NCBI RefSeq assembly: GCF_002443295.1
Contig: NZ_BAOS01000005.1
Location: 124,001 to 188,000, forward strand
Direction of reading: 5' to 3'
DNA from: Candidatus Scalindua japonica
GTDB lineage: Bacteria; Planctomycetota; Brocadiia; Brocadiales; Scalinduaceae
DNA: 64,000 nucleotides
Both the position numbers and the translations under genes were made by a program. Shown here piece after piece: positions 1-64,000 of this stretch. Position 1 is the stretch's first letter, and each line of letters opens with the position of its first letter. The notes under the pieces were generated by a model. The model was given only the letters and a program-made list of their open reading frames with translations, did not search any database and was not told where the DNA came from.

Positions 1-1
1 G

Positions 2-583
2 ACCTCCAACGAAGGCGGTGTTACCGGTAGGTACGGAATGGAGATTACAGCATCCAACGATGGCAGTGATCATCTTGTCCTTACACATGATACTTATGGG
101 AGTGGATTTGGTTTTACCACTGTTGAGATAAATGACCTCCTGGGAACTGAGGGTACTTACAGCGGAACAGACGTTGCCGGTACAATAAATGGTGAAGCTG
201 CTACAGGTACAGGCCAAATCCTGGTAGGCGATGCCCCATCGGATACTGAATCTTCCACGAGTATTGAAGACCTTACATTAAAAGTGACTTCCACCACTAC
301 TGGTACAAAGGGTAATGTAAAGCTTACAATGGGAGTAGGTGAATTGATGCATAGTGATGTTGATTCAATTATTGATCAATTTGATGGGTTACTCACCATA
401 AGAATGGATGGTCTGCAAGATACAATAGATGACATGCAGAATTCCATCCTGGGGATGGAAGAGCGACTGGCAATGGAAACATTGCGACTCAATGAACAAT
501 TTGTTGCACTGGAATTAAATCTTTCAAAACTTCAATCAGTAAGCTCTTTCATGGCACAACAACTTGGTATGCTTGGCAAGTAG
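2..583 (+). CDS. fliD: Flagellar filament cap protein FliD, C-terminal part
   Basis: The reading frame is open from base 2, so the gene begins outside the window; about 193 codons remain. The first part is Gly/Thr/Ser-rich, as in the outer domains of FliD. The last ~75 residues form a heptad-rich helix (IDQFDGLL, IDDMQNSILGMEERL) ending in FMAQQLGMLGK, which matches the FliD C-terminus that packs against the helices of the cap. FliD is exported through the flagellar type III system and caps the growing filament. The next genes are the export chaperones fliS and a FlgN-like ORF, the usual neighbours. Residue 13 is an internal Met, not the start. Confidence 0.85.
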   Translation, partial: TSNEGGVTGRYGMEITASNDGSDHLVLTHDTYGSGFGFTTVEINDLLGTEGTYSGTDVAGTINGEAATGTGQILVGDAPSDTESSTSIEDLTLKVTSTTTGTKGNVKLTMGVGELMHSDVDSIIDQFDGLLTIRMDGLQDTIDDMQNSILGMEERLAMETLRLNEQFVALELNLSKLQSVSSFMAQQLGMLGK

Positions 584-801
584 TTTCCGGTTAAATATCT
601 GCAAACCATCCAGTACACCAGAGACTGAGGGCCCTGGCAAAACCCCAACCATCTTCTATAGCTTCCAGATAACCGCGGAGAAAAGAGAAAATGTGTACAG
701 AAATACATCACTGAGAATAAGCAAAATCAGTGATACCGGAACCAACATAATATAACATTATAAATAACATAGACTTAGGAACACTTAGACTGATGGCAGT
801 T

Positions 802-817
802 TGGTACAATAATTGCG
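802..817 (+). promoter_or_regulatory. Sigma-54 promoter before the fliS operon
   Basis: TGGTAC-N5-TTGCG matches the sigma-54 consensus TGGCAC-N5-TTGCA, with GG and GC at the required spacing. Predicted transcription starts near 827, only a few bases before the ATG at 830, so that ORF would have almost no leader. The same pattern precedes seven other genes or operons in the window. Confidence 0.6.
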
Positions 818-829
818 TATGATAAAATC

Positions 830-1039
830 ATGCAAAACAATGAACAAAGTGGTGTAATAACAGACAAAGAGATAGAAAAGAAGAATTTTCTAAGTTGGTA
901 CTGTATGTATGCGACCAACGATGATATTGACAAAGCAAACACGATTAATAAGCCCGCTATGGACAGGCTGATTAATGAATACTCCTATGAAATCGAAAGA
1001 GTGAGTATTTCAAGAAACTTACGAGAGGAACTTTTTTAA
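830..1039 (+). CDS. Small hypothetical protein upstream of fliS
   Basis: 69 aa, charged, soluble, with no signal peptide or membrane segment. I do not recognise the family. It lies between fliD and fliS, 20 bp before fliS, and has a sigma-54-type promoter ending 12 bp before its ATG, so a leaderless start or a later start is possible; no good ribosome site is visible. Its place among filament-assembly chaperones suggests a flagellar role, but that rests on context only. Confidence 0.45.
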   Translation: MQNNEQSGVITDKEIEKKNFLSWYCMYATNDDIDKANTINKPAMDRLINEYSYEIERVSISRNLREELF

Positions 1040-1059
1040 ATTTATAACGAGGTATTTAT

Positions 1060-1485
1060 ATGGAAACAGCACAGAACAAATCATACAGGAAATTACAGGT
1101 AGAAACGGCTAGCCCGATAGACCTGGTTATAATGTTGTATGACAGGGCAATTGTTTTGTTTGATAAAGCCAGAAAAGAGATCCTAGATAAACAATATGAA
1201 GCAAAAGGCCATACTCTGAATAAAGCTACAAGTATCATTTTTGAACTGCTATCAACATTAGATAAGGAAAAAGGTGGCGAGATAGCTACTTCATTATCAG
1301 GTTTATATAACTTCGTATTACGTGAAATAACTGATGCTAATACAAACCTGAACACAAAAGCATTAGACAACGCAAAGAAAGTCATGTCTGAATTAAGGGA
1401 ATCCTGGAATAACATAAAAGACAATAAAGAGTTAGATGTTAATACCCGTGAGCATTTCAGCAGCAGTATTGACATCTCTGGATAA
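1060..1485 (+). CDS. fliS: Flagellin export chaperone FliS
   Basis: 141 aa, the usual length. The N-terminus carries the FliS signature: YRKLQVETASPIDLVIMLYDRAI, in which the conserved Tyr and the SP-x-DL-x-xMLYD stretch are visible. The rest is a helical bundle. FliS binds the C-terminal helix of newly made flagellin in the cytoplasm, prevents early polymerisation and delivers it to FlhA. The ATG has a GAGG site 7 bases upstream. The gene ends 5 bases before the FlgN-like ORF, so the two are co-transcribed. Confidence 0.92.
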   Translation: METAQNKSYRKLQVETASPIDLVIMLYDRAIVLFDKARKEILDKQYEAKGHTLNKATSIIFELLSTLDKEKGGEIATSLSGLYNFVLREITDANTNLNTKALDNAKKVMSELRESWNNIKDNKELDVNTREHFSSSIDISG

Positions 1486-1490
1486 AGACT

Positions 1491-1934
1491 ATGGAATACC
1501 CTGAGAAGGATAATATAAAAGATACACTTTCTTATTTACATGCTAAGAAAAAGTATTACGAAAAAATTCTTGAGCTATCAGAAATCCAGGAGGAAGTTGT
1601 ACTTTCTAAAAACATAAAAAAACTCAGCTTGATAACCATGGAGAAGGAAAATTATATTAAAGAAATTAAATCTTTAGATAGAAATAATACAAAAATAGTG
1701 AAAGAGTTAAGTACAAATAACAAAAGCCTCATATTAGATAAACGAATAAATTCTTTGGTAAATCGTTTACACACTTTAGTTATTAAAGTACGAGATTACG
1801 ACCTGAATAGCATTGCTCATATAAAATCTTCACTAGAAATTACGAAAACTAAACTTAACAAAAGAAGAACAGCACAACAATCTATGAGATATCAGCCAAT
1901 CCAACCCTCCAGGTATGTAGATATAATAAAATGA
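1491..1934 (+). CDS. FlgN/FliT-like flagellar export chaperone
   Basis: 147 aa, almost entirely helical and Lys/Glu-rich, with a coiled-coil pattern over residues ~15-125 and a short polar tail ending YVDIIK. Size, composition and position right after fliS fit a FlgN- or FliT-type chaperone (FlgN holds the hook-filament junction proteins FlgK and FlgL; FliT holds FliD). These families share little sequence, so which one this is cannot be settled by eye. It starts 5 bases after the fliS stop, so translation is likely coupled. Confidence 0.6.
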   Translation: MEYPEKDNIKDTLSYLHAKKKYYEKILELSEIQEEVVLSKNIKKLSLITMEKENYIKEIKSLDRNNTKIVKELSTNNKSLILDKRINSLVNRLHTLVIKVRDYDLNSIAHIKSSLEITKTKLNKRRTAQQSMRYQPIQPSRYVDIIK

Positions 1935-2385
1935 AAATGTATGTAACTCTGGAAAACATCCTTTCTGGCCATCGAAAAATCAGGCAACAGTCTAGGCTAT
2001 CGTTAAACCTTTTTCACACTCTGTACACATTTGACTATTCTAATTGTCTACTGCCACGGTTGAATGATTGTCATCTTAGCTTTAGGGTATAGGACTTCTT
2101 CCACTTATACAAATAATAAAAATGCTGATATCTCTGTATTCATATTGATAAGTTGTCTAAGAATATCTTTCTTTGGTTAGTTTACCCTTTTTAAAAAATA
2201 ATCGTCCCATTCGATTTTGACTTAATTATTGACATGCAAAACCGATAATATTTATATATATATGAGATTTCGTAACATATAACTTCAACTGGCAAAGGCA
2301 GTGATTTAAATATTACCTTCAGCATATTTTATAACAAAGAAACGAAGATCTCTTTAATAGAATTAGAATCCTTTCAGGAAATATA
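1935..2385. other. Intergenic region between flgN-like and HD-GYP genes
   Basis: About 450 bases, strongly AT-rich and with no supportable ORF. It holds a sigma-28-like promoter at 2222-2248. A TTGACA at 2229-2234 followed by TTATAT 17 bases later could also be a sigma-70 promoter that overlaps it. Confidence 0.5.
2222..2248 (+). promoter_or_regulatory. Sigma-28 (FliA) promoter candidate before HD-GYP gene
   Basis: TTAA-N15-ACCGATAA against the consensus TAAA-N15-GCCGATAA: one mismatch in each element and exact spacing. It lies ~140 bases before the ATG at 2386, placing this HD-GYP gene in the late flagellar class if used. Confidence 0.45.
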
Positions 2386-3675
2386 ATGTCAAAAGGCACT
2401 TTGAAATATATCTCTGTTTCTACAGACCAACTAAAGGTAAATACGATTCTTGATTTTGACATATTTATTCAAACAAGTAGCAAGATCATCCTGTTCCGTA
2501 AGAGAGACCTTCCATTTACAGAAGAGACACTACAGAATCTTTCCGATAACAATGTAAAAACAATATTTGTTTCAGAAGAAGACAGGGAAAAAATTGAAAA
2601 TTATTACGATTCAACCAGGAACAATGGTAGCCAGAAATTGTCAAAAGAAGGCTTTGCGGCGCCATTTAATGATCCGAAAATGGTTGAGAAATACTTTGAA
2701 ACCTATGTTAATTACTACCCTATTGAAAATGAAAATTTACTGCCGGGTACGAGAATTAATTTTAAAGTTTTCAAGAAATCAAATATTGATACCGAAATTT
2801 ACATTGATCCAGATAATGAGGGCAATTTATCAAATATAGTACCACAAGATATCCATGATATAAAATGCGCCATTGCAATCCACAAAGAGGACATACCACT
2901 ATACAAAGAATATATAAATACACTCGCATTAGAACTCACTAAAAAGAATGATAATTCTTCAGAACTGCATTTTAGTATTTTACGTGAAAATTCTAAATTT
3001 ATTATCAAAGATATTCTAGAAGACCCAAGGAGTGGAGAAACTATTGAAAAAGCAGGTGATCTTGTCGAAACGTTAACAGGCACAATCCTGGAAAACCAGA
3101 ATAACTTTTCCAGCCTGCTAAAGATTACTACACATGATTATTACACGTATACACATTCGTTAAATGTCTGTAGCCTGAGTATTGGATTGGGAACAGAATT
3201 AAAATTAAAAAGAGACCCGGACCTCCTGGAACTTGGATTAGGAGCCCTGTTACACGACATCGGTAAGTGCTCTATAGACCTGCGTATTCTGAACAAACCC
3301 GGCAAATTGACAGAAAATGAGTTCAAGAAGATACAGGGCCATGTCATTGCCGGAAAAGAGATGCTAAAAAACAACAGTACAAAAATACCGAAAAATTCTC
3401 TTTACGCAATACTCCAACATCATGAAAAATTTACAGGTAAAGGATATCCGTATAATTTAAAAGACGATCAGATCCATTTATATGGGAGAATTGGAGCAAT
3501 TGTTGATTTCTACGATGCATTAACCACTAAACGTCCATACAAAAATGCATTATCTCCGTTTGAAGCTTTTAAACTTCTCAGCAAATTCCAAGATGATTAT
3601 GATAAGAAATTAATTAAAGAATTTATTGTCATGTTGGGAAAGCAAGGAAATTTAAAAACACACGAAAAGGCATGA
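2386..3675 (+). CDS. HD-GYP domain cyclic-di-GMP phosphodiesterase
   Basis: 429 aa. Residues ~1-230 are an N-terminal region of the type often found with HD-GYP proteins (it begins with the pattern IS-x-DQL-x-VNT-x-LDFDIFI). The HD-GYP domain covers ~235-420 and has the conserved pieces: H258 region (THSLN), HDIGK at 290-294, the HHE at 344-346 and GKGYP at 351-355, so metal ligands and the GYP loop look complete. Such enzymes hydrolyse cyclic-di-GMP to GMP and reduce the sessile signal, which fits a flagellar locus. No membrane segment is seen. ATG has an AGGAAA site. A FliA-type promoter lies upstream. Confidence 0.85.
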   Translation: MSKGTLKYISVSTDQLKVNTILDFDIFIQTSSKIILFRKRDLPFTEETLQNLSDNNVKTIFVSEEDREKIENYYDSTRNNGSQKLSKEGFAAPFNDPKMVEKYFETYVNYYPIENENLLPGTRINFKVFKKSNIDTEIYIDPDNEGNLSNIVPQDIHDIKCAIAIHKEDIPLYKEYINTLALELTKKNDNSSELHFSILRENSKFIIKDILEDPRSGETIEKAGDLVETLTGTILENQNNFSSLLKITTHDYYTYTHSLNVCSLSIGLGTELKLKRDPDLLELGLGALLHDIGKCSIDLRILNKPGKLTENEFKKIQGHVIAGKEMLKNNSTKIPKNSLYAILQHHEKFTGKGYPYNLKDDQIHLYGRIGAIVDFYDALTTKRPYKNALSPFEAFKLLSKFQDDYDKKLIKEFIVMLGKQGNLKTHEKA

Positions 3676-3793
3676 ATAAAAAAATAAGTTAGCCAAGATA
3701 CAACAATAAACCGGAAAGTAACTCCTTTACATTAAATTCAGTACCATTCAGAAATTTTCATCCCATAAAGTCCTTATTAAAAATCATTACTTC

Positions 3794-3827
3794 TTTTACA
3801 TACTGACCGGTTAGTCAGTATGTAAAA
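3794..3827. repeat. Perfect inverted repeat between convergent HD-GYP genes
   Basis: Arms TTTTACATACTGAC and GTCAGTATGTAAAA are perfect 14-base complements around a 6-base loop (CGGTTA). It lies between the 3' ends of two convergent genes, so a two-way transcription stop is the natural reading, but neither strand has a U-run after the stem. The ACTGACCGGT core also resembles operators of TetR-family repressors. Confidence 0.55.
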
Positions 3828-3857
3828 TTAAACAAGTCGAGAAAATCAATAAGTAGA

Positions 3858-5489
3858 TCAGCTACTGACCAGACGCGTTTTAGCTACACCTTTACCTGAT
3901 TTTAGTAAGTCTATAAAGTTGTCCAATACTTCAGTATCAAAAAACCCTTTCATCTTTGCTTTCATTATCATACATGCATCATCTGATGTACAGGCTTTTG
4001 CGTATGGTCTGTCAGAAGTAATGGCACAATATACATCAATAATACGGGAAATTCTACCATAAAGACTAATCTCGTTTTCTTTAAGTCCATGAGGATAACC
4101 ACTGCCGTTAAAATTTTCATGATGAAGCAGAGCAAGCATGTAAGACTCTGGAGATACCTGTCCGGTCTCCTGTAACATTTGAAACCCTATCTCTGAGTGT
4201 TTTTTTATAATATTATATTCATCACTATTCAATTTTGAGGGCTTGTTAATTATCAAAGAATCAACGCTTCTCATGCCAATATCCTGTAGTAACAGACCCA
4301 ACGCAAACTCACCTGTCTCTTCAATATTCAAACCTATATGATGTGCAAAAACAAGACTCATCAAAGTAACATTTATGGAATGTCCGTATAAATAAATGTC
4401 ATATCCCTTTGTATTACTCAAACCAATATAGTCCTTTCCAGAACTCCTAACAAGCCCCATTGCACTCTCTATCCATTGCTTAGCCCTTTCTATATTACAT
4501 ACTTCTTCAGGTATAGCAGTTAAATCGCTGATAATATTAACTGCGACGTTCTGAATAACATCAAACTTTTCTTTCGAACAGGCACTATCATTCTGCACAA
4601 TTTTTTCCATATTAGTTTCCATAAAACGCAAATATTGTTTTCTACCGTTTTTTGGAACAAAAAGTTTATTAATATTTTTCCTTATAAACTCTTCTCTTTT
4701 TTCGTTAATAAATAATCTATCCCCACCCTTCCAATACAACACATAATTATTTTCACCGTTGAGACTATTTTTCAGATATAATTCACTTTTATTAAAAGGA
4801 CCTATCTTAAGACTTTTTAACGTAACCGGTAGAAATTTTTCTGTTTTATTATAATAATCATTATCAAGCTGCTGGACAATTGAAAGCCCTTTAGTCTTAC
4901 CTATTAGAGTTGCATTTCTGATAGCTATTGCTGAATAACGTGAGAGAATCCTAAGGAGGCCTAGATCTCTTTCATTAAAAGCCCTACCATCTGATTTTTC
5001 ATTAACATTCAAAACACCTATAACTTTTCCACTGATTATTAAAGGAACAGACATAAATGACTTACTCGAATATCTTGCATTGTTTCTCTTTGCAAATCTT
5101 GTATCAGTCTCTATGTTCTTAACAATAACATTCACTCCTTTCAAAGCAACCCACCCTGATATCCCATCGCCTACTTTTACTCTACACTCTTGCTCAATGT
5201 CCTCGGTTAGATGGTTTGAGTACTTTATACGAAGGGTGTCTCCCTCTATTAACATTAAAGAGGAGTATTTTACCTTCACTAAGGATGTGGTTAATTTATT
5301 AATCAACTTAAACAATTTTTCAAATTTAAACACTGAAGTTAAAGCTATGCCAATTGCCTCTTCATTTACTTCTACTTTGTTATCAACTACTCTACTATCA
5401 AAATATGTATTATTAATTTCAATACTATCCGATATCTTACCTTTGCCACTTCGTGTTGTATTATCTAGCATTGTTAACATTGTGATCAC
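3858..5489 (-). CDS. GAF-HD-GYP protein with altered HD motif
   Basis: 543 aa. A GAF sensor domain fills ~50-197 (GDGISGWVALKG, SVPLIISGKVIGVLNV). An HD-GYP-type domain fills ~325-535: H370 (YGHSIN), HHENFNGSGYP at 456-466, followed by a normal YGRI-x-x-IIDVYCAITSDRPY. The metal-binding HD pair at 402-403 is QD instead of HD, so phosphodiesterase activity is doubtful and the protein may be a c-di-GMP receptor. It is 14 bases downstream of a 75-aa ORF that has a sigma-54-type promoter. Confidence 0.8.
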   Translation of the reverse strand: MITMLTMLDNTTRSGKGKISDSIEINNTYFDSRVVDNKVEVNEEAIGIALTSVFKFEKLFKLINKLTTSLVKVKYSSLMLIEGDTLRIKYSNHLTEDIEQECRVKVGDGISGWVALKGVNVIVKNIETDTRFAKRNNARYSSKSFMSVPLIISGKVIGVLNVNEKSDGRAFNERDLGLLRILSRYSAIAIRNATLIGKTKGLSIVQQLDNDYYNKTEKFLPVTLKSLKIGPFNKSELYLKNSLNGENNYVLYWKGGDRLFINEKREEFIRKNINKLFVPKNGRKQYLRFMETNMEKIVQNDSACSKEKFDVIQNVAVNIISDLTAIPEEVCNIERAKQWIESAMGLVRSSGKDYIGLSNTKGYDIYLYGHSINVTLMSLVFAHHIGLNIEETGEFALGLLLQDIGMRSVDSLIINKPSKLNSDEYNIIKKHSEIGFQMLQETGQVSPESYMLALLHHENFNGSGYPHGLKENEISLYGRISRIIDVYCAITSDRPYAKACTSDDACMIMKAKMKGFFDTEVLDNFIDLLKSGKGVAKTRLVSS

Positions 5490-5502
5490 CCCTTTCTACT
5501 TA

Positions 5503-5730
5503 TTACAAAATTATCTTTAAATCTTTAGTATTCTTTTTTATGTATTCCTGTAGACTTTTCAAAGCAATTAGTTTTGCTATTTGCCGGTTTTTACAAATAT
5601 TATAAGCTTCTTCATTAAAAATTGTCACCAGATCTGCTAATGCAATATTCTCTTTACTGCCTTTACTGCAACCTGTTCCAGCGTCTACTTTGTGATGCAT
5701 AACCAAGCTTCTTCTTTTTAATTTCTTCAT
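5503..5730 (-). CDS. Small basic hypothetical protein
   Basis: 75 aa, basic at the N-terminus (MKKLKRRS), with a predicted helix in the second half; no motif I recognise. It precedes the GAF-HD-GYP gene by 14 bases and is probably the first gene of a two-gene unit read from the sigma-54-type promoter at 5872-5887. The ribosome site is weak (TAGG six bases before ATG). Confidence 0.45.
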   Translation of the reverse strand: MKKLKRRSLVMHHKVDAGTGCSKGSKENIALADLVTIFNEEAYNICKNRQIAKLIALKSLQEYIKKNTKDLKIIL

Positions 5731-6337
5731 CTTATACCTACCAATAATATACGTACATAGATAAACGAATTAACCCGTTAAATATACACTCAAGTACAAG
5801 CATGAATAATTTTGTCCAATAAGGTTGTATACTTGTATCAAAAGTGTTTCATTTTCTCTGTACTTATCTTACGCAACCATTGTGCCTATTTTCATTATTA
5901 ATAATATTATTTTCGAGGTAACACATAAGATACGTAAATAGAGTAGTTTATGCCTTGGAAATAATTTATCTTATACATTATGATGTTCCCTAACAGATAT
6001 ATGTTTGTTAAATAATTCCATCTTTTTCTTACATATTGTTAATTTTTTTCCCTATAGCCTATAATGCGGTAAGTACAAAATCTGACAGGACGGCGCTTTT
6101 TAGAGACAATACCCAGTAATTCACCTGCCCCACCAGCATTTTACAAAGAGGTACTCAGATTAGGTTAGATTTGGTAGAGTTGATTGAACTAGCAGTTAAA
6201 ACTACACCGAGGATTCATCTTCAGTCAGTAGATGCGAGTATTACATCTTTCAGACAATAAACAAAAAAAACATCTGTGCCACACAGAAACTTTATAAAAC
6301 TGAAGTACTTCTGTCAATTGTCACATAATACATCTCT
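5731..6337. other. 607-base intergenic region
   Basis: AT-rich and without an ORF worth calling. It holds the sigma-54-type promoter at 5872-5887. The part from 6000 to 6330 shows nothing I can name. Confidence 0.5.
5872..5887 (-). promoter_or_regulatory. Sigma-54 promoter before the GAF-HD-GYP operon
   Basis: On the minus strand AGGCAC-N5-TTGCG, one mismatch to the -24 hexamer and an intact GC at -12. It lies ~140 bases before the ATG of the 75-aa ORF. Confidence 0.6.
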
Positions 6338-6589
6338 TTAAATCTCTGTATCCAACATTATTCCACAATTGGTATCAAAATCATCATCTGCTTTTTCTTG
6401 CAAAGTTGTTTCATTCTCTTCATTGACCTGGTTATCTTCCCTACTTTGCATTTCCTTGTCATTATCAGATATGAGCTTTGAAAAGTCATCTTTCTTTTCT
6501 TTTTTACCTTTATTATTATCCGCTTTGCCTTTTGGATTTAGTTTTTTTATTGACGGAACATAACGAATTGACTGAATACTATCATCCAT
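6338..6589 (-). CDS. Small Lys/Glu/Asp-rich hypothetical protein after fliA
   Basis: 83 aa, low complexity and highly charged, probably unstructured. The stretch IKKLNPKGKADNNKGKKEKKD followed by DFSKLI resembles small charged proteins that often follow fliA in flagellar operons, but the family has no assigned role that I can name. It is ~215 bases after fliA, on the same strand, and may be the last gene of the fliO-to-fliA operon. Confidence 0.45.
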   Translation of the reverse strand: MDDSIQSIRYVPSIKKLNPKGKADNNKGKKEKKDDFSKLISDNDKEMQSREDNQVNEENETTLQEKADDDFDTNCGIMLDTEI

Positions 6590-6803
6590 GACTGTTACCC
6601 GACAAATCTGTCAAATCCTGGACCCTATTTAATCTTTTCAGCTACTTCAATAAATACCACTGTAATAGACAAGAGTTCATCAACCTATTTATTGATCATG
6701 GTATCTTTTAAACCTTCCACTCGGCTAAACAGTCAGCTGGACAAAAATTATTCTGGCAGAATTTGCAAAGTAAATTTTTCTTATAAACTATAATATAGCT
6801 ATT

Positions 6804-7595
6804 TTATACTGAGGACTGTACCTCTCGATCAGGCTTTGACTTATGTGCCTTGGCCCTGATTGACATCAATGCTCTATGGTGTAATTGTGACACTCTAGAC
6901 TCTGACAAATTCATTACTTGTGCTATTTCTCTTAAAAGCATGTCCTCATAATAATATAAAGTAATAACCAGTTTTTCTTTCGGACGAAGCTCCATAATAG
7001 CGCGTTCTAATATCTCTTGCTCTTCCATTAATTCCAAATTACTTAAAGGTCCACTGCTGTTATTGTCCTTTATAATCTCATTAACCTTTACTTTAGAATC
7101 ATCATCGTTACCAAAACTAATATCCTCAAGATAGAGCATGGAACACATATTTATATCTGCCAGCATCTTATCCAGCTCACTACAACTAATACCCATTGCT
7201 TCAGCAATTTCTTCAGAAAGGGGAGTTCTATTTAATTCTTGTTCCAGGGTGTTATAAGTTTCTTTGATTAAATTATCCTTCTCTCTTACTGAACGAGGTA
7301 CCCAATCCTGTAAACGTAGATAATCTAAAACTGCTCCTCTGATCCTGTGAAAAGCATACGTTTTAAATTTTACATTTTTAGTAGTATCGAACCTTTCTGC
7401 AGCCTCTATTAAACCCAGAATTCCGGATTCAAACAAATCTTCCTGATCAATATGTGAAGGCAGATAAATCATAAACTTTCCAACCACATACTTTACAAGA
7501 GGTAGATAGTCCATAACAAACTTATCACGTTTCTCTTTAGAGACATTTTTGTGCATCTTTTGTTCTCTCTGTTTTACATCAATTTTTGTTTGCAT
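6804..7595 (-). CDS. fliA: Flagellar sigma factor sigma-28, FliA/WhiG family
   Basis: 263 aa from the chosen start. Region 2 is clear: DYLPLVKYVVGKFMIYLPSH, EDLFESGILGLIEAAERFD and FKTYAFHRIRGAVLDYLRLQDWVPRSVR, the last being the FliA/WhiG hallmark. Region 4 ends with MNLSESRVSQLHHRALMSIR. It directs RNA polymerase to late flagellar and chemotaxis promoters (TAAA-N15-GCCGATAA) and is inhibited by FlgM, encoded at 41900-42235. An upstream ATG at 7622 is possible but has no ribosome site, whereas ATG 7595 follows TGAGGAAAC by 5 bases. It is the last core gene of the export operon. Confidence 0.93.
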   Translation of the reverse strand: MQTKIDVKQREQKMHKNVSKEKRDKFVMDYLPLVKYVVGKFMIYLPSHIDQEDLFESGILGLIEAAERFDTTKNVKFKTYAFHRIRGAVLDYLRLQDWVPRSVREKDNLIKETYNTLEQELNRTPLSEEIAEAMGISCSELDKMLADINMCSMLYLEDISFGNDDDSKVKVNEIIKDNNSSGPLSNLELMEEQEILERAIMELRPKEKLVITLYYYEDMLLREIAQVMNLSESRVSQLHHRALMSIRAKAHKSKPDREVQSSV

Positions 7596-7728
7596 AAAAG
7601 TTTCCTCACAAACTATTTTCATTTATAGTAACGACAATCAATATACGAGCGACTGACTACTTCAATTAAAACTTTAAAAACAATAATATTTATTTAAACT
7701 AACATACCACATTTAAATTGCATTCTCA

Positions 7729-7986
7729 TTATTTACCTTGTTCTTTGTTATCTTTGCTATTCTCATCATTAATCATATCAATATTATTCGGAACGTATTT
7801 GACCAACATTATTACCAGAACAAAAGCAGTTAGACCTGTCAGACAACCAGCGATGAGCGCTTTTTGCATAAGCGTTTCAATAGCCAGATTTGACGCGTAC
7901 CCAATCATACACGAAAGGAAAAATACTGTTACAGCAATATAAATGCTGGATTTCAAGCCAATCAATACCAGTTGTTGTCTTATCAT
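7729..7986 (-). CDS. Small two-helix membrane protein between flhF and fliA
   Basis: 85 aa. Two hydrophobic segments (about 10-30 and 42-64) separated by a short loop, then a polar tail rich in Asn, Asp and Lys. AGGAAAG precedes the ATG. Most bacteria have flhG (a MinD-like ATPase that sets flagellar number) in this slot; this protein has no P-loop and is not FlhG. Function unknown; co-transcription with flhF and fliA suggests a role in flagellar placement or assembly. Confidence 0.65.
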   Translation of the reverse strand: MIRQQLVLIGLKSSIYIAVTVFFLSCMIGYASNLAIETLMQKALIAGCLTGLTAFVLVIMLVKYVPNNIDMINDENSKDNKEQGK

Positions 7987-8046
7987 GATCTTTCCTATTC
8001 AGGACTTCTGTTTTGCCTGGCGTCAGGCAGACACTATAAGGAATTT

Positions 8047-9474
8047 TCACACCTGTAGTATCATATCTGCAACAATTCCTGTCGTTACCGGCCTGATATC
8101 TTCCGGAATCTCCTGCCCATCAGTAATCCATGAAAGAGGTATCTGGGTTTCCATTGCAACACTAAACAAGGTTCCATACAAACTGGTCTCATCAACTCTG
8201 GTGAAATTTAATTTTTGAATAGGAAACGGAGTAAATTTATTGATAAGGTTAATAATATCAGCATATCTCATTGTAGCGCTTACAACAAGATGAGTCTCCT
8301 TATCCGGTATTTCATCGAGCAATCCTTTGAGATTGGATAGGGTATTACCATCAAGGTAGCTTATTCCGGGAGTATCTATGAAAATATGTGAAGAACCTCC
8401 GTATTTGTCTCCAATTTCTCTAAGTTCACGAGGTGAAGTGACCGTCTTGAATGTCACGCCTATTCTGTCTGCTGTTTGCTTCAGTTTTCCCGCAGAATTA
8501 CCTCTGATACTTAGTAACAATATCTCCTTATCAGATCTTTTTTTTGTATCGGACGCCAGTTTTAAAATAGTTGTAGTCTTCCCGGTACCCGCTGCTCCAA
8601 GAAAAACCATAGTTTTACATTCATCCTGATTATTTAATAGGGAATCAGAGATCTTGATTTTATGAATAATACTTTCCCTGAGCATCTGACAATGCAAATC
8701 CATTCTGTCATATTCGTCTTTGCTCAACCGATCCAAAACCTCGTTTATTAATATTCTGGAATGTTCATCTTCAACCTGTTGAATACGAAGCTGCTTGAAT
8801 AAACCTATACTCTGTCCCGGCCAATCAAAAGAATTCGAGTCCGAGTATTGCTGTTTAACAAGAGTAGTTGGCGTTTCATCTTCGCTACATCCTGCCATTT
8901 CGATTAAATCTGCGGTGAGCAAATGGTCTGCTAAAGAAGCATTGCCCATCTGGGGATATTTTAGACCTGACTGTGATTCAGCTGACAATTGTTTTGACTC
9001 GTTTCTGACCAACAACAATCTTGAATTACCACTATCTTTTCTTATTATATGGTTTAAATGAGGCTCTGAGCTTTTTACCTTATTGTCAACTATCCATTTT
9101 ATTACCCTCCCTCCTTCACCAGTCGACACCTGATGTGATGAGTGATTCAAACGATCTGGCGGAGTTGTGTCCTCAAATCCAGTCAGTTTACCTGTATGTA
9201 AATGGTCAGATAATTCTGAATGTATATCACCACTATCATCTTGTCCACCCTGATCATCTTTTCTGGCCTCACTCTGTTCTAAGTCACTAGACGGATTTTG
9301 GTCATTAACATTTTCAGCAGCAATAACCTCAACCAATACCTGACCGGCCTTGCTCTTTATATCTCCTTCTTCTATATTTCTTGTTTCGAGGATAATGGAA
9401 GCATCACCCATCTCTCTTTTTACACTTTTCAGCGCCTCTTGTACTGTAGACGCAATAAATGATTTAATTTTCAT
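8047..9474 (-). CDS. flhF: Flagellar SRP-type GTPase FlhF
   Basis: 475 aa. The N-terminus MKIKSFIASTVQEALKSVKREMG with a following ILETRN is the FlhF B-domain signature; residues ~55-230 are a variable linker; the NG GTPase region runs from ~240 to the end. The P-loop GAAGTGKT is at 293-300, the G3 motif reads DTPG (usually DTAG) and the G4 region reads TRVDE (usually TKLDE). FlhF sets where flagella are built at the pole. It overlaps flhA by 11 bases and precedes the small membrane protein and fliA. Confidence 0.92.
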   Translation of the reverse strand: MKIKSFIASTVQEALKSVKREMGDASIILETRNIEEGDIKSKAGQVLVEVIAAENVNDQNPSSDLEQSEARKDDQGGQDDSGDIHSELSDHLHTGKLTGFEDTTPPDRLNHSSHQVSTGEGGRVIKWIVDNKVKSSEPHLNHIIRKDSGNSRLLLVRNESKQLSAESQSGLKYPQMGNASLADHLLTADLIEMAGCSEDETPTTLVKQQYSDSNSFDWPGQSIGLFKQLRIQQVEDEHSRILINEVLDRLSKDEYDRMDLHCQMLRESIIHKIKISDSLLNNQDECKTMVFLGAAGTGKTTTILKLASDTKKRSDKEILLLSIRGNSAGKLKQTADRIGVTFKTVTSPRELREIGDKYGGSSHIFIDTPGISYLDGNTLSNLKGLLDEIPDKETHLVVSATMRYADIINLINKFTPFPIQKLNFTRVDETSLYGTLFSVAMETQIPLSWITDGQEIPEDIRPVTTGIVADMILQV

Positions 9475-11566
9475 TTGTCAAACTCACAATACCGAGTGAT
9501 TCAATCTGGATACCCGGTGCAATTTCTTTATATGACAACACTGGTAAAAAAGGCAATGCAGTCTCTGTTAGTTTTCTAATATGATTTCTTAATGAAGAAG
9601 ATGTTAGAAGGACAGCACTGTTACTGGTTGCACAGGTCTTACTTACCACTTCCGCAATTGCATCAATAATTCTCTGCGCATAATTAGGCTCCAATGCAAG
9701 TACTGATTTGTTCCCCATGTCATGAATAGAGTTTATAATTTCCTGTTCAAGTCCGGGTTCAAAGGAAATAGTGCTGATTTTATTAGATTCGCTCTGATAC
9801 TGACCACATAATGTCCTGCACAACCTCTGTCTTACAAACTCAGTCAGAGCCTCAGGGTCCTTAGTGGTCGGAGCATTATCAATAAGTGTTTCAAGTATAG
9901 TTACAAAATCTTTTACAGAAATTCTCTCTCTTAATAAATTCTTTACTACCTCCTGCACAACACCCAGCGTAAGAACAGCGGGAGTCAATTCATTAACCAG
10001 AGTCGGTGAGTCTTTTTTCGTTGTATCAATTAATTTCTGTATGTCTTCTCTGGTAACTATTTCATAAGCATGAGATTTTATAATTTCCGTCAAATGGGTA
10101 ACGAGAACTGAAGTAGGATCAATTATCGTATAACCTGCCGCCTCTGCAGATTCTTTTTTAGACTCTGCTATCCACACACCTGGCAAACCATACGCCGGAT
10201 CAGTTGTTCTGACCCCGTCAATAGGATCTGTTTCATCATCACCTAGAGCCAGATAACTATCTGGCATCAATTCACCCTTATCAACTACCTGACCTTTTAT
10301 TTTAATACTGTATCCATTTGATGGTAGTTGCAGATTATCTCTTAACCGTATAGGCGGAATAATTATTCCTATCTCTCTGGCAAGCTGTTTTCGAAGTGAA
10401 TTTATTCTGCTTAATACTCCACCTGCCTTTTTTGGATCTACTAATGGGACCAATTTATACCCGACTTCAATCCCCATTCTGTCAACATGCAACAAGCCCT
10501 CAAATTCATCTTCCGGCTCACTTATCTGCTTAGTTTTTTCGCCTGCCGACTCTATTCCTTCAACATATTTCTCTGTTTTACGTCCGGACGGGTTCTTTCT
10601 GGTAACTACGAAAAGAAAACCAAAAATAGCTGATATTATAAAGAATGAAATTTTAGGCATTCCGGGAATTAAACCAAAAATAAACAGTATTCCGGCTGCT
10701 AAACCCAATGCTCTAGGTACTGTCAACAACTGAGAAGAGAGATCTTTGCCCAGACTGGATTTAGATGATGATTTTGTAATGAGCAAGGCTGCAGAAATGG
10801 CATTAATTAGAGAAGGAATCTGGGTTACCAAGCCGTCTCCTACTGTCAAAAGCGTATAAGTAGACATTGCATCATTAATTTTCATACCCTGCATCATACT
10901 GCCTATCACAATACCACCTGCAATATTTATTATTGTAATAACAATTCCCGCAATGGCATCACCACTTACAAATTTACTTGCACCATCCATTGAACCATAA
11001 AACTCAGCTTCCTGTGAAATGTCAAGACGCCTCGCTTTCGCCTCTTCCTCGGTAATAGCGCCAGAATTCAGATCGGCATCGATACTCATCTGCTTACCAG
11101 GCATCGCATCTAGAGTAAATCTGGCAGCTACCTCAGAAACCCTGGTAGCACCTTTTGTAATTACAATAAACTGAATAACGGTAAGTATAATAAAAACAAC
11201 CAGTCCAATAACAACATTACCACCTACAACAAAATTACCAAATGAGGTGATTACCTGTCCGGCTTCCGCATGCATAAGGATAAGACGTGTTGATGCTACG
11301 TTCAGTGCAAGCCGGAAAAGTGTAAGGAACAGTAAAAGAGAAGGATAAGCTGAAATCTCCAGTGCTCTTCTCACATGCAATGTAACCAGGAGTACAAGAA
11401 ATGAAAGAGAAATATTAATGGTAATAAAGATGTCCAGTAGAAAAGTTGGTAACGGTACTATGAGTACAAATAATATTACCAGTACTCCGACCGCAAGGCC
11501 AAATTCACTATACTTATATAGCGGTTTATTTTTTTCTCCTGTTGTATTCATTACAGTTTCAGTCAC
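9464..11566 (-). CDS. flhA: Flagellar export gate protein FlhA
   Basis: 700 aa, the normal length. Eight or so membrane helices lie in the first ~330 residues, with the family signature around RFTLDAMPGKQMSIDADLNSG (about residue 150), followed by a cytoplasmic domain that docks chaperones and substrates. FlhA forms the nonameric ring of the flagellar type III export gate and uses the proton motive force. The listed start is a GTG; an ATG five codons later (11551) preceded by AAGGTGA is equally likely. It overlaps flhF and is 21 bases downstream of flhB. Confidence 0.96.
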   Translation of the reverse strand: MTETVMNTTGEKNKPLYKYSEFGLAVGVLVILFVLIVPLPTFLLDIFITINISLSFLVLLVTLHVRRALEISAYPSLLLFLTLFRLALNVASTRLILMHAEAGQVITSFGNFVVGGNVVIGLVVFIILTVIQFIVITKGATRVSEVAARFTLDAMPGKQMSIDADLNSGAITEEEAKARRLDISQEAEFYGSMDGASKFVSGDAIAGIVITIINIAGGIVIGSMMQGMKINDAMSTYTLLTVGDGLVTQIPSLINAISAALLITKSSSKSSLGKDLSSQLLTVPRALGLAAGILFIFGLIPGMPKISFFIISAIFGFLFVVTRKNPSGRKTEKYVEGIESAGEKTKQISEPEDEFEGLLHVDRMGIEVGYKLVPLVDPKKAGGVLSRINSLRKQLAREIGIIIPPIRLRDNLQLPSNGYSIKIKGQVVDKGELMPDSYLALGDDETDPIDGVRTTDPAYGLPGVWIAESKKESAEAAGYTIIDPTSVLVTHLTEIIKSHAYEIVTREDIQKLIDTTKKDSPTLVNELTPAVLTLGVVQEVVKNLLRERISVKDFVTILETLIDNAPTTKDPEALTEFVRQRLCRTLCGQYQSESNKISTISFEPGLEQEIINSIHDMGNKSVLALEPNYAQRIIDAIAEVVSKTCATSNSAVLLTSSSLRNHIRKLTETALPFLPVLSYKEIAPGIQIESLGIVSLTNEN

Positions 11567-11587
11567 CTTGTTTATCCATAATATATC

Positions 11588-12655
11588 TTATCTGTTTGCT
11601 ACGATATTGCGCAATTGATAGACATATGAAAGTACCTTTGCAACAGCCTGATAAAGTTTAGGAGGTACGTCACTATTTATCTCAATTGAACTATATAATA
11701 CACGCGCAAGAATTCTGTCCTCTACTATAGGAATGTCATGTTTTGCGGCTACTTCCCTTATCTTTAATGCGATAAGATCAACTCCTTTCCCGATTACCTT
11801 CGGTGCATCCATTGTGGCAGCATCATATTTGAGCGCAACAGCATAATGAGTCGGGTTTGTAACTACCACATCAGCCTCCGGTATTGCCTGCATCATTCTT
11901 TTTCTTGACATTTCACGCTGGACATTCTTTATCCTGGCTTTTATCATAGGATCTCCATCAGTCTGTTTTGCTTCCTGTTTTACCTCGTTCTTGGTCATCA
12001 TCAAATCTTTTGAATGCTGCCATCTCTGATAAAGAAAATCAAGTAGAGCAAGGATTAATAAAATAATAGAGATCTTCAGGGTTATCCCAAACACCAAACC
12101 GGATGCGGATGTAAATATTGCTTCCGTTCGCATACTTAATAACTCCATTAACGGCTCAAGATCATTTTTTATTGAAATAAATGCTATGCCGCCCATTATG
12201 GATAATTTCAACAAAGCCATAGCTGTCTTAACCAACGATCTTTTTGAAAAAAGTTTTTGTGCACCTGATATAGGATTCAATCTCTTAAAATCCGGAATAA
12301 GTGCCTTACGACTAAAAACAAGACCCACTTGAGAGTAAGAAGCTATTAATCCAACTATCATAAACCCCCCCAATATCGGAAGTACCCCTTTTAGGTTCTT
12401 CATTGAAATATTCATGATTAAACTCACAAAAGTATCTGCATCAAAATCTTCATAGAATAGATTCTTACAAACCATACCCATTGTATCCTTCATATGAAAT
12501 ATCATTGAACCTCCCAGGAATAATAGAAGCAATACTCCGGCCAACAATATGAGAGCGCTATTAATATCCTGGCTTTTAGCGACCTGTCCTTTTTGAATGG
12601 CTTCTTTTTTCTGTTTTGGTGTTGCCGCTTCCGTTTTTTCTTCAGTTGATTTCAT
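11588..12655 (-). CDS. flhB: Flagellar export switch protein FlhB
   Basis: 355 aa. The opening EEKTEAATPKQKKEAIQKGQVAKS is typical. Four membrane helices follow, then a cytoplasmic domain holding the self-cleavage motif NPTH (VVTNPTHYAVALKY). Cleavage between Asn and Pro switches export from rod/hook to filament substrates. It lies 3 bases downstream of fliR and 21 before flhA. Confidence 0.96.
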   Translation of the reverse strand: MKSTEEKTEAATPKQKKEAIQKGQVAKSQDINSALILLAGVLLLLFLGGSMIFHMKDTMGMVCKNLFYEDFDADTFVSLIMNISMKNLKGVLPILGGFMIVGLIASYSQVGLVFSRKALIPDFKRLNPISGAQKLFSKRSLVKTAMALLKLSIMGGIAFISIKNDLEPLMELLSMRTEAIFTSASGLVFGITLKISIILLILALLDFLYQRWQHSKDLMMTKNEVKQEAKQTDGDPMIKARIKNVQREMSRKRMMQAIPEADVVVTNPTHYAVALKYDAATMDAPKVIGKGVDLIALKIREVAAKHDIPIVEDRILARVLYSSIEINSDVPPKLYQAVAKVLSYVYQLRNIVANR

Positions 12656-12658
12656 TGA

Positions 12659-13429
12659 TTAAATGCCTCGTACCATACTAAAAACGTCTTTACGTAGTAA
12701 CTCTAATAAATAGCCTATTGTACGTGTAATAAAAGGAAAAGTTATGGCTAAAAGTAAAAAGCCAACAAGCAATTTCATTGGAAAAATTATTAAAAATATG
12801 TTTATCTCCGGAGTAGACCTGGCAAGAAAACCTGATACCACAACAGTAAGGCCCAGAATAATCATAACAGGGGCTGCTATCTTAATAGCAGCCATAAATA
12901 CTCCGGTAAACAGGAGCATTATCTTGCTCATGGAAAACCCCAACTCAATAAACCCTGTCAAAGGCACGGTTTTGTAACTGAGGACTAATGCACTGATCAA
13001 CCAGTGATGGCCATTCACAGCAAAAAACAAGATTAACGCTACTATTTGAAGCATTTGAGCAACTGGACTTACTCGATCTCCAAATAAAGGATCTACCAAC
13101 TCTGCCATAGACATCCCCATTTCAGAACTGATTAACTCTCCGCCCATAACAATTGCTCCAAATGCCAATGTTGCCACATAACCAATTAAAAAACCAATCG
13201 CGAGTTCTTTGAAAACTAAAAGAATAAAATTAACCAGGTTATCAGGTAATGTCTGCTCTGTATTATTTACAGTGGGAAAAATTGCAATTGAAATTACCAG
13301 TGCGAATCCTATTTTTATCATTAAGGGTAAGCTTGCCTGGTTATAAATTGGTGAAAAGAAAAGGACACTGGCAGTCCTGATCAGCACTATAGCAAATAAT
13401 GGTAGAAGATTAATAGTATTTAGTATCAT
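12659..13429 (-). CDS. fliR: Flagellar export channel protein FliR
   Basis: 256 aa, nearly all membrane helices, with the family stretch GGELISSEMGMSMAELVDP near residue 95. FliR with FliP and FliQ forms the helical export channel at the centre of the basal body. It lies between fliQ and flhB with gaps of 3-4 bases. Confidence 0.93.
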   Translation of the reverse strand: MILNTINLLPLFAIVLIRTASVLFFSPIYNQASLPLMIKIGFALVISIAIFPTVNNTEQTLPDNLVNFILLVFKELAIGFLIGYVATLAFGAIVMGGELISSEMGMSMAELVDPLFGDRVSPVAQMLQIVALILFFAVNGHHWLISALVLSYKTVPLTGFIELGFSMSKIMLLFTGVFMAAIKIAAPVMIILGLTVVVSGFLARSTPEINIFLIIFPMKLLVGFLLLAITFPFITRTIGYLLELLRKDVFSMVRGI

Positions 13430-13433
13430 GTAT

Positions 13434-13703
13434 CTAGAAAGTGTAGTGAGAAAGATTCCCTAATAATAAATTTGCAAATGTCGTTAATTTATCCAACAAC
13501 CATGGTAAAGAGAATGCAAATACACCAAACACTGCCAACAGTTTAGGCAAGAAGGTCAGAGTTTGTTCCTGTATACTTGTAACAGCCTGAAAGATTCCGA
13601 TTGCAAGACCCACAACTAATGCGGTCCCAATAAGTGGAGCAATCATAATTAATGTAATTGTCACCGTTTCCTTTCCAAGAAATGTTACTATGTCATATCC
13701 CAT
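13434..13703 (-). CDS. fliQ: Flagellar export channel protein FliQ
   Basis: 89 aa with two membrane helices and the conserved middle GIFQAVTSIQEQTLTFLPKL, as in all FliQ/SctS proteins. It is a subunit of the FliP5-Q4-R1 export channel. Four bases separate it from fliR; 76 bases separate it from fliP. Confidence 0.95.
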   Translation of the reverse strand: MGYDIVTFLGKETVTITLIMIAPLIGTALVVGLAIGIFQAVTSIQEQTLTFLPKLLAVFGVFAFSLPWLLDKLTTFANLLLGNLSHYTF

Positions 13704-13779
13704 TTTTGTTTATAATGCGGCATAGATGCAAAAAGTTTAATTTTAATTGAGAAATTCACAAATCTCTCAATCCCTTATA

Positions 13780-14547
13780 CTACCTCACACTTGAAACTAA
13801 TGATTGTATAATCAGATGCCAGCCGTCCACGAGTACAAATAAAACAATTTTAAATGGAACGGATATCATCATCGGTGGTAGCATAAACATACCCATTGAG
13901 GTCAATACACTTGCAACAACCATATCTATTACAATAAAAGGCAGATAAACTACAAAGCCCATTTGAAAAGCAGTTTTTAACTCACTTACAACAAATGCCG
14001 GCAAAAGAATATGTGCGGGAACATCATCCAGTGAATTTGGTCTTTCCATATGCGAAATATTATAAAACAACGCTATATCTTTTTCTCTTGTCTGCCTGGA
14101 CATAAATAATTTTAATGGACCAATCCCTCGTTCAAAAGCTTCACTCTGCCCAATCTCTTCCTGCATAAATGGTTGTATAGCCTCTTTGTTTATTTGCGAA
14201 AACACAGGTGCCATCACAAAAAAAGTTACCAGTATCGCAAGACCTATCAAAATCTGATTTGGCGGCATTTGTTGAGAAGAGATCGCCTTTCTTACAAATG
14301 ACAGCACTATAATAATTCTTGTAAATGAAGTCATTACCATCAAAAGCCCTGGTAAGAATGTAAAAGAAGTCATTACCAGAAGGACCTTAACAATCCCGAC
14401 AATCTGCTTTGGCTTATCAAGATTGCCCATATTAATAGTCATTTTCATAGCGTCACTAACTGCATCGTCTGCCTCTACTGTACGCGCAACAAACATAAAC
14501 GCTACAAATGTCAAGATGGACACCAGTATTACAAGTAAATATTTCAT
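13780..14547 (-). CDS. fliP: Flagellar export channel protein FliP
   Basis: 255 aa. An N-terminal signal peptide ending near VEADDA, then the FliP core: FLPGLLMVMTSFTRIIIVLSF and, later, ALLQMG-like SELKTAFQMGFVVYLPFIVIDMVVASVLTSMGMFMLPP. It is the main subunit of the export channel and is inserted into the inner membrane. Its ATG overlaps the fliO stop by 4 bases, so the two are coupled. Confidence 0.96.
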   Translation of the reverse strand: MKYLLVILVSILTFVAFMFVARTVEADDAVSDAMKMTINMGNLDKPKQIVGIVKVLLVMTSFTFLPGLLMVMTSFTRIIIVLSFVRKAISSQQMPPNQILIGLAILVTFFVMAPVFSQINKEAIQPFMQEEIGQSEAFERGIGPLKLFMSRQTREKDIALFYNISHMERPNSLDDVPAHILLPAFVVSELKTAFQMGFVVYLPFIVIDMVVASVLTSMGMFMLPPMMISVPFKIVLFVLVDGWHLIIQSLVSSVR

Positions 14548-15080
14548 CTTTGTTTTCGTTCAGATATTGATTTCTTAATGATATCAAGAAATTCCTTTTT
14601 ATTAACGCTATCACTCCCAGAAGCACTTCTTTTACTGACAATAATATCTTCATTCGCGATCTCTGTTAACAACCCGATGTTGTCATTGGTTACGCCAAGA
14701 AGTAGATGTTTTCCAGGTACTTCAACCAGAAAAACGGATTTCTTCACTCCTATTGGAGCATGGTCAATTACCTGTATCAACTTCCTGCTTCTTCCCATAC
14801 CTGCACTCACACCATACTTCTTCTTTAATACATAAACGGCTGCAATTATCAGCGCAATAACTATGAGTAATGTGCTGATCATCTTAGTATACCCTTCGTA
14901 TCCATTGAATAAAGATTCTTTGTTCGAATCGGAATTAAACAACCCAGACAATTTAGCCTCTGCAAAAACATCACCTTGCTGGGTTATAACAGGAAGGATA
15001 AAACCGATGAGGACCAACATAAAGACTAATACTGATTTTAGATTTTTATCATTGAAAAACTTTTCAGTTGTACATATCAT
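14544..15080 (-). CDS. fliO: Flagellar assembly protein FliO
   Basis: 178 aa. Two hydrophobic segments: a signal-like one at ~15-35 and a membrane helix at ~67-88 (STLLIVIALIIAAVYVLKK). The cytoplasmic part has IQVIDHAPIGVKKSVFLVEVPGKHLLLGVTNDNIGLL, the usual FliO/FliZ fold with LGV-T. FliO helps FliP assemble. It is the first gene of the operon read from the sigma-54-type promoter at 15132-15147. Confidence 0.88.
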   Translation of the reverse strand: MICTTEKFFNDKNLKSVLVFMLVLIGFILPVITQQGDVFAEAKLSGLFNSDSNKESLFNGYEGYTKMISTLLIVIALIIAAVYVLKKKYGVSAGMGRSRKLIQVIDHAPIGVKKSVFLVEVPGKHLLLGVTNDNIGLLTEIANEDIIVSKRSASGSDSVNKKEFLDIIKKSISERKQR

Positions 15081-15131
15081 ATTCAGTTTAGAAGAAAACT
15101 AACAAAGTAAAATTTATATGCAAGTTAAGAT

Positions 15132-15147
15132 CGCAAATAGGATACCA
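15132..15147 (-). promoter_or_regulatory. Sigma-54 promoter before fliO
   Basis: Minus strand TGGTAT-N5-TTGCG, intact GG and GC with exact spacing; predicted start ~40 bases before the fliO ATG at 15080. Confidence 0.65.
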
Positions 15148-15296
15148 TTTTATTTTTTAATATTCTTAACACAATGCACAGCTATAACATGTTTAAAATT
15201 TAGACTTTAGCCACTACCGTGCTTAAAGATACAAACAAATCATTTGAAATCGTAATTTGTAAACTGCTTTACCAGAAAACAGCGTAGTCTTTTTAA

Positions 15297-15319
15297 ACTA
15301 ACCGTAGTTTTCTTAGACA
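15297..15319. repeat. 23-base dispersed repeat, copy 1
   Basis: Begins ACTAACCGTAGTTTT and ends GACA; 21 of 23 bases agree with 26308-26330, in the same orientation. Both copies sit in unusually long gaps in the flagellar cluster. It could be the end of an old insertion sequence, but no transposase remains. Confidence 0.45.
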
Positions 15320-15602
15320 GATAGATACCCTATTATATCTGCCGGTAAGGTATGATTTTGGATTGCTGATTGAGGATTTACGTAATACATTAATATATTG
15401 TTCAAGCCCCATATATATAAGTGGGGGAAAAACATTGAGGAGGTTTGTATGGAGTGGAAATGGAATAGATAAGCATTTGATTTTTGACTTTGGTCCACAG
15501 ATTTTGGAATTAGAAAAGCCAATAAAAATTTGTATTTCTGATTTGTTTTATAAATCTGTAATAAAATATCGAAACTGATTAACTCGATTTATACATTGGC
15601 CC

Positions 15603-15962
15603 CTAAGGAGTTGCTATCCTGGTTATCTTTACACCAAAGTTTTCATCAACTACCACCACCTCTCCAAAAGCAATTATTTTGCCGCGAACAGATATCTTAA
15701 CCGGCTCTCCAGCCAAGCTATCCAGTTCGATTATTGCTCCCGGAGTTAATGACAAAACATCACGCATTAACATCTCTGTCTTGCCAAGTTCAACAAGGAC
15801 CGGTATATGAACATCCATCAGCATATCAATATTATTTGAACTGCCTTCTCCAGTCTTGGATTTTACAGGTTCCAGTGGAGAGAACTTAACAGATTTAATG
15901 GTCTCTGTATCATCAGCTACTTGACTAGATGCATTTTGATCATCAATACTCTTATCTTCCAT
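15603..15962 (-). CDS. fliN: Flagellar motor switch protein FliN
   Basis: 119 aa from ATG 15962, which follows GGGAG by 6 bases; a TTG six codons earlier has no ribosome site. The C-terminal ~75 residues are the SpoA-type fold: MLMDVHIPVLVELGKTEM, LSLTPGAIIELD and GEVVVVDENFGVKITRI. The N-terminal ~45 residues are polar. FliN forms the lower C-ring and takes part in export and CheY response. It is the last gene of the fliF-to-fliN run, ~110 bases after fliM. Confidence 0.94.
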   Translation of the reverse strand: MEDKSIDDQNASSQVADDTETIKSVKFSPLEPVKSKTGEGSSNNIDMLMDVHIPVLVELGKTEMLMRDVLSLTPGAIIELDSLAGEPVKISVRGKIIAFGEVVVVDENFGVKITRIATP

Positions 15963-16075
15963 GTGATCTCCCTTTTTCAACTAAAAACCAAAAAAACAGA
16001 TATCATTCCTTAATAATATCAATTAAAATCAAATATTATCACTTTAACCAAAAACGGTCCGCTACGACTACCGGT

Positions 16076-17071
16076 TTAATCAGATTCATCATCTGATAAT
16101 CCAACAATTTGTATAGCCTTTTTTGAACCGTATAAACCCAGTTGTCCATAATATTTGTTTTTTCCTTCAACAAAGACTTTCAAATTATTCGTAACCTTAT
16201 TATCCAGCCTTAATACATCACCTACTTTAAGATTGGAAATATCATTTATAGTAAAATTAGTTTCATCCAACACACCAGATACAACAATTTTGATGTTATT
16301 GACTAATTTCCGGAGAGACAAGGCACTTTCCTTATCAATTTCCTTCAAATTTGACGGTCTATTGCTGAAAAAATGGTCTAATGTCTGATCTATACTTGAG
16401 ACAGGAACACAGAATTTCATCTCACCAAAGCTGTGTTCAAGATTAAAGGTAAAAGAAACCAACAACACAACTTCTGCTTCAGAAGCAATATTTAGATACC
16501 TTGGTTCCATTGCAGTATCAAAAACATTCCATTCCATTTCATCATATGGCTTCCACGTATAACCTATTTTATCCAAAATAATTTTAACTACATTACCAAC
16601 AATTGCAGTCTCAGTGTCCGTCAATTTTCTTATTTCGTTTTGAGTCTTTCCCGCTCCACCAAATGCCTTTTCCACAATAGACAAACACAACCCCATGTCC
16701 ATTGCAATACAACCAAACCCCTTTAGTGGTTTCAGCCTGATTGTATTAATGAACATTAGCTCTGGACAAGTATTTTTAAATATTTCAAAGCTTAATTCAT
16801 CTATTGAACTCAGACTTACCTTTGTGGTAGCCCGTAGAAAGTTAGAGACCTCCCTGCTTATCTGATAAGCGGTAGTTTCAAGTACCTTATACAACATTCG
16901 TTTCTTCTCTCTTGATATTGTATTGGGCCTTTTAAAATCATAATATTTTACCTTGCTGTCTACCTCTTCAATAATGTCAGTCTGTGCTGTAATACCTTGA
17001 CTTTCATGAAAAGATTCCAACAAACTTTCCACTTCCTCACTGGTAAGTATCGCGTTCTCTGTGTTCTCCAT
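16076..17071 (-). CDS. fliM: Flagellar motor switch protein FliM
   Basis: 331 aa. The N-terminus has LTSEEVESLLESF in place of the usual LSQEEIDALL CheY-binding helix, followed by YDFKRPNTISREKKRMLYKVLE, the start of the CheC-like middle domain. The C-terminal ~80 residues form the SpoA fold (VLDETNFTINDISNLKVGDVLRLD). FliM links FliG to FliN and binds phosphorylated CheY to reverse rotation. It starts 2 bases after fliL with no strong ribosome site, so translation is likely coupled. Confidence 0.95.
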   Translation of the reverse strand: MENTENAILTSEEVESLLESFHESQGITAQTDIIEEVDSKVKYYDFKRPNTISREKKRMLYKVLETTAYQISREVSNFLRATTKVSLSSIDELSFEIFKNTCPELMFINTIRLKPLKGFGCIAMDMGLCLSIVEKAFGGAGKTQNEIRKLTDTETAIVGNVVKIILDKIGYTWKPYDEMEWNVFDTAMEPRYLNIASEAEVVLLVSFTFNLEHSFGEMKFCVPVSSIDQTLDHFFSNRPSNLKEIDKESALSLRKLVNNIKIVVSGVLDETNFTINDISNLKVGDVLRLDNKVTNNLKVFVEGKNKYYGQLGLYGSKKAIQIVGLSDDESD

Positions 17072-17073
17072 AA

Positions 17074-17844
17074 TTACTGTATAATAAAATCAGAAAAATA
17101 AACCTGTGATATTGCATCATCCGACCCTAAAACCTCACTATTCAGAATGTCTTTAATCTCTTCTCTCATTCCAATATGACTAGTCTGCGTACTTATTTCA
17201 CTTAAACTTTTAGAGGAAAGAAATGAAACCAGTTTATCCCTGAAGACAACTTTGTTCGCCTTTATTGTTTCTTCTATTTCGACGCTCTTCACTTCAAGGC
17301 TTATGATGACCCTTAGGTATCTTTTACTGTCAACCTTTCCTAAGTTAACAACAATACTGTCCAATGGCACTAATATTTTATCCAGCATATTGTTGATTTG
17401 TCCGGTCTCATCATTACCATTCTTTTTGTCCTTATCTTTACTCTTGCTTTTTTTCTTATCTTCTTTCCTCTCTTTTTCAATGCCTGGACGATTGTCGTCG
17501 ACCTGATCTTCTTCTGAATCTTCGAGAGAGGTTTCCGGTTGAGCAGCATCGGCAGATGTTGTTATATCATAGACGTCTTTAGATGAATGGAACTTTGTGA
17601 CAAATACAAAGGCGCTCCCTAAGGCAATTATGCCAATAACAACCAAAATCATTGTATTCTTAAGGTCTATTTTTGTCGCACCTTCTTTATCGGAATCTTG
17701 AGTTCCGGTTTCTTTTTCTTCAGCTACACCTTTTGCATTTGCATCTACATTGCCATCTGATGCATCTTTTGTCTTTTTCTTTTTCTTAAAAATAGCAAGT
17801 CTCCTCCAGATACTGATCTCAAAAGTTAAAAGCAAATTGATCAC
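17074..17844 (-). CDS. fliL: Flagellar stator-associated protein FliL; start uncertain
   Basis: A Lys-rich N-terminus, one membrane helix (MILVVIGIIALGSAFVFV, ~67-85), a long acidic/basic linker and a C-terminal FliL domain (ILVPLDSIVVNLGKVDSKRYLRVIISLEV). FliL surrounds the stator and supports torque. The listed GTG start has no ribosome site. A strong GGAGGAG lies at 17801-17807; 7 bases after it is an in-frame ATT (17793), and a TTG at 17798 is well spaced but in the wrong frame. Adding one T to the following T5 run would join that TTG to the FliL frame (MLFFKKKKK). Confidence 0.85.
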   Translation of the reverse strand: MINLLLTFEISIWRRLAIFKKKKKTKDASDGNVDANAKGVAEEKETGTQDSDKEGATKIDLKNTMILVVIGIIALGSAFVFVTKFHSSKDVYDITTSADAAQPETSLEDSEEDQVDDNRPGIEKERKEDKKKSKSKDKDKKNGNDETGQINNMLDKILVPLDSIVVNLGKVDSKRYLRVIISLEVKSVEIEETIKANKVVFRDKLVSFLSSKSLSEISTQTSHIGMREEIKDILNSEVLGSDDAISQVYFSDFIIQ

Positions 17845-17867
17845 AACATTTTATGTAATTGTTACTC

Positions 17868-18623
17868 CTATAAATCAGAAATAATTATGTTTATTCTATT
17901 GTCTGCTTTAGTTTTAAAAGATGACTCTTCTCCCAGCAGAGGTCGATACTTGCCATACCCAATTGCTGTCAATCTTGTATTATCAATCTTACCAATATCA
18001 TTAAAGTACCTTATAACTGCATCCGCAAATTCTGCCGACTTTTGCCAGCTTGTAGGACAGTCATCTGTTGGAACAAAATCCTCACTGGTAAATCCACCAA
18101 CAACAACCTTACAGTCCCTGTTTCGTATTATTTTTATTAAATTATTTAAATACATCTTACTTTCAGATGACATATCCAACTCTTCATTAATGAAATCTAT
18201 TTCTGTTGGAAAAACCAGTTGATGACCTGTTTTTGTATACTCAATATCTAAATTCTTATCAATTGTGTTAGCAAATACGTTCTTATCTAACTCTTTCTTC
18301 TTTTTATATTTGCCACTATAATTATCCAGTTTAATATCTAAATTGGATATTGAGTCACTACTACCTAATACAATCTTACTTACACCAAAATTATCCAATG
18401 CCTCTTTAAAAGAATCAATCGCCTCTTTTGCCTCTTCGTCTTTAATCGGCCCCACATTGGCGGATAGCATAATAAAAAATGCCAACAAAATAGTCATAAG
18501 TGCTGCGAAGGCAACCATATCTACAAAACTTGCATCTTCAGGTGGCTTCTTTTTTTTTCTTCTCACTACTGCAAAACCATTCTCCTGTTCATTTACCTTC
18601 GCTGCGTCTGCTGCATTAGACAT
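17868..18623 (-). CDS. Second MotB-like protein lacking the ion-binding aspartate
   Basis: 251 aa: a cytoplasmic basic start, one membrane helix (MVAFAALMTILLAFFIMLSA, ~36-55) and an OmpA-like C-terminal domain (KVVVGGFTS, then TRLTAIGYGKYRPL and ADNRINIII). In MotB the membrane helix has an essential Asp (YAD-x-MT); here that position is Ala41 (FAALMT). The OmpA domain is also altered: GFTS replaces GHTD and the Arg of the RA helix is missing. It overlaps the canonical motB by 8 bases. It cannot conduct ions alone in the usual way; a structural stator partner or a decayed copy are both possible. Confidence 0.8.
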   Translation of the reverse strand: MSNAADAAKVNEQENGFAVVRRKKKKPPEDASFVDMVAFAALMTILLAFFIMLSANVGPIKDEEAKEAIDSFKEALDNFGVSKIVLGSSDSISNLDIKLDNYSGKYKKKKELDKNVFANTIDKNLDIEYTKTGHQLVFPTEIDFINEELDMSSESKMYLNNLIKIIRNRDCKVVVGGFTSEDFVPTDDCPTSWQKSAEFADAVIRYFNDIGKIDNTRLTAIGYGKYRPLLGEESSFKTKADNRINIIISDL

Positions 18624-19332
18624 CCTGAGGTATCTCCTTTATAATTACCTCCACCCTTCTGTTCAAAGCACGATTATTATCGTTAGTGTTCGGATATAAT
18701 GGCCTTTTCCGTCCATACCCCGCAACGCCAAACCTGGAGGAGAGCAACATTTCTTCGTTAATTATGTAGTCACAAACTCTGGATGCACGTGCAATAGACA
18801 ATTTATCACCTGTATTGTTATTATCAGTATATCTATCATCAGTGTGACCTTCAATTCTGACATTATTTGGAATCACACTTAACAATTCCGCTATCTTATC
18901 TAATAGATACAGATATTCTAACTTCAGCGAGATATCACCCGTATCAAAAAGAATGTCAGCCATAATTCTTATCGTAAATCCCTCTTTAGTCTTCTGCAAC
19001 TCTATTACATCAAACAGTTCATTATCTTCCATAAACACAACAAGGTCTTCTTTTATTAATTCCAGTTCATCTATAGGAGGCAAAAGATCATAAGCATCAA
19101 CCATTATTTTTGTCTGACTTTTGACCTTTTTCTTAAATATGCCAGAATCCTTAAGTTCTGCAGCCATTAAATTATCACCAATACCGGTACTTTTCTTCAT
19201 CAATTCGATCTCTTCATCAGTTTTAGGAGAACTCATTGCTATTATTAACACAAAGAAGGTCATCAACAATGTAATCATATCGCCATAAGCCAATGCCCAT
19301 TCATTAGGATCTTTTTTTGGTTCTTCTTCCAT
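18616..19332 (-). CDS. motB: Flagellar stator protein MotB
   Basis: 238 aa. Membrane helix at ~13-33 contains the ion-binding Asp18 (AYGDMITLLMTFFVLI). The OmpA-like peptidoglycan-binding domain is intact: VRIEGHTDDRYTD, LSIARASRVCDYI, GYGRKRPL and NRRVEVII. It anchors the stator to the wall. Its start overlaps the motA stop by one base and its end overlaps the second MotB-like gene. Confidence 0.93.
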   Translation of the reverse strand: MEEEPKKDPNEWALAYGDMITLLMTFFVLIIAMSSPKTDEEIELMKKSTGIGDNLMAAELKDSGIFKKKVKSQTKIMVDAYDLLPPIDELELIKEDLVVFMEDNELFDVIELQKTKEGFTIRIMADILFDTGDISLKLEYLYLLDKIAELLSVIPNNVRIEGHTDDRYTDNNNTGDKLSIARASRVCDYIINEEMLLSSRFGVAGYGRKRPLYPNTNDNNRALNRRVEVIIKEIPQDV

Positions 19333-20138
19333 TATTTTGCATTTCTAATCTTATCTTTCAAATCCTCTATCTTCTTTTCCTTCCTTTCAGCCGGTGATAG
19401 AAAACCTTTTAACTTCTCCTCAACTATACTTGGATTATCTCCGGACTGTATTGACACAACCCCTTCCATGATCAGCTCCTTTACCAAAGTTTCCTCCTTT
19501 GACCTTACATCAAGTTTTCCACTCATGGGCAGAAAGATCAAATTTGCAACAATAACACCATACAAAGTAGTTAAAAGCGCCGTAGCCATACCAACACCTA
19601 TCTTTGACGGATCATCCAGTTCTCTAAGCATCAATACCAAACCTATTAATGTCCCCATCATGCCGAATGCTGGTGCGACTACGCCCATGGATTCGAGCAC
19701 GCCCTTGCCTTTAGAATGCCTGCCGCGCAAATTCTCAATCTCTTTTTCAAGTATTGTACGAAGTCCATCAGCATCAGTTCCGTCAACCAGAAGCTGTATA
19801 GATTTAGAGAGAAAAGCATCTTTAATATCTGCAACTTTACTTTCTAAAGCAAGTAACCCTTCCCTTCTGGCAAGCTTTGCATACTCTATCAAATTCTGCA
19901 TTTCTGACTGAGGAGACGAAACTTTCACAAATATAGTTTTCATGATTAAAGAAACCAGTCCGGTAACCACTTGTAACGGATACCTGACAAGGGTTGCCGC
20001 TACCGTCCCTCCAATGACAATCATAATTGAGGGAATGTTAATAAACCCTCCAATCCCGGCCATTCCTCCACCCAGAATTATAGATACTATGAGCAGAAGA
20101 GCGCCAATTAATATACCTGCCGGCGTTGCAATATCCAT
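19332..20138 (-). CDS. motA: Flagellar stator protein MotA
   Basis: 268 aa with four membrane helices (ILIGALLLIVSIILGGG; FINIPSIMIVIGGTVAATLV; GMMGTLIGLVLML; ATALLTTLYGVIVANLIFLP). The cytoplasmic loop carries the charged residues that touch FliG. AAGGAG lies before the ATG. It forms the stator with MotB. Whether it uses protons or sodium is not clear from sequence alone. Confidence 0.95.
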   Translation of the reverse strand: MDIATPAGILIGALLLIVSIILGGGMAGIGGFINIPSIMIVIGGTVAATLVRYPLQVVTGLVSLIMKTIFVKVSSPQSEMQNLIEYAKLARREGLLALESKVADIKDAFLSKSIQLLVDGTDADGLRTILEKEIENLRGRHSKGKGVLESMGVVAPAFGMMGTLIGLVLMLRELDDPSKIGVGMATALLTTLYGVIVANLIFLPMSGKLDVRSKEETLVKELIMEGVVSIQSGDNPSIVEEKLKGFLSPAERKEKKIEDLKDKIRNAK

Positions 20139-20139
20139 T

Positions 20140-21093
20140 TTATGCTCCTTCTAATCCATCATTATTTTTTTGAAATTCATTTTTCATTATTTTTCTGATC
20201 TCTTCAGTAAGCTTTGAAGCTTCGTCTGTTTCTACAAACTCTAATATCCTGGCCAGGCTCTTTTCATTCATCTTTGACAGGATACTTATGGATGTATCAT
20301 TTTCCAGCTCCTTCATAATTGATACAGCTTTTTCTGTTTCAATTTTCTGATAAATTGCAGCAAGTTTTTTTATATTTCTTTCTTTAAGTGTTTCACTATC
20401 CTCCCGATTCACTATTTGAAGGTTTTTCATTTTTTCACTAATTGTAGCCGCACCGGATGGATCTAATTCCGAAAGAATCTTTGCAGATTTTTTAGATACC
20501 ATACCTGTTAAAACCTTAGCACTGGTATCTTTGTTCAGTTTATTTAAGACCTTGGCAGCTTTTAACGCCTCCATCGAAGCGTAAATACCAGCTAATCTTT
20601 TAACATTTTTCCTTTCGGTTTCATCAAAAACAATAAGGTCTCGATCAAGATCAATTCGTGCTTTACTTATCAGCATTAACTTCTCATCCAGCTTTTTTCT
20701 CATAGTTAATATTTCGTTTTTTCGGTCTTCAACATCTGCTTTAAAAGCCTCTATTTCCTTTTCATTTTTTTCAAGTAATGCAGCTTTTTTCTCATACAAT
20801 TCTATTCTTTGACGCAATTCCTGTTGATACTTCCTTATCTCATCGGGAGAGAACCCCTTCAGTTCCCTGACCGCCTCTGTTGTCTTCTTTTGGTCGGCAG
20901 ACTCTTTCGCATTGTTTATCCTTTTGCTGTATTCCTCCTCTATCTCTATTAATTTAGCAGAATATGATTTTCCCATCTTTTTCTGAATCCCCGTCTTCAG
21001 CTTTATCATCACAACAGATGATACTGAAAAGAATATAATAAGGAAAAGTAAATGGGGAACAAATTTCTTAATATCCAACTTGATCTTAATCAT
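20140..21093 (-). CDS. MotE-like protein with MgtE N-domain repeats
   Basis: 317 aa. A membrane anchor or signal segment at ~12-30, a long coiled coil (~35-170), then two MgtE_N-like helical repeats: AKVLNKLNKDTSAKVLTGM and VSIMKELENDTSISILSKM, each followed by ARILE/AKILSEL. This is the layout of the flagellar MotE family, found next to fliJ and motA in many species and, in rhizobia, described as a chaperone for a periplasmic motor protein. It overlaps fliJ and sits 1 base before motA. Confidence 0.75.
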   Translation of the reverse strand: MIKIKLDIKKFVPHLLFLIIFFSVSSVVMIKLKTGIQKKMGKSYSAKLIEIEEEYSKRINNAKESADQKKTTEAVRELKGFSPDEIRKYQQELRQRIELYEKKAALLEKNEKEIEAFKADVEDRKNEILTMRKKLDEKLMLISKARIDLDRDLIVFDETERKNVKRLAGIYASMEALKAAKVLNKLNKDTSAKVLTGMVSKKSAKILSELDPSGAATISEKMKNLQIVNREDSETLKERNIKKLAAIYQKIETEKAVSIMKELENDTSISILSKMNEKSLARILEFVETDEASKLTEEIRKIMKNEFQKNNDGLEGA

Positions 21094-21544
21094 TTTCTAC
21101 CACCAGTTTGTTAATAAATTTTGTCATGGCAATATCGTCCATTTCCCTGTTAGACATAAATACCAGATGTTTTTTATGTTCTTCCTCCCACCTGTTCCTG
21201 AGTTTCTCGATCGCCTTTCTTTTCTTAACTATTTTAATCAGCTCCTCCTTAACAGTGTTTAACTCTATTGATATCTCCTGTATCCTTGATTTACTGGTTT
21301 CAATATTAATATTAATATTAGAAAAATAATCCTCATAAGTCACTAATTCTTCAGCAAAGATTTCCAGTTTCTTTTTAGAATTCAATGCACTTTGACTAAT
21401 CAGTTTGCCCTTCTTCATGTTTTCCAATTTTATATTTTCATTGATGAATGCATCTTGAACAACCCGTAATCTAGCGACACACTCATCCTCGTAAATCCGA
21501 TGTTTATTGAGCAATGGCTCTAATTTAAAATGGAACTTTTGCAT
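21086..21544 (-). CDS. fliJ: Flagellar export protein FliJ
   Basis: 152 aa, one long antiparallel coiled coil, beginning MQKFHFKLEPLLNKHR, the typical FliJ start (F-x-L-x-x-LL-x-x-R). FliJ is the stalk-like partner of the FliI ATPase ring and contacts FlhA. It lies 66 bases after fliI and overlaps the MotE-like gene by 8 bases. Confidence 0.88.
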   Translation of the reverse strand: MQKFHFKLEPLLNKHRIYEDECVARLRVVQDAFINENIKLENMKKGKLISQSALNSKKKLEIFAEELVTYEDYFSNININIETSKSRIQEISIELNTVKEELIKIVKKRKAIEKLRNRWEEEHKKHLVFMSNREMDDIAMTKFINKLVVEND

Positions 21545-21610
21545 TTTTTCTATATTTTTTAATGAAAGGAACTATTAAATTAATTAATTTATAAGAGGTG
21601 TTCTCTTTTG

Positions 21611-22948
21611 TTATTCCGAAGTACCACAATCTTGTATCATTGCTATTAATTTATCTATATCTTCATCATATACACTCTCTTCTTTTACACCCTGCTTGAG
21701 GTAATCAGTAATATGATTATATTTATTGATGGCATAGTCAATCTTACGGTTCTTTCCTTCTACATATGCACCCACATTTATCATGTCTTCCGCTTCTTTA
21801 TAAATAGCGTATACTGATCTTAAGTTCTGGGCTGCCTTCAAATGATCGGCAGTGACAATATCGATCATACACCTGCTCACACTATTCAGGATATCAATAG
21901 CTGGAAAGTGGTTCTGTGCCGCCAGTTTTCTTGATAGTATAATATGACCATCCAGGATCCCCCGTACCGTATCTGAAACAGGTTCATTAAAATCATCACC
22001 ATCAACCAGTACCGTATACATTGCCGTAATGCTACCTTTCTCCGTTATACCTGTCCTTTCCAGCAGCCTGGGGAGAACAGAAAACACTGATGGAGTGTAA
22101 CCCCTTGTAGTTGGCGGTTCACCTATCGCCAACCCAAGCTCACGTTGCGCGTTTGCAAGCCTGGTAATGGAATCAACTAATAACATCACATCCATCCCTT
22201 GATCTCTCAAATACTCAGCTATTGTAGTGGCCACAAACGCCCCTTTCAACCTGACGACAACGGGTTTATCAGAGGTAACTACCACCACAACTGATTTTTT
22301 CATACCTTCAGATCCTAAATTATATTCAATAAATTCACGTACCTCTCTTCCACGTTCTCCTATCAAAGCAATAACATTTACCTCTGCCTTAGACGATCTT
22401 GCAATCTTTCCCAGAAGAGTACTTTTCCCGACTCCACTACCCGCAAAGATACCCATTCTCTGTCCTTTTCCGCATGTCAAGAGGCTGTCGATTGACCTGA
22501 CACCGGTGCTGATGCTCTCAGTGATGAGAGGTCTGTTCAATGGCGCAGGTGCATCCTTATGTATTGACCACATTTCATCAAAATCAACAGGGCCTTTATT
22601 GTCCATTGTATTTCCCAGCCCATCCAGCACTCTTCCTATTAAAGAAATACCAAGTTTAACCTGAAGTGACTGCCCTGTGGCAACCACCTCACTTTTCGGG
22701 CTGATACCATTCATATCCGCAATAGGCATCAGTAATGTTTTTTTATCTTTGAATCCTACTACTTCTGCCAGCACTGGCTCTTCCTCGGTTTGTGTTGTCA
22801 ATCTGCATAATTCACCGATATGGACCTCGGGACCCAAAGACTCTATTAACATACTGGTCGCCCTGGAAACTGACCCGGTTAAATTTATATTATCTATATT
22901 TGAAAGTCTTTGATGATACTTTTCAAACATCTCTTTTATTATTGACAT
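21611..22948 (-). CDS. fliI: Flagellum-specific ATPase FliI
   Basis: 445 aa. Walker A GSGVGKST at ~170, Walker B MLLVDSITR, and the FliI/F1-beta stretches ALIGERGREVREF and GEPPTTRGYTPSVFSVLPRLLERTG. It forms a hexamer that helps unload export substrates, controlled by FliH. It overlaps the preceding fliH fragment by 10 bases. Confidence 0.96.
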   Translation of the reverse strand: MSIIKEMFEKYHQRLSNIDNINLTGSVSRATSMLIESLGPEVHIGELCRLTTQTEEEPVLAEVVGFKDKKTLLMPIADMNGISPKSEVVATGQSLQVKLGISLIGRVLDGLGNTMDNKGPVDFDEMWSIHKDAPAPLNRPLITESISTGVRSIDSLLTCGKGQRMGIFAGSGVGKSTLLGKIARSSKAEVNVIALIGERGREVREFIEYNLGSEGMKKSVVVVVTSDKPVVVRLKGAFVATTIAEYLRDQGMDVMLLVDSITRLANAQRELGLAIGEPPTTRGYTPSVFSVLPRLLERTGITEKGSITAMYTVLVDGDDFNEPVSDTVRGILDGHIILSRKLAAQNHFPAIDILNSVSRCMIDIVTADHLKAAQNLRSVYAIYKEAEDMINVGAYVEGKNRKIDYAINKYNHITDYLKQGVKEESVYDEDIDKLIAMIQDCGTSE

Positions 22949-23175
22949 TCTCCACTTTCTGTTTTCAAATCATGCTCTGCAAAAGCTAAAACTATCTCAT
23001 TCCAACGTGTTTCTATCCTTGCATCTACACCCCCACAGTCCGTAATAACTTTACATCCACCTCTGGATATATTACTATCACTCACTATTTCACACGCCTC
23101 TTCCTCATTAGATATTCCACTGATTTTCATTTTTTGCAACCCTTCTGCATCATCCGGGTTTATGTATACTTTCAA
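22939..23175 (-). pseudogene. fliH: FliH, C-terminal half, in the -1 frame
   Basis: 78 codons from a TTG start that overlaps the stop of the N-terminal half (TATTGA). The sequence KVYINPDDAEGLQKM and later GGCKVITDCGGVDARIETRWNEIVLAF is the FliH/YscL C-terminal domain, which binds FliI. A -1 shift (or one added A) in the A8 run at 23178-23185 joins both halves into a 208-aa protein, a normal FliH length. Either a sequencing or genuine one-base deletion, or slippage. Confidence 0.85.
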
Positions 23176-23564
23176 TATTTTTTTTCTTTTACCCTGTTAA
23201 TCGCACTACTTACAACTTTTTCGATTATTCGACTATTACTCTCAGAAATCTCTTGAAATACTGTTTTTTTAGCAATTGCAAAAGTAAGCTTAATTATTTC
23301 TTTCTCACATTTACTCCAGATACTATCTCTCTCCTGTTTTAAATCTTTGATTGCTTTATGCATACTTTCACATATGAGTGCAACGTCTTCTCTATTTTTT
23401 TCTAATGCTTCATCCCAGCCTCTTTGGTATGATTCTTTTGTCAGACGCTCAATCTCATCTTCCTTTTTCTTCCTTTTTTCTTCTTTTTCAACTGTTGTAT
23501 AATTTGACTCAAGGACAAATGATTTTTTTACAACAGGTAGTTTATATACATTATTAGTACTCAT
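23172..23564 (-). pseudogene. fliH: FliH, N-terminal half
   Basis: 130 aa: a variable start, a charged coiled coil with the Gln/Arg-Gly motif SYQRGWDEALEKN and the beginning of the C-terminal domain (IIKLTFAIAKKTVFQEI). It ends KEKKY at a stop right after an A8 run, where the C-terminal half continues in the -1 frame. FliH is the negative regulator and stator of the FliI ATPase and links it to the C-ring. It overlaps fliG by 4 bases. Confidence 0.85.
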
Positions 23565-24508
23565 ACCATTGGTCCGAGGTCCTGGGTTCTTCCTCTCACT
23601 GTTTCTCCCTGCGATTCTAATTTAGCCAAGCTATCGACTATTATTTTCTGAGCAGCCTCAACCTCTGACAAGGGTTTTGGGCCTAGTATCTGCTGCTCCT
23701 CGTTAACCATATCGCCCATACGCTTAGACATATTGTTAAATATTTTTTCACTCACTTCCTTACTGGCAGTCTTTAAAGCCAGAGCAATTGTATTGGTATC
23801 TGTCTCTGACAACATTTGCCTTAAAGCCTTGTCTTCAACTATTGCCAAATCTTCAAATACAAACATTAGTGTTTTAATTTCCTGTGCAATATCAGGATGT
23901 TCTTCCTTAATACGCTGCATAATAGTTTTCTCAGTTACAGAATCACTTCGATTAAGTATTTCTGCAATAGCTCTATATTTCCTTTCATTTGGTGTATCAA
24001 TTCTATCACCTAACGATATGACCTTCGATTCAAGCAACTCATCAATCTGTTTAATTATTTGTACTGGTGGTGGAGTCGAAGTAGCCATTCTGTTTAGTAC
24101 GTCAAGTCTTAACTCTTCAGACATAGTACCTACAACTTCCGCAGACTGATGCGGTTCAAGATATGATAGTATTAATGCAATTAATTGAGTATGTTCTCCG
24201 GAAAGAATTGAAATTATCTCTTCACTTACAAGATGCTTAAAATACCTGAACGGTATAATACTGGGTCTGTGGTCCTTAATTACATCAATAATTTCTTCAC
24301 TTTTACGCCATGACTGAATTTCGTCCTTAAACTCATTGAGAACTCCAACTGAAATTTCATTACTGACGTTTCTCATCCTTCCGATGATATCACTAATCTC
24401 GGCAATCTCGCTTTCACCAAAATTACTCAAAATATCAGCCGCTGTTTCCGGTCCCAGGTTCAAAAGTAATATTGCAACTTTTTCCTTACTGGTAAAAGAT
24501 GGATTCAT
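23561..24508 (-). CDS. fliG: Flagellar motor switch protein FliG
   Basis: 315 aa. Opens with KEKVAILLLNLGPETAADIL; the middle has PHQSAEVVGTMSEELRLDVLNRMA (the EHPQ-like region is LEPHQSA); the C-terminal domain ends RRMGDMVNEEQQILGPKPLSEVEAAQ-like, with the torque-helix residues present. FliG sits on the FliF ring and meets MotA. It overlaps fliF by one base and fliH by four. Confidence 0.95.
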   Translation of the reverse strand: MNPSFTSKEKVAILLLNLGPETAADILSNFGESEIAEISDIIGRMRNVSNEISVGVLNEFKDEIQSWRKSEEIIDVIKDHRPSIIPFRYFKHLVSEEIISILSGEHTQLIALILSYLEPHQSAEVVGTMSEELRLDVLNRMATSTPPPVQIIKQIDELLESKVISLGDRIDTPNERKYRAIAEILNRSDSVTEKTIMQRIKEEHPDIAQEIKTLMFVFEDLAIVEDKALRQMLSETDTNTIALALKTASKEVSEKIFNNMSKRMGDMVNEEQQILGPKPLSEVEAAQKIIVDSLAKLESQGETVRGRTQDLGPMV

Positions 24509-26070
24509 TATTCACTCTCCCTTAACCATTTTCTAACAAGATTGCTGGTAGTTCTCGGGTCCTCCTTCGCGTTATCAATTATTCCATCCCTTACAACCAG
24601 TCGTTTTTCATCTTCTTTTTTATTCCTCGCCGATTCATCCATGTCCTCATCACCGTCCTCAATTTCTGCAGGTGAGGCGTATGTAGCATAACCGGCAGCA
24701 ATCGGTTGGGTTGGTAATGACACGCGTTTCAACGTCCTTGTCGCGAAGAAAAGGAATGCAAGCACCGCTATGACAAGAGAACTGCTTCTGGCAATTGATA
24801 GTATAAAATCTTTTTTGTCTTCCTTTTCAACTGCCTCTTCATCAACAAAGACAGAAACATGTTGCTGAAACTTAACGCTTTGTATCTCAAACTTATCATT
24901 TCTCGGGGCCGATTCATCAATACCTATTGCCTGTTTTACAATTGCAGCTATTTGGTCCAATTCGTCATCAGTCCTGGATACGTATTTACTAGTTATCTTG
25001 CCGTCCGTCGTTTCTTCCTCAACATAATTACCATCAACAAGAACCGCAACTGTTAATCTTTTTACCCCCGCCTCATGTTCCGATATTGCACGTTCTACTT
25101 TACTCAATGCATATTGAGTAGTTTCAGTCTCCTCCGCTTCTTTGGACATTTTAACACCAGCATCTCCATTAGCTGCTCCCGGCATTTCCGTAGACTGTGT
25201 TGTAATTACCTGGCTTACTGGTACTTTTTTGTCCTGATCATATTCAATCTGCTTTTCATCAATATGCTTAAAGTCTAAGTCCGCACTAACTTTTACAATC
25301 GCCTTGCCCGGCCCTGTTATTTTTTCTATTATACTCATTGCTTTTGACGCATAATATTCTTCCAGTTTTCTACTTAAATCAAATTGATTGGTGATGACAC
25401 CTGACAATTTTGATTCTCCGGTCTTTGATAACAGATTTCCCTTACTGTCTGTAATCGAAATACTATCCGGACTCAAGCCTTCCACGCTTGTACTTACAAG
25501 GTGTGTAATGCCAGCTATTATTCCTGGATTTATAGCATGCCTTTTTCTCATTTTTAGGACAACTGATGCGGTGGAGTGCTTTTCATCCTCAACAAATAAT
25601 GATGGCTCAGGTATAACGATCTGGACCTTTGCCCACTCTACATCATCTAATTGTGAAATGGTCTTTGATAATTCCCCCTGAAGAGCTCTTCTATAATTAA
25701 CTTTCTGCGCCAGGTCAGACATACCAAACTTAACTCTATCAAATAGCTCAAAACCAACTTCCCCCCCTGGTAAACTATCTTTAGCAAGAGCCATTCTAGA
25801 CTCATATATTTTATTTGATGGGACTAATATAGTAGAACCATTATCTTTTAGCTTGTAGTTTATGTTATTATCTCGTAGATATGTTACAATTTCAGACGCT
25901 TCCTTTTGGCCTAGATCACTATATAATAGTCCATAATCCGGTGTTCTTACCCAGTAAGTAACAGCTAACAATCCTGCAATGAACCCAAGTATCACTACAA
26001 TAAAAACAAGTCTCTGTCCGAAGCTTGTTCCTTTCCATATATTACTAAACTGTCCTGCTATCTGGCTCAA
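24508..26070 (-). CDS. fliF: Flagellar MS-ring protein FliF
   Basis: 520 aa. Two membrane helices (~20-42 and ~428-448) flank a large periplasmic region with the ring-building motifs: TPDYGLLYSDLGQKEASEIV, GGEVGFELFDRVKFGMSDLAQKVNYRRALQGEL. The C-terminal tail EDPRTTSNLVRKWLRE binds FliG. It starts at TTG with GGAG 7 bases upstream. A sigma-54-type promoter lies ~70 bases upstream, making it the first gene of the fliF-to-fliN run. Confidence 0.95.
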   Translation of the reverse strand: MSQIAGQFSNIWKGTSFGQRLVFIVVILGFIAGLLAVTYWVRTPDYGLLYSDLGQKEASEIVTYLRDNNINYKLKDNGSTILVPSNKIYESRMALAKDSLPGGEVGFELFDRVKFGMSDLAQKVNYRRALQGELSKTISQLDDVEWAKVQIVIPEPSLFVEDEKHSTASVVLKMRKRHAINPGIIAGITHLVSTSVEGLSPDSISITDSKGNLLSKTGESKLSGVITNQFDLSRKLEEYYASKAMSIIEKITGPGKAIVKVSADLDFKHIDEKQIEYDQDKKVPVSQVITTQSTEMPGAANGDAGVKMSKEAEETETTQYALSKVERAISEHEAGVKRLTVAVLVDGNYVEEETTDGKITSKYVSRTDDELDQIAAIVKQAIGIDESAPRNDKFEIQSVKFQQHVSVFVDEEAVEKEDKKDFILSIARSSSLVIAVLAFLFFATRTLKRVSLPTQPIAAGYATYASPAEIEDGDEDMDESARNKKEDEKRLVVRDGIIDNAKEDPRTTSNLVRKWLRESE

Positions 26071-26139
26071 TTCTCGGCTCCTATTAGATGTGACTATGTT
26101 TGAATTATTATTAAAATAAATCGACTGTTCTAGGTAATT

Positions 26140-26155
26140 TGCAAATAATATACCG
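26140..26155 (-). promoter_or_regulatory. Sigma-54 promoter before fliF
   Basis: Minus strand CGGTAT-N5-TTGCA, with GG and GC at exact spacing. The predicted start is ~58 bases before the fliF TTG. Confidence 0.55.
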
Positions 26156-26307
26156 CAATATAAATATTTTATTTTATAGGAAAATTACCACTTGTCAGTA
26201 GTTCTAAAATATTATTAATCAAGTTATTTCTATCTTGCCGGCAGCGAGAAGCTTTTTAGTACAATTTTCCGTAAATTTTAAAATGGTTAAATCCGTAGCA
26301 ATTTTGC

Positions 26308-26330
26308 ACTAACCGTAGTTTTATTGGACA
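26308..26330. repeat. 23-base dispersed repeat, copy 2
   Basis: Begins ACTAACCGTAGTTTT and ends GGACA; differs from 15297-15319 at two positions. See that entry. Confidence 0.45.
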
Positions 26331-26672
26331 TCAAATAAAATTGCTATCACGCTTAAATCAAACAACTTAACACTTCTATTGTTACCTCTTGCCCGCATGT
26401 ATTTATGAGGGTAGATGAACTGTTAAGCGGGAATCTAGAATTGTCATGAATGTGGTAACTAGTTTTGATTGGATTGGTAAAAAACACCACTTGATAATAA
26501 ATGTTGACAACAACATTGGTTGTATATATATGTGTGTGGAAAGAAATAGAGTGAGTGCTAACCTACATTAATGTATTGAATTGAGAATTACGGATTTTTT
26601 AACCCCCACTACCAGTTCGTAAAATCTGGCCTGTCGAAAAGAATCCGTTTTCTACATTTAGAAAAGAATATA

Positions 26673-26969
26673 CTATACCTGCATCCGCATTACTTCTTTG
26701 TAAGCATCAACAAGTTTATTACGGGTCTCCATCATAAACTTAAAACTTACTTCCGCCTTTGACATTGCAATCATCACTTCATGAACATTCTCAACTTTGC
26801 CGGTTGCAAAGTTTTCGATCGATTCTCCAGCCTTGACCTGAAGATCATTTACTTCGGTGACGTAATTGCTTATTGTTTCCTTAAAACCTGCTCCGTTCTT
26901 CTGCTCGTTTTTTCCAAGTTTTTGTTCTATCTTTCCGTTTTGTATGGGTCCAAGTGGTATAATATTCAT
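26673..26969 (-). CDS. fliE: Flagellar MS-ring/rod adapter FliE
   Basis: 98 aa. The C-terminal half VNDLQVKAGESIENFATGKVENVHEVMIAMSKAEVSFKFMMETRNKLVDAYKEVMRMQV is the FliE signature (the VHEVMIA and SF-x-x-M-x-x-RNK pieces). FliE joins the FliF ring to the rod. It is 4 bases after flgC. Confidence 0.95.
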   Translation of the reverse strand: MNIIPLGPIQNGKIEQKLGKNEQKNGAGFKETISNYVTEVNDLQVKAGESIENFATGKVENVHEVMIAMSKAEVSFKFMMETRNKLVDAYKEVMRMQV

Positions 26970-26973
26970 TTCT

Positions 26974-27417
26974 TTATCTCCTTATTATATTGAGTGCCCT
27001 TTCACCCATCTTTCTAAAAGAGGCAATCACTGATGTATTTGCCTCGTAAGACCTGGAAGCGGCAATCATATCTACCATTTCCTTTGCAACACTCACATTC
27101 GGCATACTAACGTACCCATTCTTATCCGCCTGAGGATGCCCTGGAATATGGACCATATTGGGAGGCTGTTTTGATTCTGTTATCCCTTTTATTTTTACCC
27201 CATTAAGCCTCATTTTCTGATTTCTGCCTCCTATTAATGATTTACTCAAGACAGTCGCAAACTCTACCTCTTTTCTCTTATATGGACCACCATCTGATGT
27301 TTCCGTGACTTGAGCGTTAGCAATATTACTTGCAATGGCGCCCATTTTAACTCTTTCTGCCGTAAGACCTGAAGCGCTAATATCTAAGACAGATAATGGT
27401 TTATCAAATATTGACAT
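26974..27417 (-). CDS. flgC: Flagellar proximal rod protein FlgC
   Basis: 147 aa from ATG 27417, which has GGAGGA 8 bases upstream; a longer reading to 27489 would overlap flgB and adds residues unlike FlgC. The rod signature is clear (LDISASGLTAERVKMGAIASNIANAQ), as is the C-terminal VSVAKEMVDMIAASRSYEANTSVI. It forms the proximal rod with FlgB and FliE. Confidence 0.95.
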   Translation of the reverse strand: MSIFDKPLSVLDISASGLTAERVKMGAIASNIANAQVTETSDGGPYKRKEVEFATVLSKSLIGGRNQKMRLNGVKIKGITESKQPPNMVHIPGHPQADKNGYVSMPNVSVAKEMVDMIAASRSYEANTSVIASFRKMGERALNIIRR

Positions 27418-27466
27418 TTTCACTATCCTCCATTCTCTTAATTGTGTTAATACATGAAATCCGTGT

Positions 27467-27826
27467 CTATTTTCCCTGTATGGCAGCAATCATTCCCTTA
27501 AACTTCTTCGACAAGATTTCCAGATAAACATTATGTTTATCTGACATTTGATAAAATGATACTAACTCTTTGTCCAGGTCCACATTATTACCGTCCTTTC
27601 TGGTACTCTTGTCTTTTGACAAATATATCGATTCCTTCAGATTCTTAATTTTATCAATATTCTTGTTTTCAACGGCTTTCAATAATTCTTCTTCAAATGA
27701 AACTTCAGATTTTTTATACCCTGGCGTGTTTACATTTGCAATATTATTTGCAATCACTTTATTCTTAGTAGAAGACAGATCCAGTAATTTTGATAACAGC
27801 ACAACATTATTATCTGACAAGTCCAT
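27467..27826 (-). CDS. flgB: Flagellar proximal rod protein FlgB
   Basis: 119 aa. The N-terminal STKNKVIANNIANVNTPGYKKSEVSFEEEL is the rod-protein signature; the C-terminus DLDKELVSFYQMSDKHNVYLEIL matches FlgB. ATG has GGAGGTGAC upstream. First gene of a flgB-flgC-fliE operon with a sigma-54-type promoter at 27877-27892. Confidence 0.95.
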   Translation of the reverse strand: MDLSDNNVVLLSKLLDLSSTKNKVIANNIANVNTPGYKKSEVSFEEELLKAVENKNIDKIKNLKESIYLSKDKSTRKDGNNVDLDKELVSFYQMSDKHNVYLEILSKKFKGMIAAIQGK

Positions 27827-27876
27827 TATCAGTCACCTCCAAAAACCAACAAAATATCTGCTTAAAAATTAAAAAC

Positions 27877-27892
27877 AGCAAAACATATACCA
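27877..27892 (-). promoter_or_regulatory. Sigma-54 promoter before flgB
   Basis: Minus strand TGGTAT-N5-TTGCT. The -12 element is consensus and spacing exact; predicted start ~40 bases before the flgB ATG. Confidence 0.65.
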
Positions 27893-28085
27893 CTGTCACA
27901 CCATTTTGCAAATATGTTATTCTGAAGAAGGAACGACTGATGAATATCTTCACGAAAATCCCATTAACCCCTTAAACATATTTGGCTTACTAACGATAGA
28001 TTTTTTCTGATTTCCTTCATCAAGAACTATATTTCTGCATTTGATTTCTGAGAAAAGAACAACTTTTTCAGTAAAATAATTACAA

Positions 28086-29510
28086 CTAATGGGAAAGACT
28101 TTCTGCAGCAACTTTGCTTTCCTCATCAATATCCGTATCAATATTTAATTCTAATTCTGAATGTAATTCCTTATACCTGCTTAACTTGTTCCTTAATGTA
28201 CGAGGTGTTACATCTAGTATCTCAGCAGCCCGGGTCTTGTTACCCCCTGTTTTTTCAAGCGTCTTGTATATCAGATCTCTTTCTACATCTTCTATAGTCT
28301 GCCCGACAGAAAATTCCTTATTTTTTTTAGATTTACTTACGGTCAACATATTCTCGAAATGTTCAGGCACAAGCACTTCAGAGTCAATCATAACCGTACA
28401 TCTATGTATAAGGTTTTTCATTTCCCTTACGTTTCCAGGCCAGTCATATTGGGCCAATCTGTCTAAAGCCTCATTACTTATCCTGGTTAATGGAGTATCT
28501 ATTCCTGACTTATATTTATCAAAAAAATATTCAGCTAAAACAGGGACATCCTCTCTTCTCTCTCTTAAAGGGGGAACGATTACCGGTATTACATTAAGCC
28601 TGAAATATAAATCCTGCCTGAAATTATTTTTTTCGATTTCCTGCCTTAGATCTCTATTTGTAGTAGCAATAATCCTGACATCCACCTTAAGTGTCTTGGT
28701 GCCGCCGACCCTTTCAAATTCCTCTTGTTCAAGAACTCTTAACAATTTGGCCTGAATTTTCGGTGATACCTCGCTAATCTCATCTAATAACAGAGTACCT
28801 CCATTTGCTAATTCAAAACGACCCATTCTTTTTAAATCCGCTCCGGTAAAAGCACCTTTTTCATGTCCAAACAGTTCACTTTCCAATAGGCTTTCTGAGA
28901 GAGCAGCGCAGTTGACTTTGATGAAAGGCTTTGATTTTCTCTGACTATATGAGTAAATAGAATGGGCAATAAGCTCCTTGCCTGTCCCACTTTCACCCTG
29001 GATCAATACACTGGCTTTGCTTTGTGCAATCCTTTTAACGTTATTTAGCACTCCGAACATCCTGGAGCGTTTGTCTAAAATAAACTCATTTTCCACATTA
29101 CTATCTAATTTTGATCTCCAGTATTTATTTTCATCTATTAATTTTTGTCGCTCCTGCACTCTTTTCAGCAGCAGCTCAATATTATCAAGTGAAAATGGTT
29201 TTATAATGTAATCGTATGCACCTTTCTGCATTGCTTCAACTGCCGATTCTATACTGCCGTAAGCTGTCATAATAACAACGGTAGTTTCCTTTGAAGTTTT
29301 CTTCACTCTCTCTAATACCTTCAGACCACCCATTCTTGGCATTCTCATATCGAGGAAGATCATGTCATAGTTTATCCTATCGGTCAAGCTGACTGCTTCC
29401 TGTCCATCACTTGCATTGTCTACAGAGAAACCGTTCCTTTGCAATGCTTCACTTAAGTAGCTTCTACTAAGGTCATCATCATCTACTACTAATATTTTCT
29501 CTATACTCAA
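28086..29510 (-). CDS. Sigma-54-dependent response regulator (NtrC/FlgR type)
   Basis: 474 aa from TTG 29510, which follows GGAGGG by 5 bases. Receiver domain (VVDDDD, phospho-Asp in MIFLDMRMP, Lys in IKPF), then the AAA+ sigma-54 activator domain: Walker A GESGTGKE, the sigma-54 contact loop GAFTGA, LLLDEIS, GNVREMKNL, and a Fis-type HTH (NKTRAAEILDVTPRTLRNKL). It follows the PAS kinase and TPR gene in one operon whose own promoter is sigma-54 type. By context it is the flagellar activator acting on the sigma-54 promoters here. Confidence 0.9.
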   Translation of the reverse strand: MSIEKILVVDDDDLSRSYLSEALQRNGFSVDNASDGQEAVSLTDRINYDMIFLDMRMPRMGGLKVLERVKKTSKETTVVIMTAYGSIESAVEAMQKGAYDYIIKPFSLDNIELLLKRVQERQKLIDENKYWRSKLDSNVENEFILDKRSRMFGVLNNVKRIAQSKASVLIQGESGTGKELIAHSIYSYSQRKSKPFIKVNCAALSESLLESELFGHEKGAFTGADLKRMGRFELANGGTLLLDEISEVSPKIQAKLLRVLEQEEFERVGGTKTLKVDVRIIATTNRDLRQEIEKNNFRQDLYFRLNVIPVIVPPLRERREDVPVLAEYFFDKYKSGIDTPLTRISNEALDRLAQYDWPGNVREMKNLIHRCTVMIDSEVLVPEHFENMLTVSKSKKNKEFSVGQTIEDVERDLIYKTLEKTGGNKTRAAEILDVTPRTLRNKLSRYKELHSELELNIDTDIDEESKVAAESLSH

Positions 29511-29523
29511 TTTATCCCTCCAT

Positions 29524-30837
29524 TCACACAAAAACGTTACTACTCAAATAGTTTGTTTCACTTGAAATGCTTAGCAAATCGTTATGATTACCAGGCAAAT
29601 TTACCATAATAGTTGTTCCCTTCTCAGGCCCACTGAAAATATTAATACGCCCATCATGGAGCTCAATTATTTTACGGACTATAGCCAGACCCAAACCAGT
29701 TCCATCATCTTTTGTAGTAAAAAATGGTTCAAATATTTTTTTGATAGTACCATTGTTGATCCCGTCACCCGTATCCACAAACCCAACCTGCATTACCGGT
29801 ATATCCTTAGCTGTTGACTTGCGTGTAAATATCTTGATCTTTCCGCCTTCTGGCATAGATTGAATCGCATTGAGCAGAATATTTAAGAAAGCCTGTTGCA
29901 GTCGATCCGAATCACAGTAAATAAAATCATCAAAATTCTCATAATCTTTCTCTATTTGGATATTACGACAACCTTTATATCCTAATTCCTGATCGACAAA
30001 AAGAAGGGCCTTATCGATAATGTTAGGCAATTCATCCTTCCGAAGGTTTAGTTTGATTGGACGTGCCAGAAACAACAAATCTGTAACTATTTTATTTATA
30101 TTCTTTGTTCCCTTGATTATATGCTTTATAAGACGAAGACTGTCTCCCTCCAATTCACGCTCCAGTAAACTCGCAAAACCTTCAATTCCATTTAGAGGGT
30201 TTCTAATCTCGTGGGCAATGCTGGCAGCCATAGTACCAACAGAAACAAGGTCACTCGCGCTATTTAAACGTCCTTTTAATTCACATATTTCTGACAAATC
30301 ATGGAAAATTTCAACGAAGCCCGTGATTACTCCTCGATCATCCTTCAGAATTGATATGCTGCTCTCAATATTTCTTGTTACATCATTGTCTATTTCAATT
30401 ATTCTTTTTAAATTATCTATTTTTTCGTTCTTTGACATTGATTCTAACAATAAATCAACAAATCCGCCTATATGGGAGAGGGCGCTCCTGATATCTTTTC
30501 CCAAGACATCTTCGGCAACAACATTTAAGGTACTCTCTGCCACATTATTAAATGTCATAATTATTCCATCATTATCCACTGCAATCACACCACTATGCAT
30601 ACTTCCCAGTATACTATTTAAGAATCTTGTCTGATTGTCCAATTCCAGGACCTTTTTGTTGAGACATTCATTTGTATAGGCCATTTCCCGATCTATCTTC
30701 TTAACTCTCTCTTGTAGTTGCTTATATGATGATTCAAGTTTCTGTGCATAAGTATTAAAGCTATCAAAAATAGTCAACAGCTCTTTCACACTATTTAATT
30801 GTTTAATCTTTGATTTGTAAGAACTTAAGTTTTTCAT
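29524..30837 (-). CDS. Cytoplasmic PAS histidine kinase (NtrB/FlgS type)
   Basis: 437 aa, no membrane segment. N-terminal coiled coil (~30-70), PAS domain (~72-185: GVIAVDNDGIIMTFN), His box AASIAHEIRNPLNG with His209, then an ATPase domain (NILLNAIQSMPEGG, DTGDGI, TTKDDGTGLGLAIV). Lacking a transmembrane sensor, it probably reads an internal state such as the assembly stage of the export apparatus, as FlgS does in Campylobacter and Helicobacter. It overlaps the TPR gene by 4 bases and lies 13 bases before the activator. Confidence 0.9.
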   Translation of the reverse strand: MKNLSSYKSKIKQLNSVKELLTIFDSFNTYAQKLESSYKQLQERVKKIDREMAYTNECLNKKVLELDNQTRFLNSILGSMHSGVIAVDNDGIIMTFNNVAESTLNVVAEDVLGKDIRSALSHIGGFVDLLLESMSKNEKIDNLKRIIEIDNDVTRNIESSISILKDDRGVITGFVEIFHDLSEICELKGRLNSASDLVSVGTMAASIAHEIRNPLNGIEGFASLLERELEGDSLRLIKHIIKGTKNINKIVTDLLFLARPIKLNLRKDELPNIIDKALLFVDQELGYKGCRNIQIEKDYENFDDFIYCDSDRLQQAFLNILLNAIQSMPEGGKIKIFTRKSTAKDIPVMQVGFVDTGDGINNGTIKKIFEPFFTTKDDGTGLGLAIVRKIIELHDGRINIFSGPEKGTTIMVNLPGNHNDLLSISSETNYLSSNVFV

Positions 30838-31577
30838 CTCTCGATAACCTTTTCCATTTTTTCTTCTACCTCAGCACGCCACATTATCTCCTGAATATAC
30901 CACTGTGACTGTTTAGCCCAGTAAGTACCCTCGTATACTTCTTGCATTTCTCTATACGCTTCCATTGCTTCACTATATAAACCCAATTTTCTATAACAAT
31001 TTGCAATTTGATATGAAATCCAGACTTTTTTGTCTTTTATTATATCCTTTTTAATAATCAACTGATATATATCCAGTGCTGTCTTGTACTCACCTAATTT
31101 GTATAAATTTTCTGCAATTTCAAAAGGATGTATAATTTCATCTCCTTCATTAACCTCCAGTCTCTCACTTTCCTCGATATCTTCACCTTCATTCTTAAGT
31201 GTAATAATTTCCATAGCATCTTTACTATCCTTATCAACAGGAGAGCCGGTTTTCTTTACTACAAGTTCCTCTTTTTTACCAATGCTCTTTTTTTTGAAAT
31301 TTGTTAATACTACTTTACTTCTGGTATCTACATTTTCTTCCGTCTGTACTTCCGGCATGTCAGCCTTCATCCTGAATGTACCTTTAAACTCTGATTTTAG
31401 TTTATCCAACTCAGCTCTTTCTCTCTTTAAATCCATAAGCATGGCTTCCATCTCATCCACACTCATATCATGAGTATCAAGACTTTTTTCCACACAAAAT
31501 ACATTACTGACAATACATAGATTTAGTATGCCAAATATAACTGATATTATAATTTGTTTATTCATAATCATAACCAA
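30834..31577 (-). CDS. Exported TPR-like protein
   Basis: 247 aa. A signal peptide (IIISVIFGILNLCIVSNVFC, ending at a Cys that could be a lipobox-like site, VFC), a coiled coil (~38-65), a polar linker, and two to three TPR helices in the last 100 residues (ENLYKLGEYKTALDIYQLII; YQIANCYRKLGLYSEAMEAYREM). First gene of an operon with the PAS kinase and the sigma-54 activator. Being in that operon it may pass an envelope signal, but this is a guess. Confidence 0.7.
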   Translation of the reverse strand: MVMIMNKQIIISVIFGILNLCIVSNVFCVEKSLDTHDMSVDEMEAMLMDLKRERAELDKLKSEFKGTFRMKADMPEVQTEENVDTRSKVVLTNFKKKSIGKKEELVVKKTGSPVDKDSKDAMEIITLKNEGEDIEESERLEVNEGDEIIHPFEIAENLYKLGEYKTALDIYQLIIKKDIIKDKKVWISYQIANCYRKLGLYSEAMEAYREMQEVYEGTYWAKQSQWYIQEIMWRAEVEEKMEKVIER

Positions 31578-32112
31578 CTTAACTCTTATTGTTTTATTTA
31601 CACCTTAAGAGTTTAGCAAATGAAATGCCATTATTTACAAAACTGTAGAGGCATTTTGGACGTGCTTATAATCGATATGCCGACATTCGATAACACACGA
31701 ATCTACAACATCTTATAGTCGTCAGCAAAAAAAAAGTGTGCTTCGAGTATAAATATAATTATAGACTGCAGGAAAAAAATTGAGGAATGTAAAAACTGAA
31801 ATAAATTAACTGTCTGTTTTTTTTACCTTATGTTTATTATTAGCACATTATTCACGAGAGTCCCTCAGTGAATATTCTTACTCAGTACCAATTATGCGAT
31901 TTAAGTATTCTGAAAAAAAACAATTATATCTCTCTCTAACATAATGAGTAATGAGAAAAAAGTAATAATTGTACAGTATTTTAATATAAACGGGGCATCA
32001 GTAAGGTAGATATCAAAGAGAGGAGAAATCAGAGGGTGAAAAACAGAAAATTCAAAAAAAAAAGTTGATGTACTAAAAAAGATAATTGAAAAATGAGTGT
32101 GACCCCATATGG
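31578..32112. other. 535-base intergenic region
   Basis: AT-rich, with A-runs and no gene. It contains the sigma-54-type promoter of the downstream TPR-kinase-activator operon at its left edge (31615-31630). No clear terminator for the TPR gene ending at 32113. Confidence 0.45.
31615..31630 (-). promoter_or_regulatory. Sigma-54 promoter before the TPR-kinase-activator operon
   Basis: Minus strand TGGCAT-N5-TTGCT, the best -24 match in the window. The predicted start is ~40 bases before the first ORF, so the activator may control its own operon. Confidence 0.7.
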
Positions 32113-33996
32113 TTATTGTTGATATGATTTTACCGCTTCGGCAAGTAATCCAAGCTCAGCATAGGAATCACCAACTAATTTTGAAACCCAATCTTTTCGT
32201 TTTTCTAATGTCTCTCCTACTAGAGCTTTCTGGAAATATTCAATTGCTTTTTCATGCTGTTTCTCCTGCGCCAGGCTTACTCCTGCATAAATGTTTGCTT
32301 TAACCGACATGTTTTTATCTTTGTTTCCTTCTAAAAGTTCTTCAAATACACCTAAAGACCTTTTGTAATTTTCATCATCGAGATAACATAACCCAATTTC
32401 AAACTTCATCCTATCCACATATATACTATCCTTGTGTTTGCTTAGGCCTTGTTTAAGTGTCGCTATTGCATTATCAAGCATTTTCATTTTGCGTAATGTT
32501 TTTCCACTATAATAAAAACCGTATGGTGCTAAACTACTGTCAGGAAATTCTGCTAATGCATTTTTGTACAATTGAAATGCTGTTAAATAATCCTGCTTCA
32601 TAAAAAAACAGTCTGCCAGTTTATAGTAAGCCTTATCAAGCATCTCATTGTTCTGTTCATATAAACTGAAGTTTTTCAAAACCCTGATCGCTTCATCATA
32701 TTTACCCAGTAAATAACAGCAATTACCAATCTGATACTCTAATTCATAGCGCAATTTGTCAGGCATGATAAAATGTTCAGACACTAAACTAGCATCTCCT
32801 GCCTTGCCACCATCCTGCTGGAATTGATGAGACTGACCTTCTACCTTATTCTCAATATGCGCATTTTCCGTTAACTCTGAATTTTTATTTACATTCTGGA
32901 ATTCCTTCTTCATACTCAAGAATAGTTGCAATGCCACATCATAATCCCCTGTATTAATAAAAGAATTCCCCAGTCGTAAACGAGCAAACATGGCCGTATC
33001 TTTATCATAATACTCTTTAATTATATACTTATAAACCTCTATTGCCTTCTCATAGTTTTCTTGTTTGCTCCATAAATCACCAATTTTAAGATACGTGTCG
33101 TCCGTATCATTTGAGTGAGGATAACTATTTACATATTTCAAATAACTTACTTTTGCATTTTCCACATCATCCAGCATTTCATAACACTGTCCAACATTAA
33201 GCATTGAATTTTTTGTTAATTCATGATCCGGATAATTCGCAATTACGATCTTATATTCCTGTAACGCTATTGACGGAAAGTTAGAAGCAAGATAAAAATT
33301 CCCCAGTTCATAATATGCTCGCACGACTCCCTCATATTTCGGATATTTTATCATTACTTTCTGATATGTCTGAATCGCCTTCTCCTGATAATAACCATAA
33401 GCGGAACTTACATTTAATTTTGCAGGCAAAGTGACAAAGATTAAATTTTCACTTATAATTGTCTCAAGACCTTTAGCACCGAAAATAATGTCAATTATGT
33501 CTACTAAAGGAGTATTTTCGAGATAAATGGAAATTACCGAAGACAATCTCTTCCTGTCAATATCGTCATCGATAATAATCCTCTTCCCGCTCGCAGTAAC
33601 TAATGACTGCAGTATCTCATCAATAGAAACTAAATCGGCCCTGATTGAATATAAAACTGTATCATAATTACCCATCCTCTTGTTTATAGATAAATTTTTA
33701 TTTTCTGTGACCAACTGAGTCGCCACTTCTTCATCAAATGAGGCTTCTCGTTGTCTTAAATTCAGTAATTTTTTTAACCCCCCCAATATCTTTTTCTCAT
33801 TTTCAACTCTTTCTTTATACTCATCAAGTGACAAATTTAACAACATGGCTTCTTTTTCACTGAGTTCATCAGCCGCTATAGATCCATACGATAAATTCAG
33901 AACAGACAATATCGTAAACAGATACACACAAGCTCTATAATAAAATATTAGATTTCTGATTTTAGGTTTCTGATTTGTTGTACTCATTATTTTCAT
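32113..33996 (-). CDS. Periplasmic STN-domain and TPR protein
   Basis: 627 aa. A signal peptide (~20-40), then an STN-like short N-domain of the secretin/TonB-receptor type at ~105-190 (LVSIDEILQSLVTASGKRIIIDDDID, then LVDIIDIIFGAKGLETIISENLIFVT), followed by about ten TPR-type repeats (EKAIEVYKYIIKEY, YDVALQLFLSM, YDEAIRVLKNFS, LDNAIATLKQGL, HEKAIEYFQKAL). It may act in envelope assembly. The first residues, NQKPKIRNL, are encoded by a GATTTCTGATTTT-type repeat, so the true start could lie at the second Met. Confidence 0.7.
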   Translation of the reverse strand: MKIMSTTNQKPKIRNLIFYYRACVYLFTILSVLNLSYGSIAADELSEKEAMLLNLSLDEYKERVENEKKILGGLKKLLNLRQREASFDEEVATQLVTENKNLSINKRMGNYDTVLYSIRADLVSIDEILQSLVTASGKRIIIDDDIDRKRLSSVISIYLENTPLVDIIDIIFGAKGLETIISENLIFVTLPAKLNVSSAYGYYQEKAIQTYQKVMIKYPKYEGVVRAYYELGNFYLASNFPSIALQEYKIVIANYPDHELTKNSMLNVGQCYEMLDDVENAKVSYLKYVNSYPHSNDTDDTYLKIGDLWSKQENYEKAIEVYKYIIKEYYDKDTAMFARLRLGNSFINTGDYDVALQLFLSMKKEFQNVNKNSELTENAHIENKVEGQSHQFQQDGGKAGDASLVSEHFIMPDKLRYELEYQIGNCCYLLGKYDEAIRVLKNFSLYEQNNEMLDKAYYKLADCFFMKQDYLTAFQLYKNALAEFPDSSLAPYGFYYSGKTLRKMKMLDNAIATLKQGLSKHKDSIYVDRMKFEIGLCYLDDENYKRSLGVFEELLEGNKDKNMSVKANIYAGVSLAQEKQHEKAIEYFQKALVGETLEKRKDWVSKLVGDSYAELGLLAEAVKSYQQ

Positions 33997-34107
33997 GTCT
34001 AATTATTAATAATTTACTCAAAACAAAGAAAATGAGTCCACAGATTTCATTGATTACTCAGAACTGGTGGATTCATTTAACCAACAAATATGTTAATAGT
34101 TCATCTT

Positions 34108-34911
34108 CTAATATACTTTAACCGTATTATGTTTGGCGCCATCTTTCTTCAAAGAATGGTTTGCCTGCTTAATATAACTTTCAGCGATTTTATAATGTGC
34201 TTCAATCACCATATTTTTATCCTTTTCTTCAGTATATCTGGATTCCTGACCTGCCACTTCATATAAAACCCTTCTGGCCTCATCATAATTACCAGTTAAA
34301 ATTAAACACTCTCCCAGTCCCAGTTGAGCGCTCAGTCTATAAGGACTCTTCAAATAATCATTTGATACTTTTCCATATAGTTCTATTGCTTTTTCATATT
34401 TTTCTAACTTATAATAACTTTCAGCTAAACGGCTGAGAACCCTGTCACTCTCATCAAACGTGATTTTAGAATTTATCACCCTTTTATATGCAACGACTGC
34501 CTTTCCGTACTGATCATAATCAAAATACATGTCTGCATTTTTTATACTATTCGCAAGGTTATATTTAGTTATTTTCCTTGTTTGCAAGAGTCCACTTGTT
34601 AAACCAGTCTTCTTTTTATTTTTAACCGTTCCTTTTGCTAATTTTTTTGAAGATTTCTTAAGACCGAATCCTTTGGTCTTTCTCTCTTTTCCCTGTTTGT
34701 CTATCATGGATTTAAGAGCCTTTTTTTCTTTGCTAATCCAATTATATTGGATAAACATCAGCCCTAAAACAAGAGCAAGGATACAAAGGTTAATAAATAT
34801 AATCCCCTTATACCCACTTGTTGTCCCAATTAATGAATTTATTTTAAGTTTTAATTTTTTAATCATTTTCTGTATTATAAGAACATGAACAAAAAGAGTT
34901 GTCCATGTCAC
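34108..34911 (-). CDS. Membrane-anchored TPR protein
   Basis: Up to 267 aa. One membrane helix (IIFINLCILALVLGLMFIQY, ~37-57), a basic region, then three TPR units (YDQYGKAVVAYKRVI, YYKLEKYEKAIELYGKV, GECLILTGNYDEARRVLYEV). The listed GTG start lacks a ribosome site; ATG 34866 (MIKKLKLKI) is an alternative. It follows the receiver/phosphatase-like gene by 2 bases, so they share a transcript. Role unknown. Confidence 0.65.
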   Translation of the reverse strand: MTWTTLFVHVLIIQKMIKKLKLKINSLIGTTSGYKGIIFINLCILALVLGLMFIQYNWISKEKKALKSMIDKQGKERKTKGFGLKKSSKKLAKGTVKNKKKTGLTSGLLQTRKITKYNLANSIKNADMYFDYDQYGKAVVAYKRVINSKITFDESDRVLSRLAESYYKLEKYEKAIELYGKVSNDYLKSPYRLSAQLGLGECLILTGNYDEARRVLYEVAGQESRYTEEKDKNMVIEAHYKIAESYIKQANHSLKKDGAKHNTVKVY

Positions 34912-34913
34912 CT

Positions 34914-36113
34914 CTAGTTGGAGGTTATAATGGACGCTGCAATCATTTTGTCTAATTTACGCCTGCTACCGCTAGTTGACCGATTCTCGCAATTCTTATC
35001 AAGGCTGATTAGTAATATCGTCTCTTCATCTAAGCTGACCTCCCGGTCATTTGATATCGCTGTATCTATTGTAACATTTTCAATATTTTCCTTTTGTAAG
35101 CCGTTTATATTCATTAAAGCATTTTCAACTCTCCTTTTTATGACGTTACCTTCTTCAACAATTTTTGACATTGAATTACTTCGTGACAACATCAATCTGT
35201 TTTCATATGAATACGGCATAGAACCTTCAATTATGTCAATTTCAGAAGAAACGCCCAACGGATAAGGATTTGCTTCCATTATCTCGACCTCTCCGTCCGG
35301 AGCTATCATAGTACAGACAAGGTTACACCCGCTATTAACATATCGAATGACTCTCTTTCGTTTATCAATATGTACACATAACATCGACAAATTGATATGT
35401 GGCTGAATATTCCTATACAAAAACTCATTGATTCTATCGATAATAGCTTTTGGCGTTTTGCCTGTTTTCAATCTAAATAATGTCTTGATCATTATACCTA
35501 TCTGCCGGTTCTCCCACCAATCTCTATGATGTTCACTCTGAACATTAATATTCCCAAATATCAATGTAGACTTATTATTGTTAATAGAGTATGAATCGAA
35601 TACGACAGTACTTTTTGGCTGACATGCAGGACCGTCAAAGAAATAAGACAGGCCATCCGGTTTCAAGAGATTATCGGATTTTGACAACCCTATCTCCCCA
35701 TTTGTCCGCAACAGGCATGTTCTTTCTCTTTCAGTATCTTTTGAGATACTACCTTCATTTAACATTCTTACAATTACATCTTTAATCTCCCGTATTTTAA
35801 AGGGTTTACTAATCATTTCAACGACACCCAATTTTGCTGCTTCTTTGACTGTTTCGAGAGAGCCGTATGCAGTAATAATAATTATCTTTAAATCTGAGAT
35901 GCTTTTCTTAATCTCACGTATTAATTGGATACCATCCATACCATGCATCTTAATGTCAGTTATAATCAAGTCATATTGTGCCTGCTTCAAATGCTCAAGC
36001 GCCTGAAAAGCGTCTTGGGCCACATCAACCTCATAGCCCTCACTAACCAAAGACTCCCTGAGAACATACCTGATGGTTTCCTCATCATCTACCAATAAAA
36101 CCCTGTTATTCAA
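34914..36113 (-). CDS. Response regulator with degenerate SpoIIE/PP2C-like domain
   Basis: 399 aa. An intact receiver (LLVDDEETIR; IITDIKMHG; TAYGS; SKPF). The rest (~145-395) resembles RsbU/SpoIIE phosphatases: LSMLCVHIDKRKRVIRYVNSGCN, then PDGEVEIME-x-x-x-YPLGV and EETILLISLD. The metal-binding start of such domains, usually GDVSGHG, reads GNINVQSEHH here, and the C-terminal DDxT is DEET. It may therefore bind rather than dephosphorylate a partner. It sits upstream of the TPR gene in the regulator region. Confidence 0.7.
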   Translation of the reverse strand: MNNRVLLVDDEETIRYVLRESLVSEGYEVDVAQDAFQALEHLKQAQYDLIITDIKMHGMDGIQLIREIKKSISDLKIIIITAYGSLETVKEAAKLGVVEMISKPFKIREIKDVIVRMLNEGSISKDTERERTCLLRTNGEIGLSKSDNLLKPDGLSYFFDGPACQPKSTVVFDSYSINNNKSTLIFGNINVQSEHHRDWWENRQIGIMIKTLFRLKTGKTPKAIIDRINEFLYRNIQPHINLSMLCVHIDKRKRVIRYVNSGCNLVCTMIAPDGEVEIMEANPYPLGVSSEIDIIEGSMPYSYENRLMLSRSNSMSKIVEEGNVIKRRVENALMNINGLQKENIENVTIDTAISNDREVSLDEETILLISLDKNCENRSTSGSRRKLDKMIAASIITSN

Positions 36114-36210
36114 TTTATAGTTCTTCCTTATTATTACCAGGCAAACACTCTTTTCATCATTTACAGTGAACTGATATTTGTCAATTCAGATTACTATGGC
36201 ATGAAAGACT

Positions 36211-36260
36211 ACCCTTCAACTCAGCTCAGGATTATGTCACACTGAGTGGAGTCGAAGGGT
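36211..36260. repeat. Imperfect palindrome of the CTTCGACTCC-CTCAG type
   Basis: Two 19-base arms (ACCCTTCAACTCAGCTCAG and its partner) pair at 16 of 19 positions around a 12-base spacer. It matches a class of intergenic repeats seen in many genomes (CTTCGACTC-x-x-CTCAG-x-x-TGACA). Related, more decayed copies occur at 47165-47280 and 49313-49350. It could act as a hairpin at the end of the upstream transcript. Confidence 0.6.
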
Positions 36261-36291
36261 TATAACATCTATATTTCTAATCTCAAATTTA

Positions 36292-36786
36292 CTATTTCTT
36301 TGAGAATGCCTTAAAAAGGTCTTTCACCAAGTTCTCCAGACGATCAACTTCCTTAAAAATCATCTCAAAGAATTTTTCATTTGCGCTATCATTCCCTGTT
36401 CTCTCCTTCAGTACCTCTGCTGCCGCTGAGATACCCGCCAGCGGATTTCGTACTTTATGAGTAACTATAGCCATCAGTTCGTGCAGGTCATTAAAGTATT
36501 CAGTTTCTTTATATTTTTCTACAATGATTTTTACTCCTTCATCATCGCTTACATCAACACCGGATTTCTCATCATTACCAGATTTCTCTATCTGTTTGTT
36601 CAATGCAGCAGACAACTCTGCCTTTGTAATTAAATTCATCTTCAGCAGGATTACACCCAAAAGTTGATACTCCTGGTTTTTTTCCTGCAGGCATAGCGCT
36701 TTTTCAATATCAGAATCATTAATTTGACCATCTTCAACTAAAATCTGCCCCAGTTTTTTTTGATGTGAAACATTATCTTTTTCCAT
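36292..36786 (-). CDS. MshEN-like repeat and His-box protein without ATPase domain
   Basis: 164 aa. Residues 11-36 and 42-67 are two MshEN-like motifs (KLGQILVEDGQINDSDIEKAL; LLGVILLKMNLITKAELSAAL), the fold that binds c-di-GMP in some type II/IV secretion ATPases; the leading Arg of the consensus is replaced by Lys or Leu. Residues ~100-160 are a dimerisation/phosphoacceptor helix pair with His110 in THKVRNPLAGI. The protein ends there, with no ATPase domain, no frameshift remnant and a normal stop. It could be a phosphotransfer protein served by another kinase. Neighbours are two response regulators. Confidence 0.7.
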   Translation of the reverse strand: MEKDNVSHQKKLGQILVEDGQINDSDIEKALCLQEKNQEYQLLGVILLKMNLITKAELSAALNKQIEKSGNDEKSGVDVSDDEGVKIIVEKYKETEYFNDLHELMAIVTHKVRNPLAGISAAAEVLKERTGNDSANEKFFEMIFKEVDRLENLVKDLFKAFSKK

Positions 36787-36840
36787 AGTAGTATCTTTGT
36801 TAATTTTTCCCTGTTAATAAGACACGAATTATACATCAAA

Positions 36841-36864
36841 TCTGCCTGGAACATGACAGGCAGA
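36841..36864 (-). terminator. Hairpin after the second sigma-54 activator gene
   Basis: Arms TCTGCCTG and CAGGCAGA (8 bases, perfect) around an 8-base loop, starting ~16 bases past the stop of the gene at 36880 on the minus strand and followed by TTTG. The T-run is short, so termination may be weak. Confidence 0.45.
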
Positions 36865-36879
36865 AACTTACGCTACACA

Positions 36880-38277
36880 CTATTGTTTAATATCATAATG
36901 CTTAATCTTGTTGTATAATGTAGTTCGATTAATACCCAGTATTTTAGATGCCTTGGTCATACGCCATGAGGTCTCTTTAAGCACTTCCGTTATATGCAGC
37001 TTCTCAACAGTTGCAATAGATTGGTCAGTATCTTCGCCTGACCCACTCTCTGTTGTTGCCGTCTCTGAACCCAATAACAGGTGCTCGGCTGAAAGCATTG
37101 AATTATTTGAAAGTAACACTGCTCTTTCAACAACGTTCTTCAGTTCCCTCACGTTTCCCGGCCAATCATAGTTCCTTAAAGCCCCTTCTACTTCCGGTGG
37201 AATATTATTAATATTCTTGTGAAACTCTTTGTTAAAGGTATGAATATAGTGTTTTACAAGCGGGATAATATCATCTTTTCTCTCCCTCAACGCGCATAAA
37301 TATACAGGTAAAACTCTTAATCGATAAAAAAGATCTTTTCTAAATGTACCCTTCTTCACTTCTTCTTCTAAATCACGATTGGTAGACGCAACTATTCTTA
37401 CGTCTACATTAATATCATCTATCCCTCCAACCCTCTTGAATTTTCTTTCCTGTAAAACTCTGAGCAATTTTGCTTGTAATGGCAGACTCATTTCTCCAAT
37501 CTCATCAAGAAACATTGTACCTCTCTGGGTTGCCTCAAACAAACCAGCTTTTCCTGTAGTTGAAGCCCCGGTGAATGAACCCTTTTCATAACCAAATAAC
37601 TCCGCTTCAAGTAGATTCTCTGTTAATGCAGCACAATTAACTTCCATAAATCTATATTTATTTCTCGCGCTCATCATGTGGACATAGTTGGCAATCAACT
37701 CTTTCCCTGTCCCGCTCTCTCCCTGTATTAACACTGTACTTGAAGGACTCTGCGCAATTATCTTCACATGTTCAAAAACCTTCTTCATTTCCTTACTGAC
37801 AGCAACAATGTCACCACTACAGGCTATATTTGCTTTTTCCCTCAACCTTGAAACTTCTCTCATTAGTGATTGAGTACTCAATGCTCTTTCTATCACTACC
37901 TTGATATGTTCCATTTTAAATGGTTTCTCAAGATAATCAAAAGCGCCTGCCTTCATCGCGTTCACGGCCGAATCTACAGAGGCATGACCGGTTAATAGAA
38001 TTACAAGTATGTTCTGATCATATGATTTTATCTCTTTCAGCAAATCCAGACCATTCATTCCAGGCATCTTCAAATCCAGCATCACAAGGTCAGGAATAAT
38101 TTTCTTAATTAATTTTAAAGAATTTTCCCCATTATCCTCTGTATGAACTTTGTACCCCTCAACCGCCAATGCCTCTTGTAAACAAAATCTGATCGTCTCT
38201 TCATCGTCCACCACTAAAATTACTGGCTTCACGCCATCCTGGCTATCCGTATTACCCATCGATTTTGCATCATTCAT
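36880..38277 (-). CDS. Second sigma-54-dependent response regulator (NtrC family)
   Basis: 465 aa from ATG 38277, preceded by GAGGG; a longer reading to 38334 adds hydrophobic residues unlike the family. Receiver intact (VVDDEE; LVMLDLKMPG; EKPF), AAA+ domain with GESGTGKE, the contact loop GSFTGA (a common variant of GAFTGA), MFLDEIGEM and GNVRELKNVVER, then a Fis-type HTH (MTKASKILGINRTTLYNKI). No kinase is adjacent except the ATPase-less His-box protein 93 bases downstream. Targets unknown; it could share the sigma-54 promoters here. Confidence 0.9.
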   Translation of the reverse strand: MNDAKSMGNTDSQDGVKPVILVVDDEETIRFCLQEALAVEGYKVHTEDNGENSLKLIKKIIPDLVMLDLKMPGMNGLDLLKEIKSYDQNILVILLTGHASVDSAVNAMKAGAFDYLEKPFKMEHIKVVIERALSTQSLMREVSRLREKANIACSGDIVAVSKEMKKVFEHVKIIAQSPSSTVLIQGESGTGKELIANYVHMMSARNKYRFMEVNCAALTENLLEAELFGYEKGSFTGASTTGKAGLFEATQRGTMFLDEIGEMSLPLQAKLLRVLQERKFKRVGGIDDINVDVRIVASTNRDLEEEVKKGTFRKDLFYRLRVLPVYLCALRERKDDIIPLVKHYIHTFNKEFHKNINNIPPEVEGALRNYDWPGNVRELKNVVERAVLLSNNSMLSAEHLLLGSETATTESGSGEDTDQSIATVEKLHITEVLKETSWRMTKASKILGINRTTLYNKIKHYDIKQ

Positions 38278-38395
38278 TTCAACCCTCATAAAAAATTCTT
38301 TTTCTAGAATTACTATAATGATAACTTTTATCACCTAAAATATGTGCATATTTTATACAAAACGCTGGATTTTTACACAATGTTTTATAATAATA

Positions 38396-39607
38396 TTAAT
38401 TATTATTCAGTCTATCAATCTTCTCTTTTGCGGCTTTAATCTCTTTTATATTGCGAGCATACTTGATACACTCTTTGAGGTGTTTTCGAACCTTATCTGA
38501 TTGACTTCTTTTCTCAAATATTGAAACCAAAGTGGAATTTACCTCATAATTGCCTTTGTGTATACCAAGTGATCTTGCAAAGGCTTCTATTGCCTTATCC
38601 TCGGATCCATTATTTAAGTGCAGCATACCTAACTCTTCATAATGCTTCGCTATGTGTATCGGGTATACACTAATTGCCTTTCTATACACTTCAATAGCCT
38701 TTTCGTTCTCACCTCTTTTAGATAGTATCCTTGCTATTTCATCAAACGGGTCAATGCCTGAGGTAGAAAATACCTTTAGAATATTTTCATCATAATTCTG
38801 ATCTAAATGCATTAATATCTTTACACCTTCCTCAATAACTTTATCTTCTATTAAGGCATTCTCCTCGTTACGGATTTTTGAAAGGTATAGCACCATCAAA
38901 GAAGCCCTTATACCAACTGCATCGTTAGCAAGAGAGAGTATTTCATTAAGTTTCTTTTCAGAAACATCAAAAGTGTATTGTCCCTGGTTGTATAGGCTAA
39001 TGATATTTAAGGCATCATCGTAGGCGTTTATATTTCTGCAAAAATCAGTTATTTTGACGGATAATTCCTTTAAAATACTGGAAGACAACTCTTCATGGTT
39101 TCCCTCTACGGTAATGCTGACCACTGTTTTTTTTGCTTGGACCCTTATCAGCTCAGAATCTATTCTCACGGTATTTCCGATTAACGATATGTTACCCTTT
39201 AGAACATAGTCTGCCTTAAGTTGTCTGCCAAACTTCTTTACTGTTTTTGTATCTAAACGAGCCATCATGTCAACTTGATCTGTTGTCCAGGCTCCGTTAA
39301 CTCCCTTCGTAACATTCTCTAGTTTTATCATATCGCTTGGTATTGCAGTAGAAACCTTCTCATAAATAATTTCCCTATCTACGGGTTCAAAATACCCAGA
39401 TTGTGTAAAAATACTTCTTAAAACATCGGGTACCATCTCTTCCATATTCATTTGAGCATAATCCCTGAAAGGCATAACAACAATCTTATAACTCCTTGCA
39501 GCATCGGATTTATGGACGAAAAAAACAGCAAATACCAAGACTAATAATGCTATCCGTTGGTAGTAATACTTTTTCAAATTTCTTTTTAAACGAGTAAAAT
39601 CAATCAT
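38396..39607 (-). CDS. CsgG/FlgO-like N-domain with TPR repeats
   Basis: 403 aa from ATG 39607 (AAGGA six bases upstream). Signal peptide (IALLVLVFAVFFVHKSDA), then a CsgG/TolB-N-like domain: KIVVMPFRDYAQMN, LRSIFTQSGYFEPVDREIIYE, ADYVLKGNISLIGNTVRIDSELI. Two or three TPR units follow (NEKAIEVYRKAISVYP; EDKAIEAFARSLGIHKGN). Such domains are seen in outer-membrane-linked proteins, including flagellar FlgO. A sigma-54-like site lies just upstream, tying it to the flagellar regulon. Confidence 0.7.
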   Translation of the reverse strand: MIDFTRLKRNLKKYYYQRIALLVLVFAVFFVHKSDAARSYKIVVMPFRDYAQMNMEEMVPDVLRSIFTQSGYFEPVDREIIYEKVSTAIPSDMIKLENVTKGVNGAWTTDQVDMMARLDTKTVKKFGRQLKADYVLKGNISLIGNTVRIDSELIRVQAKKTVVSITVEGNHEELSSSILKELSVKITDFCRNINAYDDALNIISLYNQGQYTFDVSEKKLNEILSLANDAVGIRASLMVLYLSKIRNEENALIEDKVIEEGVKILMHLDQNYDENILKVFSTSGIDPFDEIARILSKRGENEKAIEVYRKAISVYPIHIAKHYEELGMLHLNNGSEDKAIEAFARSLGIHKGNYEVNSTLVSIFEKRSQSDKVRKHLKECIKYARNIKEIKAAKEKIDRLNNN

Positions 39608-39625
39608 TTCTGTTCCTTTCGGCAT

Positions 39626-40061
39626 TCTTCCTTGTAGTTTTGTGCATATTCTGTGCCTAAAAAGTGGTAATTATTTTTACATTGCTGTTTTCTATTACAA
39701 TTATAGCTCTGCTTATCAATCAACAAATCATTAATACTGAATTGTTGCACTTAAAACTCCGAAGACTCGGGATGATGCCATACTGCCATGTAATGAAGCG
39801 GTTTCAATTGTCCTCTCCATGTCTCGTGAGTATCTGAAAATATATTAATAATGCCCGGTAATGACCAGTTTGATTTTTACTTATAACTGGTTTTTACGTA
39901 TAATGACTATATAAAACTATAGCGATTAATTTTCCATACAGGAAATACGAAAGGTTTTTTATGTTCATGTGTGGCATTTTTTTGTATTTCCTCACGCATT
40001 GAATTCTGCGGATTAGAAAATCTTATCGTTTTATTATCTTTAAATGGTAAGGAGAAGATAG
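39626..40061. other. Divergent intergenic region before the multicopper oxidase
   Basis: AT-rich, no gene. It holds the sigma-54-like site for the CsgG/TPR gene and, for the oxidase, a TATAAT at 39899-39904 without a convincing -35 box. ACCAGTT at 39864-39870 and AACTGGT at 39885-39891 form a spaced inverted repeat just upstream of that TATAAT. Confidence 0.4.
39643..39658 (-). promoter_or_regulatory. Sigma-54-like promoter before the CsgG/TPR gene
   Basis: Minus strand AGGCAC-N5-ATGCA: one mismatch in each element, GG and GC intact. Predicted start ~26 bases before ATG 39607. Confidence 0.5.
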
Positions 40062-41285
40062 ATGATACATTTTAAAGCAAATTTGATTAGTAATGCTGGT
40101 AACTCCTCTAAATTAAGCTGTCTGATAATAGCAATAATGGGTTTTATTTTTCTTCTCACAGTGTTAGTTAATGCAGAAGAAACGATAATCCCAGGAAATG
40201 CAGAAATGGAAGCCGGATTCGTCAAACTACATAATAAGCGACAAATAGAAAAGGAGTTTCATCTTTATGCCACAGACGCTTACAGGAGAATGTCCGACGG
40301 AGAGGTTATCTATTTCTGGGGTTTTACTCATGCAAGAGCTTATGCTGACGTCGGAGAAATTACGACCAGAGAGGAGAGAGACGCAAAATTATTACCACTG
40401 AACTTACCCGGCGATGAATTACGTCTGAAATCAGGCAAAAATTATGTTATCGCCCTGCACAATGCCGGCTGGTATGAAACGGAAGAACATTCCGGCATTA
40501 ATAACGTTGCACATACCATTCATTTTCATGGATTAGATCTAATTCCATATGTTGATGGTGTACCAAAATTGCCATACCCGGCAGTATATCCAGGTGAGGT
40601 ATTCAGATATCTGTTAACAATACCAAAAGATATTGAGGGTTCATATATGGGTCACTGTCATGTAGATTCAACTAATCATATTATGGCTGGTATGTATTTC
40701 CCGTTAATTATTGAGAAAAAACCTAATCAAATCTATGGTTATGAATTTGATAGAGAATATACCATTTTCTTAAGTGAAATAGACAGCGAATATATGGAAA
40801 TGCTCAGAACCCTTGGACATATAAGACGGGGTCTTGACTGGAAATCAAATTATTTTATGATCAACGGAAGGATTTTTGCGGATAATCTGAAAAACCCACT
40901 ATCTACAGTTAACGATCCAAGGTCCAGGATTGTAGCTTATGACGGCGAGACTGTATTGATAAGACTAATGGCCATAGGATATGATCACATCTACGCGTGG
41001 CATCCTCACGCACATCACGGAAAGACTATCGGTAAGGACGGAAGAAAATTAAAATCCCCTTATGAACATGATACGCAACTTATTGGCTCGGGAGAGAGAT
41101 ATGATATCTTGTACAAAATCCCACCCGCTACTTCTAAGAGGGTATGTTTGTCCTGTAATATTGGACCAGGCATAAGCGTTGCTCATGATCATAATATGAA
41201 GGGTATGGTTAGCGCGGGTGTATATCCACACGGAGCTATGACAATTTTTGATATAAGATCAAGAAACCCTGAAAACCAGAAATAA
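40062..41285 (+). CDS. Two-domain multicopper oxidase-like secreted protein
   Basis: 407 aa. Signal peptide (LIIAIMGFIFLLTVLVNA). Copper-ligand motifs: HTIHFHG (His154, His156), HCHVDSTNHIMAGM (His198-Cys199-His200, His206, Met211) in domain 1, and HPHAHHG (314-320) plus HDH (375-377) in domain 2. The Cys of the type-1 copper site is only in domain 1, which would fit a type-C two-domain oxidase. Compared with laccases (HCH-x3-H-x4-M) the spacing is HCH-x5-H-x4-M. Substrate unknown; a role as nitrite reductase cannot be claimed. AAGGAG precedes the ATG. It stands alone among flagellar genes. Confidence 0.75.
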   Translation: MIHFKANLISNAGNSSKLSCLIIAIMGFIFLLTVLVNAEETIIPGNAEMEAGFVKLHNKRQIEKEFHLYATDAYRRMSDGEVIYFWGFTHARAYADVGEITTREERDAKLLPLNLPGDELRLKSGKNYVIALHNAGWYETEEHSGINNVAHTIHFHGLDLIPYVDGVPKLPYPAVYPGEVFRYLLTIPKDIEGSYMGHCHVDSTNHIMAGMYFPLIIEKKPNQIYGYEFDREYTIFLSEIDSEYMEMLRTLGHIRRGLDWKSNYFMINGRIFADNLKNPLSTVNDPRSRIVAYDGETVLIRLMAIGYDHIYAWHPHAHHGKTIGKDGRKLKSPYEHDTQLIGSGERYDILYKIPPATSKRVCLSCNIGPGISVAHDHNMKGMVSAGVYPHGAMTIFDIRSRNPENQK

Positions 41286-41616
41286 TTTTGAAATGACTAT
41301 AAGTTATAAAGAAGAGAATAAATAATTTACAAAATAACTTAAGCCCACAATCAGATCTAATTGAGGCAATCCACTATAAGGTTATAGTGGAGGAAGAAGT
41401 CGTGATGACTTTAAAGATATTTTCATTGATTATATAGATTCAAAGTACTTTAAACTACTTCTAACCTCAATAGCCAGGTAATCACATCGTTGGAGCAGAC
41501 AAGCAGTACAGGACCTTTATAAACAACGTTGGAGTAAACCTGCAAAGATAGATTAAGACTTGCGTCCTTGAACAGCTTAAGCGGTAAAACAGTTTGGATC
41601 GTTCAAGCAGCATAAA
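41286..41616. other. Intergenic region after the multicopper oxidase
   Basis: 331 bases with no gene. It includes the palindrome at 41370-41391 and two related phrases (CGTTGGAGCAGACAAGCAG near 41490 and CGTTGGAGTAAACCTGCAA near 41527) that could be decayed repeats. Confidence 0.4.
41370..41391. repeat. Short perfect palindrome
   Basis: TCCACTATAA-GG-TTATAGTGGA, 10-base arms with a 2-base centre. The tight centre favours a protein-binding site over an RNA hairpin; it is ~85 bases after the oxidase stop, so its target is unclear. Confidence 0.45.
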
Positions 41617-41826
41617 TCATGATGCAACAAAGAAACGATCATTGACACCACCACTGCCAACCTTTATTGTCAAACCACGAAGGCATCTGGGGCATTTTCC
41701 CTCATACTGTTTTCCCGAGTGGTTATAGATTCTACCATACACGTTACAACACGCGAAGAAAATCCCCAAAAAGCTCTTCTTTCGCTGTCCAACACCTACC
41801 TGTAATTCATTATCTAAGATATCCAT
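41617..41826 (-). CDS. Small four-cysteine zinc-ribbon-like protein
   Basis: 69 aa. Cys26, Cys27, Cys45 and Cys48 (ACCNVYGRIY ... YEGKCPRC) followed by LTIKVGSGGVNDRFFVA. The tail pattern G-x-CPxC-x4-I-x-VG-x-GG-x3-RFF-x-A is one I associate with a small uncharacterised family in planctomycetes and some other phyla. GAGGAAAT precedes the ATG. It lies between the multicopper oxidase and flgM, downstream of flgM by 73 bases and on the same strand, so it may be in the FliA-controlled transcript. Function unknown. Confidence 0.6.
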   Translation of the reverse strand: MDILDNELQVGVGQRKKSFLGIFFACCNVYGRIYNHSGKQYEGKCPRCLRGLTIKVGSGGVNDRFFVAS

Positions 41827-41899
41827 ATTTCCTCACTGAAACGATCAAATGTAGCTTAAAACTGAAAGTTTAAGTTACATCTTACAATTAATTAAATGC

Positions 41900-42235
41900 C
41901 TACACCAAACCAGAGTCCTTGATAGATTTGGCAACATCTTTAATAACATCGTTACTATCATAAACACCCTCAGCAATACGTGCCTTAGCCATCTTTATCT
42001 TATCCTCCCTGGTATCAGGCATATGTTTTATTTCTGATTTTAATCCTGACAACATCTTATGCAACTCTTTAGCCTCCGAAGAGATTTCTACCATGTCTCC
42101 ACCATTCAAAGCTTTCCCTTCATTAAAGACACTAGATGATGTTTTCTTTGATTCTTCCGTTTTTGCAAGATTTTGGTTTGTTAAGATCTTGCCTATAAGA
42201 CCATGATTAATCCCTGCTGCTTTATCTACAGACAT
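41900..42235 (-). CDS. flgM: Anti-sigma-28 factor FlgM
   Basis: 111 aa from ATG 42235, with GGAGGG six bases upstream. The C-terminal half has the FlgM pattern: MVEISSEAKELHKMLSGL, then DTREDKIKMAKARIAEGVYD and VIKDVAKSIKDS. The N-terminal half is polar and flexible. It binds FliA and is exported once the hook is complete. A consensus sigma-28 promoter lies ~160 bases upstream, giving FliA control of its own inhibitor. Confidence 0.88.
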   Translation of the reverse strand: MSVDKAAGINHGLIGKILTNQNLAKTEESKKTSSSVFNEGKALNGGDMVEISSEAKELHKMLSGLKSEIKHMPDTREDKIKMAKARIAEGVYDSNDVIKDVAKSIKDSGLV

Positions 42236-42395
42236 TTTCAACCCTCCAATCTGTCATAAACATGTTATTTTACTGTTCTTCGCCATAAATACCAACGGTT
42301 TTTATTAAACCCTTTTTAATTAAAACAGATTATTTTTGTCAAGAAAGTAAGCAATTGCCGTCTTACAGACGAAAGAAAAACTTTGCCCACATTCA

Positions 42396-42422
42396 TTATC
42401 GGCAAACAATTACTGCTCTTTA
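42396..42422 (-). promoter_or_regulatory. Consensus sigma-28 promoter before flgM
   Basis: Minus strand TAAA-N15-GCCGATAA with no mismatch to the sigma-28 consensus. Predicted start near 42389, leaving a leader of ~155 bases. Confidence 0.85.
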
Positions 42423-43057
42423 GCAGAATAATAATTTAAATCTTCACGCAATAGCTATGCCGTAAAAATGTAACGTGGCAGAAGTTTAAAGTAAACTAAA
42501 GTTATGGAGAAATGAATAGTATTATTAAAATGCCTATAACCATGGTCAATTAACTTATTCAGGTATTAGCTAATTAATAATAAAGTTTGAATAATGGTTT
42601 TCGCTTTTTTCCCCCAACTATTAGTTACTTCAGTTCACTTCAAGCTTGCTGATATTAACGTTTAAATAATCCACAATATGCCCATAAAGTCAACTAGATC
42701 GGAATTTACTCCCTTTAAATAACACAGACTAAAAAATTGTAATATCTGGCACAAAGAAAAAAATCAGAACAAATGCAGTGTAAAAGATATTAAATACTTA
42801 AAAAAACGAGACTTCATGGAAGAAAAAAATTCCACTCTTTATAAATCCTGGAATTTGAAATATTGCTATTTGTTAAATGGCAACCATTTTGCTATAGCTA
42901 TCATGCGAAAGAACACACTGGTGTTATTGTCTTAAGCTACCGTGATAACACAGACACATCAATGAGAAAAAAAGTTAGGCATTCATACTAATCACATATA
43001 TTCTGATAGAATCAGCTTTTTAACAAACTTTGAAAATCGTTTTTTTGAAATTATAAC

Positions 43058-43084
43058 TAATGTTTATTCAATTTATTCCGATAA
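43058..43084 (+). promoter_or_regulatory. Sigma-28-like promoter before cheY
   Basis: TAAT-N15-TCCGATAA: one mismatch in each element with exact spacing, ~105 bases before the cheY ATG. It would read the chemotaxis cluster. Confidence 0.5.
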
Positions 43085-43188
43085 GAAAAAAGGATTTCTT
43101 AATTATTATTGTTTGAAACAAGATTGACAACTGTACTAACAGTAACAAAATAAAATATTTTTAATAACGAAAGGAATGGTGATTCTAA

Positions 43189-43569
43189 ATGACAAAAGTT
43201 TTATTAGTTGATGATTCTGCAGTAATGAGAAAAATAATCCAGAGAAATATTAAGGAGACAGGTTTAATTGTTGACGAATTTGTCGAAGCGGGAGATGGTA
43301 ATCAAGCATTGGACAAGGTTAACGCTAATGGAGATTTAGACCTGATATTACTTGACTGGAATATGCCAAACATGTCAGGAATAGAATTTGTAAAGACGTT
43401 GAGATCGTTAAACCTGTCGAAAAGGATACCTGTTGTAATGGTAACCACAGAAGGTTCTGATGCTAAAGTAAGTGAAGCGAAGGATAGTGGCGCGGACGGT
43501 TATCTTACAAAACCATTTACTGGCGACCAACTCCGTGACACACTCGGGGACTATCTATTAGTACAATAA
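43189..43569 (+). CDS. cheY: Chemotaxis response regulator CheY
   Basis: 126 aa, a single receiver domain. Acidic pocket VDDSAVMRK, phospho-Asp in LILLDWNMPNMSG, Thr in MVTTEG and Lys in LTKPF are all present. CheA phosphorylates it and CheY-P binds FliM to change rotation. It heads the che cluster after a sigma-28-like promoter; AAAGGAATGG lies upstream of the ATG. A 274-base gap separates it from the next gene. Confidence 0.93.
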   Translation: MTKVLLVDDSAVMRKIIQRNIKETGLIVDEFVEAGDGNQALDKVNANGDLDLILLDWNMPNMSGIEFVKTLRSLNLSKRIPVVMVTTEGSDAKVSEAKDSGADGYLTKPFTGDQLRDTLGDYLLVQ

Positions 43570-43843
43570 TCAGCAAGTAAAGACAAGAAGACTCTCAAAC
43601 TGTCTACAGGTGTAACATGCGACCGTCAGAACTCATGGATGATGACGTTGTTTTCTTCAGAAGATTATAGTTTCAGTTTTGGTCTTATCGTTAAAAAGAA
43701 TGATTAAAGTTACGAATCCAGTATTCTGGGTTCCGGATGGCAGAATACTGATTTCGCCGCCTGCCATTCGATAGAAAGTTTATTTGTATGGCAATATCGC
43801 ATTCTATCTTTAAAACAAAATTAATACAATATAATCAATAACA

Positions 43844-44839
43844 ATGGTTGAAACCTTGGAATCAAGTATCTGTCCGTCAAAACTTAAAGAATTAATAGAC
43901 AACACAATAAGTAAATTAAATGCGGACTGCACCAGTCTTTTAGGAAGAAACTTTGGTATATCCAAACCTAACATAGAAATATCAACTCTCGGTAATTTAA
44001 TAGAAAGTAATGATAGAAATTACTTCTTGATCAAATCAGAACTTGAAGAGTCTTATCATGGCAACATATGTACTATACTGCAACTAAAGGATGCTATTAA
44101 AATCGGCAGTATTCTCCTGGGTTCTAATGACGCAGAGATTAAGGTAAAACTTGAGAAGGAGGACCTTGACGAGGACTGTACTGATGGAGTTACTGAGTTT
44201 AGCGGACAATTTTCAGGAATAATTGATTCCGTGTTCAGAAACAAATTATCCAAACCTGTACATATAAAACTTTCATCATGCACAACTATAAACAAAGATA
44301 ATGCCAGTGATATCCTGCAAGACTCACTTTCAGATGAATATCTACATCTTTCGTCCCTTTTATTGATTAAAGGCTTTGATACCGGACAATACAATATGTT
44401 TTTTCCAATTGAATCAGTAGATGAGTTCTTTGGAGAAACGATTCATGAAAAGACGACAAATGTACTTATTACAGATAATTCCGTTGCGGATGTCAGAAAA
44501 ATCAAAAAATATCTCATTAATACTCCATTCAAAGTCATTTGTTCCACTAATGCTAAAGAAACATTTACTATTCTGCAAAAGGAAAAGATACACTTGATAC
44601 TTCTTGAATTAAATTTACCATTACAAAACGGGATCGAGATCTGCAAAAGCATTAAGAAAACTCCATATACCAGAGGTATCCCATTGGTAATGATTTCCGG
44701 CAAACCAACACAGGAAGCTGTTATTGAATCGTTACAAGCAGGTGCGAGAGATTTTCTTGTCAAACCTTTTAATAAAGAACAACTTTTAAAAAAAATTAAT
44801 AAATTCAAAGTCAAAGAAAAACCTGCAACTTTATTTTAA
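43844..44839 (+). CDS. CheX/CheC-like domain fused to a receiver with Asp to Glu
   Basis: 331 aa. Residues ~30-195 resemble a CheC/CheX/FliM-middle-type domain (ISTLGNLIE, ILQLKDAIKIGSILLGS, VTEFSGQFSGIIDSVF), but the catalytic E-x2-N-x2 pattern of active CheC phosphatases is not obvious. Residues ~205-325 are a receiver. Its phospho-acceptor position is Glu255 (LILLELNLP), and the acidic pair is DN instead of DD; Ser (MISGKP) and Lys (VKPF) remain. Glu often mimics phosphorylation, so the domain may be locked on. It lies between cheY and cheA. Confidence 0.75.
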   Translation: MVETLESSICPSKLKELIDNTISKLNADCTSLLGRNFGISKPNIEISTLGNLIESNDRNYFLIKSELEESYHGNICTILQLKDAIKIGSILLGSNDAEIKVKLEKEDLDEDCTDGVTEFSGQFSGIIDSVFRNKLSKPVHIKLSSCTTINKDNASDILQDSLSDEYLHLSSLLLIKGFDTGQYNMFFPIESVDEFFGETIHEKTTNVLITDNSVADVRKIKKYLINTPFKVICSTNAKETFTILQKEKIHLILLELNLPLQNGIEICKSIKKTPYTRGIPLVMISGKPTQEAVIESLQAGARDFLVKPFNKEQLLKKINKFKVKEKPATLF

Positions 44840-44980
44840 ACCATGAGAAGCGTAGTTTGAGAATCTGATCAATGATGAAGGTTTTCACATACTACACATT
44901 AAATTTACTATACTTCTGTGTAAACAGTAAAACCAATGACACCTCTTATACATCTGATAATAAGAAAGGACGTGATCTAA

Positions 44981-47128
44981 ATGAGTAATCTTAATACAGA
45001 AGTACAAAACACTGATACTGCGAATGATGAACTTACTTTGGACATTAAAGAAGATTCAGAAATATTCCTCGAATTTTTATCCGAGGTACTTGATCATCTG
45101 GATGAATCAGAAAGCAATATTCTCAGCATAGAGGATGAAGTTTGTGATTATGAAAAAATCAATGCAATTTTCAGGAGTATCCATAGTATAAAAGGAAGCG
45201 CTGGGTTTCTCGGATTGATAAATATGCAGCGGCTCAGCCATGAACTGGAAGCGCTACTGGACAAGGCACGAAAAGGTGAAATAACCATAACACAGGAAAT
45301 TATCAATATTTCTTTAAACGCAATAGACGCACTGAGGAAACTCCGGGATAATCTGTCAATTAAAGTAGACAGAGAACTCGGAAATATCTCTGACACTGAG
45401 GTATCGACGCAGGAACAGCCTATCAATATTCAAGAGTTCATAGACCGGATAACATCCATACTGAATGGAGATACCAAACCAAAAGAGATGGTAACTGAGT
45501 CACACAATACTGGATCCGTCAACGTTTTGAGCGGACATGAATTGCAGGAAAATACAAAACAAAATCCTGAAATTGATAACATGGAACCGTCAGGAGACTT
45601 CTGGTCTGACAAACTATCTGAACAATCGGAAAAAATGTTCCTTGGAGAGATACTTATAGACGAAGGAACCATTACTCAAGAGCAACTTGACAAAGCTATC
45701 GATGAGGGAAACAAAAAAATCGGTGAAATACTCATTGAAGATGGAGCTACTACTCCCGAAAAAATTGAAAAGGCCCTTAATGAACAGAAACCTATCGGTC
45801 AGATTCTGGCCGAGAAAGGTGATATCTCTGAACCTCAGCTTGATAATGCGTTAAAACAACAAGAAAAGAAAGTAGGAGAAATACTTGTAGAAAAAGGTAT
45901 TGCAACTCCTGATAAAATAGATTCAGCTTTAAAGACACAACAGGCACAGAGAAGTATGAAATTACAATCACGGACTGTCAAGGTAGATACCGGCAAACTG
46001 GACAATCTGTTTGACCTGGTAGGAGAACTCGTAATTGCCAATACACTAATTTGTGGAGAGATGAAGTCTGTAAATAATAACAGTGCAAGTAAAAACCTCT
46101 CACAATTAACGAAAATTACCAAGGATATTCAGGACCAGGTCATGTCAATGAGAATGGTCACCCTGAAGCAAACATTCCAGAAAATGTCAAGGCTGGTAAG
46201 AGATGTGTCTCAACATTCAGGAAAAAATGTTAAATTTCACATCACTGGTGAAGAGACGGAGCTCGATAAAAATGTTATTGAAGAAATTGCCGACCCACTC
46301 GTACATATTCTCAGGAATTCAGTAGATCATGGTATTGAGTCGGAGGAGGATAGGCTTGCTAAAGGCAAACCGAAAGAGGGTTCAGTAACATTAAGCGCCT
46401 TTCATAGAGGTGGAAATATCATTATAGAGATCAAGGACGACGGTAAAGGCCTGCAAAAAGAGAGAATTCTGAAGAAGGCCGTTGATAAAGGACTGGTAAG
46501 CAAACAAACATCAATGACTGATAATCAAATATACAATTTGATTTTTGCACCCGGTCTGTCTACTGCAGATAAGGTTACTAATATTTCAGGTCGTGGTGTA
46601 GGAATGGATGTAGTAAGGAAAAACATTGAGAAGCTCCGCGGTAAAGTTGATGTAACTTCACAGGAAGGAGTAGGATCCACATTTACTATCAAACTACCTC
46701 TAACATTGGCAATAATAGACGGCATAGTCGTTAATGTTGGCGATACTAAATACATCATACCTACAGTATCCATAGAGGAGTCTCTGCAGCCTAAGAGAGA
46801 AGAGATCAGCACCGTTAAAAACCAGGGTGAAGTAGTCAACATCAGGGGAAACCTTTTGTCACTTGTGCGCCTGCATAAACTTTATGATATTAATACTACA
46901 AAGACAGTTCCATGGGAATCTATTGTGGTAGTTGTAGAAGGGGCTGACGGGAAATATGGAGTATTAGTCGATGAACTTCTGGGGCAACAACAGGTTGTAA
47001 TCAAAAGCCTGGGAGACAGGTTCAAAAATGTGAAAGGTATTTCAGGAAGTGCTATACTAGGCGACGGAAAAGTTGGTTTAATTCTGGATGTCACTGGGGT
47101 GAAAGAAGCATTTGTCGGGCACAACTAA
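44981..47128 (+). CDS. cheA: Chemotaxis kinase CheA with four MshEN-like linker repeats
   Basis: 715 aa. Hpt domain at ~25-130 with His68 (FRSIHSIKGSAGFLG). No recognisable P2 domain; instead residues 221-325 hold four ~26-residue repeats starting at 221, 247, 272 and 298 (LGEILIDEGTITQEQLDKAI and three like it). Then the dimerisation domain (TGKLDNLFDLVGELVIA), ATPase domain (HILRNSVDHGIE, DDGKGL, GRGVGMDVV) and the CheW-like domain to the end. The start ATG follows AAAGGACG. It phosphorylates CheY and CheB. The repeats resemble the c-di-GMP-binding MshEN fold but lack its leading Arg. Confidence 0.93.
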   Translation: MSNLNTEVQNTDTANDELTLDIKEDSEIFLEFLSEVLDHLDESESNILSIEDEVCDYEKINAIFRSIHSIKGSAGFLGLINMQRLSHELEALLDKARKGEITITQEIINISLNAIDALRKLRDNLSIKVDRELGNISDTEVSTQEQPINIQEFIDRITSILNGDTKPKEMVTESHNTGSVNVLSGHELQENTKQNPEIDNMEPSGDFWSDKLSEQSEKMFLGEILIDEGTITQEQLDKAIDEGNKKIGEILIEDGATTPEKIEKALNEQKPIGQILAEKGDISEPQLDNALKQQEKKVGEILVEKGIATPDKIDSALKTQQAQRSMKLQSRTVKVDTGKLDNLFDLVGELVIANTLICGEMKSVNNNSASKNLSQLTKITKDIQDQVMSMRMVTLKQTFQKMSRLVRDVSQHSGKNVKFHITGEETELDKNVIEEIADPLVHILRNSVDHGIESEEDRLAKGKPKEGSVTLSAFHRGGNIIIEIKDDGKGLQKERILKKAVDKGLVSKQTSMTDNQIYNLIFAPGLSTADKVTNISGRGVGMDVVRKNIEKLRGKVDVTSQEGVGSTFTIKLPLTLAIIDGIVVNVGDTKYIIPTVSIEESLQPKREEISTVKNQGEVVNIRGNLLSLVRLHKLYDINTTKTVPWESIVVVVEGADGKYGVLVDELLGQQQVVIKSLGDRFKNVKGISGSAILGDGKVGLILDVTGVKEAFVGHN

Positions 47129-47164
47129 CTATTGAAAATTGTGGAGAAAAACACCACCTCTTAT

Positions 47165-47291
47165 CATTCTGAATGACCGGAGAGAGCGAAAAATTCCTTG
47201 ACGCTATATCAGGCAAATATTCTGAGAAGTTTCTCAGAACAAGGTGCAGAGAGTCTTCCTTCGTTACTCACTCAGAAAACAAGGTGTAGAG
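47165..47291. repeat. Decayed intergenic repeats between cheA and cheW
   Basis: CATTCTGAATGACCGGAGAG at 47165 and a reversed relative at 47251-47280 belong to the CATTCTGAGTGAGCGAAG-type repeat family. Between them is the hairpin TCTGAGAA-GT-TTCTCAGA (47221-47238). CTCAGAACAAGGTGCAGAG (47233-47251) recurs as CTCAGAAAACAAGGTGTAGA (47271-47290). Confidence 0.5.
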
Positions 47292-47331
47292 TGATATCTG
47301 ACAATATATAATAAAAAAAAAGGAGAACAAT

Positions 47332-47823
47332 ATGGAAGCAGTGACAGAAAACATAAAAAATGCAGTGCATGCAGGGAAATATTTAACATTTGTCTTGAGT
47401 GATGAAGAGTACGGTATAGAAATTCTTAAAGTCAGAGAAATTATTGGTCTTATGGATATTACAACGGTACCACAGACTCCGGATTATATGAAAGGTGTCA
47501 TTAATCTCAGGGGTAAAGTCATACCGGTAATTGATCTTAGATTAAAATTTTCTATGCAGGAAGAGGAACATACTCAAGCAACATGTACGATTGTAGTAGA
47601 AGTCGGCAACACGTTAATTGGAATAATAGTAGACAGCGTCTCAGAAGTATCTGATATTGGCAGCGAAGAGATCCGGGAAACACCAAATCTCGGACAAGGT
47701 ATAGATACGAACTATATCATGGGCATGGGTAAGTTAAAGGAAAAACTTATTATACTGCTTGATATTGATAAAGTGCTGTCGGAAGGAGAGCTGGAAATGG
47801 TGGAAGAGATAGCAGCGAATTAA
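47332..47823 (+). CDS. cheW: Chemotaxis coupling protein CheW
   Basis: 163 aa. Typical CheW features: YLTFVLSDEEYGIEILKVREIIG, TTVPQTPDYMKGVINLRGKVIPVIDLR and a C-terminal GMGKLKEKLIILLDIDKVLS. It joins chemoreceptors to CheA. No receptor gene is present in this window. A strong AAGGAG precedes the ATG. Confidence 0.95.
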   Translation: MEAVTENIKNAVHAGKYLTFVLSDEEYGIEILKVREIIGLMDITTVPQTPDYMKGVINLRGKVIPVIDLRLKFSMQEEEHTQATCTIVVEVGNTLIGIIVDSVSEVSDIGSEEIRETPNLGQGIDTNYIMGMGKLKEKLIILLDIDKVLSEGELEMVEEIAAN

Positions 47824-47962
47824 AAACAGCAAAGATCTGTATAATAATTTAGCAATGCTGACAAGGATATACATTACCATTTATCTATCTTTGTACCATA
47901 CAGTAAACCATATTTATCTATGATAGATAGTATAAAAACCTTGTGGTTTGGAAGGAGCAGTT

Positions 47963-48601
47963 ATGAATATAGGTGATTTGGAAGGTAGTATTATTAACGC
48001 CATAAAAGATGCAACGAAGGAGGCGTTCTCCACTATGTTAATGACTGAGTTACATGCTGATGAATCTTTTGTCAAGAACGAAGAGAATGTCGCTTGCGAC
48101 CTGATATCATCCCTCCATTTCTTTAATGATAAGTATATGGTTAAGATAGCGTTATTTTGTGATGCTGCATCTGCCTGTCATATTGCCGGCACAATGCTTG
48201 GTATGGAAGTATCCGAAGTTGATGTGGATGTAAAGGATGCAATGGGTGAAATCGTAAATATGATTGCTGGAGGTGCAAAAGTAAAACTGGAAAGCAGGAT
48301 GGGAGAATTGCATCTTCTGACCCCCTGGATTATCTCTGCTCGAAACCTGAAAATTCCCTCTCGTTCCGATCGTAAAACAGGATTCATTATAGATTCACAG
48401 GCACGGTTTTCGTGGGTCATGACAAAGTTTTCTTTTGATAAAGGTACATTTATTGTAAGTGTGCTGCCGAACGAAGTTCCTCAGAACAGCGCAGATCACT
48501 CAGACAAGGATATAAATATACTGCAGCAAGAAATAGCAAACCTTAAAAAAGAGAATCTGACCCTGAGAGCAAAGTTTAAGGAAGTAAATATGGTTGTGTA
48601 A
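47963..48601 (+). CDS. cheX: CheX-like CheY-P phosphatase with C-terminal coiled coil
   Basis: 212 aa from ATG 47963 (AAGGAG six bases upstream). The CheX signature is DAMGEIVNMIAGGAK, which holds the Glu and Asn used to dephosphorylate CheY-P; the fold ends near residue 165. A C-terminal extension (ILQQEIANLKKENLTLRAKF) forms a short coiled coil, not usual in CheX. It would end the signal in an organism with no cheZ in this cluster. Confidence 0.8.
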   Translation: MNIGDLEGSIINAIKDATKEAFSTMLMTELHADESFVKNEENVACDLISSLHFFNDKYMVKIALFCDAASACHIAGTMLGMEVSEVDVDVKDAMGEIVNMIAGGAKVKLESRMGELHLLTPWIISARNLKIPSRSDRKTGFIIDSQARFSWVMTKFSFDKGTFIVSVLPNEVPQNSADHSDKDINILQQEIANLKKENLTLRAKFKEVNMVV

Positions 48602-48775
48602 ATATTTTGAACTAAGGTTCATGGAATGAATAGAATGTAGATTCCCTGGTTTATAATACATCTTTTTAAATTCCCTACTGTTGTTTTTTAAGGAATACTG
48701 GCACTACACAATTATTAAATTATTAAACAATTTTAACAGATTAGTTACTACTAATTTGTTTTCTAGAGAAAAACT

Positions 48776-49264
48776 ATGATAGTAAATAATAATGAAAATA
48801 TTGTTACGGTAGGCGTTGGTGATTTGAAAATTGCTCAGTCACCTAAAGTGATAAAAACCAGTCTTGGTTCATGTGTTGGTGTAGTTTTGTATGACAGCGT
48901 TCAGAAAGTTGGGGGGATGCTTCATTTAATGCTGCCTAACTGTAATGAAAGGGATGGCAAACCAGGTAAGTATGCTGACACCGGGATTCCTTTGTTATTA
49001 GACTTAATGGTAAACAAAGCAAAATCAAAAAAGAGTGTACTTACCGCAAAGATTTTTGGCGGAGCAAAGATGTTTAATGTCAGCAGCGAAATATTTGATA
49101 TAGGAAAATCTAATATTGCTGAAGCACAAAAAATTCTGGCAAAATATGGGATCAGAATAATTGCCTCAAGGTTAGGTGGTACCAAAGGGCATCAGATAAC
49201 ACTTGATACGGAAACCGGCATTGTTCAAAGCCGTATATTTGGAGAGCAAACAGAGAAATACTGA
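48776..49264 (+). CDS. cheD: Chemoreceptor glutamine deamidase CheD
   Basis: 162 aa. Catalytic Cys in TSLGSCVGVVLYD and His in GGMLHLMLPN; further on, AKIFGGAKMF and NIAEAQKILAKYGI are family hallmarks. CheD deamidates receptor glutamines and, with CheC, speeds CheY-P loss. cheC follows ~220 bases downstream. Confidence 0.94.
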   Translation: MIVNNNENIVTVGVGDLKIAQSPKVIKTSLGSCVGVVLYDSVQKVGGMLHLMLPNCNERDGKPGKYADTGIPLLLDLMVNKAKSKKSVLTAKIFGGAKMFNVSSEIFDIGKSNIAEAQKILAKYGIRIIASRLGGTKGHQITLDTETGIVQSRIFGEQTEKY

Positions 49265-49312
49265 ATCTATTGTTAATTTCAGATTTGTAAATTACTGAAT
49301 TTTTTTCTTTTA

Positions 49313-49350
49313 GTCATGATGAATAACCGGAGAAACTGAAGAATCTCTTA
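49313..49350 (+). repeat. Decayed intergenic repeat between cheD and cheC
   Basis: Reads like the CATTCTGAGTGAGCGAAG family: GTCATGATGAATAACCGGAG then CTGAAGAATCTCT. Compare 36211-36260 and 47165-47280. Confidence 0.4.
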
Positions 49351-49484
49351 TCAGAATAATGTAACTATCCTTGAAAATCATTTTGTAATTCTATACAGAA
49401 ACTCTTCGCTTCCTTCTCCATCAATCTGAAATTGTGTGTGAGGTAAAAATCAAAAATCTTAAATATAATGGAAGGATTTTAAAA

Positions 49485-50135
49485 ATGCGGATATCTAATG
49501 AACATTTAAAAATGTTGGATATTATTGTGAAGATCAGCATTGACAATGCCTCTCGTTCTTTTTCTAAGTCGATTAAGCACGCAGCATTGATTGAATTAGT
49601 TAAAACCGAACTGGTGGATATCAGCGAAATTACAGAAGAGATGAATAATGATTTTCGTGAAATGGTGGCCTCGATGTTACGTCTTGAAGGTTCACTGAAT
49701 GGAAAAATAATGTTCATGATCCCCCTGGATGGGGCGCTAATATTACAGGATTTCTATTTGCAGGAAACAACAGGTACGGCAAAAGAGTTTAATGAACTTA
49801 CTGAAGGTACTGTGCAGGAAATCGGAAACATTCTAGCAAGCGCTATAGGCAATACATTTGCTTCGGGTATGGGTTCAATGCTGCCAACTCCGCCGCAAGT
49901 ATTATGCGATTTTGCAGGATCAATATTCAACCAGCTTATTTTTGAAGAATCTATTAATAATGACAAAATACTTCTGACAGAGACAAAATTCAGACTGCAT
50001 GATACTGAGATAGATTGTTACTTTTTCTTACTTCCAGACTTAAGTACATTGGAACAATCATTAAGTAAATTTGAAAACAAGGATAATCTGAATAATTATA
50101 CCAGAAATAAAATAGACGTAGAGAAAATAACTTAA
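49485..50135 (+). CDS. cheC: CheY-P phosphatase CheC
   Basis: 216 aa from ATG 49485, with AAGGA eight bases upstream. Two CheC helices hold the active pairs: the second is clear as TEGTVQEIGNILASAIGNTFAS, with Glu and Asn; the first (HAALIELVKTELVDIS) is weaker and lacks the Asn. So perhaps only one site is active. CheC works with CheD. The gene lies between cheD and a stand-alone receiver. Confidence 0.8.
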   Translation: MRISNEHLKMLDIIVKISIDNASRSFSKSIKHAALIELVKTELVDISEITEEMNNDFREMVASMLRLEGSLNGKIMFMIPLDGALILQDFYLQETTGTAKEFNELTEGTVQEIGNILASAIGNTFASGMGSMLPTPPQVLCDFAGSIFNQLIFEESINNDKILLTETKFRLHDTEIDCYFFLLPDLSTLEQSLSKFENKDNLNNYTRNKIDVEKIT

Positions 50136-50193
50136 ATAATTATCTTACTTCGAAGTAAGGAGTTATTATACAACATGCTGCAGGAGAAAAATC

Positions 50194-50559
50194 ATGAAAA
50201 GAGTATTAATAGTAGATGATGCAAGTGTTGTCAGATTACTAATAAAAAAGGTACTCAAGGCCGGTAACTTCGAATTTGCAGGAGAGGCCATAAATGGAAA
50301 AGACGCATTATCAAAGTATAAGGAACTGCGACCTGATATAGTAACAATGGACATAACAATGCCTGAAACAGACGGTATTCAGGCGACAAAGGATATAATA
50401 GCATTTGATGAAAACGCAAAGATAATAATGTTATCCGGAATTGATCAAAAAGAGATGTTATGGAAAGCGATGAAAGCTGGAGCGACTTCTTACATCGTAA
50501 AACCATTTGAAAATGACAGAATATTGTCAGCTCTGAATGAGATCACTGAAAGTAAATAG
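50194..50559 (+). CDS. Stand-alone receiver domain, CheY-like
   Basis: 121 aa. VDDASVVRLLI, phospho-Asp in VTMDITMPETDG, Ser in MLSGID and Lys in VKPF. A second CheY, more like the regulators found next to cheC/cheX or cheB. It may be a phosphate sink or output. GGAGAAAAATC lies before the ATG. Confidence 0.9.
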   Translation: MKRVLIVDDASVVRLLIKKVLKAGNFEFAGEAINGKDALSKYKELRPDIVTMDITMPETDGIQATKDIIAFDENAKIIMLSGIDQKEMLWKAMKAGATSYIVKPFENDRILSALNEITESK

Positions 50560-50680
50560 TTCGTACTCAGAGCCTGCAAAGCAAAGAAACTACATATTAT
50601 TTATATGGAAACCCTGTTTGCTTAAGTCTGGAATTTTGTAGTTTTCTTTAATTCTGAAACTTGAATAATTGGAGTTAATT

Positions 50681-51514
50681 ATGCAATATGTTTTATCAAA
50701 CCAAGAGTTTGAGTTATTTAGAAGTTTAATTTATGACACATGTGGAATTAGTTTGACTTTATCCAAAAAGGAGCTGGTAAAAGCAAGGTTAACAAAACGT
50801 TTAATCAATACTGGTTTAAACACGTTTAACGATTATTATGATTATGTTACTAAAACAGATAAAACGGGCAGAGAGTTAATCCATCTGATTGATAATATTT
50901 CAACAAATAAAACAGATTTCTTCAGGGAAAAAAAACACTTTGATTTTTTGAATACAACTCTTTTACCAGCTCTTATTTCAAACAAAGAGCAGAGAAAGGA
51001 TAAGAGGTTGCGTATATGGTGTGCGGCAGCATCTTCAGGAGAAGAACCTTATACTCTTGCCATGACCGTTTTTAACCATATAAAATCTGACAGTGAATGG
51101 GATGTTAAAATCCTTGCGACAGATATCTCTACAAGAATATTACAAAAAGCCATTGACGGTACATATAAAACAGAATTGCTGAAAGATATCCCGCCCAGGA
51201 TTACTTCGGCGCATTTCTCTAAAGTATCGGTTGACAATATAAACTACTATAGGGCAAAAGATCATTTGAAAAAAATAATAACATTCAGAAGATTCAACTT
51301 GATGACAGAGAAGTTCCCATTTAAAAACCCATTTGATTTTATCTTTTGCAGGAATGTTATGATCTACTTTGATCCGAAAACCCAACAACGACTTGTCGCA
51401 AAATTTTATAATTGCTTACCGAAGAGAGGTTATCTTTTCATTGGACATTCAGAAACATTATCTAAAAACGATAATAAATTTAACTATGTACAACCTGCAG
51501 TTTATCAGAAATAA
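50681..51514 (+). CDS. cheR: Chemoreceptor methyltransferase CheR
   Basis: 277 aa from ATG 50681 (GGAG six bases upstream). N-terminal helical domain (FELFRSLIYDTCGISL), then the SAM-binding domain: TDFFREKKHFDFL, RIWCAAASSGEEPYTLAM, ILATDIS and DFIFCRNVMIYFDPKTQ. It methylates receptor glutamates, opposed by CheB encoded downstream. Confidence 0.95.
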   Translation: MQYVLSNQEFELFRSLIYDTCGISLTLSKKELVKARLTKRLINTGLNTFNDYYDYVTKTDKTGRELIHLIDNISTNKTDFFREKKHFDFLNTTLLPALISNKEQRKDKRLRIWCAAASSGEEPYTLAMTVFNHIKSDSEWDVKILATDISTRILQKAIDGTYKTELLKDIPPRITSAHFSKVSVDNINYYRAKDHLKKIITFRRFNLMTEKFPFKNPFDFIFCRNVMIYFDPKTQQRLVAKFYNCLPKRGYLFIGHSETLSKNDNKFNYVQPAVYQK

Positions 51515-51593
51515 CAATATGCGAATGCAGATTGAGGAGAAAAAGTTATGGATACAAATTTGAATAATTGGCTATATTTATAAGGAGAAAGTA

Positions 51594-53120
51594 GTGAAAT
51601 ACATAATAATTAGTATAATATTAATAATTACACTTTTGAGTAATGCTATTTACCTATTTCACGGTCCTGCTGCTGAACAAAAAGCTAATGAGAGTGAAAA
51701 TATATTTACATACAAAACGCCCGATAATGAAATATGGATTAATAAGAACAAGCTGGCGCTGGAACGTATGAGGAACCACTACATAAGTGGAAGTGACAGT
51801 ATAATCGATAGTTTAGAAGCTGAAAACCAGCACGTAACACCGCTACAACAGCTGGAACCTGAGGCAAGGAAGATGTTGACAGCTTCAAAAAACAATTCAC
51901 CTTATTTCTTCATTTTTAACAGCTTGATTATAGTTTCAGGCTTTATTTTCATAAGCCTTGTAACACTTAAACGTAAACAAACTGAACAATCGGAAACGTC
52001 CTCTCACCGTCAGACTGAAAAAATTATTTCCAAAATACAAACGACAGAAAAATCGGAAAGAAATCAATCATGTTATAGCGAGCAGATCCTCAACAAATCA
52101 AAAGAAATTATTTGTGAGATACTTCAAATAATTAATGAGCATTCAGATAACAATATTTCGCCAAAACAAGGCTTACTTGATAATTTTGCAAAGGAACAAG
52201 TTAAAAAGATCAAGACATCTTCAACTATAGAGGATTTACTCACAATAGAAGAGGACATTAAAAAGATAATTCCAAAACACTTCGAAACCACAAAATGTCT
52301 TGTTAATACAAAATTTAATGAATTAAGAGCAATGTTAAATGAATTAGCTGAAGACTTTGGATCAATAACGGAAGACAACACAGACTTTTCAGAACAGATT
52401 AAAGACAGTATGTCACATATTGAAAAAGCTATGAAATTGGACGAAATAAAGCAGATAAGAAAAAAGATAACACTGGAAACATCCTCAATGCGAAAAGTAA
52501 TCGCTAAAAAGCAGGAGAAAGATGCCATCATTATTGACTCATTAACACATAAAGTTAAAGCGATTAAAGAGGAGCTTGCCTCAGCGAAGAAAGAAGTATT
52601 GATAGATGGTTTAACTCAAATTTACAATAGAAAGGCATTTGATAAAAAAATAGGTGATTTCTTTAAAAAGAAAACGAACATGAAGCGCCCATTCACCCTT
52701 GCCATGGTTGACATAGACTATTTTAAAAAAGTAAATGACGAATTCGGGCATACAGTAGGTGATGAGATACTGAAAAAGGTTGCCAGAACAATCAAAGAAA
52801 CTTTCAGGTTAAATGATTTTGTAGCAAGATATGGTGGAGAAGAATTCTCAGTTATGATTGACAGGATTGATAGTCACTATATCATGGACGTATGCGAAAG
52901 ACTACGCGTAGCAATTGAAGAAATAAGTTTTATGGTTGACTCTGAAAGAATACCAACTTCTGCAAGTATTGGAATTGCGTTCAGCAAACATTCAGATACT
53001 CCAAAAACATTAATAGACAGAGCTGATAAGGCTTTGTATTTCGCAAAAGAGAGCGGTAGAAATACAATCAAATCAGAAGTTGATCTGTCTGAAACCCTAC
53101 TGGAGACAGTTTCAAACTGA
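51594..53120 (+). CDS. Membrane-bound GGDEF diguanylate cyclase
   Basis: 508 aa from GTG with AAGGAG upstream. Two membrane helices (~2-24 and ~103-121) enclose a ~75-residue periplasmic part; a long helical cytoplasmic region follows to ~335. The GGDEF domain (~340-505) has LIDGLTQIYNRKAFD, GGEEF at 414-418 and an inhibitory RxxD site (RLND) at 405-408, so it should be active and product-inhibited. It makes c-di-GMP inside the che cluster, between cheR and cheB. Confidence 0.88.
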   Translation: MKYIIISIILIITLLSNAIYLFHGPAAEQKANESENIFTYKTPDNEIWINKNKLALERMRNHYISGSDSIIDSLEAENQHVTPLQQLEPEARKMLTASKNNSPYFFIFNSLIIVSGFIFISLVTLKRKQTEQSETSSHRQTEKIISKIQTTEKSERNQSCYSEQILNKSKEIICEILQIINEHSDNNISPKQGLLDNFAKEQVKKIKTSSTIEDLLTIEEDIKKIIPKHFETTKCLVNTKFNELRAMLNELAEDFGSITEDNTDFSEQIKDSMSHIEKAMKLDEIKQIRKKITLETSSMRKVIAKKQEKDAIIIDSLTHKVKAIKEELASAKKEVLIDGLTQIYNRKAFDKKIGDFFKKKTNMKRPFTLAMVDIDYFKKVNDEFGHTVGDEILKKVARTIKETFRLNDFVARYGGEEFSVMIDRIDSHYIMDVCERLRVAIEEISFMVDSERIPTSASIGIAFSKHSDTPKTLIDRADKALYFAKESGRNTIKSEVDLSETLLETVSN

Positions 53121-53143
53121 AATAGTATCTATTTGAGAAACTG

Positions 53144-54250
53144 ATGATGAATAATAAAATTAAAGTATTAATTGTTGATGATTCTGCTGTTGTCAGAAAA
53201 ATATTATCCGGCGGTTTAAGCAAGTATAATGATGTCGAAATAGTCGGAACAGCACCGGATCCGTTTATAGCCAGGAATAAAATTATTAAATTCAAGCCGG
53301 ACGTACTTACGCTTGATGTTGAAATGCCAAAAATGGATGGAATCACATTTCTTAATAAACTGATGACACACTATCCTATACCCACAATCATGGTAAGCTC
53401 ACTTACTCAGGAAGGTTGTGATGCGGCATTAAAGGCGCTGGAAGTTGGCGCTGTAGACTTTGTCGCAAAGCCGACAAACCACTTGGGCAGTGATGTTGAA
53501 AATGTAATAGATGAGTTATACACCAAAATAAAACATGCATCCAGGAGCAATGTAATAAGACTCAATCAAAAAAGAATATTAGGGTGCAATGGAAATAATA
53601 ACCGTTCACAAATAAACAGATCTCAAATACATTCCGGATCTCGACCTGATAATGGAAAAAATTATACGGTTTTTAAAGGCACTAACAAAGTTATATTTAT
53701 TGGTGCCTCAACCGGAGGTACTGAAGCCTTGAAGGATGTCTTAATAAAGATGCCTCCCGACTCTCCTGCCATAGCTATTGTACAACACATGCCGCCAATT
53801 TTTACAAAGGCATTTGCGGAAAGAATGGACTCATTATGCTCTATCACTGTTAAGGAAGGTAAAAATGGTGACAGCCTTTTACCGGGGCAGGCAATAATAG
53901 CGCCAGGAAACTATCATATGAGCATAAAAAGAAACGGAGCTATGTACAGCATTGCAACAAATCAGGATGCGCCCATACATCACCAAAGACCCGCGGTAGA
54001 CGTTCTCTTCGATTCAGCATCAAAATATGTTGGGCCTAATGCAATAGGAGTTATTATGACCGGAATGGGATCTGATGGTGCAACCGGACTGTTAAAAATG
54101 AAAGAATCAGGAGCAAAAACTATTGCTCAAGATGAAGATAGTTGTGTTGTGTTTGGTATGCCAAAAGAAGCCATCAAATTAGGAGCTGCTGATAAAGTCG
54201 TACCATTACACAAAATCTCAGAGAATATACTATCTTTCTTAAAAAACTGA
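53144..54250 (+). CDS. cheB: Chemotaxis methylesterase/response regulator CheB
   Basis: 368 aa. Receiver (VDDSAVVRK; LTLDVEMPKMDG; VAKP), then the methylesterase/deamidase domain with Ser in FIGASTGGTEAL, His in QHMPPIFTKAFAERM and Asp in MTGMGSDGATGL. The linker has NNNRSQINRSQ, a polar stretch. It removes receptor methyl groups. Its stop overlaps the next ATG by one base. Confidence 0.96.
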   Translation: MMNNKIKVLIVDDSAVVRKILSGGLSKYNDVEIVGTAPDPFIARNKIIKFKPDVLTLDVEMPKMDGITFLNKLMTHYPIPTIMVSSLTQEGCDAALKALEVGAVDFVAKPTNHLGSDVENVIDELYTKIKHASRSNVIRLNQKRILGCNGNNNRSQINRSQIHSGSRPDNGKNYTVFKGTNKVIFIGASTGGTEALKDVLIKMPPDSPAIAIVQHMPPIFTKAFAERMDSLCSITVKEGKNGDSLLPGQAIIAPGNYHMSIKRNGAMYSIATNQDAPIHHQRPAVDVLFDSASKYVGPNAIGVIMTGMGSDGATGLLKMKESGAKTIAQDEDSCVVFGMPKEAIKLGAADKVVPLHKISENILSFLKN

Positions 54251-54840
54251 TGAAAGGCCATAATCAATACCGCAGTGAAGTTGAGATCATAAAAGATGCA
54301 CAAGTGAATATCACTGATGCTAACACCAATAATGACAAAACTTTGATAAGCCTTTTAAGGCATGAAATCTCACAACTCAAAGCAACTAACGCCTCTCTGA
54401 ATGTAAAATTACAAAGCCTTCGTGAAAAGCACTTACCCCATGTCTTCTTAGTTGAAGATGATTATGACACTTCACAGATCATTGCTGAAATCCTTCATGA
54501 TGATTACAACGTAATTGATGCTGGAAATGGAATTGAGGCACTAAGTATCTTACGCAAAGTAGGTAACGCTGGTAGTAGCGTCAAAAAAATTGATACAATA
54601 TTATTAGATATTAATTTACCCGGCATGTGTGGGTTTACATTATGCCATGAGGTAAAAAAGAAAATGAAATTGAACATCCCCATCATTGTATGTACGGCAA
54701 GAAATACTAAAAAGGATGTAATAAGGGCAATCAGTTCTGGAGCAAATGACTATATTATCAAACCATTTCAGGAAAAAACTTTAGTAAGTAAAGTTAACAA
54801 ATGGACAAAGGTAAACAAAAGATTACATATCAAATTATAA
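54250..54840 (+). CDS. Response regulator with N-terminal coiled coil
   Basis: 196 aa. Residues ~30-60 form a short coiled coil (LISLLRHEISQLKATNASLNV); the rest is a receiver with VEDDYD, phospho-Asp in ILLDINLPGM, Thr in CTARN and Lys in IKPF. Coupled to cheB. No output domain, so it may act through the coiled coil. Last gene of the che cluster; its stop lies 3 bases from that of the convergent 349-aa gene. Confidence 0.85.
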   Translation: MKGHNQYRSEVEIIKDAQVNITDANTNNDKTLISLLRHEISQLKATNASLNVKLQSLREKHLPHVFLVEDDYDTSQIIAEILHDDYNVIDAGNGIEALSILRKVGNAGSSVKKIDTILLDINLPGMCGFTLCHEVKKKMKLNIPIIVCTARNTKKDVIRAISSGANDYIIKPFQEKTLVSKVNKWTKVNKRLHIKL

Positions 54841-54842
54841 TC

Positions 54843-55892
54843 CTACATTCTAAAAGGAATTAGCGAAGGTATAGTCTCAATAATTTTCCTGAAACTGGTA
54901 TTCCTTACATATTTCCATTCCTTCTCATCTTGCTTTACTTCCGGTGTGGTAATATTATTTATAATTGGCAAACCTTTAAAACCCTTTGACAACTTAAAGG
55001 AACGGGTTCTCATAGACGCATCACCCCCGGGAATAACATCCATGACAAAGTCCATAACCACCTGGGTATTGTCAAAAAGTGCGGTTGTAACCTTTCTACC
55101 GGCTTTAATATTCCCTATTGTTGCATCAGGTACAGCCTCAACCGCGTTTAAACCCGCAAATATAATATCTTCTCCTACGTGTATAGCGCTCTTTGGTACT
55201 CCCTTAACAATATCACCAACTAACGCGTCTTTAAAAATCTTCTTAAACAGATGCTTAATTCTACCAATACCACCATGAGGCTTCGGCTCTCCGTCGGGGT
55301 TATATAGACCAAAGGACAAACCACTTGCAACATCTTTAAAGAAGTTAACTACTGTCCCTGCCAAGCCGACCTTTCTACCATCTCTTATATTACCATGTTT
55401 ATCTACATACTTAATCTTTGCTCCAATACCTAAATCCTTGACCGCGTTCAGAAGGTTATTACCGGCATCCGCCAAATCTTTTCCAACCCTCATTGTAATA
55501 CTTGAATGATCAAAATTTTTATCAATTACTTCATCTGACTTATTTAAAAAGAAATTATCACCACCCGGATTGGATAATAGCTGATCCTCTTTATACATCT
55601 TATATTGTTCAATTACTGAAGACTTAGATGGTTCGTTTACACCTTTACTTTCAAAAAAATTTTCTGGGAACGGATTAACTTTATATTTATTTAGTGGCAT
55701 AAAGTGTTTTTGAGGATGTTTTAATGCACTACTATTTTTTACCCCTACTGTTTCATCGTAAAGAGCTTTACCGAATGGCAATTTCTTTGATGTGTTATTA
55801 AAAGCCAGAACATCAGAATTGTTAAGCTTAGACACTCCCTTTGTAAATGCTTCCGTGATAAACTGTGAGTTATTAATAGTATTAATATTCAT
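54843..55892 (-). CDS. Unrecognised 349-aa protein with sigma-54-type promoter
   Basis: No family recognised. No signal peptide, no Cys. The N-terminal ~125 residues are polar (many Asn, Lys, Ser); the part from ~135 to ~320 is Gly/Val/Ala-rich with amphipathic stretches (GLAGTVVNFFKDVASGLSFGLY; HVGEDIIFAGLNAVEAVPDATIG; VVMDFVMDVIPGGDASMRTRSF). The polar start followed by amphipathic stretches without a signal peptide resembles type-III-secreted proteins, which is only a hint. A sigma-54-type promoter like that of fliS lies ~120 bases upstream. It is convergent with the che cluster. Confidence 0.7.
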   Translation of the reverse strand: MNINTINNSQFITEAFTKGVSKLNNSDVLAFNNTSKKLPFGKALYDETVGVKNSSALKHPQKHFMPLNKYKVNPFPENFFESKGVNEPSKSSVIEQYKMYKEDQLLSNPGGDNFFLNKSDEVIDKNFDHSSITMRVGKDLADAGNNLLNAVKDLGIGAKIKYVDKHGNIRDGRKVGLAGTVVNFFKDVASGLSFGLYNPDGEPKPHGGIGRIKHLFKKIFKDALVGDIVKGVPKSAIHVGEDIIFAGLNAVEAVPDATIGNIKAGRKVTTALFDNTQVVMDFVMDVIPGGDASMRTRSFKLSKGFKGLPIINNITTPEVKQDEKEWKYVRNTSFRKIIETIPSLIPFRM

Positions 55893-56429
55893 AATAGTTT
55901 TTCTTATAAATTAATTACAATGCTGTGTTGGTTAATAAAAAAGATCCTCTCTCTAAACAGCCAAGTCTATTTAATGTCACATCAATACTGCCAGCACATA
56001 CTAAACACAAACATATTTTTCGCAAATATTGTACCTCTTATACAACAAACTTGTCAATTTTCAAGTACCGTGTAAAGCATGAGATAATAACACATTACGA
56101 ACAGATATCTCCAATTTCTTTATATTCTATGAAGAACAGCGCTGTATAGAGGAAGGGATTAACCAGCCAAAAGGCAATAATAGCTTATAGTATCATGATC
56201 AGTACATCTCTTTTTCAGATAATTTATAGTTGATTTAGCCTTTTATGTGAGAAAAAGTACAGTTTTTTTGTTTTTGCGTTTACCCGGCAAACCTATCTTG
56301 ATGCAATTCTAAACATATTGCAGATAATTTAAATAGAATTTCCCAGCTGCTGTTGATTGCTTGGAATGATATAATTTGATAACGCCACAACATCTCAAAA
56401 CTTCGTATCGAACCGTTTTAAGACTATTC
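55893..56429. other. 537-base intergenic region
   Basis: AT-rich. It holds the sigma-54-type promoter of the 349-aa gene at 56021-56036. From 56100 to 56429 nothing is recognisable; no terminator is obvious for the kinase fragment ending at 56430. Confidence 0.45.
56021..56036 (-). promoter_or_regulatory. Sigma-54 promoter before the unknown 349-aa gene
   Basis: Minus strand AGGTAC-N5-TTGCG, nearly the same as the site at 802-817 (TGGTAC-N5-TTGCG). Predicted start ~118 bases before the ATG. Confidence 0.55.
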
Positions 56430-56870
56430 TCATTTAGATATGTTTTCAGTTGAGCAGTCACTGATGATTTTATGTAGCTTATCAAGCTCAATTGGTTTAT
56501 TTAAAATGAAATCTACACCTTCCTTCTTATAGTCTATATTATCCGCATCCAGCTCATAACCGGTAATCAGAACAACCGGAGTTTTAGTCCTTTTCCTTAC
56601 GGCATCATACTCTTTAATGAATTTGGCTACCTGCCAACCATTTAGCTTTGGCATTGCCAGGTCACATAAAACAATATCGTATATATGATTTTCATACATC
56701 TCGATACCAACACTTGAATCCTGTGATACAAATACATTATGCCCTCTTGACTCCAGGAGAATTTTCATCATGTCCAATATTACTTCTTCATCTTCTATAA
56801 CAAGTATGTTTGCATTATGAGCATCAACAACCCTGGTCTGAACATTTAGCTTTGGCATTGCCAGGTCCAT
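56430..56870 (-). pseudogene. Detached receiver domain of a broken hybrid kinase
   Basis: 146 codons. From VDAHNANILVIEDEEVILDMM on it is a full receiver: phospho-Asp in IVLCDLAMPKLNG, Thr/Ile in LITGYE, Lys in LNKPI. Its first residues (MDLAMPKLNVQT) are translated from the second copy of a tandem duplication. Removing bases 56840-57041 makes it continuous with the kinase upstream as one 647-aa hybrid protein, so this is probably not a separate gene. Confidence 0.75.
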
Positions 56871-57041
56871 AAAACAATATCGTATATATGATTTTCATAC
56901 ATCTCGATACCAACACTTGAATCCTGTGATACAAATACATTATGCCCTCTTGACTCCGGAGAATTTTCATCATGTCCAATATTACTTCTTCATCTTCTAT
57001 AACAAGTATGTTTGCATTATGAGCATCAACAACCCTGGTCT
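56639..57041. repeat. Tandem duplication of ~200 bases inside the hybrid kinase
   Basis: Copy A is 56639-56839 (201 bases), copy B 56843-57041 (199 bases), with GAA between. They agree throughout except that B lacks one base in AGGTC(A)CAT and one in CTCC(A)GGAG. Copy A is in frame; copy B is frame-shifted. Confidence 0.95.
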
Positions 57042-58575
57042 CTTCCGCGTCGGATTGTTCTATTTCTGCATCAAACAGTGGTATTTTTAATAGTATCGTA
57101 GTCCCTTCACCAACGTAACTATCAACCAGGATTTCACCATCATGCCTGGCAATAATGCTGTATGACAAGCTCATACCCAATCCAGACCTTTTTACACCTT
57201 TAGTAGAAAAAAAAGGATCAAATATCTTATCTTTAATATCATCCTTTATGCCAATGCCATTATCCTTGATTGTAATTATCGCATTATTCTCATCTGTTTT
57301 TATTGACGTCTCAATCTTACCTCCATTTGGCATAGCATCAATACTGTTATTAACTATATTGATAATAACTTCACGTAATTCTGAAGGATTACACCTGGTG
57401 CGGTACTTTGACGAGGTAAAATTATTTTTAATAATTTCATATTCAATTCCTTTCGATTGAGCTTCGGTCTTCCATCTTGGCATGGTAAATTCCAATGCAT
57501 CATTAACGACATCTATCAGATCAATAAGCTTCTCTTCTTTTTCATGTTCTTTCTTAATCCTGGAGAATTGCTGAATTTTATCAACAATTTCTGATCCATC
57601 GCGTGCTGCCTTTTCAATTACTTTAAGAGCATCCAAAACCTTTTCGCTAACGTCCCCAAGGTCCTGCTTCACTATTTCCAGGTATCCAAGTATTATCCCG
57701 AGAATATTATTGAATTCATGTGCAACTCCGCTTGACTGTAATCCTAATGCATTCAATTTGTCTATTTGAAACAACTTCTGCTCAAATTCTTTTCGTCCTG
57801 TAATATCCCTTACAACACCTTCAAAACCGGTTACATTACCACTACTATCATAACCAACATTGGCGTTCAGCTGGACATCTTTTACTCTACCATTGCCGGT
57901 CATTATTCTAAACTCAAACCCTTCCAGGAGTTCTCTATTACCGGCAAAAGACCCTTTGATACAATCTATAATTTTTTCTCTATCCGCTTCATATATTAAA
58001 TCGTAAAAGTTCAAACCTTTAATTGCTTCGCATGAGTATTCAAAAACTCTCTGGCCGGCAAGATTAATTGAAATAATCTTTAACTCTTTGTCAGTTGTAA
58101 AGACCACATCAATCATATTATCAATCAATGTCTTGTATTTTAATTCAGACATCCTCAAATCATTTTCAACCTTTTCTTTTTCTTTTTTCAGCTTTGGTTC
58201 CTGAATCGCTCTATGTACAATTACTGACAATCTCTGTAAATAGTCTTCCGATTTAACAACATAATCAAAAACACCAAGTTTCATCGCTTCAACAGCAACG
58301 TTTTCATCTCCAAATGCTGTTACCATCACGACCGGAATATTATATTTTTTACAATGCATGCTTCTTAACACTTCTAATCCATTCATATCAGAAAGGCTAA
58401 AATCAATAATAACCGTATCATATTTTCCTTTTGACAATAAAAGTAGACACTCTTGGCCAGTACCTGCAAACACAATATTTGCCTCCTGAACAGATTGCAT
58501 CAGAGCTTCTTTCATCAGTATTTGATGGTCCTCATTGTCATCAACAATTAATATGTTTGATTTCTCGATACTCAC
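56824..58575 (-). CDS. Hybrid sensor kinase (receiver-PAS-kinase), 3' end disrupted
   Basis: 583 codons from GTG 58575, which has AAGGAG eight bases upstream. Receiver 1 (NILIVDDNED, Asp in VIIDFSLSDMNG, Lys in VVKSED), PAS (~170-290 of the longer reading), His box SSGVAHEFNNILGI, ATPase domain (INIVNNSIDAMPNGG, DNGIGI, GLGMSLSYSI). After VDAHNANILVIEDEEVILDMMKIL the frame is lost in copy B of a duplication, and ~45 residues of shifted sequence follow. Its true C-terminal receiver is the ORF at 56430. No membrane segment; cytoplasmic. Confidence 0.85.
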   Translation of the reverse strand: MSIEKSNILIVDDNEDHQILMKEALMQSVQEANIVFAGTGQECLLLLSKGKYDTVIIDFSLSDMNGLEVLRSMHCKKYNIPVVMVTAFGDENVAVEAMKLGVFDYVVKSEDYLQRLSVIVHRAIQEPKLKKEKEKVENDLRMSELKYKTLIDNMIDVVFTTDKELKIISINLAGQRVFEYSCEAIKGLNFYDLIYEADREKIIDCIKGSFAGNRELLEGFEFRIMTGNGRVKDVQLNANVGYDSSGNVTGFEGVVRDITGRKEFEQKLFQIDKLNALGLQSSGVAHEFNNILGIILGYLEIVKQDLGDVSEKVLDALKVIEKAARDGSEIVDKIQQFSRIKKEHEKEEKLIDLIDVVNDALEFTMPRWKTEAQSKGIEYEIIKNNFTSSKYRTRCNPSELREVIINIVNNSIDAMPNGGKIETSIKTDENNAIITIKDNGIGIKDDIKDKIFDPFFSTKGVKRSGLGMSLSYSIIARHDGEILVDSYVGEGTTILLKIPLFDAEIEQSDAEETRVVDAHNANILVIEDEEVILDMMKILRSQEGIMYLYHRIQVLVSRCMKIIYTILFYGPGNAKAKCSDQGC

Positions 58576-58846
58576 TACCACAACTCCTTCCATTACTTTT
58601 ACTTCCATTCGTCGTCTGAAGTGTATCCAGAATAACCTGTTTCTCAATATCCTTCATCATTGTGCCTGATGGAATCAGGAATGCATCTTTTCTCGAACCC
58701 TTAGTATCGATTAATTGTAAAGCCTCATCACCCGTATAAACACAACTGATTCCATAACCATCCTGCAAAAAAAATTTCCATAAACCATTAGCTGCATTCT
58801 TGTCGTAATCTACTAATAGAATTTCCGGTTTGTTAATTTTATTAAG
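58541..58846 (-). pseudogene. Remnant of an NtrC-type response regulator
   Basis: An open frame that follows the PAS kinase. It begins like a receiver (KPEILLVDYDKNAANGLWKFF, then GYGISCVYTGDEALQLI) and then jumps to the start of a Fis-type C-terminus (IPSGTMMKDIEKQVILDTLQTTNGSK). The phospho-Asp, the whole AAA+ domain and the recognition helix are missing. No ATG, GTG or TTG lies before the receiver part (only ATT at 58837). It looks like the partner regulator of the kinase, lost by an internal deletion. Confidence 0.65.
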
Positions 58847-59930
58847 CTAAAGGTAATTCAATTATAAATTCAACACCCTTTTCCAGTTTTTCAAATCTTA
58901 TATTACCACCATGTGCATGAATAATATTTTTTGTAATAGCCAGGCCCACTCCTGTACCACCGCTCTTTGTAGAATAGAAAAGATCAAAAATCTTACCACT
59001 CTGTTCATCCGGAATACCCGGCCCGGAATCTTTTATAGATATATTAAAATATCCAGTTCTCTTTGAAACATTTATTAATATAACACCCCCACTCATCATT
59101 GCCTCAACCGCATTCAATATAATGTTTAATAACGCCTGCTTGAGTTTATCCCTGTCCACTAAAATTTGTGGACAACCACTCAGTATTGTTAAGGAAATAT
59201 TAACCCCGCTCAACTCCGCATGCGGAGTTATGAGAGAGAGCAGTTCTTCAAATATTTGAACAATATCCACCTTTGTACATTGTAAATCACCTGACTTTGA
59301 GAAACTTAAACAATCCTTAGCCAATTTATTTAGCCTGTTTATCTCTTCCTTAACCACTTTAACTACTTCAGTAAGCTCTTCCACAGAATCCCAATCATGT
59401 TTACCAATCTCCCTTTCTAATAGCGACATCTGTATGTTAATAGCATTTAAAGGATTCTTTATCTCATGTGCCAACTCATTGCTATATTGTCCAAGAGTTG
59501 AAAGTGTCTTCGTTCTGACCAATTCTTCGTTAAATTCCCTCTCTTCTGTTATATCATGCATTACACCAACCACAAATTCAACCATGCTGTTATCATCCCT
59601 AATTATAGAATAGTTGGTAATTACCCGTTTGCGTTTCCCGTCCTTAGTCTTGATAAAGTATTCGCGTGCTATTTTAGTACGTTTTTCTTCAAAGAGATCA
59701 AGCCCCGGACACACCGCAAGGCAATTCCCGTCTGAAGAGTGACAACTAAATATGTCTAAGCAGTTGTACTCATTATTTCTGATTTCTTCCGCAGAAAATC
59801 CTACAATTTGTTCACAAGCAGGATTAAACAGTACTATTTTTCTATCCTTATCAAAAACAAACACACCGTCATTCAGGTATCGTAACGCTATTTCCTGAAT
59901 ATTCTTCTTACCATTAATTACACTGTTCAT
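58842..59930 (-). CDS. PAS histidine kinase with cysteine-rich PAS insert
   Basis: 362 aa, no membrane segment. PAS domain at ~10-130 with Cys57, Cys63, Cys70 and Cys74 (CLDIFSCHSSDGNCLAVC); clustered Cys in this part of a PAS domain are seen in some kinases of anaerobes and may hold a metal or react to redox state. His box ELAHEIKNPLNA with His155, then ATPase domain (NIILNAVEAMMSGG, DSGPGI, KSGGTGVGLAI). NtrB-like. Its presumed regulator survives only as a remnant just downstream. Confidence 0.88.
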   Translation of the reverse strand: MNSVINGKKNIQEIALRYLNDGVFVFDKDRKIVLFNPACEQIVGFSAEEIRNNEYNCLDIFSCHSSDGNCLAVCPGLDLFEEKRTKIAREYFIKTKDGKRKRVITNYSIIRDDNSMVEFVVGVMHDITEEREFNEELVRTKTLSTLGQYSNELAHEIKNPLNAINIQMSLLEREIGKHDWDSVEELTEVVKVVKEEINRLNKLAKDCLSFSKSGDLQCTKVDIVQIFEELLSLITPHAELSGVNISLTILSGCPQILVDRDKLKQALLNIILNAVEAMMSGGVILINVSKRTGYFNISIKDSGPGIPDEQSGKIFDLFYSTKSGGTGVGLAITKNIIHAHGGNIRFEKLEKGVEFIIELPLA

Positions 59931-60088
59931 TTTAGTACTAAAAGTGATCTTCTATCACTGATAAAAGGAAATTATGATTATTTCAGTTTTCAAGAACTGG
60001 AATAATTGAACTAAATATCGGTAGGAATTCAGTCATTATGTATATTTGAGAATTCAGGAAATTTGTTTAAATCTGTTTACCGCCGTAA

Positions 60089-60862
60089 TTATTGTGAGAA
60101 GAGACCTGATTTTATAAACTCCCGGTTCATACGGGCGATGTTTGACGTTGAAATCTCTTTAGGACACTCTGCTTCACACTCTCTTTCATTCGTGCAATTT
60201 CCAAACCCCAGTTTGTCCATTTTTTTTACCATTGCAAGTGCCCGCTTTCTTGCCTCAGGATGTCCCTGAGGGAGCAGGGCAAACTGAGAAATTTTTGCAC
60301 CGGTAAAGAGCATAGCAGACGCGTTAGGACATGCGGCTACACAAGCGCCACAACCGATACATTCAGCGGCATCCATCGCTTTCTCCGCTGTTATCTGAGG
60401 GACAGGTATAGTGTTTCCATCAGGTGCCCCACCGGTATTAACCGATATATAACCACCGGCTTGAATGATCTTATCTAATGCGCTTCTGTCTACAACAAGA
60501 TCCTTAACAACTTTAAAGGCCCTTGAACGCCACGGTTCAATAACAACAGTATCATTGTTCGAAAAGTGGCGCATATGTAACTGGCAAAGGGTTGTTCCTT
60601 TTTCAGGACCATGAGCACGGCCATTTACCATAGCGCCGCACATACCACAAATGCCTTCCCGGCAATCATGATCAAAAGCGATGGGGGCTTGGCCGGAATG
60701 AATTATTTTCTCATTAACGACATCAAGCATTTCAAGAAAAGACATATCTTTAGATATTTTTTCTGCCTTGAATGTTTCGAATCTCCCTTTTGAACTCCGT
60801 GTTTTCTGGCGCCATACTTTTAATTTAAGATTGATACACTTTTCTCCATTTGCCTGTTTCAT
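60089..60862 (-). CDS. sdhB: Succinate dehydrogenase/fumarate reductase iron-sulfur subunit
   Basis: 257 aa. The [2Fe-2S] motif is [19 protein letters not shown]; the C-terminal clusters use [15 protein letters not shown] and [16 protein letters not shown]. The third motif pattern fits the class-B (non-classical) enzymes of Bacteroidetes, delta-proteobacteria and similar groups. It passes electrons from SdhA to the cytochrome b subunit. It overlaps sdhA by 4 bases. Confidence 0.95.
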
Positions 60863-62772
60863 TTATAGCTCCTTTGTGTCAATTTTACATTCTCAAAAGT
60901 CAGTGGTTCTTTGTGGAATTTTGGTTTACGGTTGCCTCCACGATACTCCCAGGCAGAAACATGACAGAAAAGCTTATCATCACGCAGGGCCTCATGCTCC
61001 TTTGTCTGATAATCTTCATTAAAGTGTCCTCCACAGGACTCTTGCCTTTCAAGCGCGTCTATAACCATGAGTTCACCAAATTCCAGAAAATCTGCTAACC
61101 TCCAGGCCCTTTCAAGACTCTGGTTGAAATCCTGTCCAGAACCTCCAACTAAGACATTTTCCCAATACTCTTCACGGAGCTTTTTAATAAGTTTTCTTGC
61201 TTTTTTAAGGCTATTACTATTCCTTGACATCCCACAATATTCCCAGACAATGTGACCGAGTTCACGATGGAAATTATCTACTGTTCTCTTGCCTTCTATG
61301 GAAAGAATTTGCTTTATCCGTGCTTCCACTTTTAGAGAAGAAATATTGAACTCTTCATGATCTTCATTAACTTCCCCGGGAGCAACCTCCGCAAGATAAC
61401 TGCCTATAGTGTAAGGAATAATGAAATATCCGTCTGCAAGGCCTTGCATCAAAGCACTTGCTCCAAGACGGTTTGAACCATGATCGGAGAAATTTGCCTC
61501 TCCCAATACAAAAAGTCCGGGTATAGTACTCATCAGGTTGTAATCCACCCAAAGCCCCCCCATTGTATAATGAACAGCAGGATATATCTTCATTGGAGTC
61601 TCATATGGATTATCAGCAGTTATCTTTTCATACATCTCAAAAAGGTTACCATATTTCCTGCTTATAACATTGTGACCGTGCTTCTCTATTGCACCTTTAA
61701 AATCAAGATACACTGCGCGCTTGGTCTCCCCCACACCCTTGCCAATATCACATTGAAACTTGGCATTTCTCGATGCCACATCCCTGGGTACAAGGTTTCC
61801 AAAGCCGGGGTACTTTTCTTCAAGATAATAATCCCTCTCTGATTCAGGGACCAGTTCCGGCAATCTATTATCTCCCTCAGCTTTGGGTACCCACACACGA
61901 CCGTCATTTCTGAGGCTTTCACTCATCAGTGTCAATTTTGACTGATATGTACCTTTAACAGGAATACATGTGGGATGGATCTGTGTAAAACATGGATTTG
62001 CAAAAAAAGCACCTTTTTTGTATGACGCAAAGGCTGCTGAAACGTTTGATGTCATGGAATTTGTTGACAGATAGAAGACATTTCCGTAACCACCTGTCGC
62101 CAATACAACGGCATCAGCTGAATATTTCTCAAGATCACCATTTACTATATTTCTAACTATGATACCCTTTGCCTTCCCGTCTATCACCACAAGGTCAAGC
62201 ATATCTCTTCTTGTAAAGAGCGTGATCTTTCCTGCTGCTATCTGGCGTGACAGCGCTCCATAAGCACCTAACAGGAGTTGCTGTCCGGTCTGACCCCTGG
62301 CGTAAAAAGTCCTTGATACCTGAGCACCTCCAAAACTTCTATTTGAAAGCTGGCCACCATAATCTCTTGCAAAAGGGACCCCCTGGGCGACGCACTGATC
62401 AATAATATTATTACTCAACTGTGCCAGTCGATATACGTTTGCCTCTCTTGACCGGAAATCACCTCCTTTGATAGTATCATAAAAAAGGCGCCATATGCTG
62501 TCGCCGTCATTCTGATAATTCTTGGCGGCGTTTATACCACCCTGGGCGGCAATACTGTGAGCACGACGTGGGCTGTCCTGAATACAGAATATTTTCACTT
62601 TATATCCCAACTCGGCGAGAGAGGCTGCTGCGGATGCTCCAGCAAGACCTGTTCCCACAACAATAATTTTAAATTTTTGCTTATTTGCCGGGTTCACAAG
62701 TTTTAACTGAAACCTGTGCCTGTCCCACTTTTCAGATAGCGGACCATCGGGTATTTTTGAATCAAGTTTCAT
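60859..62772 (-). CDS. sdhA: Succinate dehydrogenase/fumarate reductase flavoprotein
   Basis: 637 aa. FAD-binding [19 protein letters not shown], the flavin-linking His in [18 protein letters not shown], the active-site region [22 protein letters not shown] and [15 protein letters not shown]. It oxidises succinate to fumarate, or the reverse, at the membrane. sdhC lies 12 bases upstream and sdhB overlaps downstream. Confidence 0.96.
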
Positions 62773-62784
62773 TTTTTCAATTTA

Positions 62785-63102
62785 CTAAGAAATCAACGAA
62801 ATAAATACAGGGATAGAACCAAATCCAATCCCTATTATCATACTAAACATTGAGCTGACCTTTCGCAACATGGGCATATACTCAAGATTATTAATTCCCA
62901 GAGACTGTAATAAGCTCCAAACCCCATGATCAACGTGAGTCGCAACTGCAACCATTGATATAATGTAAAAGATAGCATAACCAGGGTTTGAGAATGTTTC
63001 TAATACAATCTGATAGATTGTTCTGTCTCCTTTATCTACAAAGTGGAAATCAATAAGATGAAAAATAATAAAGATGAGTATAAGGATGCCGGTATATGGC
63101 AT
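62785..63102 (-). pseudogene. sdhC: SdhC cytochrome b subunit, C-terminal part in shifted frame
   Basis: The frame encodes TMPYTGILILIFIIFHLIDFHF and later AVATHVDHGVWSLLQSLG, the C-terminal helices and haem-ligand His of class-B SdhC. It is joined to the upstream part by NAGGRTIASSTMPYTG if one A is added to the A7GA5 run at 63134-63146. Together they give 217 aa, a normal length. Confidence 0.85.
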
Positions 63103-63437
63103 GGTACTCGACGCAATTGTTCTACCACCGGCATTTTTCTTTTTTTGTATCTTACCTGCCTGGCACTAGAGTTTTGATAAAAGAGGTACGCTCCGATAGA
63201 AATATGAACTATAGCCATAAAAAGGAGTCCAATCTCAGCAAGAACTAAGAGAGGACCCAATGAATGAAGCCGCTCGGCATAAGAGTTAAAGGCACCGGCA
63301 CCAACATATATTACCAGATTTCCAGCCAGGTGACTAATCAGGAAGAGGCAAAAGCCAAGTCCGGTAATCGCCATAATCAACTTTTTTCCGATTGAAGAGC
63401 TCAGTGTCAGCACCAGTCGGTTTGAATTCAACTGCAT
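63036..63437 (-). pseudogene. sdhC: SdhC cytochrome b subunit, N-terminal part
   Basis: About 99 correct residues: SSIGKKLIMAITGLGFCLFLISHLAGNLVIY, GPLLVLAEIGLLFMAIVHISIGAYLFYQN, with haem-ligand His in the first and second helices. After YKKRK (poly-A run, minus strand) the frame runs into unrelated residues (MPVVEQLRR...). It is the membrane anchor that passes electrons to quinone. First gene of the sdhCAB operon. Confidence 0.85.
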
Positions 63438-63643
63438 ATCAATATTCTAAAAAGGGTAAATTAATAATCTAAGTAAAGCGCCAGGGTTAAATCGTTTCAG
63501 TTGATCTGACCACGGTCTCAACACTCATATAACACGTAAGTCAAGAGCTAATTACATTATAATAAATTATGTGAAAGAAGACACATTATTCCTCGTCTAT
63601 AAAATACTGGTGTTACCGTTTTGTTGAAATTAAATTTTTCCAA

Positions 63644-63676
63644 CAAAAAAGCCACCAACTAAGGTGGGCTTTTTTT
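63644..63676 (-). terminator. Intrinsic terminator after the cytochrome gene
   Basis: Stem GCCCACC / GGTGGC (with one unpaired base) around TTAGTT, flanked by A-runs on one side and T-runs on the other; on the minus strand it ends in six T. It lies ~45 bases past the stop at 63720 and may work in both directions. Confidence 0.75.
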
Positions 63677-63719
63677 GATACTTCATTTTATTACATGAGA
63701 AAAATCAATCAATAGCTAA

Positions 63720-63998
63720 TTAATCAATACTTAACATACCAACATTTCTATTAAAATTGTGGTGGCTGTATGGATCACTATGACATGTCTGGCACTTTAT
63801 TTCAGGTTTACCTTCTCTCCTGCGTGTTGCAAACAGATTACCATGCATAGATTTTGGTCCCAAATCAAGCTGTGCGTGAGATGGTCCACCAATATGACAG
63901 TTTTTACACACTTTCGAGTCAGACGCATTCTCTCGCGAGAATAAATGTTTAGGATGACAGCCTTCACAACTACCCCCTCCTCCTTCATCCCAAGGCTG
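63720..63998 (-). CDS. Multihaem cytochrome c, C-terminal part
   Basis: The gene starts beyond the window; ~92 residues remain. Three haem-binding CxxCH motifs are visible: CEGCH, CKNCH and CQTCH, with further His residues (SHAQ, SMHG, YSHHN) that could be distal ligands. The spacing and the phrases CKNCH-x-GGPSHAQ resemble NapC/DmsE- or decahaem-type periplasmic electron carriers. The total haem number is unknown. Followed by an intrinsic terminator. Confidence 0.85.
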   Translation of the reverse strand, partial: QPWDEGGGGSCEGCHPKHLFSRENASDSKVCKNCHIGGPSHAQLDLGPKSMHGNLFATRRREGKPEIKCQTCHSDPYSHHNFNRNVGMLSID

Positions 63999-64000
63999 GT

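Follow-up and report, generated by a model that had tools for sequence, protein, structure and literature searches.

The CheA of Candidatus Scalindua japonica carries four MshEN-type units, u1 to u4, in the tether between its Hpt (P1) and dimerisation (P3) domains. They make up two tandem MshEN_N-type modules. We consider it probable that these modules bind one c-di-GMP per pair (u3-u4 most likely, u1-u2 possibly), that binding would stiffen or bend the tether and so give the kinase a direct input, and that the four units came about by duplication. By computation we identified the domain, fixed its position, traced its duplication, recovered the fold of u3-u4 and found the ligand-contact positions largely conserved; from the sequence we infer that this CheA would bind c-di-GMP.

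The cheA gene and its setting

The gene lies in the window, the whole stretch of 64,000 nucleotides that was analysed. All four core domains of the CheA class (Hpt, H-kinase_dim, HATPase_c and CheW) are found in its product by Pfam, and a genome-wide Pfam search gives this protein as the sole match to H-kinase_dim in Candidatus Scalindua japonica. The surrounding che cluster runs cheY, CheX-like/REC, cheA, cheW, cheX, cheD, cheX-like, cheY2, cheR, GGDEF, cheB, REC; CheX, REC and GGDEF were assigned by Pfam, and cheY, cheW, cheD, cheR and cheB by reading the sequence. Three of the encoded proteins are CheX-like or putatively so (43844-44839, 47948-48601 and 49434-50135, + strand), one of them with a C-terminal receiver domain. 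The product of 47948-48601 alone is a clear Pfam CheX, and that of 43844-44839 is assigned by reading only. The viral contigs scanned for the cheA-type protein of this locus gave no match.

Table 1 Features of the cheA locus, with coordinates in the window.
Feature	Coordinates	Strand	Extent	Evidence	Sequence
che cluster	43189..54840	+	twelve genes, all on one strand, gaps ≤274 bp	ORF table, spacing	
cheA	44981..47128	+	715 aa	Pfam core domains Hpt, H-kinase_dim, HATPase_c, CheW	
Hpt (P1)	45068..45337	+	residues 30-119	PF01627, E 4.5e-14; helices mostly pLDDT >90	
Disordered linker, without folded P2	45482..45625	+	residues 168-215	pLDDT, Pfam	
MshEN-type unit 1 (u1)	45638..45709	+	residues 220-243	PSSM, NF053729 (pair u1-u2)	FLGEILIDEGTITQEQLDKAIDEG
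MshEN-type unit 2 (u2)	45716..45787	+	residues 246-269	PSSM, NF053729	KIGEILIEDGATTPEKIEKALNEQ
MshEN-type unit 3 (u3)	45791..45862	+	residues 271-294	NF053729 (pair u3-u4), pLDDT 92-96 in full-length model	PIGQILAEKGDISEPQLDNALKQQ
MshEN-type unit 4 (u4)	45869..45940	+	residues 297-320	u3-u4 superposition on MshE; Gln320 conserved	KVGEILVEKGIATPDKIDSALKTQ
Dimerisation domain (P3), H-kinase_dim	45968..46150	+	residues 330-390	PF02895, E 1.2e-12	
HATPase (P4), HATPase_c	46289..46705	+	residues 437-575	PF02518	
CheW-like (P5)	46721..47101	+	residues 581-707	PF01584	
Diguanylate cyclase in che cluster	51594..53120	+	intact GGEEF, RxxD (RLND) I-site	Pfam GGDEF, 7.5e-43; motif reading	

Four MshEN-type units precede the dimerisation domain

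The original prediction, made from the DNA letters, had placed four MshEN-like repeats of about 26 residues at residues 221-325, between Hpt and the dimerisation domain. Pfam confirms the placement, with Hpt at residues 30-119 and H-kinase_dim at 330-390. The number of units also holds; their extent is corrected to 24 residues each within residues 220-320, and they are separated by 2, 1 and 2 residues. Scored with a PSSM derived from related units, these four among them, u1-u4 reach 42-57, against a maximum of 7.4 over 500 whole-protein shuffles. NF053729, the NCBIfam model of the MshE-type c-di-GMP motif, has a curated cut-off of 38 bits and gives 51.2 bits for u1-u2, 50.3 for u3-u4 and 89.2 for the whole protein; among 58 aligned CheAs, 32 match it at E <1e-9.

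Searched against the PDB with phmmer, the isolated fragment retrieves PilF (1.1e-14), MshE (1.8e-4) and also PilB. When a profile of the pair is aligned by hhalign with a handful of MshEN pairs, the match has 99.2 per cent probability; the pairs used came from MshE, from three PilF domains and from two proteins encoded in the same genome that exceed the Pfam MshEN cut-off. PF05157 (T2SSE_N/MshEN), the profile that the prediction had pointed to, has no match at E up to 1 in the whole protein or the fragment, and it is NF053729 that recognises both pairs. The failure of PF05157 fits a missing C-terminal α/β subdomain, since only about 10 residues separate u4 from the dimerisation domain: the CheA units are the MshEN N-subdomain only.

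Two further Pfam families come close in the whole protein, FumaraseC_C (PF10415; 27.2 bits, cut-off 32.5) and DUF4388 (PF14332; 23.3 bits, cut-off 25). Their best stretches span about 30-36 profile positions, which is one unit's length or slightly more. The isolated fragment exceeds both cut-offs; we judged these to be single-unit matches to a common helix-turn-helix pattern and set them aside. Sequence, profile-profile and structure comparisons agree, and the MshEN assignment of u1-u4 is right.

Predicted structure of the modules

In the AlphaFold2 model of the full-length protein, u3-u4 folds into four helices with pLDDT 92-96. The u1-u2 region is mostly below 50, which counts against our explanation; its poor modelling is probably due to most relatives having one pair only. 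When the fragment is modelled by itself, eight helices appear at a mean pLDDT of about 76, four of them formed by u1-u2 with moderate confidence. As the pTM of this model is low (0.51), the relative packing of the two pairs was left uninterpreted.

The best 13 Foldseek matches of the fragment model are all N-domains of MshE, PilF or PilB, and complexes with c-di-GMP lead at 1.1-1.3 Å. The u3-u4 model superposes on c-di-GMP-bound MshE at 1.1 Å over 57 columns, with a VIA-align Z of 9.5, and on the c-di-GMP-bound forms of MshE and PilF at 1.1-1.2 Å. With a best value of 0.099, the E-values from Foldseek are weak, as one would expect of a helical domain of 57 residues. The u3-u4 model is thus a four-helix bundle like MshEN_N, and the check by structure prediction that had been suggested supports the assignment.

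Residues of the putative ligand site

Each motif of MshE contributes Arg1, Leu2, the backbone of Gly3, Leu17, Leu21 and Gln24 to c-di-GMP binding (PMC5013675), Gln24 by hydrogen bonds to ribose and phosphate. In this CheA, position 1 is F in u1, K in u2, P in u3 and K in u4. The prediction had taken the missing leading Arg to leave binding open. Arg is indeed absent, and the obstacle is smaller than feared: PilF GSPII-B binds c-di-GMP with a KD of 6 nM using Lys and Leu at this position, by which the consensus was widened to R/K/L (PMC11731258). The Lys of u2 and u4 recurs in 10/10 members of the four-unit family, where u1 mostly has an aromatic residue and u3 mostly Pro. Gly3 and the hydrophobic positions 17/21 are present in all four units. 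The lack of a C-subdomain is no obstacle to binding either, since the N-subdomain by itself binds c-di-GMP at 350 nM in MshE and 54 nM in PilF.

Gln24 is kept in 10/10 members of the four-unit family in u2 and u3 and in 9/10 in u4; u1 has lost it in 9/10, and in this CheA it is replaced by Gly. The Gln24 of the last unit (Gln320 here) occurs in 58/58 aligned CheAs and that of the preceding unit in 52/57, figures that may be somewhat inflated by loci having been selected with a Gln-bearing query. Only 27/58 keep Gly10, the structural Gly in that last unit. A single Gln-to-Glu change in PilF weakens binding 77- to 158-fold, and the double change abolishes it. In apo PilF the counterpart of the last-unit Gln, Gln218, adopts no defined conformation (PMC11731258); conservation of Gln24 therefore points to a ligand and is hardly explained by folding alone.

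Several features count against binding. Position 1 of u3 is Pro, a residue untried in the cited binders; u2-u4 have Ile or Val in place of Leu at position 2; no unit keeps both of the hydrophobic positions 11-12 intact; and the spacers have 1-2 residues versus 5 in MshE. XpsE and PilF GSPII-A, closely related modules with the same fold, do not bind c-di-GMP (PMC5013675, PMC12002112). The CheA modules might likewise have lost nucleotide binding and act as a folded spacer or a protein-protein contact in the P1-P3 tether, a reading in keeping with this ligand-free fold, the missing Gln of u1, the deviations at positions 11-12 and the range of inter-unit spacers across CheAs (1 to 17 residues). 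We think it unlikely: it leaves the retention of a Gln that is conformationally undefined in apo PilF at odds with loss of the ligand, and the same holds for the invariant position-1 Lys in u2 and u4 of the four-unit family. If c-di-GMP is bound, as we prefer, these residues make u3-u4 the more likely site, whereas u1-u2 probably binds weakly or has a structural role.

Another cyclic dinucleotide, or another small ligand, could in principle occupy the same pocket, as cGAMP does weakly in MshE (KD 330 µM; PMC5013675). Guanine, however, is read by main-chain amides, those of the conserved Gly and of the residue after it; u1-u4 all have this Gly, and GGDEF proteins are encoded in the genome. We give this reading hardly any weight.

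The P2 position

The repeats had been proposed to sit where P2 would be. Pfam recognises neither P2 nor a CheY-binding domain, whether in this CheA or in its 57 relatives, and PF07194 has no match anywhere in the Candidatus Scalindua japonica genome. In the AlphaFold2 model, residues 168-233 have pLDDT <50, leaving only disorder where P2 is expected. Such absence is ordinary, since P2 is missing from more than half of CheAs, whose models show an unstructured region there (PMC10782961).

The proposal holds in so far as neither Pfam nor the model reveals a P2 in this protein, and fails as a general statement of replacement. In at least 43 of 80 other CheAs, a further conserved domain lies between Hpt and the MshEN-type units, which therefore cannot be taken simply as a P2 stand-in. 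Docking of CheY or CheB to the modules, in place of P2, would suit their location between Hpt and the dimerisation domain of a CheA in which P2 was not detected. That further domain speaks against it, as do the more than half of CheAs that have an unstructured region instead of P2 (PMC10782961) and the fact that the residues conserved are those of the ligand site; we regard docking as very improbable.

The extra domain of these CheAs (at least 43/80) lies at residues ~150-230 (L043, L048, L060, L079, L095), with the sequence RIRF...GxDP...LxxLG...DPExCYL...VFxFV and the motifs GxDP and DPxxC[YF]. It has no Pfam match, and the single copy tried has no PDB sequence match. It is possibly an alternative P2.

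Other CheAs and duplication of the pair

Similar CheAs were surmised to exist elsewhere, and they do, across many phyla. A profile covering the pair and the first part of the dimerisation domain matches 80 loci in named genomes. These belong to delta-, gamma- and betaproteobacteria, Nitrospira, Spirochaetes, Planctomycetes, Omnitrophota, Riflebacteria, Chitinispirillia and one actinobacterium. By motif matrix, 71 of the CheAs have two units, four have four and five have one. The pair stands immediately N-terminal of the dimerisation domain; spacers of 1-2 residues occur at 24 of 83 unit junctions. In a phylum sample of 27 readable CheAs, chosen by the dimerisation domain alone and blind to the units, five have the pair, one has an isolated weak match elsewhere in the protein (13 bits) and the rest score nothing.

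All members read of the Scalindua-type family (10/10) have four units, and a second family of the same order, presumably Brocadiaceae, has two. The best named relatives of the Scalindua-type CheA are Ca. Scalindua sp. and Ca. Brocadiaceae bacterium S225. Within the four-unit family, mean identity is 10.9 of 24 positions for u1/u3 and 13.1 for u2/u4, versus 8.6-10.1 for other combinations. This likeness of u1 to u3 and of u2 to u4 indicates duplication of the whole pair, and thus, by sequence comparison, that the four-unit form would be a lineage-specific duplication of an ancestral single pair still present in relatives.

The architecture is not unique: MshEN-CheA has been in print since 2016 and is covered by a current automatic NCBI model. 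In the main text of Wang et al. 2016 it takes up one sentence, among several domain combinations (PMC5013675), and the main text of a 2023 survey of CheAs has no MshEN (PMC10782961). Our search, which covered the open literature, found no paper in which a CheA bearing an MshEN/GSPII domain was tested with c-di-GMP.

c-di-GMP genes in the cluster and genome

A GGDEF gene in the cluster and two HD-GYP genes nearby had been invoked as a sign of c-di-GMP input. The former is confirmed (Table 1). The HD-GYP genes (2386-3675 and 3858-5489) turn out to lie about 40 kb from the che cluster. One of them, 3858-5489 (− strand), encodes a GAF + HD-GYP protein with QDxGM where HDxGK is expected; this protein is probably catalytically inactive and perhaps serves as a c-di-GMP- or partner-binding regulator. 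The genome encodes 8 GGDEF and 4 PilZ proteins and several ATPase-type proteins with MshEN, so that c-di-GMP is very likely made and used. A motif search of flanks of up to 5 kb, often too short for a GGDEF gene as far downstream as at this locus, finds GGDEF neighbours at 2 and HD-GYP neighbours at 2 of the 80 other cheA loci. Within such flanks, we rejected either as a general cheA partner.

MshEN-type units also occur in other genes. A short one in the window, 36292-36786 (− strand), encodes 164 residues: an MshEN-type pair, given 39 bits by NF053729 (cut-off 38), and then HisKA (2.8e-12), without an ATPase domain. The adjoining gene looks, on reading, like one for a sigma-54-type response regulator. 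Beyond the window, a frame of 241 residues (G000:C1:302589-303218, + strand) has at least four MshE-type motif matches, some overlapping, and is apparently a stand-alone array of units.

A possible route from c-di-GMP to the kinase

Known links of c-di-GMP to flagellar motility run through motor or adaptor proteins; MapZ is a PilZ adaptor in chemotaxis. In this CheA, two four-helix modules, u1-u2 and u3-u4, would sit in the P1-P3 tether itself. The u3-u4 module, beside P3, would bind one c-di-GMP between its two motifs, and u1-u2 possibly one as well. Binding would stiffen or bend the tether, and the altered shape could change how P1 meets its partners, the ATPase domain or CheY. The chemotaxis kinase would thereby gain a direct c-di-GMP input, which we hold to be the best reading; any effect on the kinase, up or down, is more conjectural.

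A bolder version might make CheA a direct c-di-GMP receptor in many bacteria, with the Scalindua-type anammox duplication giving each subunit a high-affinity site beside a degenerate one (low-affinity or structural) and hence a graded kinase output. We offer it tentatively, as something that could well prove too far-reaching. If true, a c-di-GMP site within the chemotaxis kinase would tie the sessile-motile switch to chemotaxis at the central enzyme. The MshEN-type CheA, missing from the main text of the 2023 survey, is widespread and has an invariant ligand-contact residue.

Comparison with known systems

The MshEN-CheA of Wang et al. 2016, as given in the main text (PMC5013675), likewise joins MshEN to the CheA kinase. 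Single-pair CheAs of Brocadiaceae, Nitrospira, Desulfovibrio and gamma-/betaproteobacteria have the pair at the same site before the dimerisation domain, with Gln24 conserved; they differ in having one pair instead of two, in the extra domain that many carry after Hpt, and in spacers of up to 17 residues. Four units before the dimerisation domain are also found in the CheAs of a deltaproteobacterium (L042) and an Omnitrophota bacterium (L045), but these proteins are longer and their spacers have 6-7 residues versus 1-2 here.

Thermus thermophilus PilF, the best PDB sequence match of the CheA fragment, also has tandem MshEN-type domains, GSPII-A/B/C, with Lys or Leu at position 1 (PMC11731258, PMC12002112). 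Unlike the CheA units, its GSPII domains add an α/β C-terminal subdomain, and its output is through a pilus ATPase where CheA has a histidine kinase. The N-domain of Vibrio cholerae MshE (5HTL) contains the four-helix c-di-GMP-binding subdomain to which u3-u4 is fitted at 1.1 Å over 57 columns, whereas its spacer has 5 residues, both of its motifs have Arg at position 1 and a C-terminal subdomain is added.

Follow-up and report, generated by a model that had tools for sequence, protein, structure and literature searches.

The closest described counterparts of the gene studied here are the early substrates of the flagellar type III export apparatus and the Cia/Fed type of flagellar co-regulated secreted proteins in Campylobacter, which are controlled along with the flagellum and may leave the cell through it. 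Early substrates carry a gate-recognition motif, which we take to read F-x3-hydrophobic. In the passages of the Salmonella study that describe this motif (eLife 2022 e66264), every rod and hook subunit has it 30 residues or more from the N-terminus; in FlgD it corresponds to residues 36-40 (FLTLL), and it works together with small non-polar or hydrophobic residues near the N-terminus. The E. coli proteins FlgB, FlgD, FlgE, FlgF, FlgG and FlgJ likewise present F-x3-hydrophobic at 34-45, and FlgC is without it. A large part of nitrogen loss is driven by anammox bacteria, whose unusual envelope includes an S-layer. Searches of the open literature showed next to nothing about the construction of their flagella and nothing on the present gene, and the passages of PMC7438415 that deal with Kuenenia flagellar genes do not name it.

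The gene lies in a 64,000-nucleotide stretch of Candidatus Scalindua japonica DNA (the window; Table 1), in which a sequence-only reading had placed a protein of no recognised family right after the che cluster. The open reading frame proved to be a genuine gene with Brocadiales homologues, and the position next to che was confirmed, the gene being convergent with the last plus-strand che ORF (54250-54840) and lying 2 bases beyond its end. Searches of Pfam, NCBIfam and PDB returned no match for the protein, bearing out the lack of a recognised family; nor did they show a resemblance to any known chaperone or regulator. Profile searches with the family against Pfam, NCBIfam, PHROGs and PDB gave nothing usable (best scores, E 0.006 for two members in PHROGs and 0.14 in Pfam), and plasmid and phage collections contained no match. 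Homology to the known rod, hook, cap and ruler proteins (FlgB/C/D/E/F/G/J, FliK) was not detected, and hhalign comparison with 18 flagellar proteins of the same genome, a set that left out FliE, reached a best probability of 1.6% (FlgE), indicating no homology. AlphaFold models of seven Scalindua-type sequences were unusable (pLDDT 29.5 over the whole length and 31.3 for the core).

Table 1. Coordinates of the target gene, its protein regions and the sigma-54-type sites in the window.
Feature	Coordinates	Strand	Basis or remark
Target gene, 349-aa protein of no recognised family	54843..55892	-	ATG start; homologues and profile searches
Codons 1-90, variable Asn-rich N-terminal region	55623..55892	-	mean column entropy 2.28 bits
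Codons 91-349, conserved core	54846..55622	-	mean column entropy 1.01 bits
Candidate gate-recognition motif F-G-K-A-L-Y-D-E, codons 40-47	55752..55775	-	F-x3-hydrophobic-x2-E in alignment
Sigma-54-type -24/-12 site AGGTAC-N5-TTGCG	56021..56036	-	predicted transcript start near 56010; conservation among homologues
Sigma-54-type site ahead of fliS, nearly identical	802..817	+	strict-pattern scan

Whole-genome searches covering the order Brocadiales, its class and its phylum identified homologues in 36 of 59 Brocadiales genomes, as a single copy free of internal stops in 35 of them and as two pieces on two contigs in the remaining one (G018); those of same-genus relatives are 65-78% identical to the target. 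A further genome that is 58% complete (G416) gave only a 22-residue partial match and was left out of the count. The phylum search, performed with a 30-row profile on 392 genomes, returned 22 Brocadiales matches and one match outside the order, which was judged to be due to chance (G347, a FliF-positive genome; E 8e-4, inside a 1077-residue frame). In the class search (75 genomes) matches were confined to Brocadiales, and none of the 13 genomes from other orders of the class harbored the gene, though four of the 13 encode FliF. Among the genomes of the phylum and class sets, the gene is by these searches restricted to Brocadiales.

The features that had been read as compatible with export fared unevenly across the family. 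The hydropathy profile revealed no N-terminal hydrophobic stretch, in agreement with the proposed absence of a signal peptide and setting the protein apart from the Sec-secreted class; the best 19-residue window has a mean of only 1.15 and starts at residue 236. The Asn-rich start was also substantiated (Asn makes up 14.4% of residues 1-90). Residues 91-349, described as a Gly/Ala/Val-rich half, are rich in Gly (10.0%) and Val (8.5%) but not in Ala (5.8%), and the predicted character of this core is amphipathic and Gly-rich. Cys is indeed absent from the target, but only 10 of 30 aligned members share this absence, and it was rejected as an export signature; as arguments for the family, the compositional ones (no Cys, Gly/Ala/Val-rich) thus fail.

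The promoter comparison was confirmed, the target's AGGTACAATATTTGCG and the fliS operon's TGGTACAATAATTGCG being identical at 14 of 16 bases. A strict sigma-54 pattern ([ATG]GGYAY-N5-TTGC) occurs upstream of the gene in 31 of 35 distinct homologue loci, comprising 27 of the 30 in a first set and four of five additional ones (L060-L064; L063 is without a strict site), with only 32 strict matches per 233,944 positions when everything scanned in the 30 first-set loci is counted on both strands. In L010, L013 and L026, one-mismatch sites can be discerned by eye; a looser scan did not show them, and they were scored as misses. Across loci, 16 to 225 bases separate the -12 GC from the first in-frame start. 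The window contains seven strict sites, against a mean of 1.2 and a maximum of 3 in 40 first-order Markov simulations, and a slightly narrower pattern yields 145 matches genome-wide, compared with 50 for the reversed pattern. On names assigned by reading translations, strict matches in the window also lie ahead of fliS, fliO, flgB, a TPR gene (31577) and an HD-GYP gene, and one falls inside a multicopper oxidase gene; elsewhere in the genome, which encodes a single RpoN, a strict site precedes flgI (contig C4). A sigma-54 weight matrix placed the target site 43rd in the window and did not set window sites apart from simulated sequence, whereas the narrower pattern combined with conservation among homologues did; the promoter case therefore rests on conservation. 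The consensus was checked against passages of PMC3844500. The upstream -24/-12 site expected of a sigma-54 flagellar regulon member is thus conserved, and we infer that transcription of the target depends on sigma-54.

Within the fast-evolving N-terminal region, F40 is the sole invariant residue before residue 96. It opens an F-x3-[ILM]-x2-E motif in which, over 30 aligned members, F is found in 30, I, L or M at +4 in 30, and E at +7 in 28; five more homologues (L060-L064, including two of family f4) retain the motif at residues 31-44, and in members with an unextended start the motif F lies at F31 to F44. The target therefore carries F-x3-hydrophobic at least 30 residues from its N-terminus, as early type III substrates do. 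In the same genome, the corresponding F was located at F40 in FliK and FlgJ, F41 in FlgF and FlgG (FQDLLYDKF), F42 in FlgE and F44 in FlgB. FlgC presents the motif at about residue 53 from its likely start, FlgD has several instances at 16-80, and residues 30 to 55 of the late substrates FlgK and FlgL are free of it. By itself F-x3-hydrophobic is a weak motif. Since about 11% of 292 ORFs of at least 200 aa carry it with F at 38-44, its position alone is modest evidence; the invariance of the candidate motif is stronger evidence than its position. The target also has I3 and I6 near its N-terminus, and 22 of 30 members carry Ile at column 6; such residues are common. An invariant F-x3-hydrophobic at the presumptive gate-recognition position lends specific support to the putative flagellar export.

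We compared the distribution of the gene with that of FliF, which is present in 34 of the 59 Brocadiales genomes. The gene occurs in 33 of the 34 FliF-positive genomes and is absent from 22 of the 25 FliF-negative ones (Fisher p 5e-12, relatedness ignored). FlhA was likewise found in 34 of 59 genomes, one match (G034) being partial and below the family cut-off. Homologues limited to non-flagellated relatives, which the sequence-only reading had named as evidence against itself, are the opposite of what was found, and, with promoters conserved and FliF co-occurring, its assignment of the gene to a putative sigma-54 flagellar regulon is well supported. Gene and FliF are jointly absent from all nine sampled f2 genomes, from genus g16 and from part of genus g1, and both states are present in genera g1 and g14. 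Given the f2 genomes without both and the mixed state of g1 and g14, this distribution implies several putative independent losses. Large, near-complete genomes are among those without both (G034, G040 and G047, 3.8-4.1 Mb and 99% complete; G004, 4.5 Mb). CheB is more widespread (44 of 59 genomes, eight of them without the gene), indicating that presence of the gene tracks flagella better than it tracks chemosensory systems; as CheB is wider than the gene (36 of 59), a chemotaxis-only role was rejected.

Exceptions to the association are few. FliF is present and the gene match absent in G054 (83% complete) and, outside the 59, in G417 (95% complete, 790 contigs); two further Brocadiales genomes show, respectively, neither gene nor FliF (G415) and the partial gene match without FliF (G416). 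Conversely, G024, G032 and G050, two of which are rated 99% complete, harbor the gene without FliF. Each of them encodes four Flg_bbr_C proteins (hook/rod genes), and Flagellin_N matches number three each in G032 and G050 and one in G024; because these are kept, the three genomes may reflect flagellated ancestry, or a fli cluster that was lost or lies on a missing contig. The hook cluster is retained in G028, which has neither FliF nor the gene. G024, G028 and G032 (99% complete) have hook/rod genes but neither FliF nor FlhA, pointing to partial flagellar loss or missing contigs, and in the single-contig genome G026 the FlhA match (C1:618126-620040) is broken over several frames with many stops, by frameshifts or in a decaying gene, while FliF and the target are intact.

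Despite the conserved site, gene order around the target varies among homologue loci. The gene faces the che operon in convergent orientation in Scalindua-type loci (L031-L035), and a cheA cluster likewise in G021. In G039 its neighbours are the che operon on one side and, on the other, a cluster read as fliW-flgL-flgK-flgN-flgJ-flgI-flgH. A flagellin gene is found within about 7 kb in G036 and G038. In most other Brocadiaceae, and also in G013, G015 and G016, the gene sits among other, unrelated genes.

Taken together, we consider it probable that the target is a Brocadiales-specific accessory flagellar export substrate of the rod/hook stage under sigma-54 control. A sigma-54 promoter would drive its expression alongside that of the early flagellar operons. 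In its flexible N-terminus, the gate-recognition motif (F40-GKA-L44) and the hydrophobic residues I3 and I6 would dock it at FlhB-C, and while rod and hook are being assembled it would pass through the type III export channel of the flagellum. Beyond the inner membrane, the conserved core, amphipathic and Gly-rich, would have the rod and hook or their surroundings in the anammox envelope as its place of action. The family, its distribution, the promoter sequence and the conserved motif are direct observations, and membership in the regulon is close to certain. Export as an early substrate is likely on these predicted features; we infer the docking, the export and the place of action, and the final role after export is a guess. 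Like FlgB, FlgE, FlgF, FlgG, FlgJ and FliK, the target has F-x3-hydrophobic at 40-44 and no signal peptide, and a sigma-54-type site also precedes flgB and flgI in its own genome; unlike them, it has neither sequence similarity nor a rod/hook family match and, within the genomes searched, is confined to Brocadiales. The genome's flagellar set includes, by reading, FliK, FlgD, FlgE, FlgF, FlgG, FlgA, FlgH, FlgI, FlgJ, FlgN, FlgK, FlgL and FliE, so the target is not obviously a stand-in for a missing core part. A more specific version, held only tentatively, is that the target is a flagellar component, axial or periplasmic, which arose a single time in Brocadiales, is exported at the rod/hook stage, helps the flagellum to pass or seal the anammox envelope and has no counterpart in other bacteria.

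The same promoter and motif evidence would serve a non-structural protein that is secreted through the flagellum and acts on surfaces, matrix or neighbours, not on the flagellum, and both the amphipathic Gly-rich core, dissimilar to axial proteins, and the lack of a fixed place for the gene inside flagellar clusters would suit it. We regard this as unlikely, given that a single strongly conserved copy (core entropy 1.01 bits) in nearly all flagellated Brocadiales is more part-like than expected of a niche effector. The Campylobacter Cia/Fed type, likened here by description, resembles the target in flagellar regulation and possible flagellar secretion, but the target has an early-type motif and is a fixed gene of an environmental order. 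Flagellar co-occurrence and the motif are both compatible, too, with a factor for flagellar assembly or regulation that stays in the cytoplasm and uses the same motif to dock at the export gate, as is the tolerance of Cys in 20 of 30 aligned members; such a factor seems quite improbable, however, as the motif occupies the substrate position (F31 to F44) in a variable tail, like that of exported subunits, and the Pfam, NCBIfam and PDB searches linked the protein to no known chaperone or regulator. Retention without FliF in three genomes and the mostly non-flagellar surroundings in Brocadiaceae would fit a sigma-54 gene with no flagellar role, lost alongside flagella upon genome shrinkage or habitat change, but the large near-complete genomes that have neither gene nor FliF (G034, G040, G047, G004), the invariant gate-recognition-like motif and the linkage that several lineages show to che or flg loci make this barely credible.

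If the accessory-substrate reading is correct, a fixed, order-specific export substrate would represent a new flagellar part, and the F40 motif would speak independently for the validity of the FlhB gate-recognition code beyond model bacteria. FlgJ, known as a rod-cap/muramidase, offers another point of comparison. The genome's own FlgJ (L078 13215-13547) is only 110 aa and, by reading, comprises the rod-binding part without the muramidase domain, so another protein might supply the missing part; the target has no peptidoglycan-hydrolase family match and no similarity to this FlgJ.

Several further observations were made in the window, with gene names again assigned by reading. Two adjacent MotB-like genes follow motA (17868-19332), and the multicopper-oxidase-like gene (40062-41285) separates the flagellar block from the che block. 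Two ORFs (56430-56870 and 56824-58647) make up a split sensor kinase/receiver gene, whereas its relatives in L033, L034 and L035 are single ORFs of 645-657 aa. The split coincides with an exact direct repeat (56665-57041; 90 + 84 nt, spacing 202-203), which represents either a recent tandem duplication or an assembly error.
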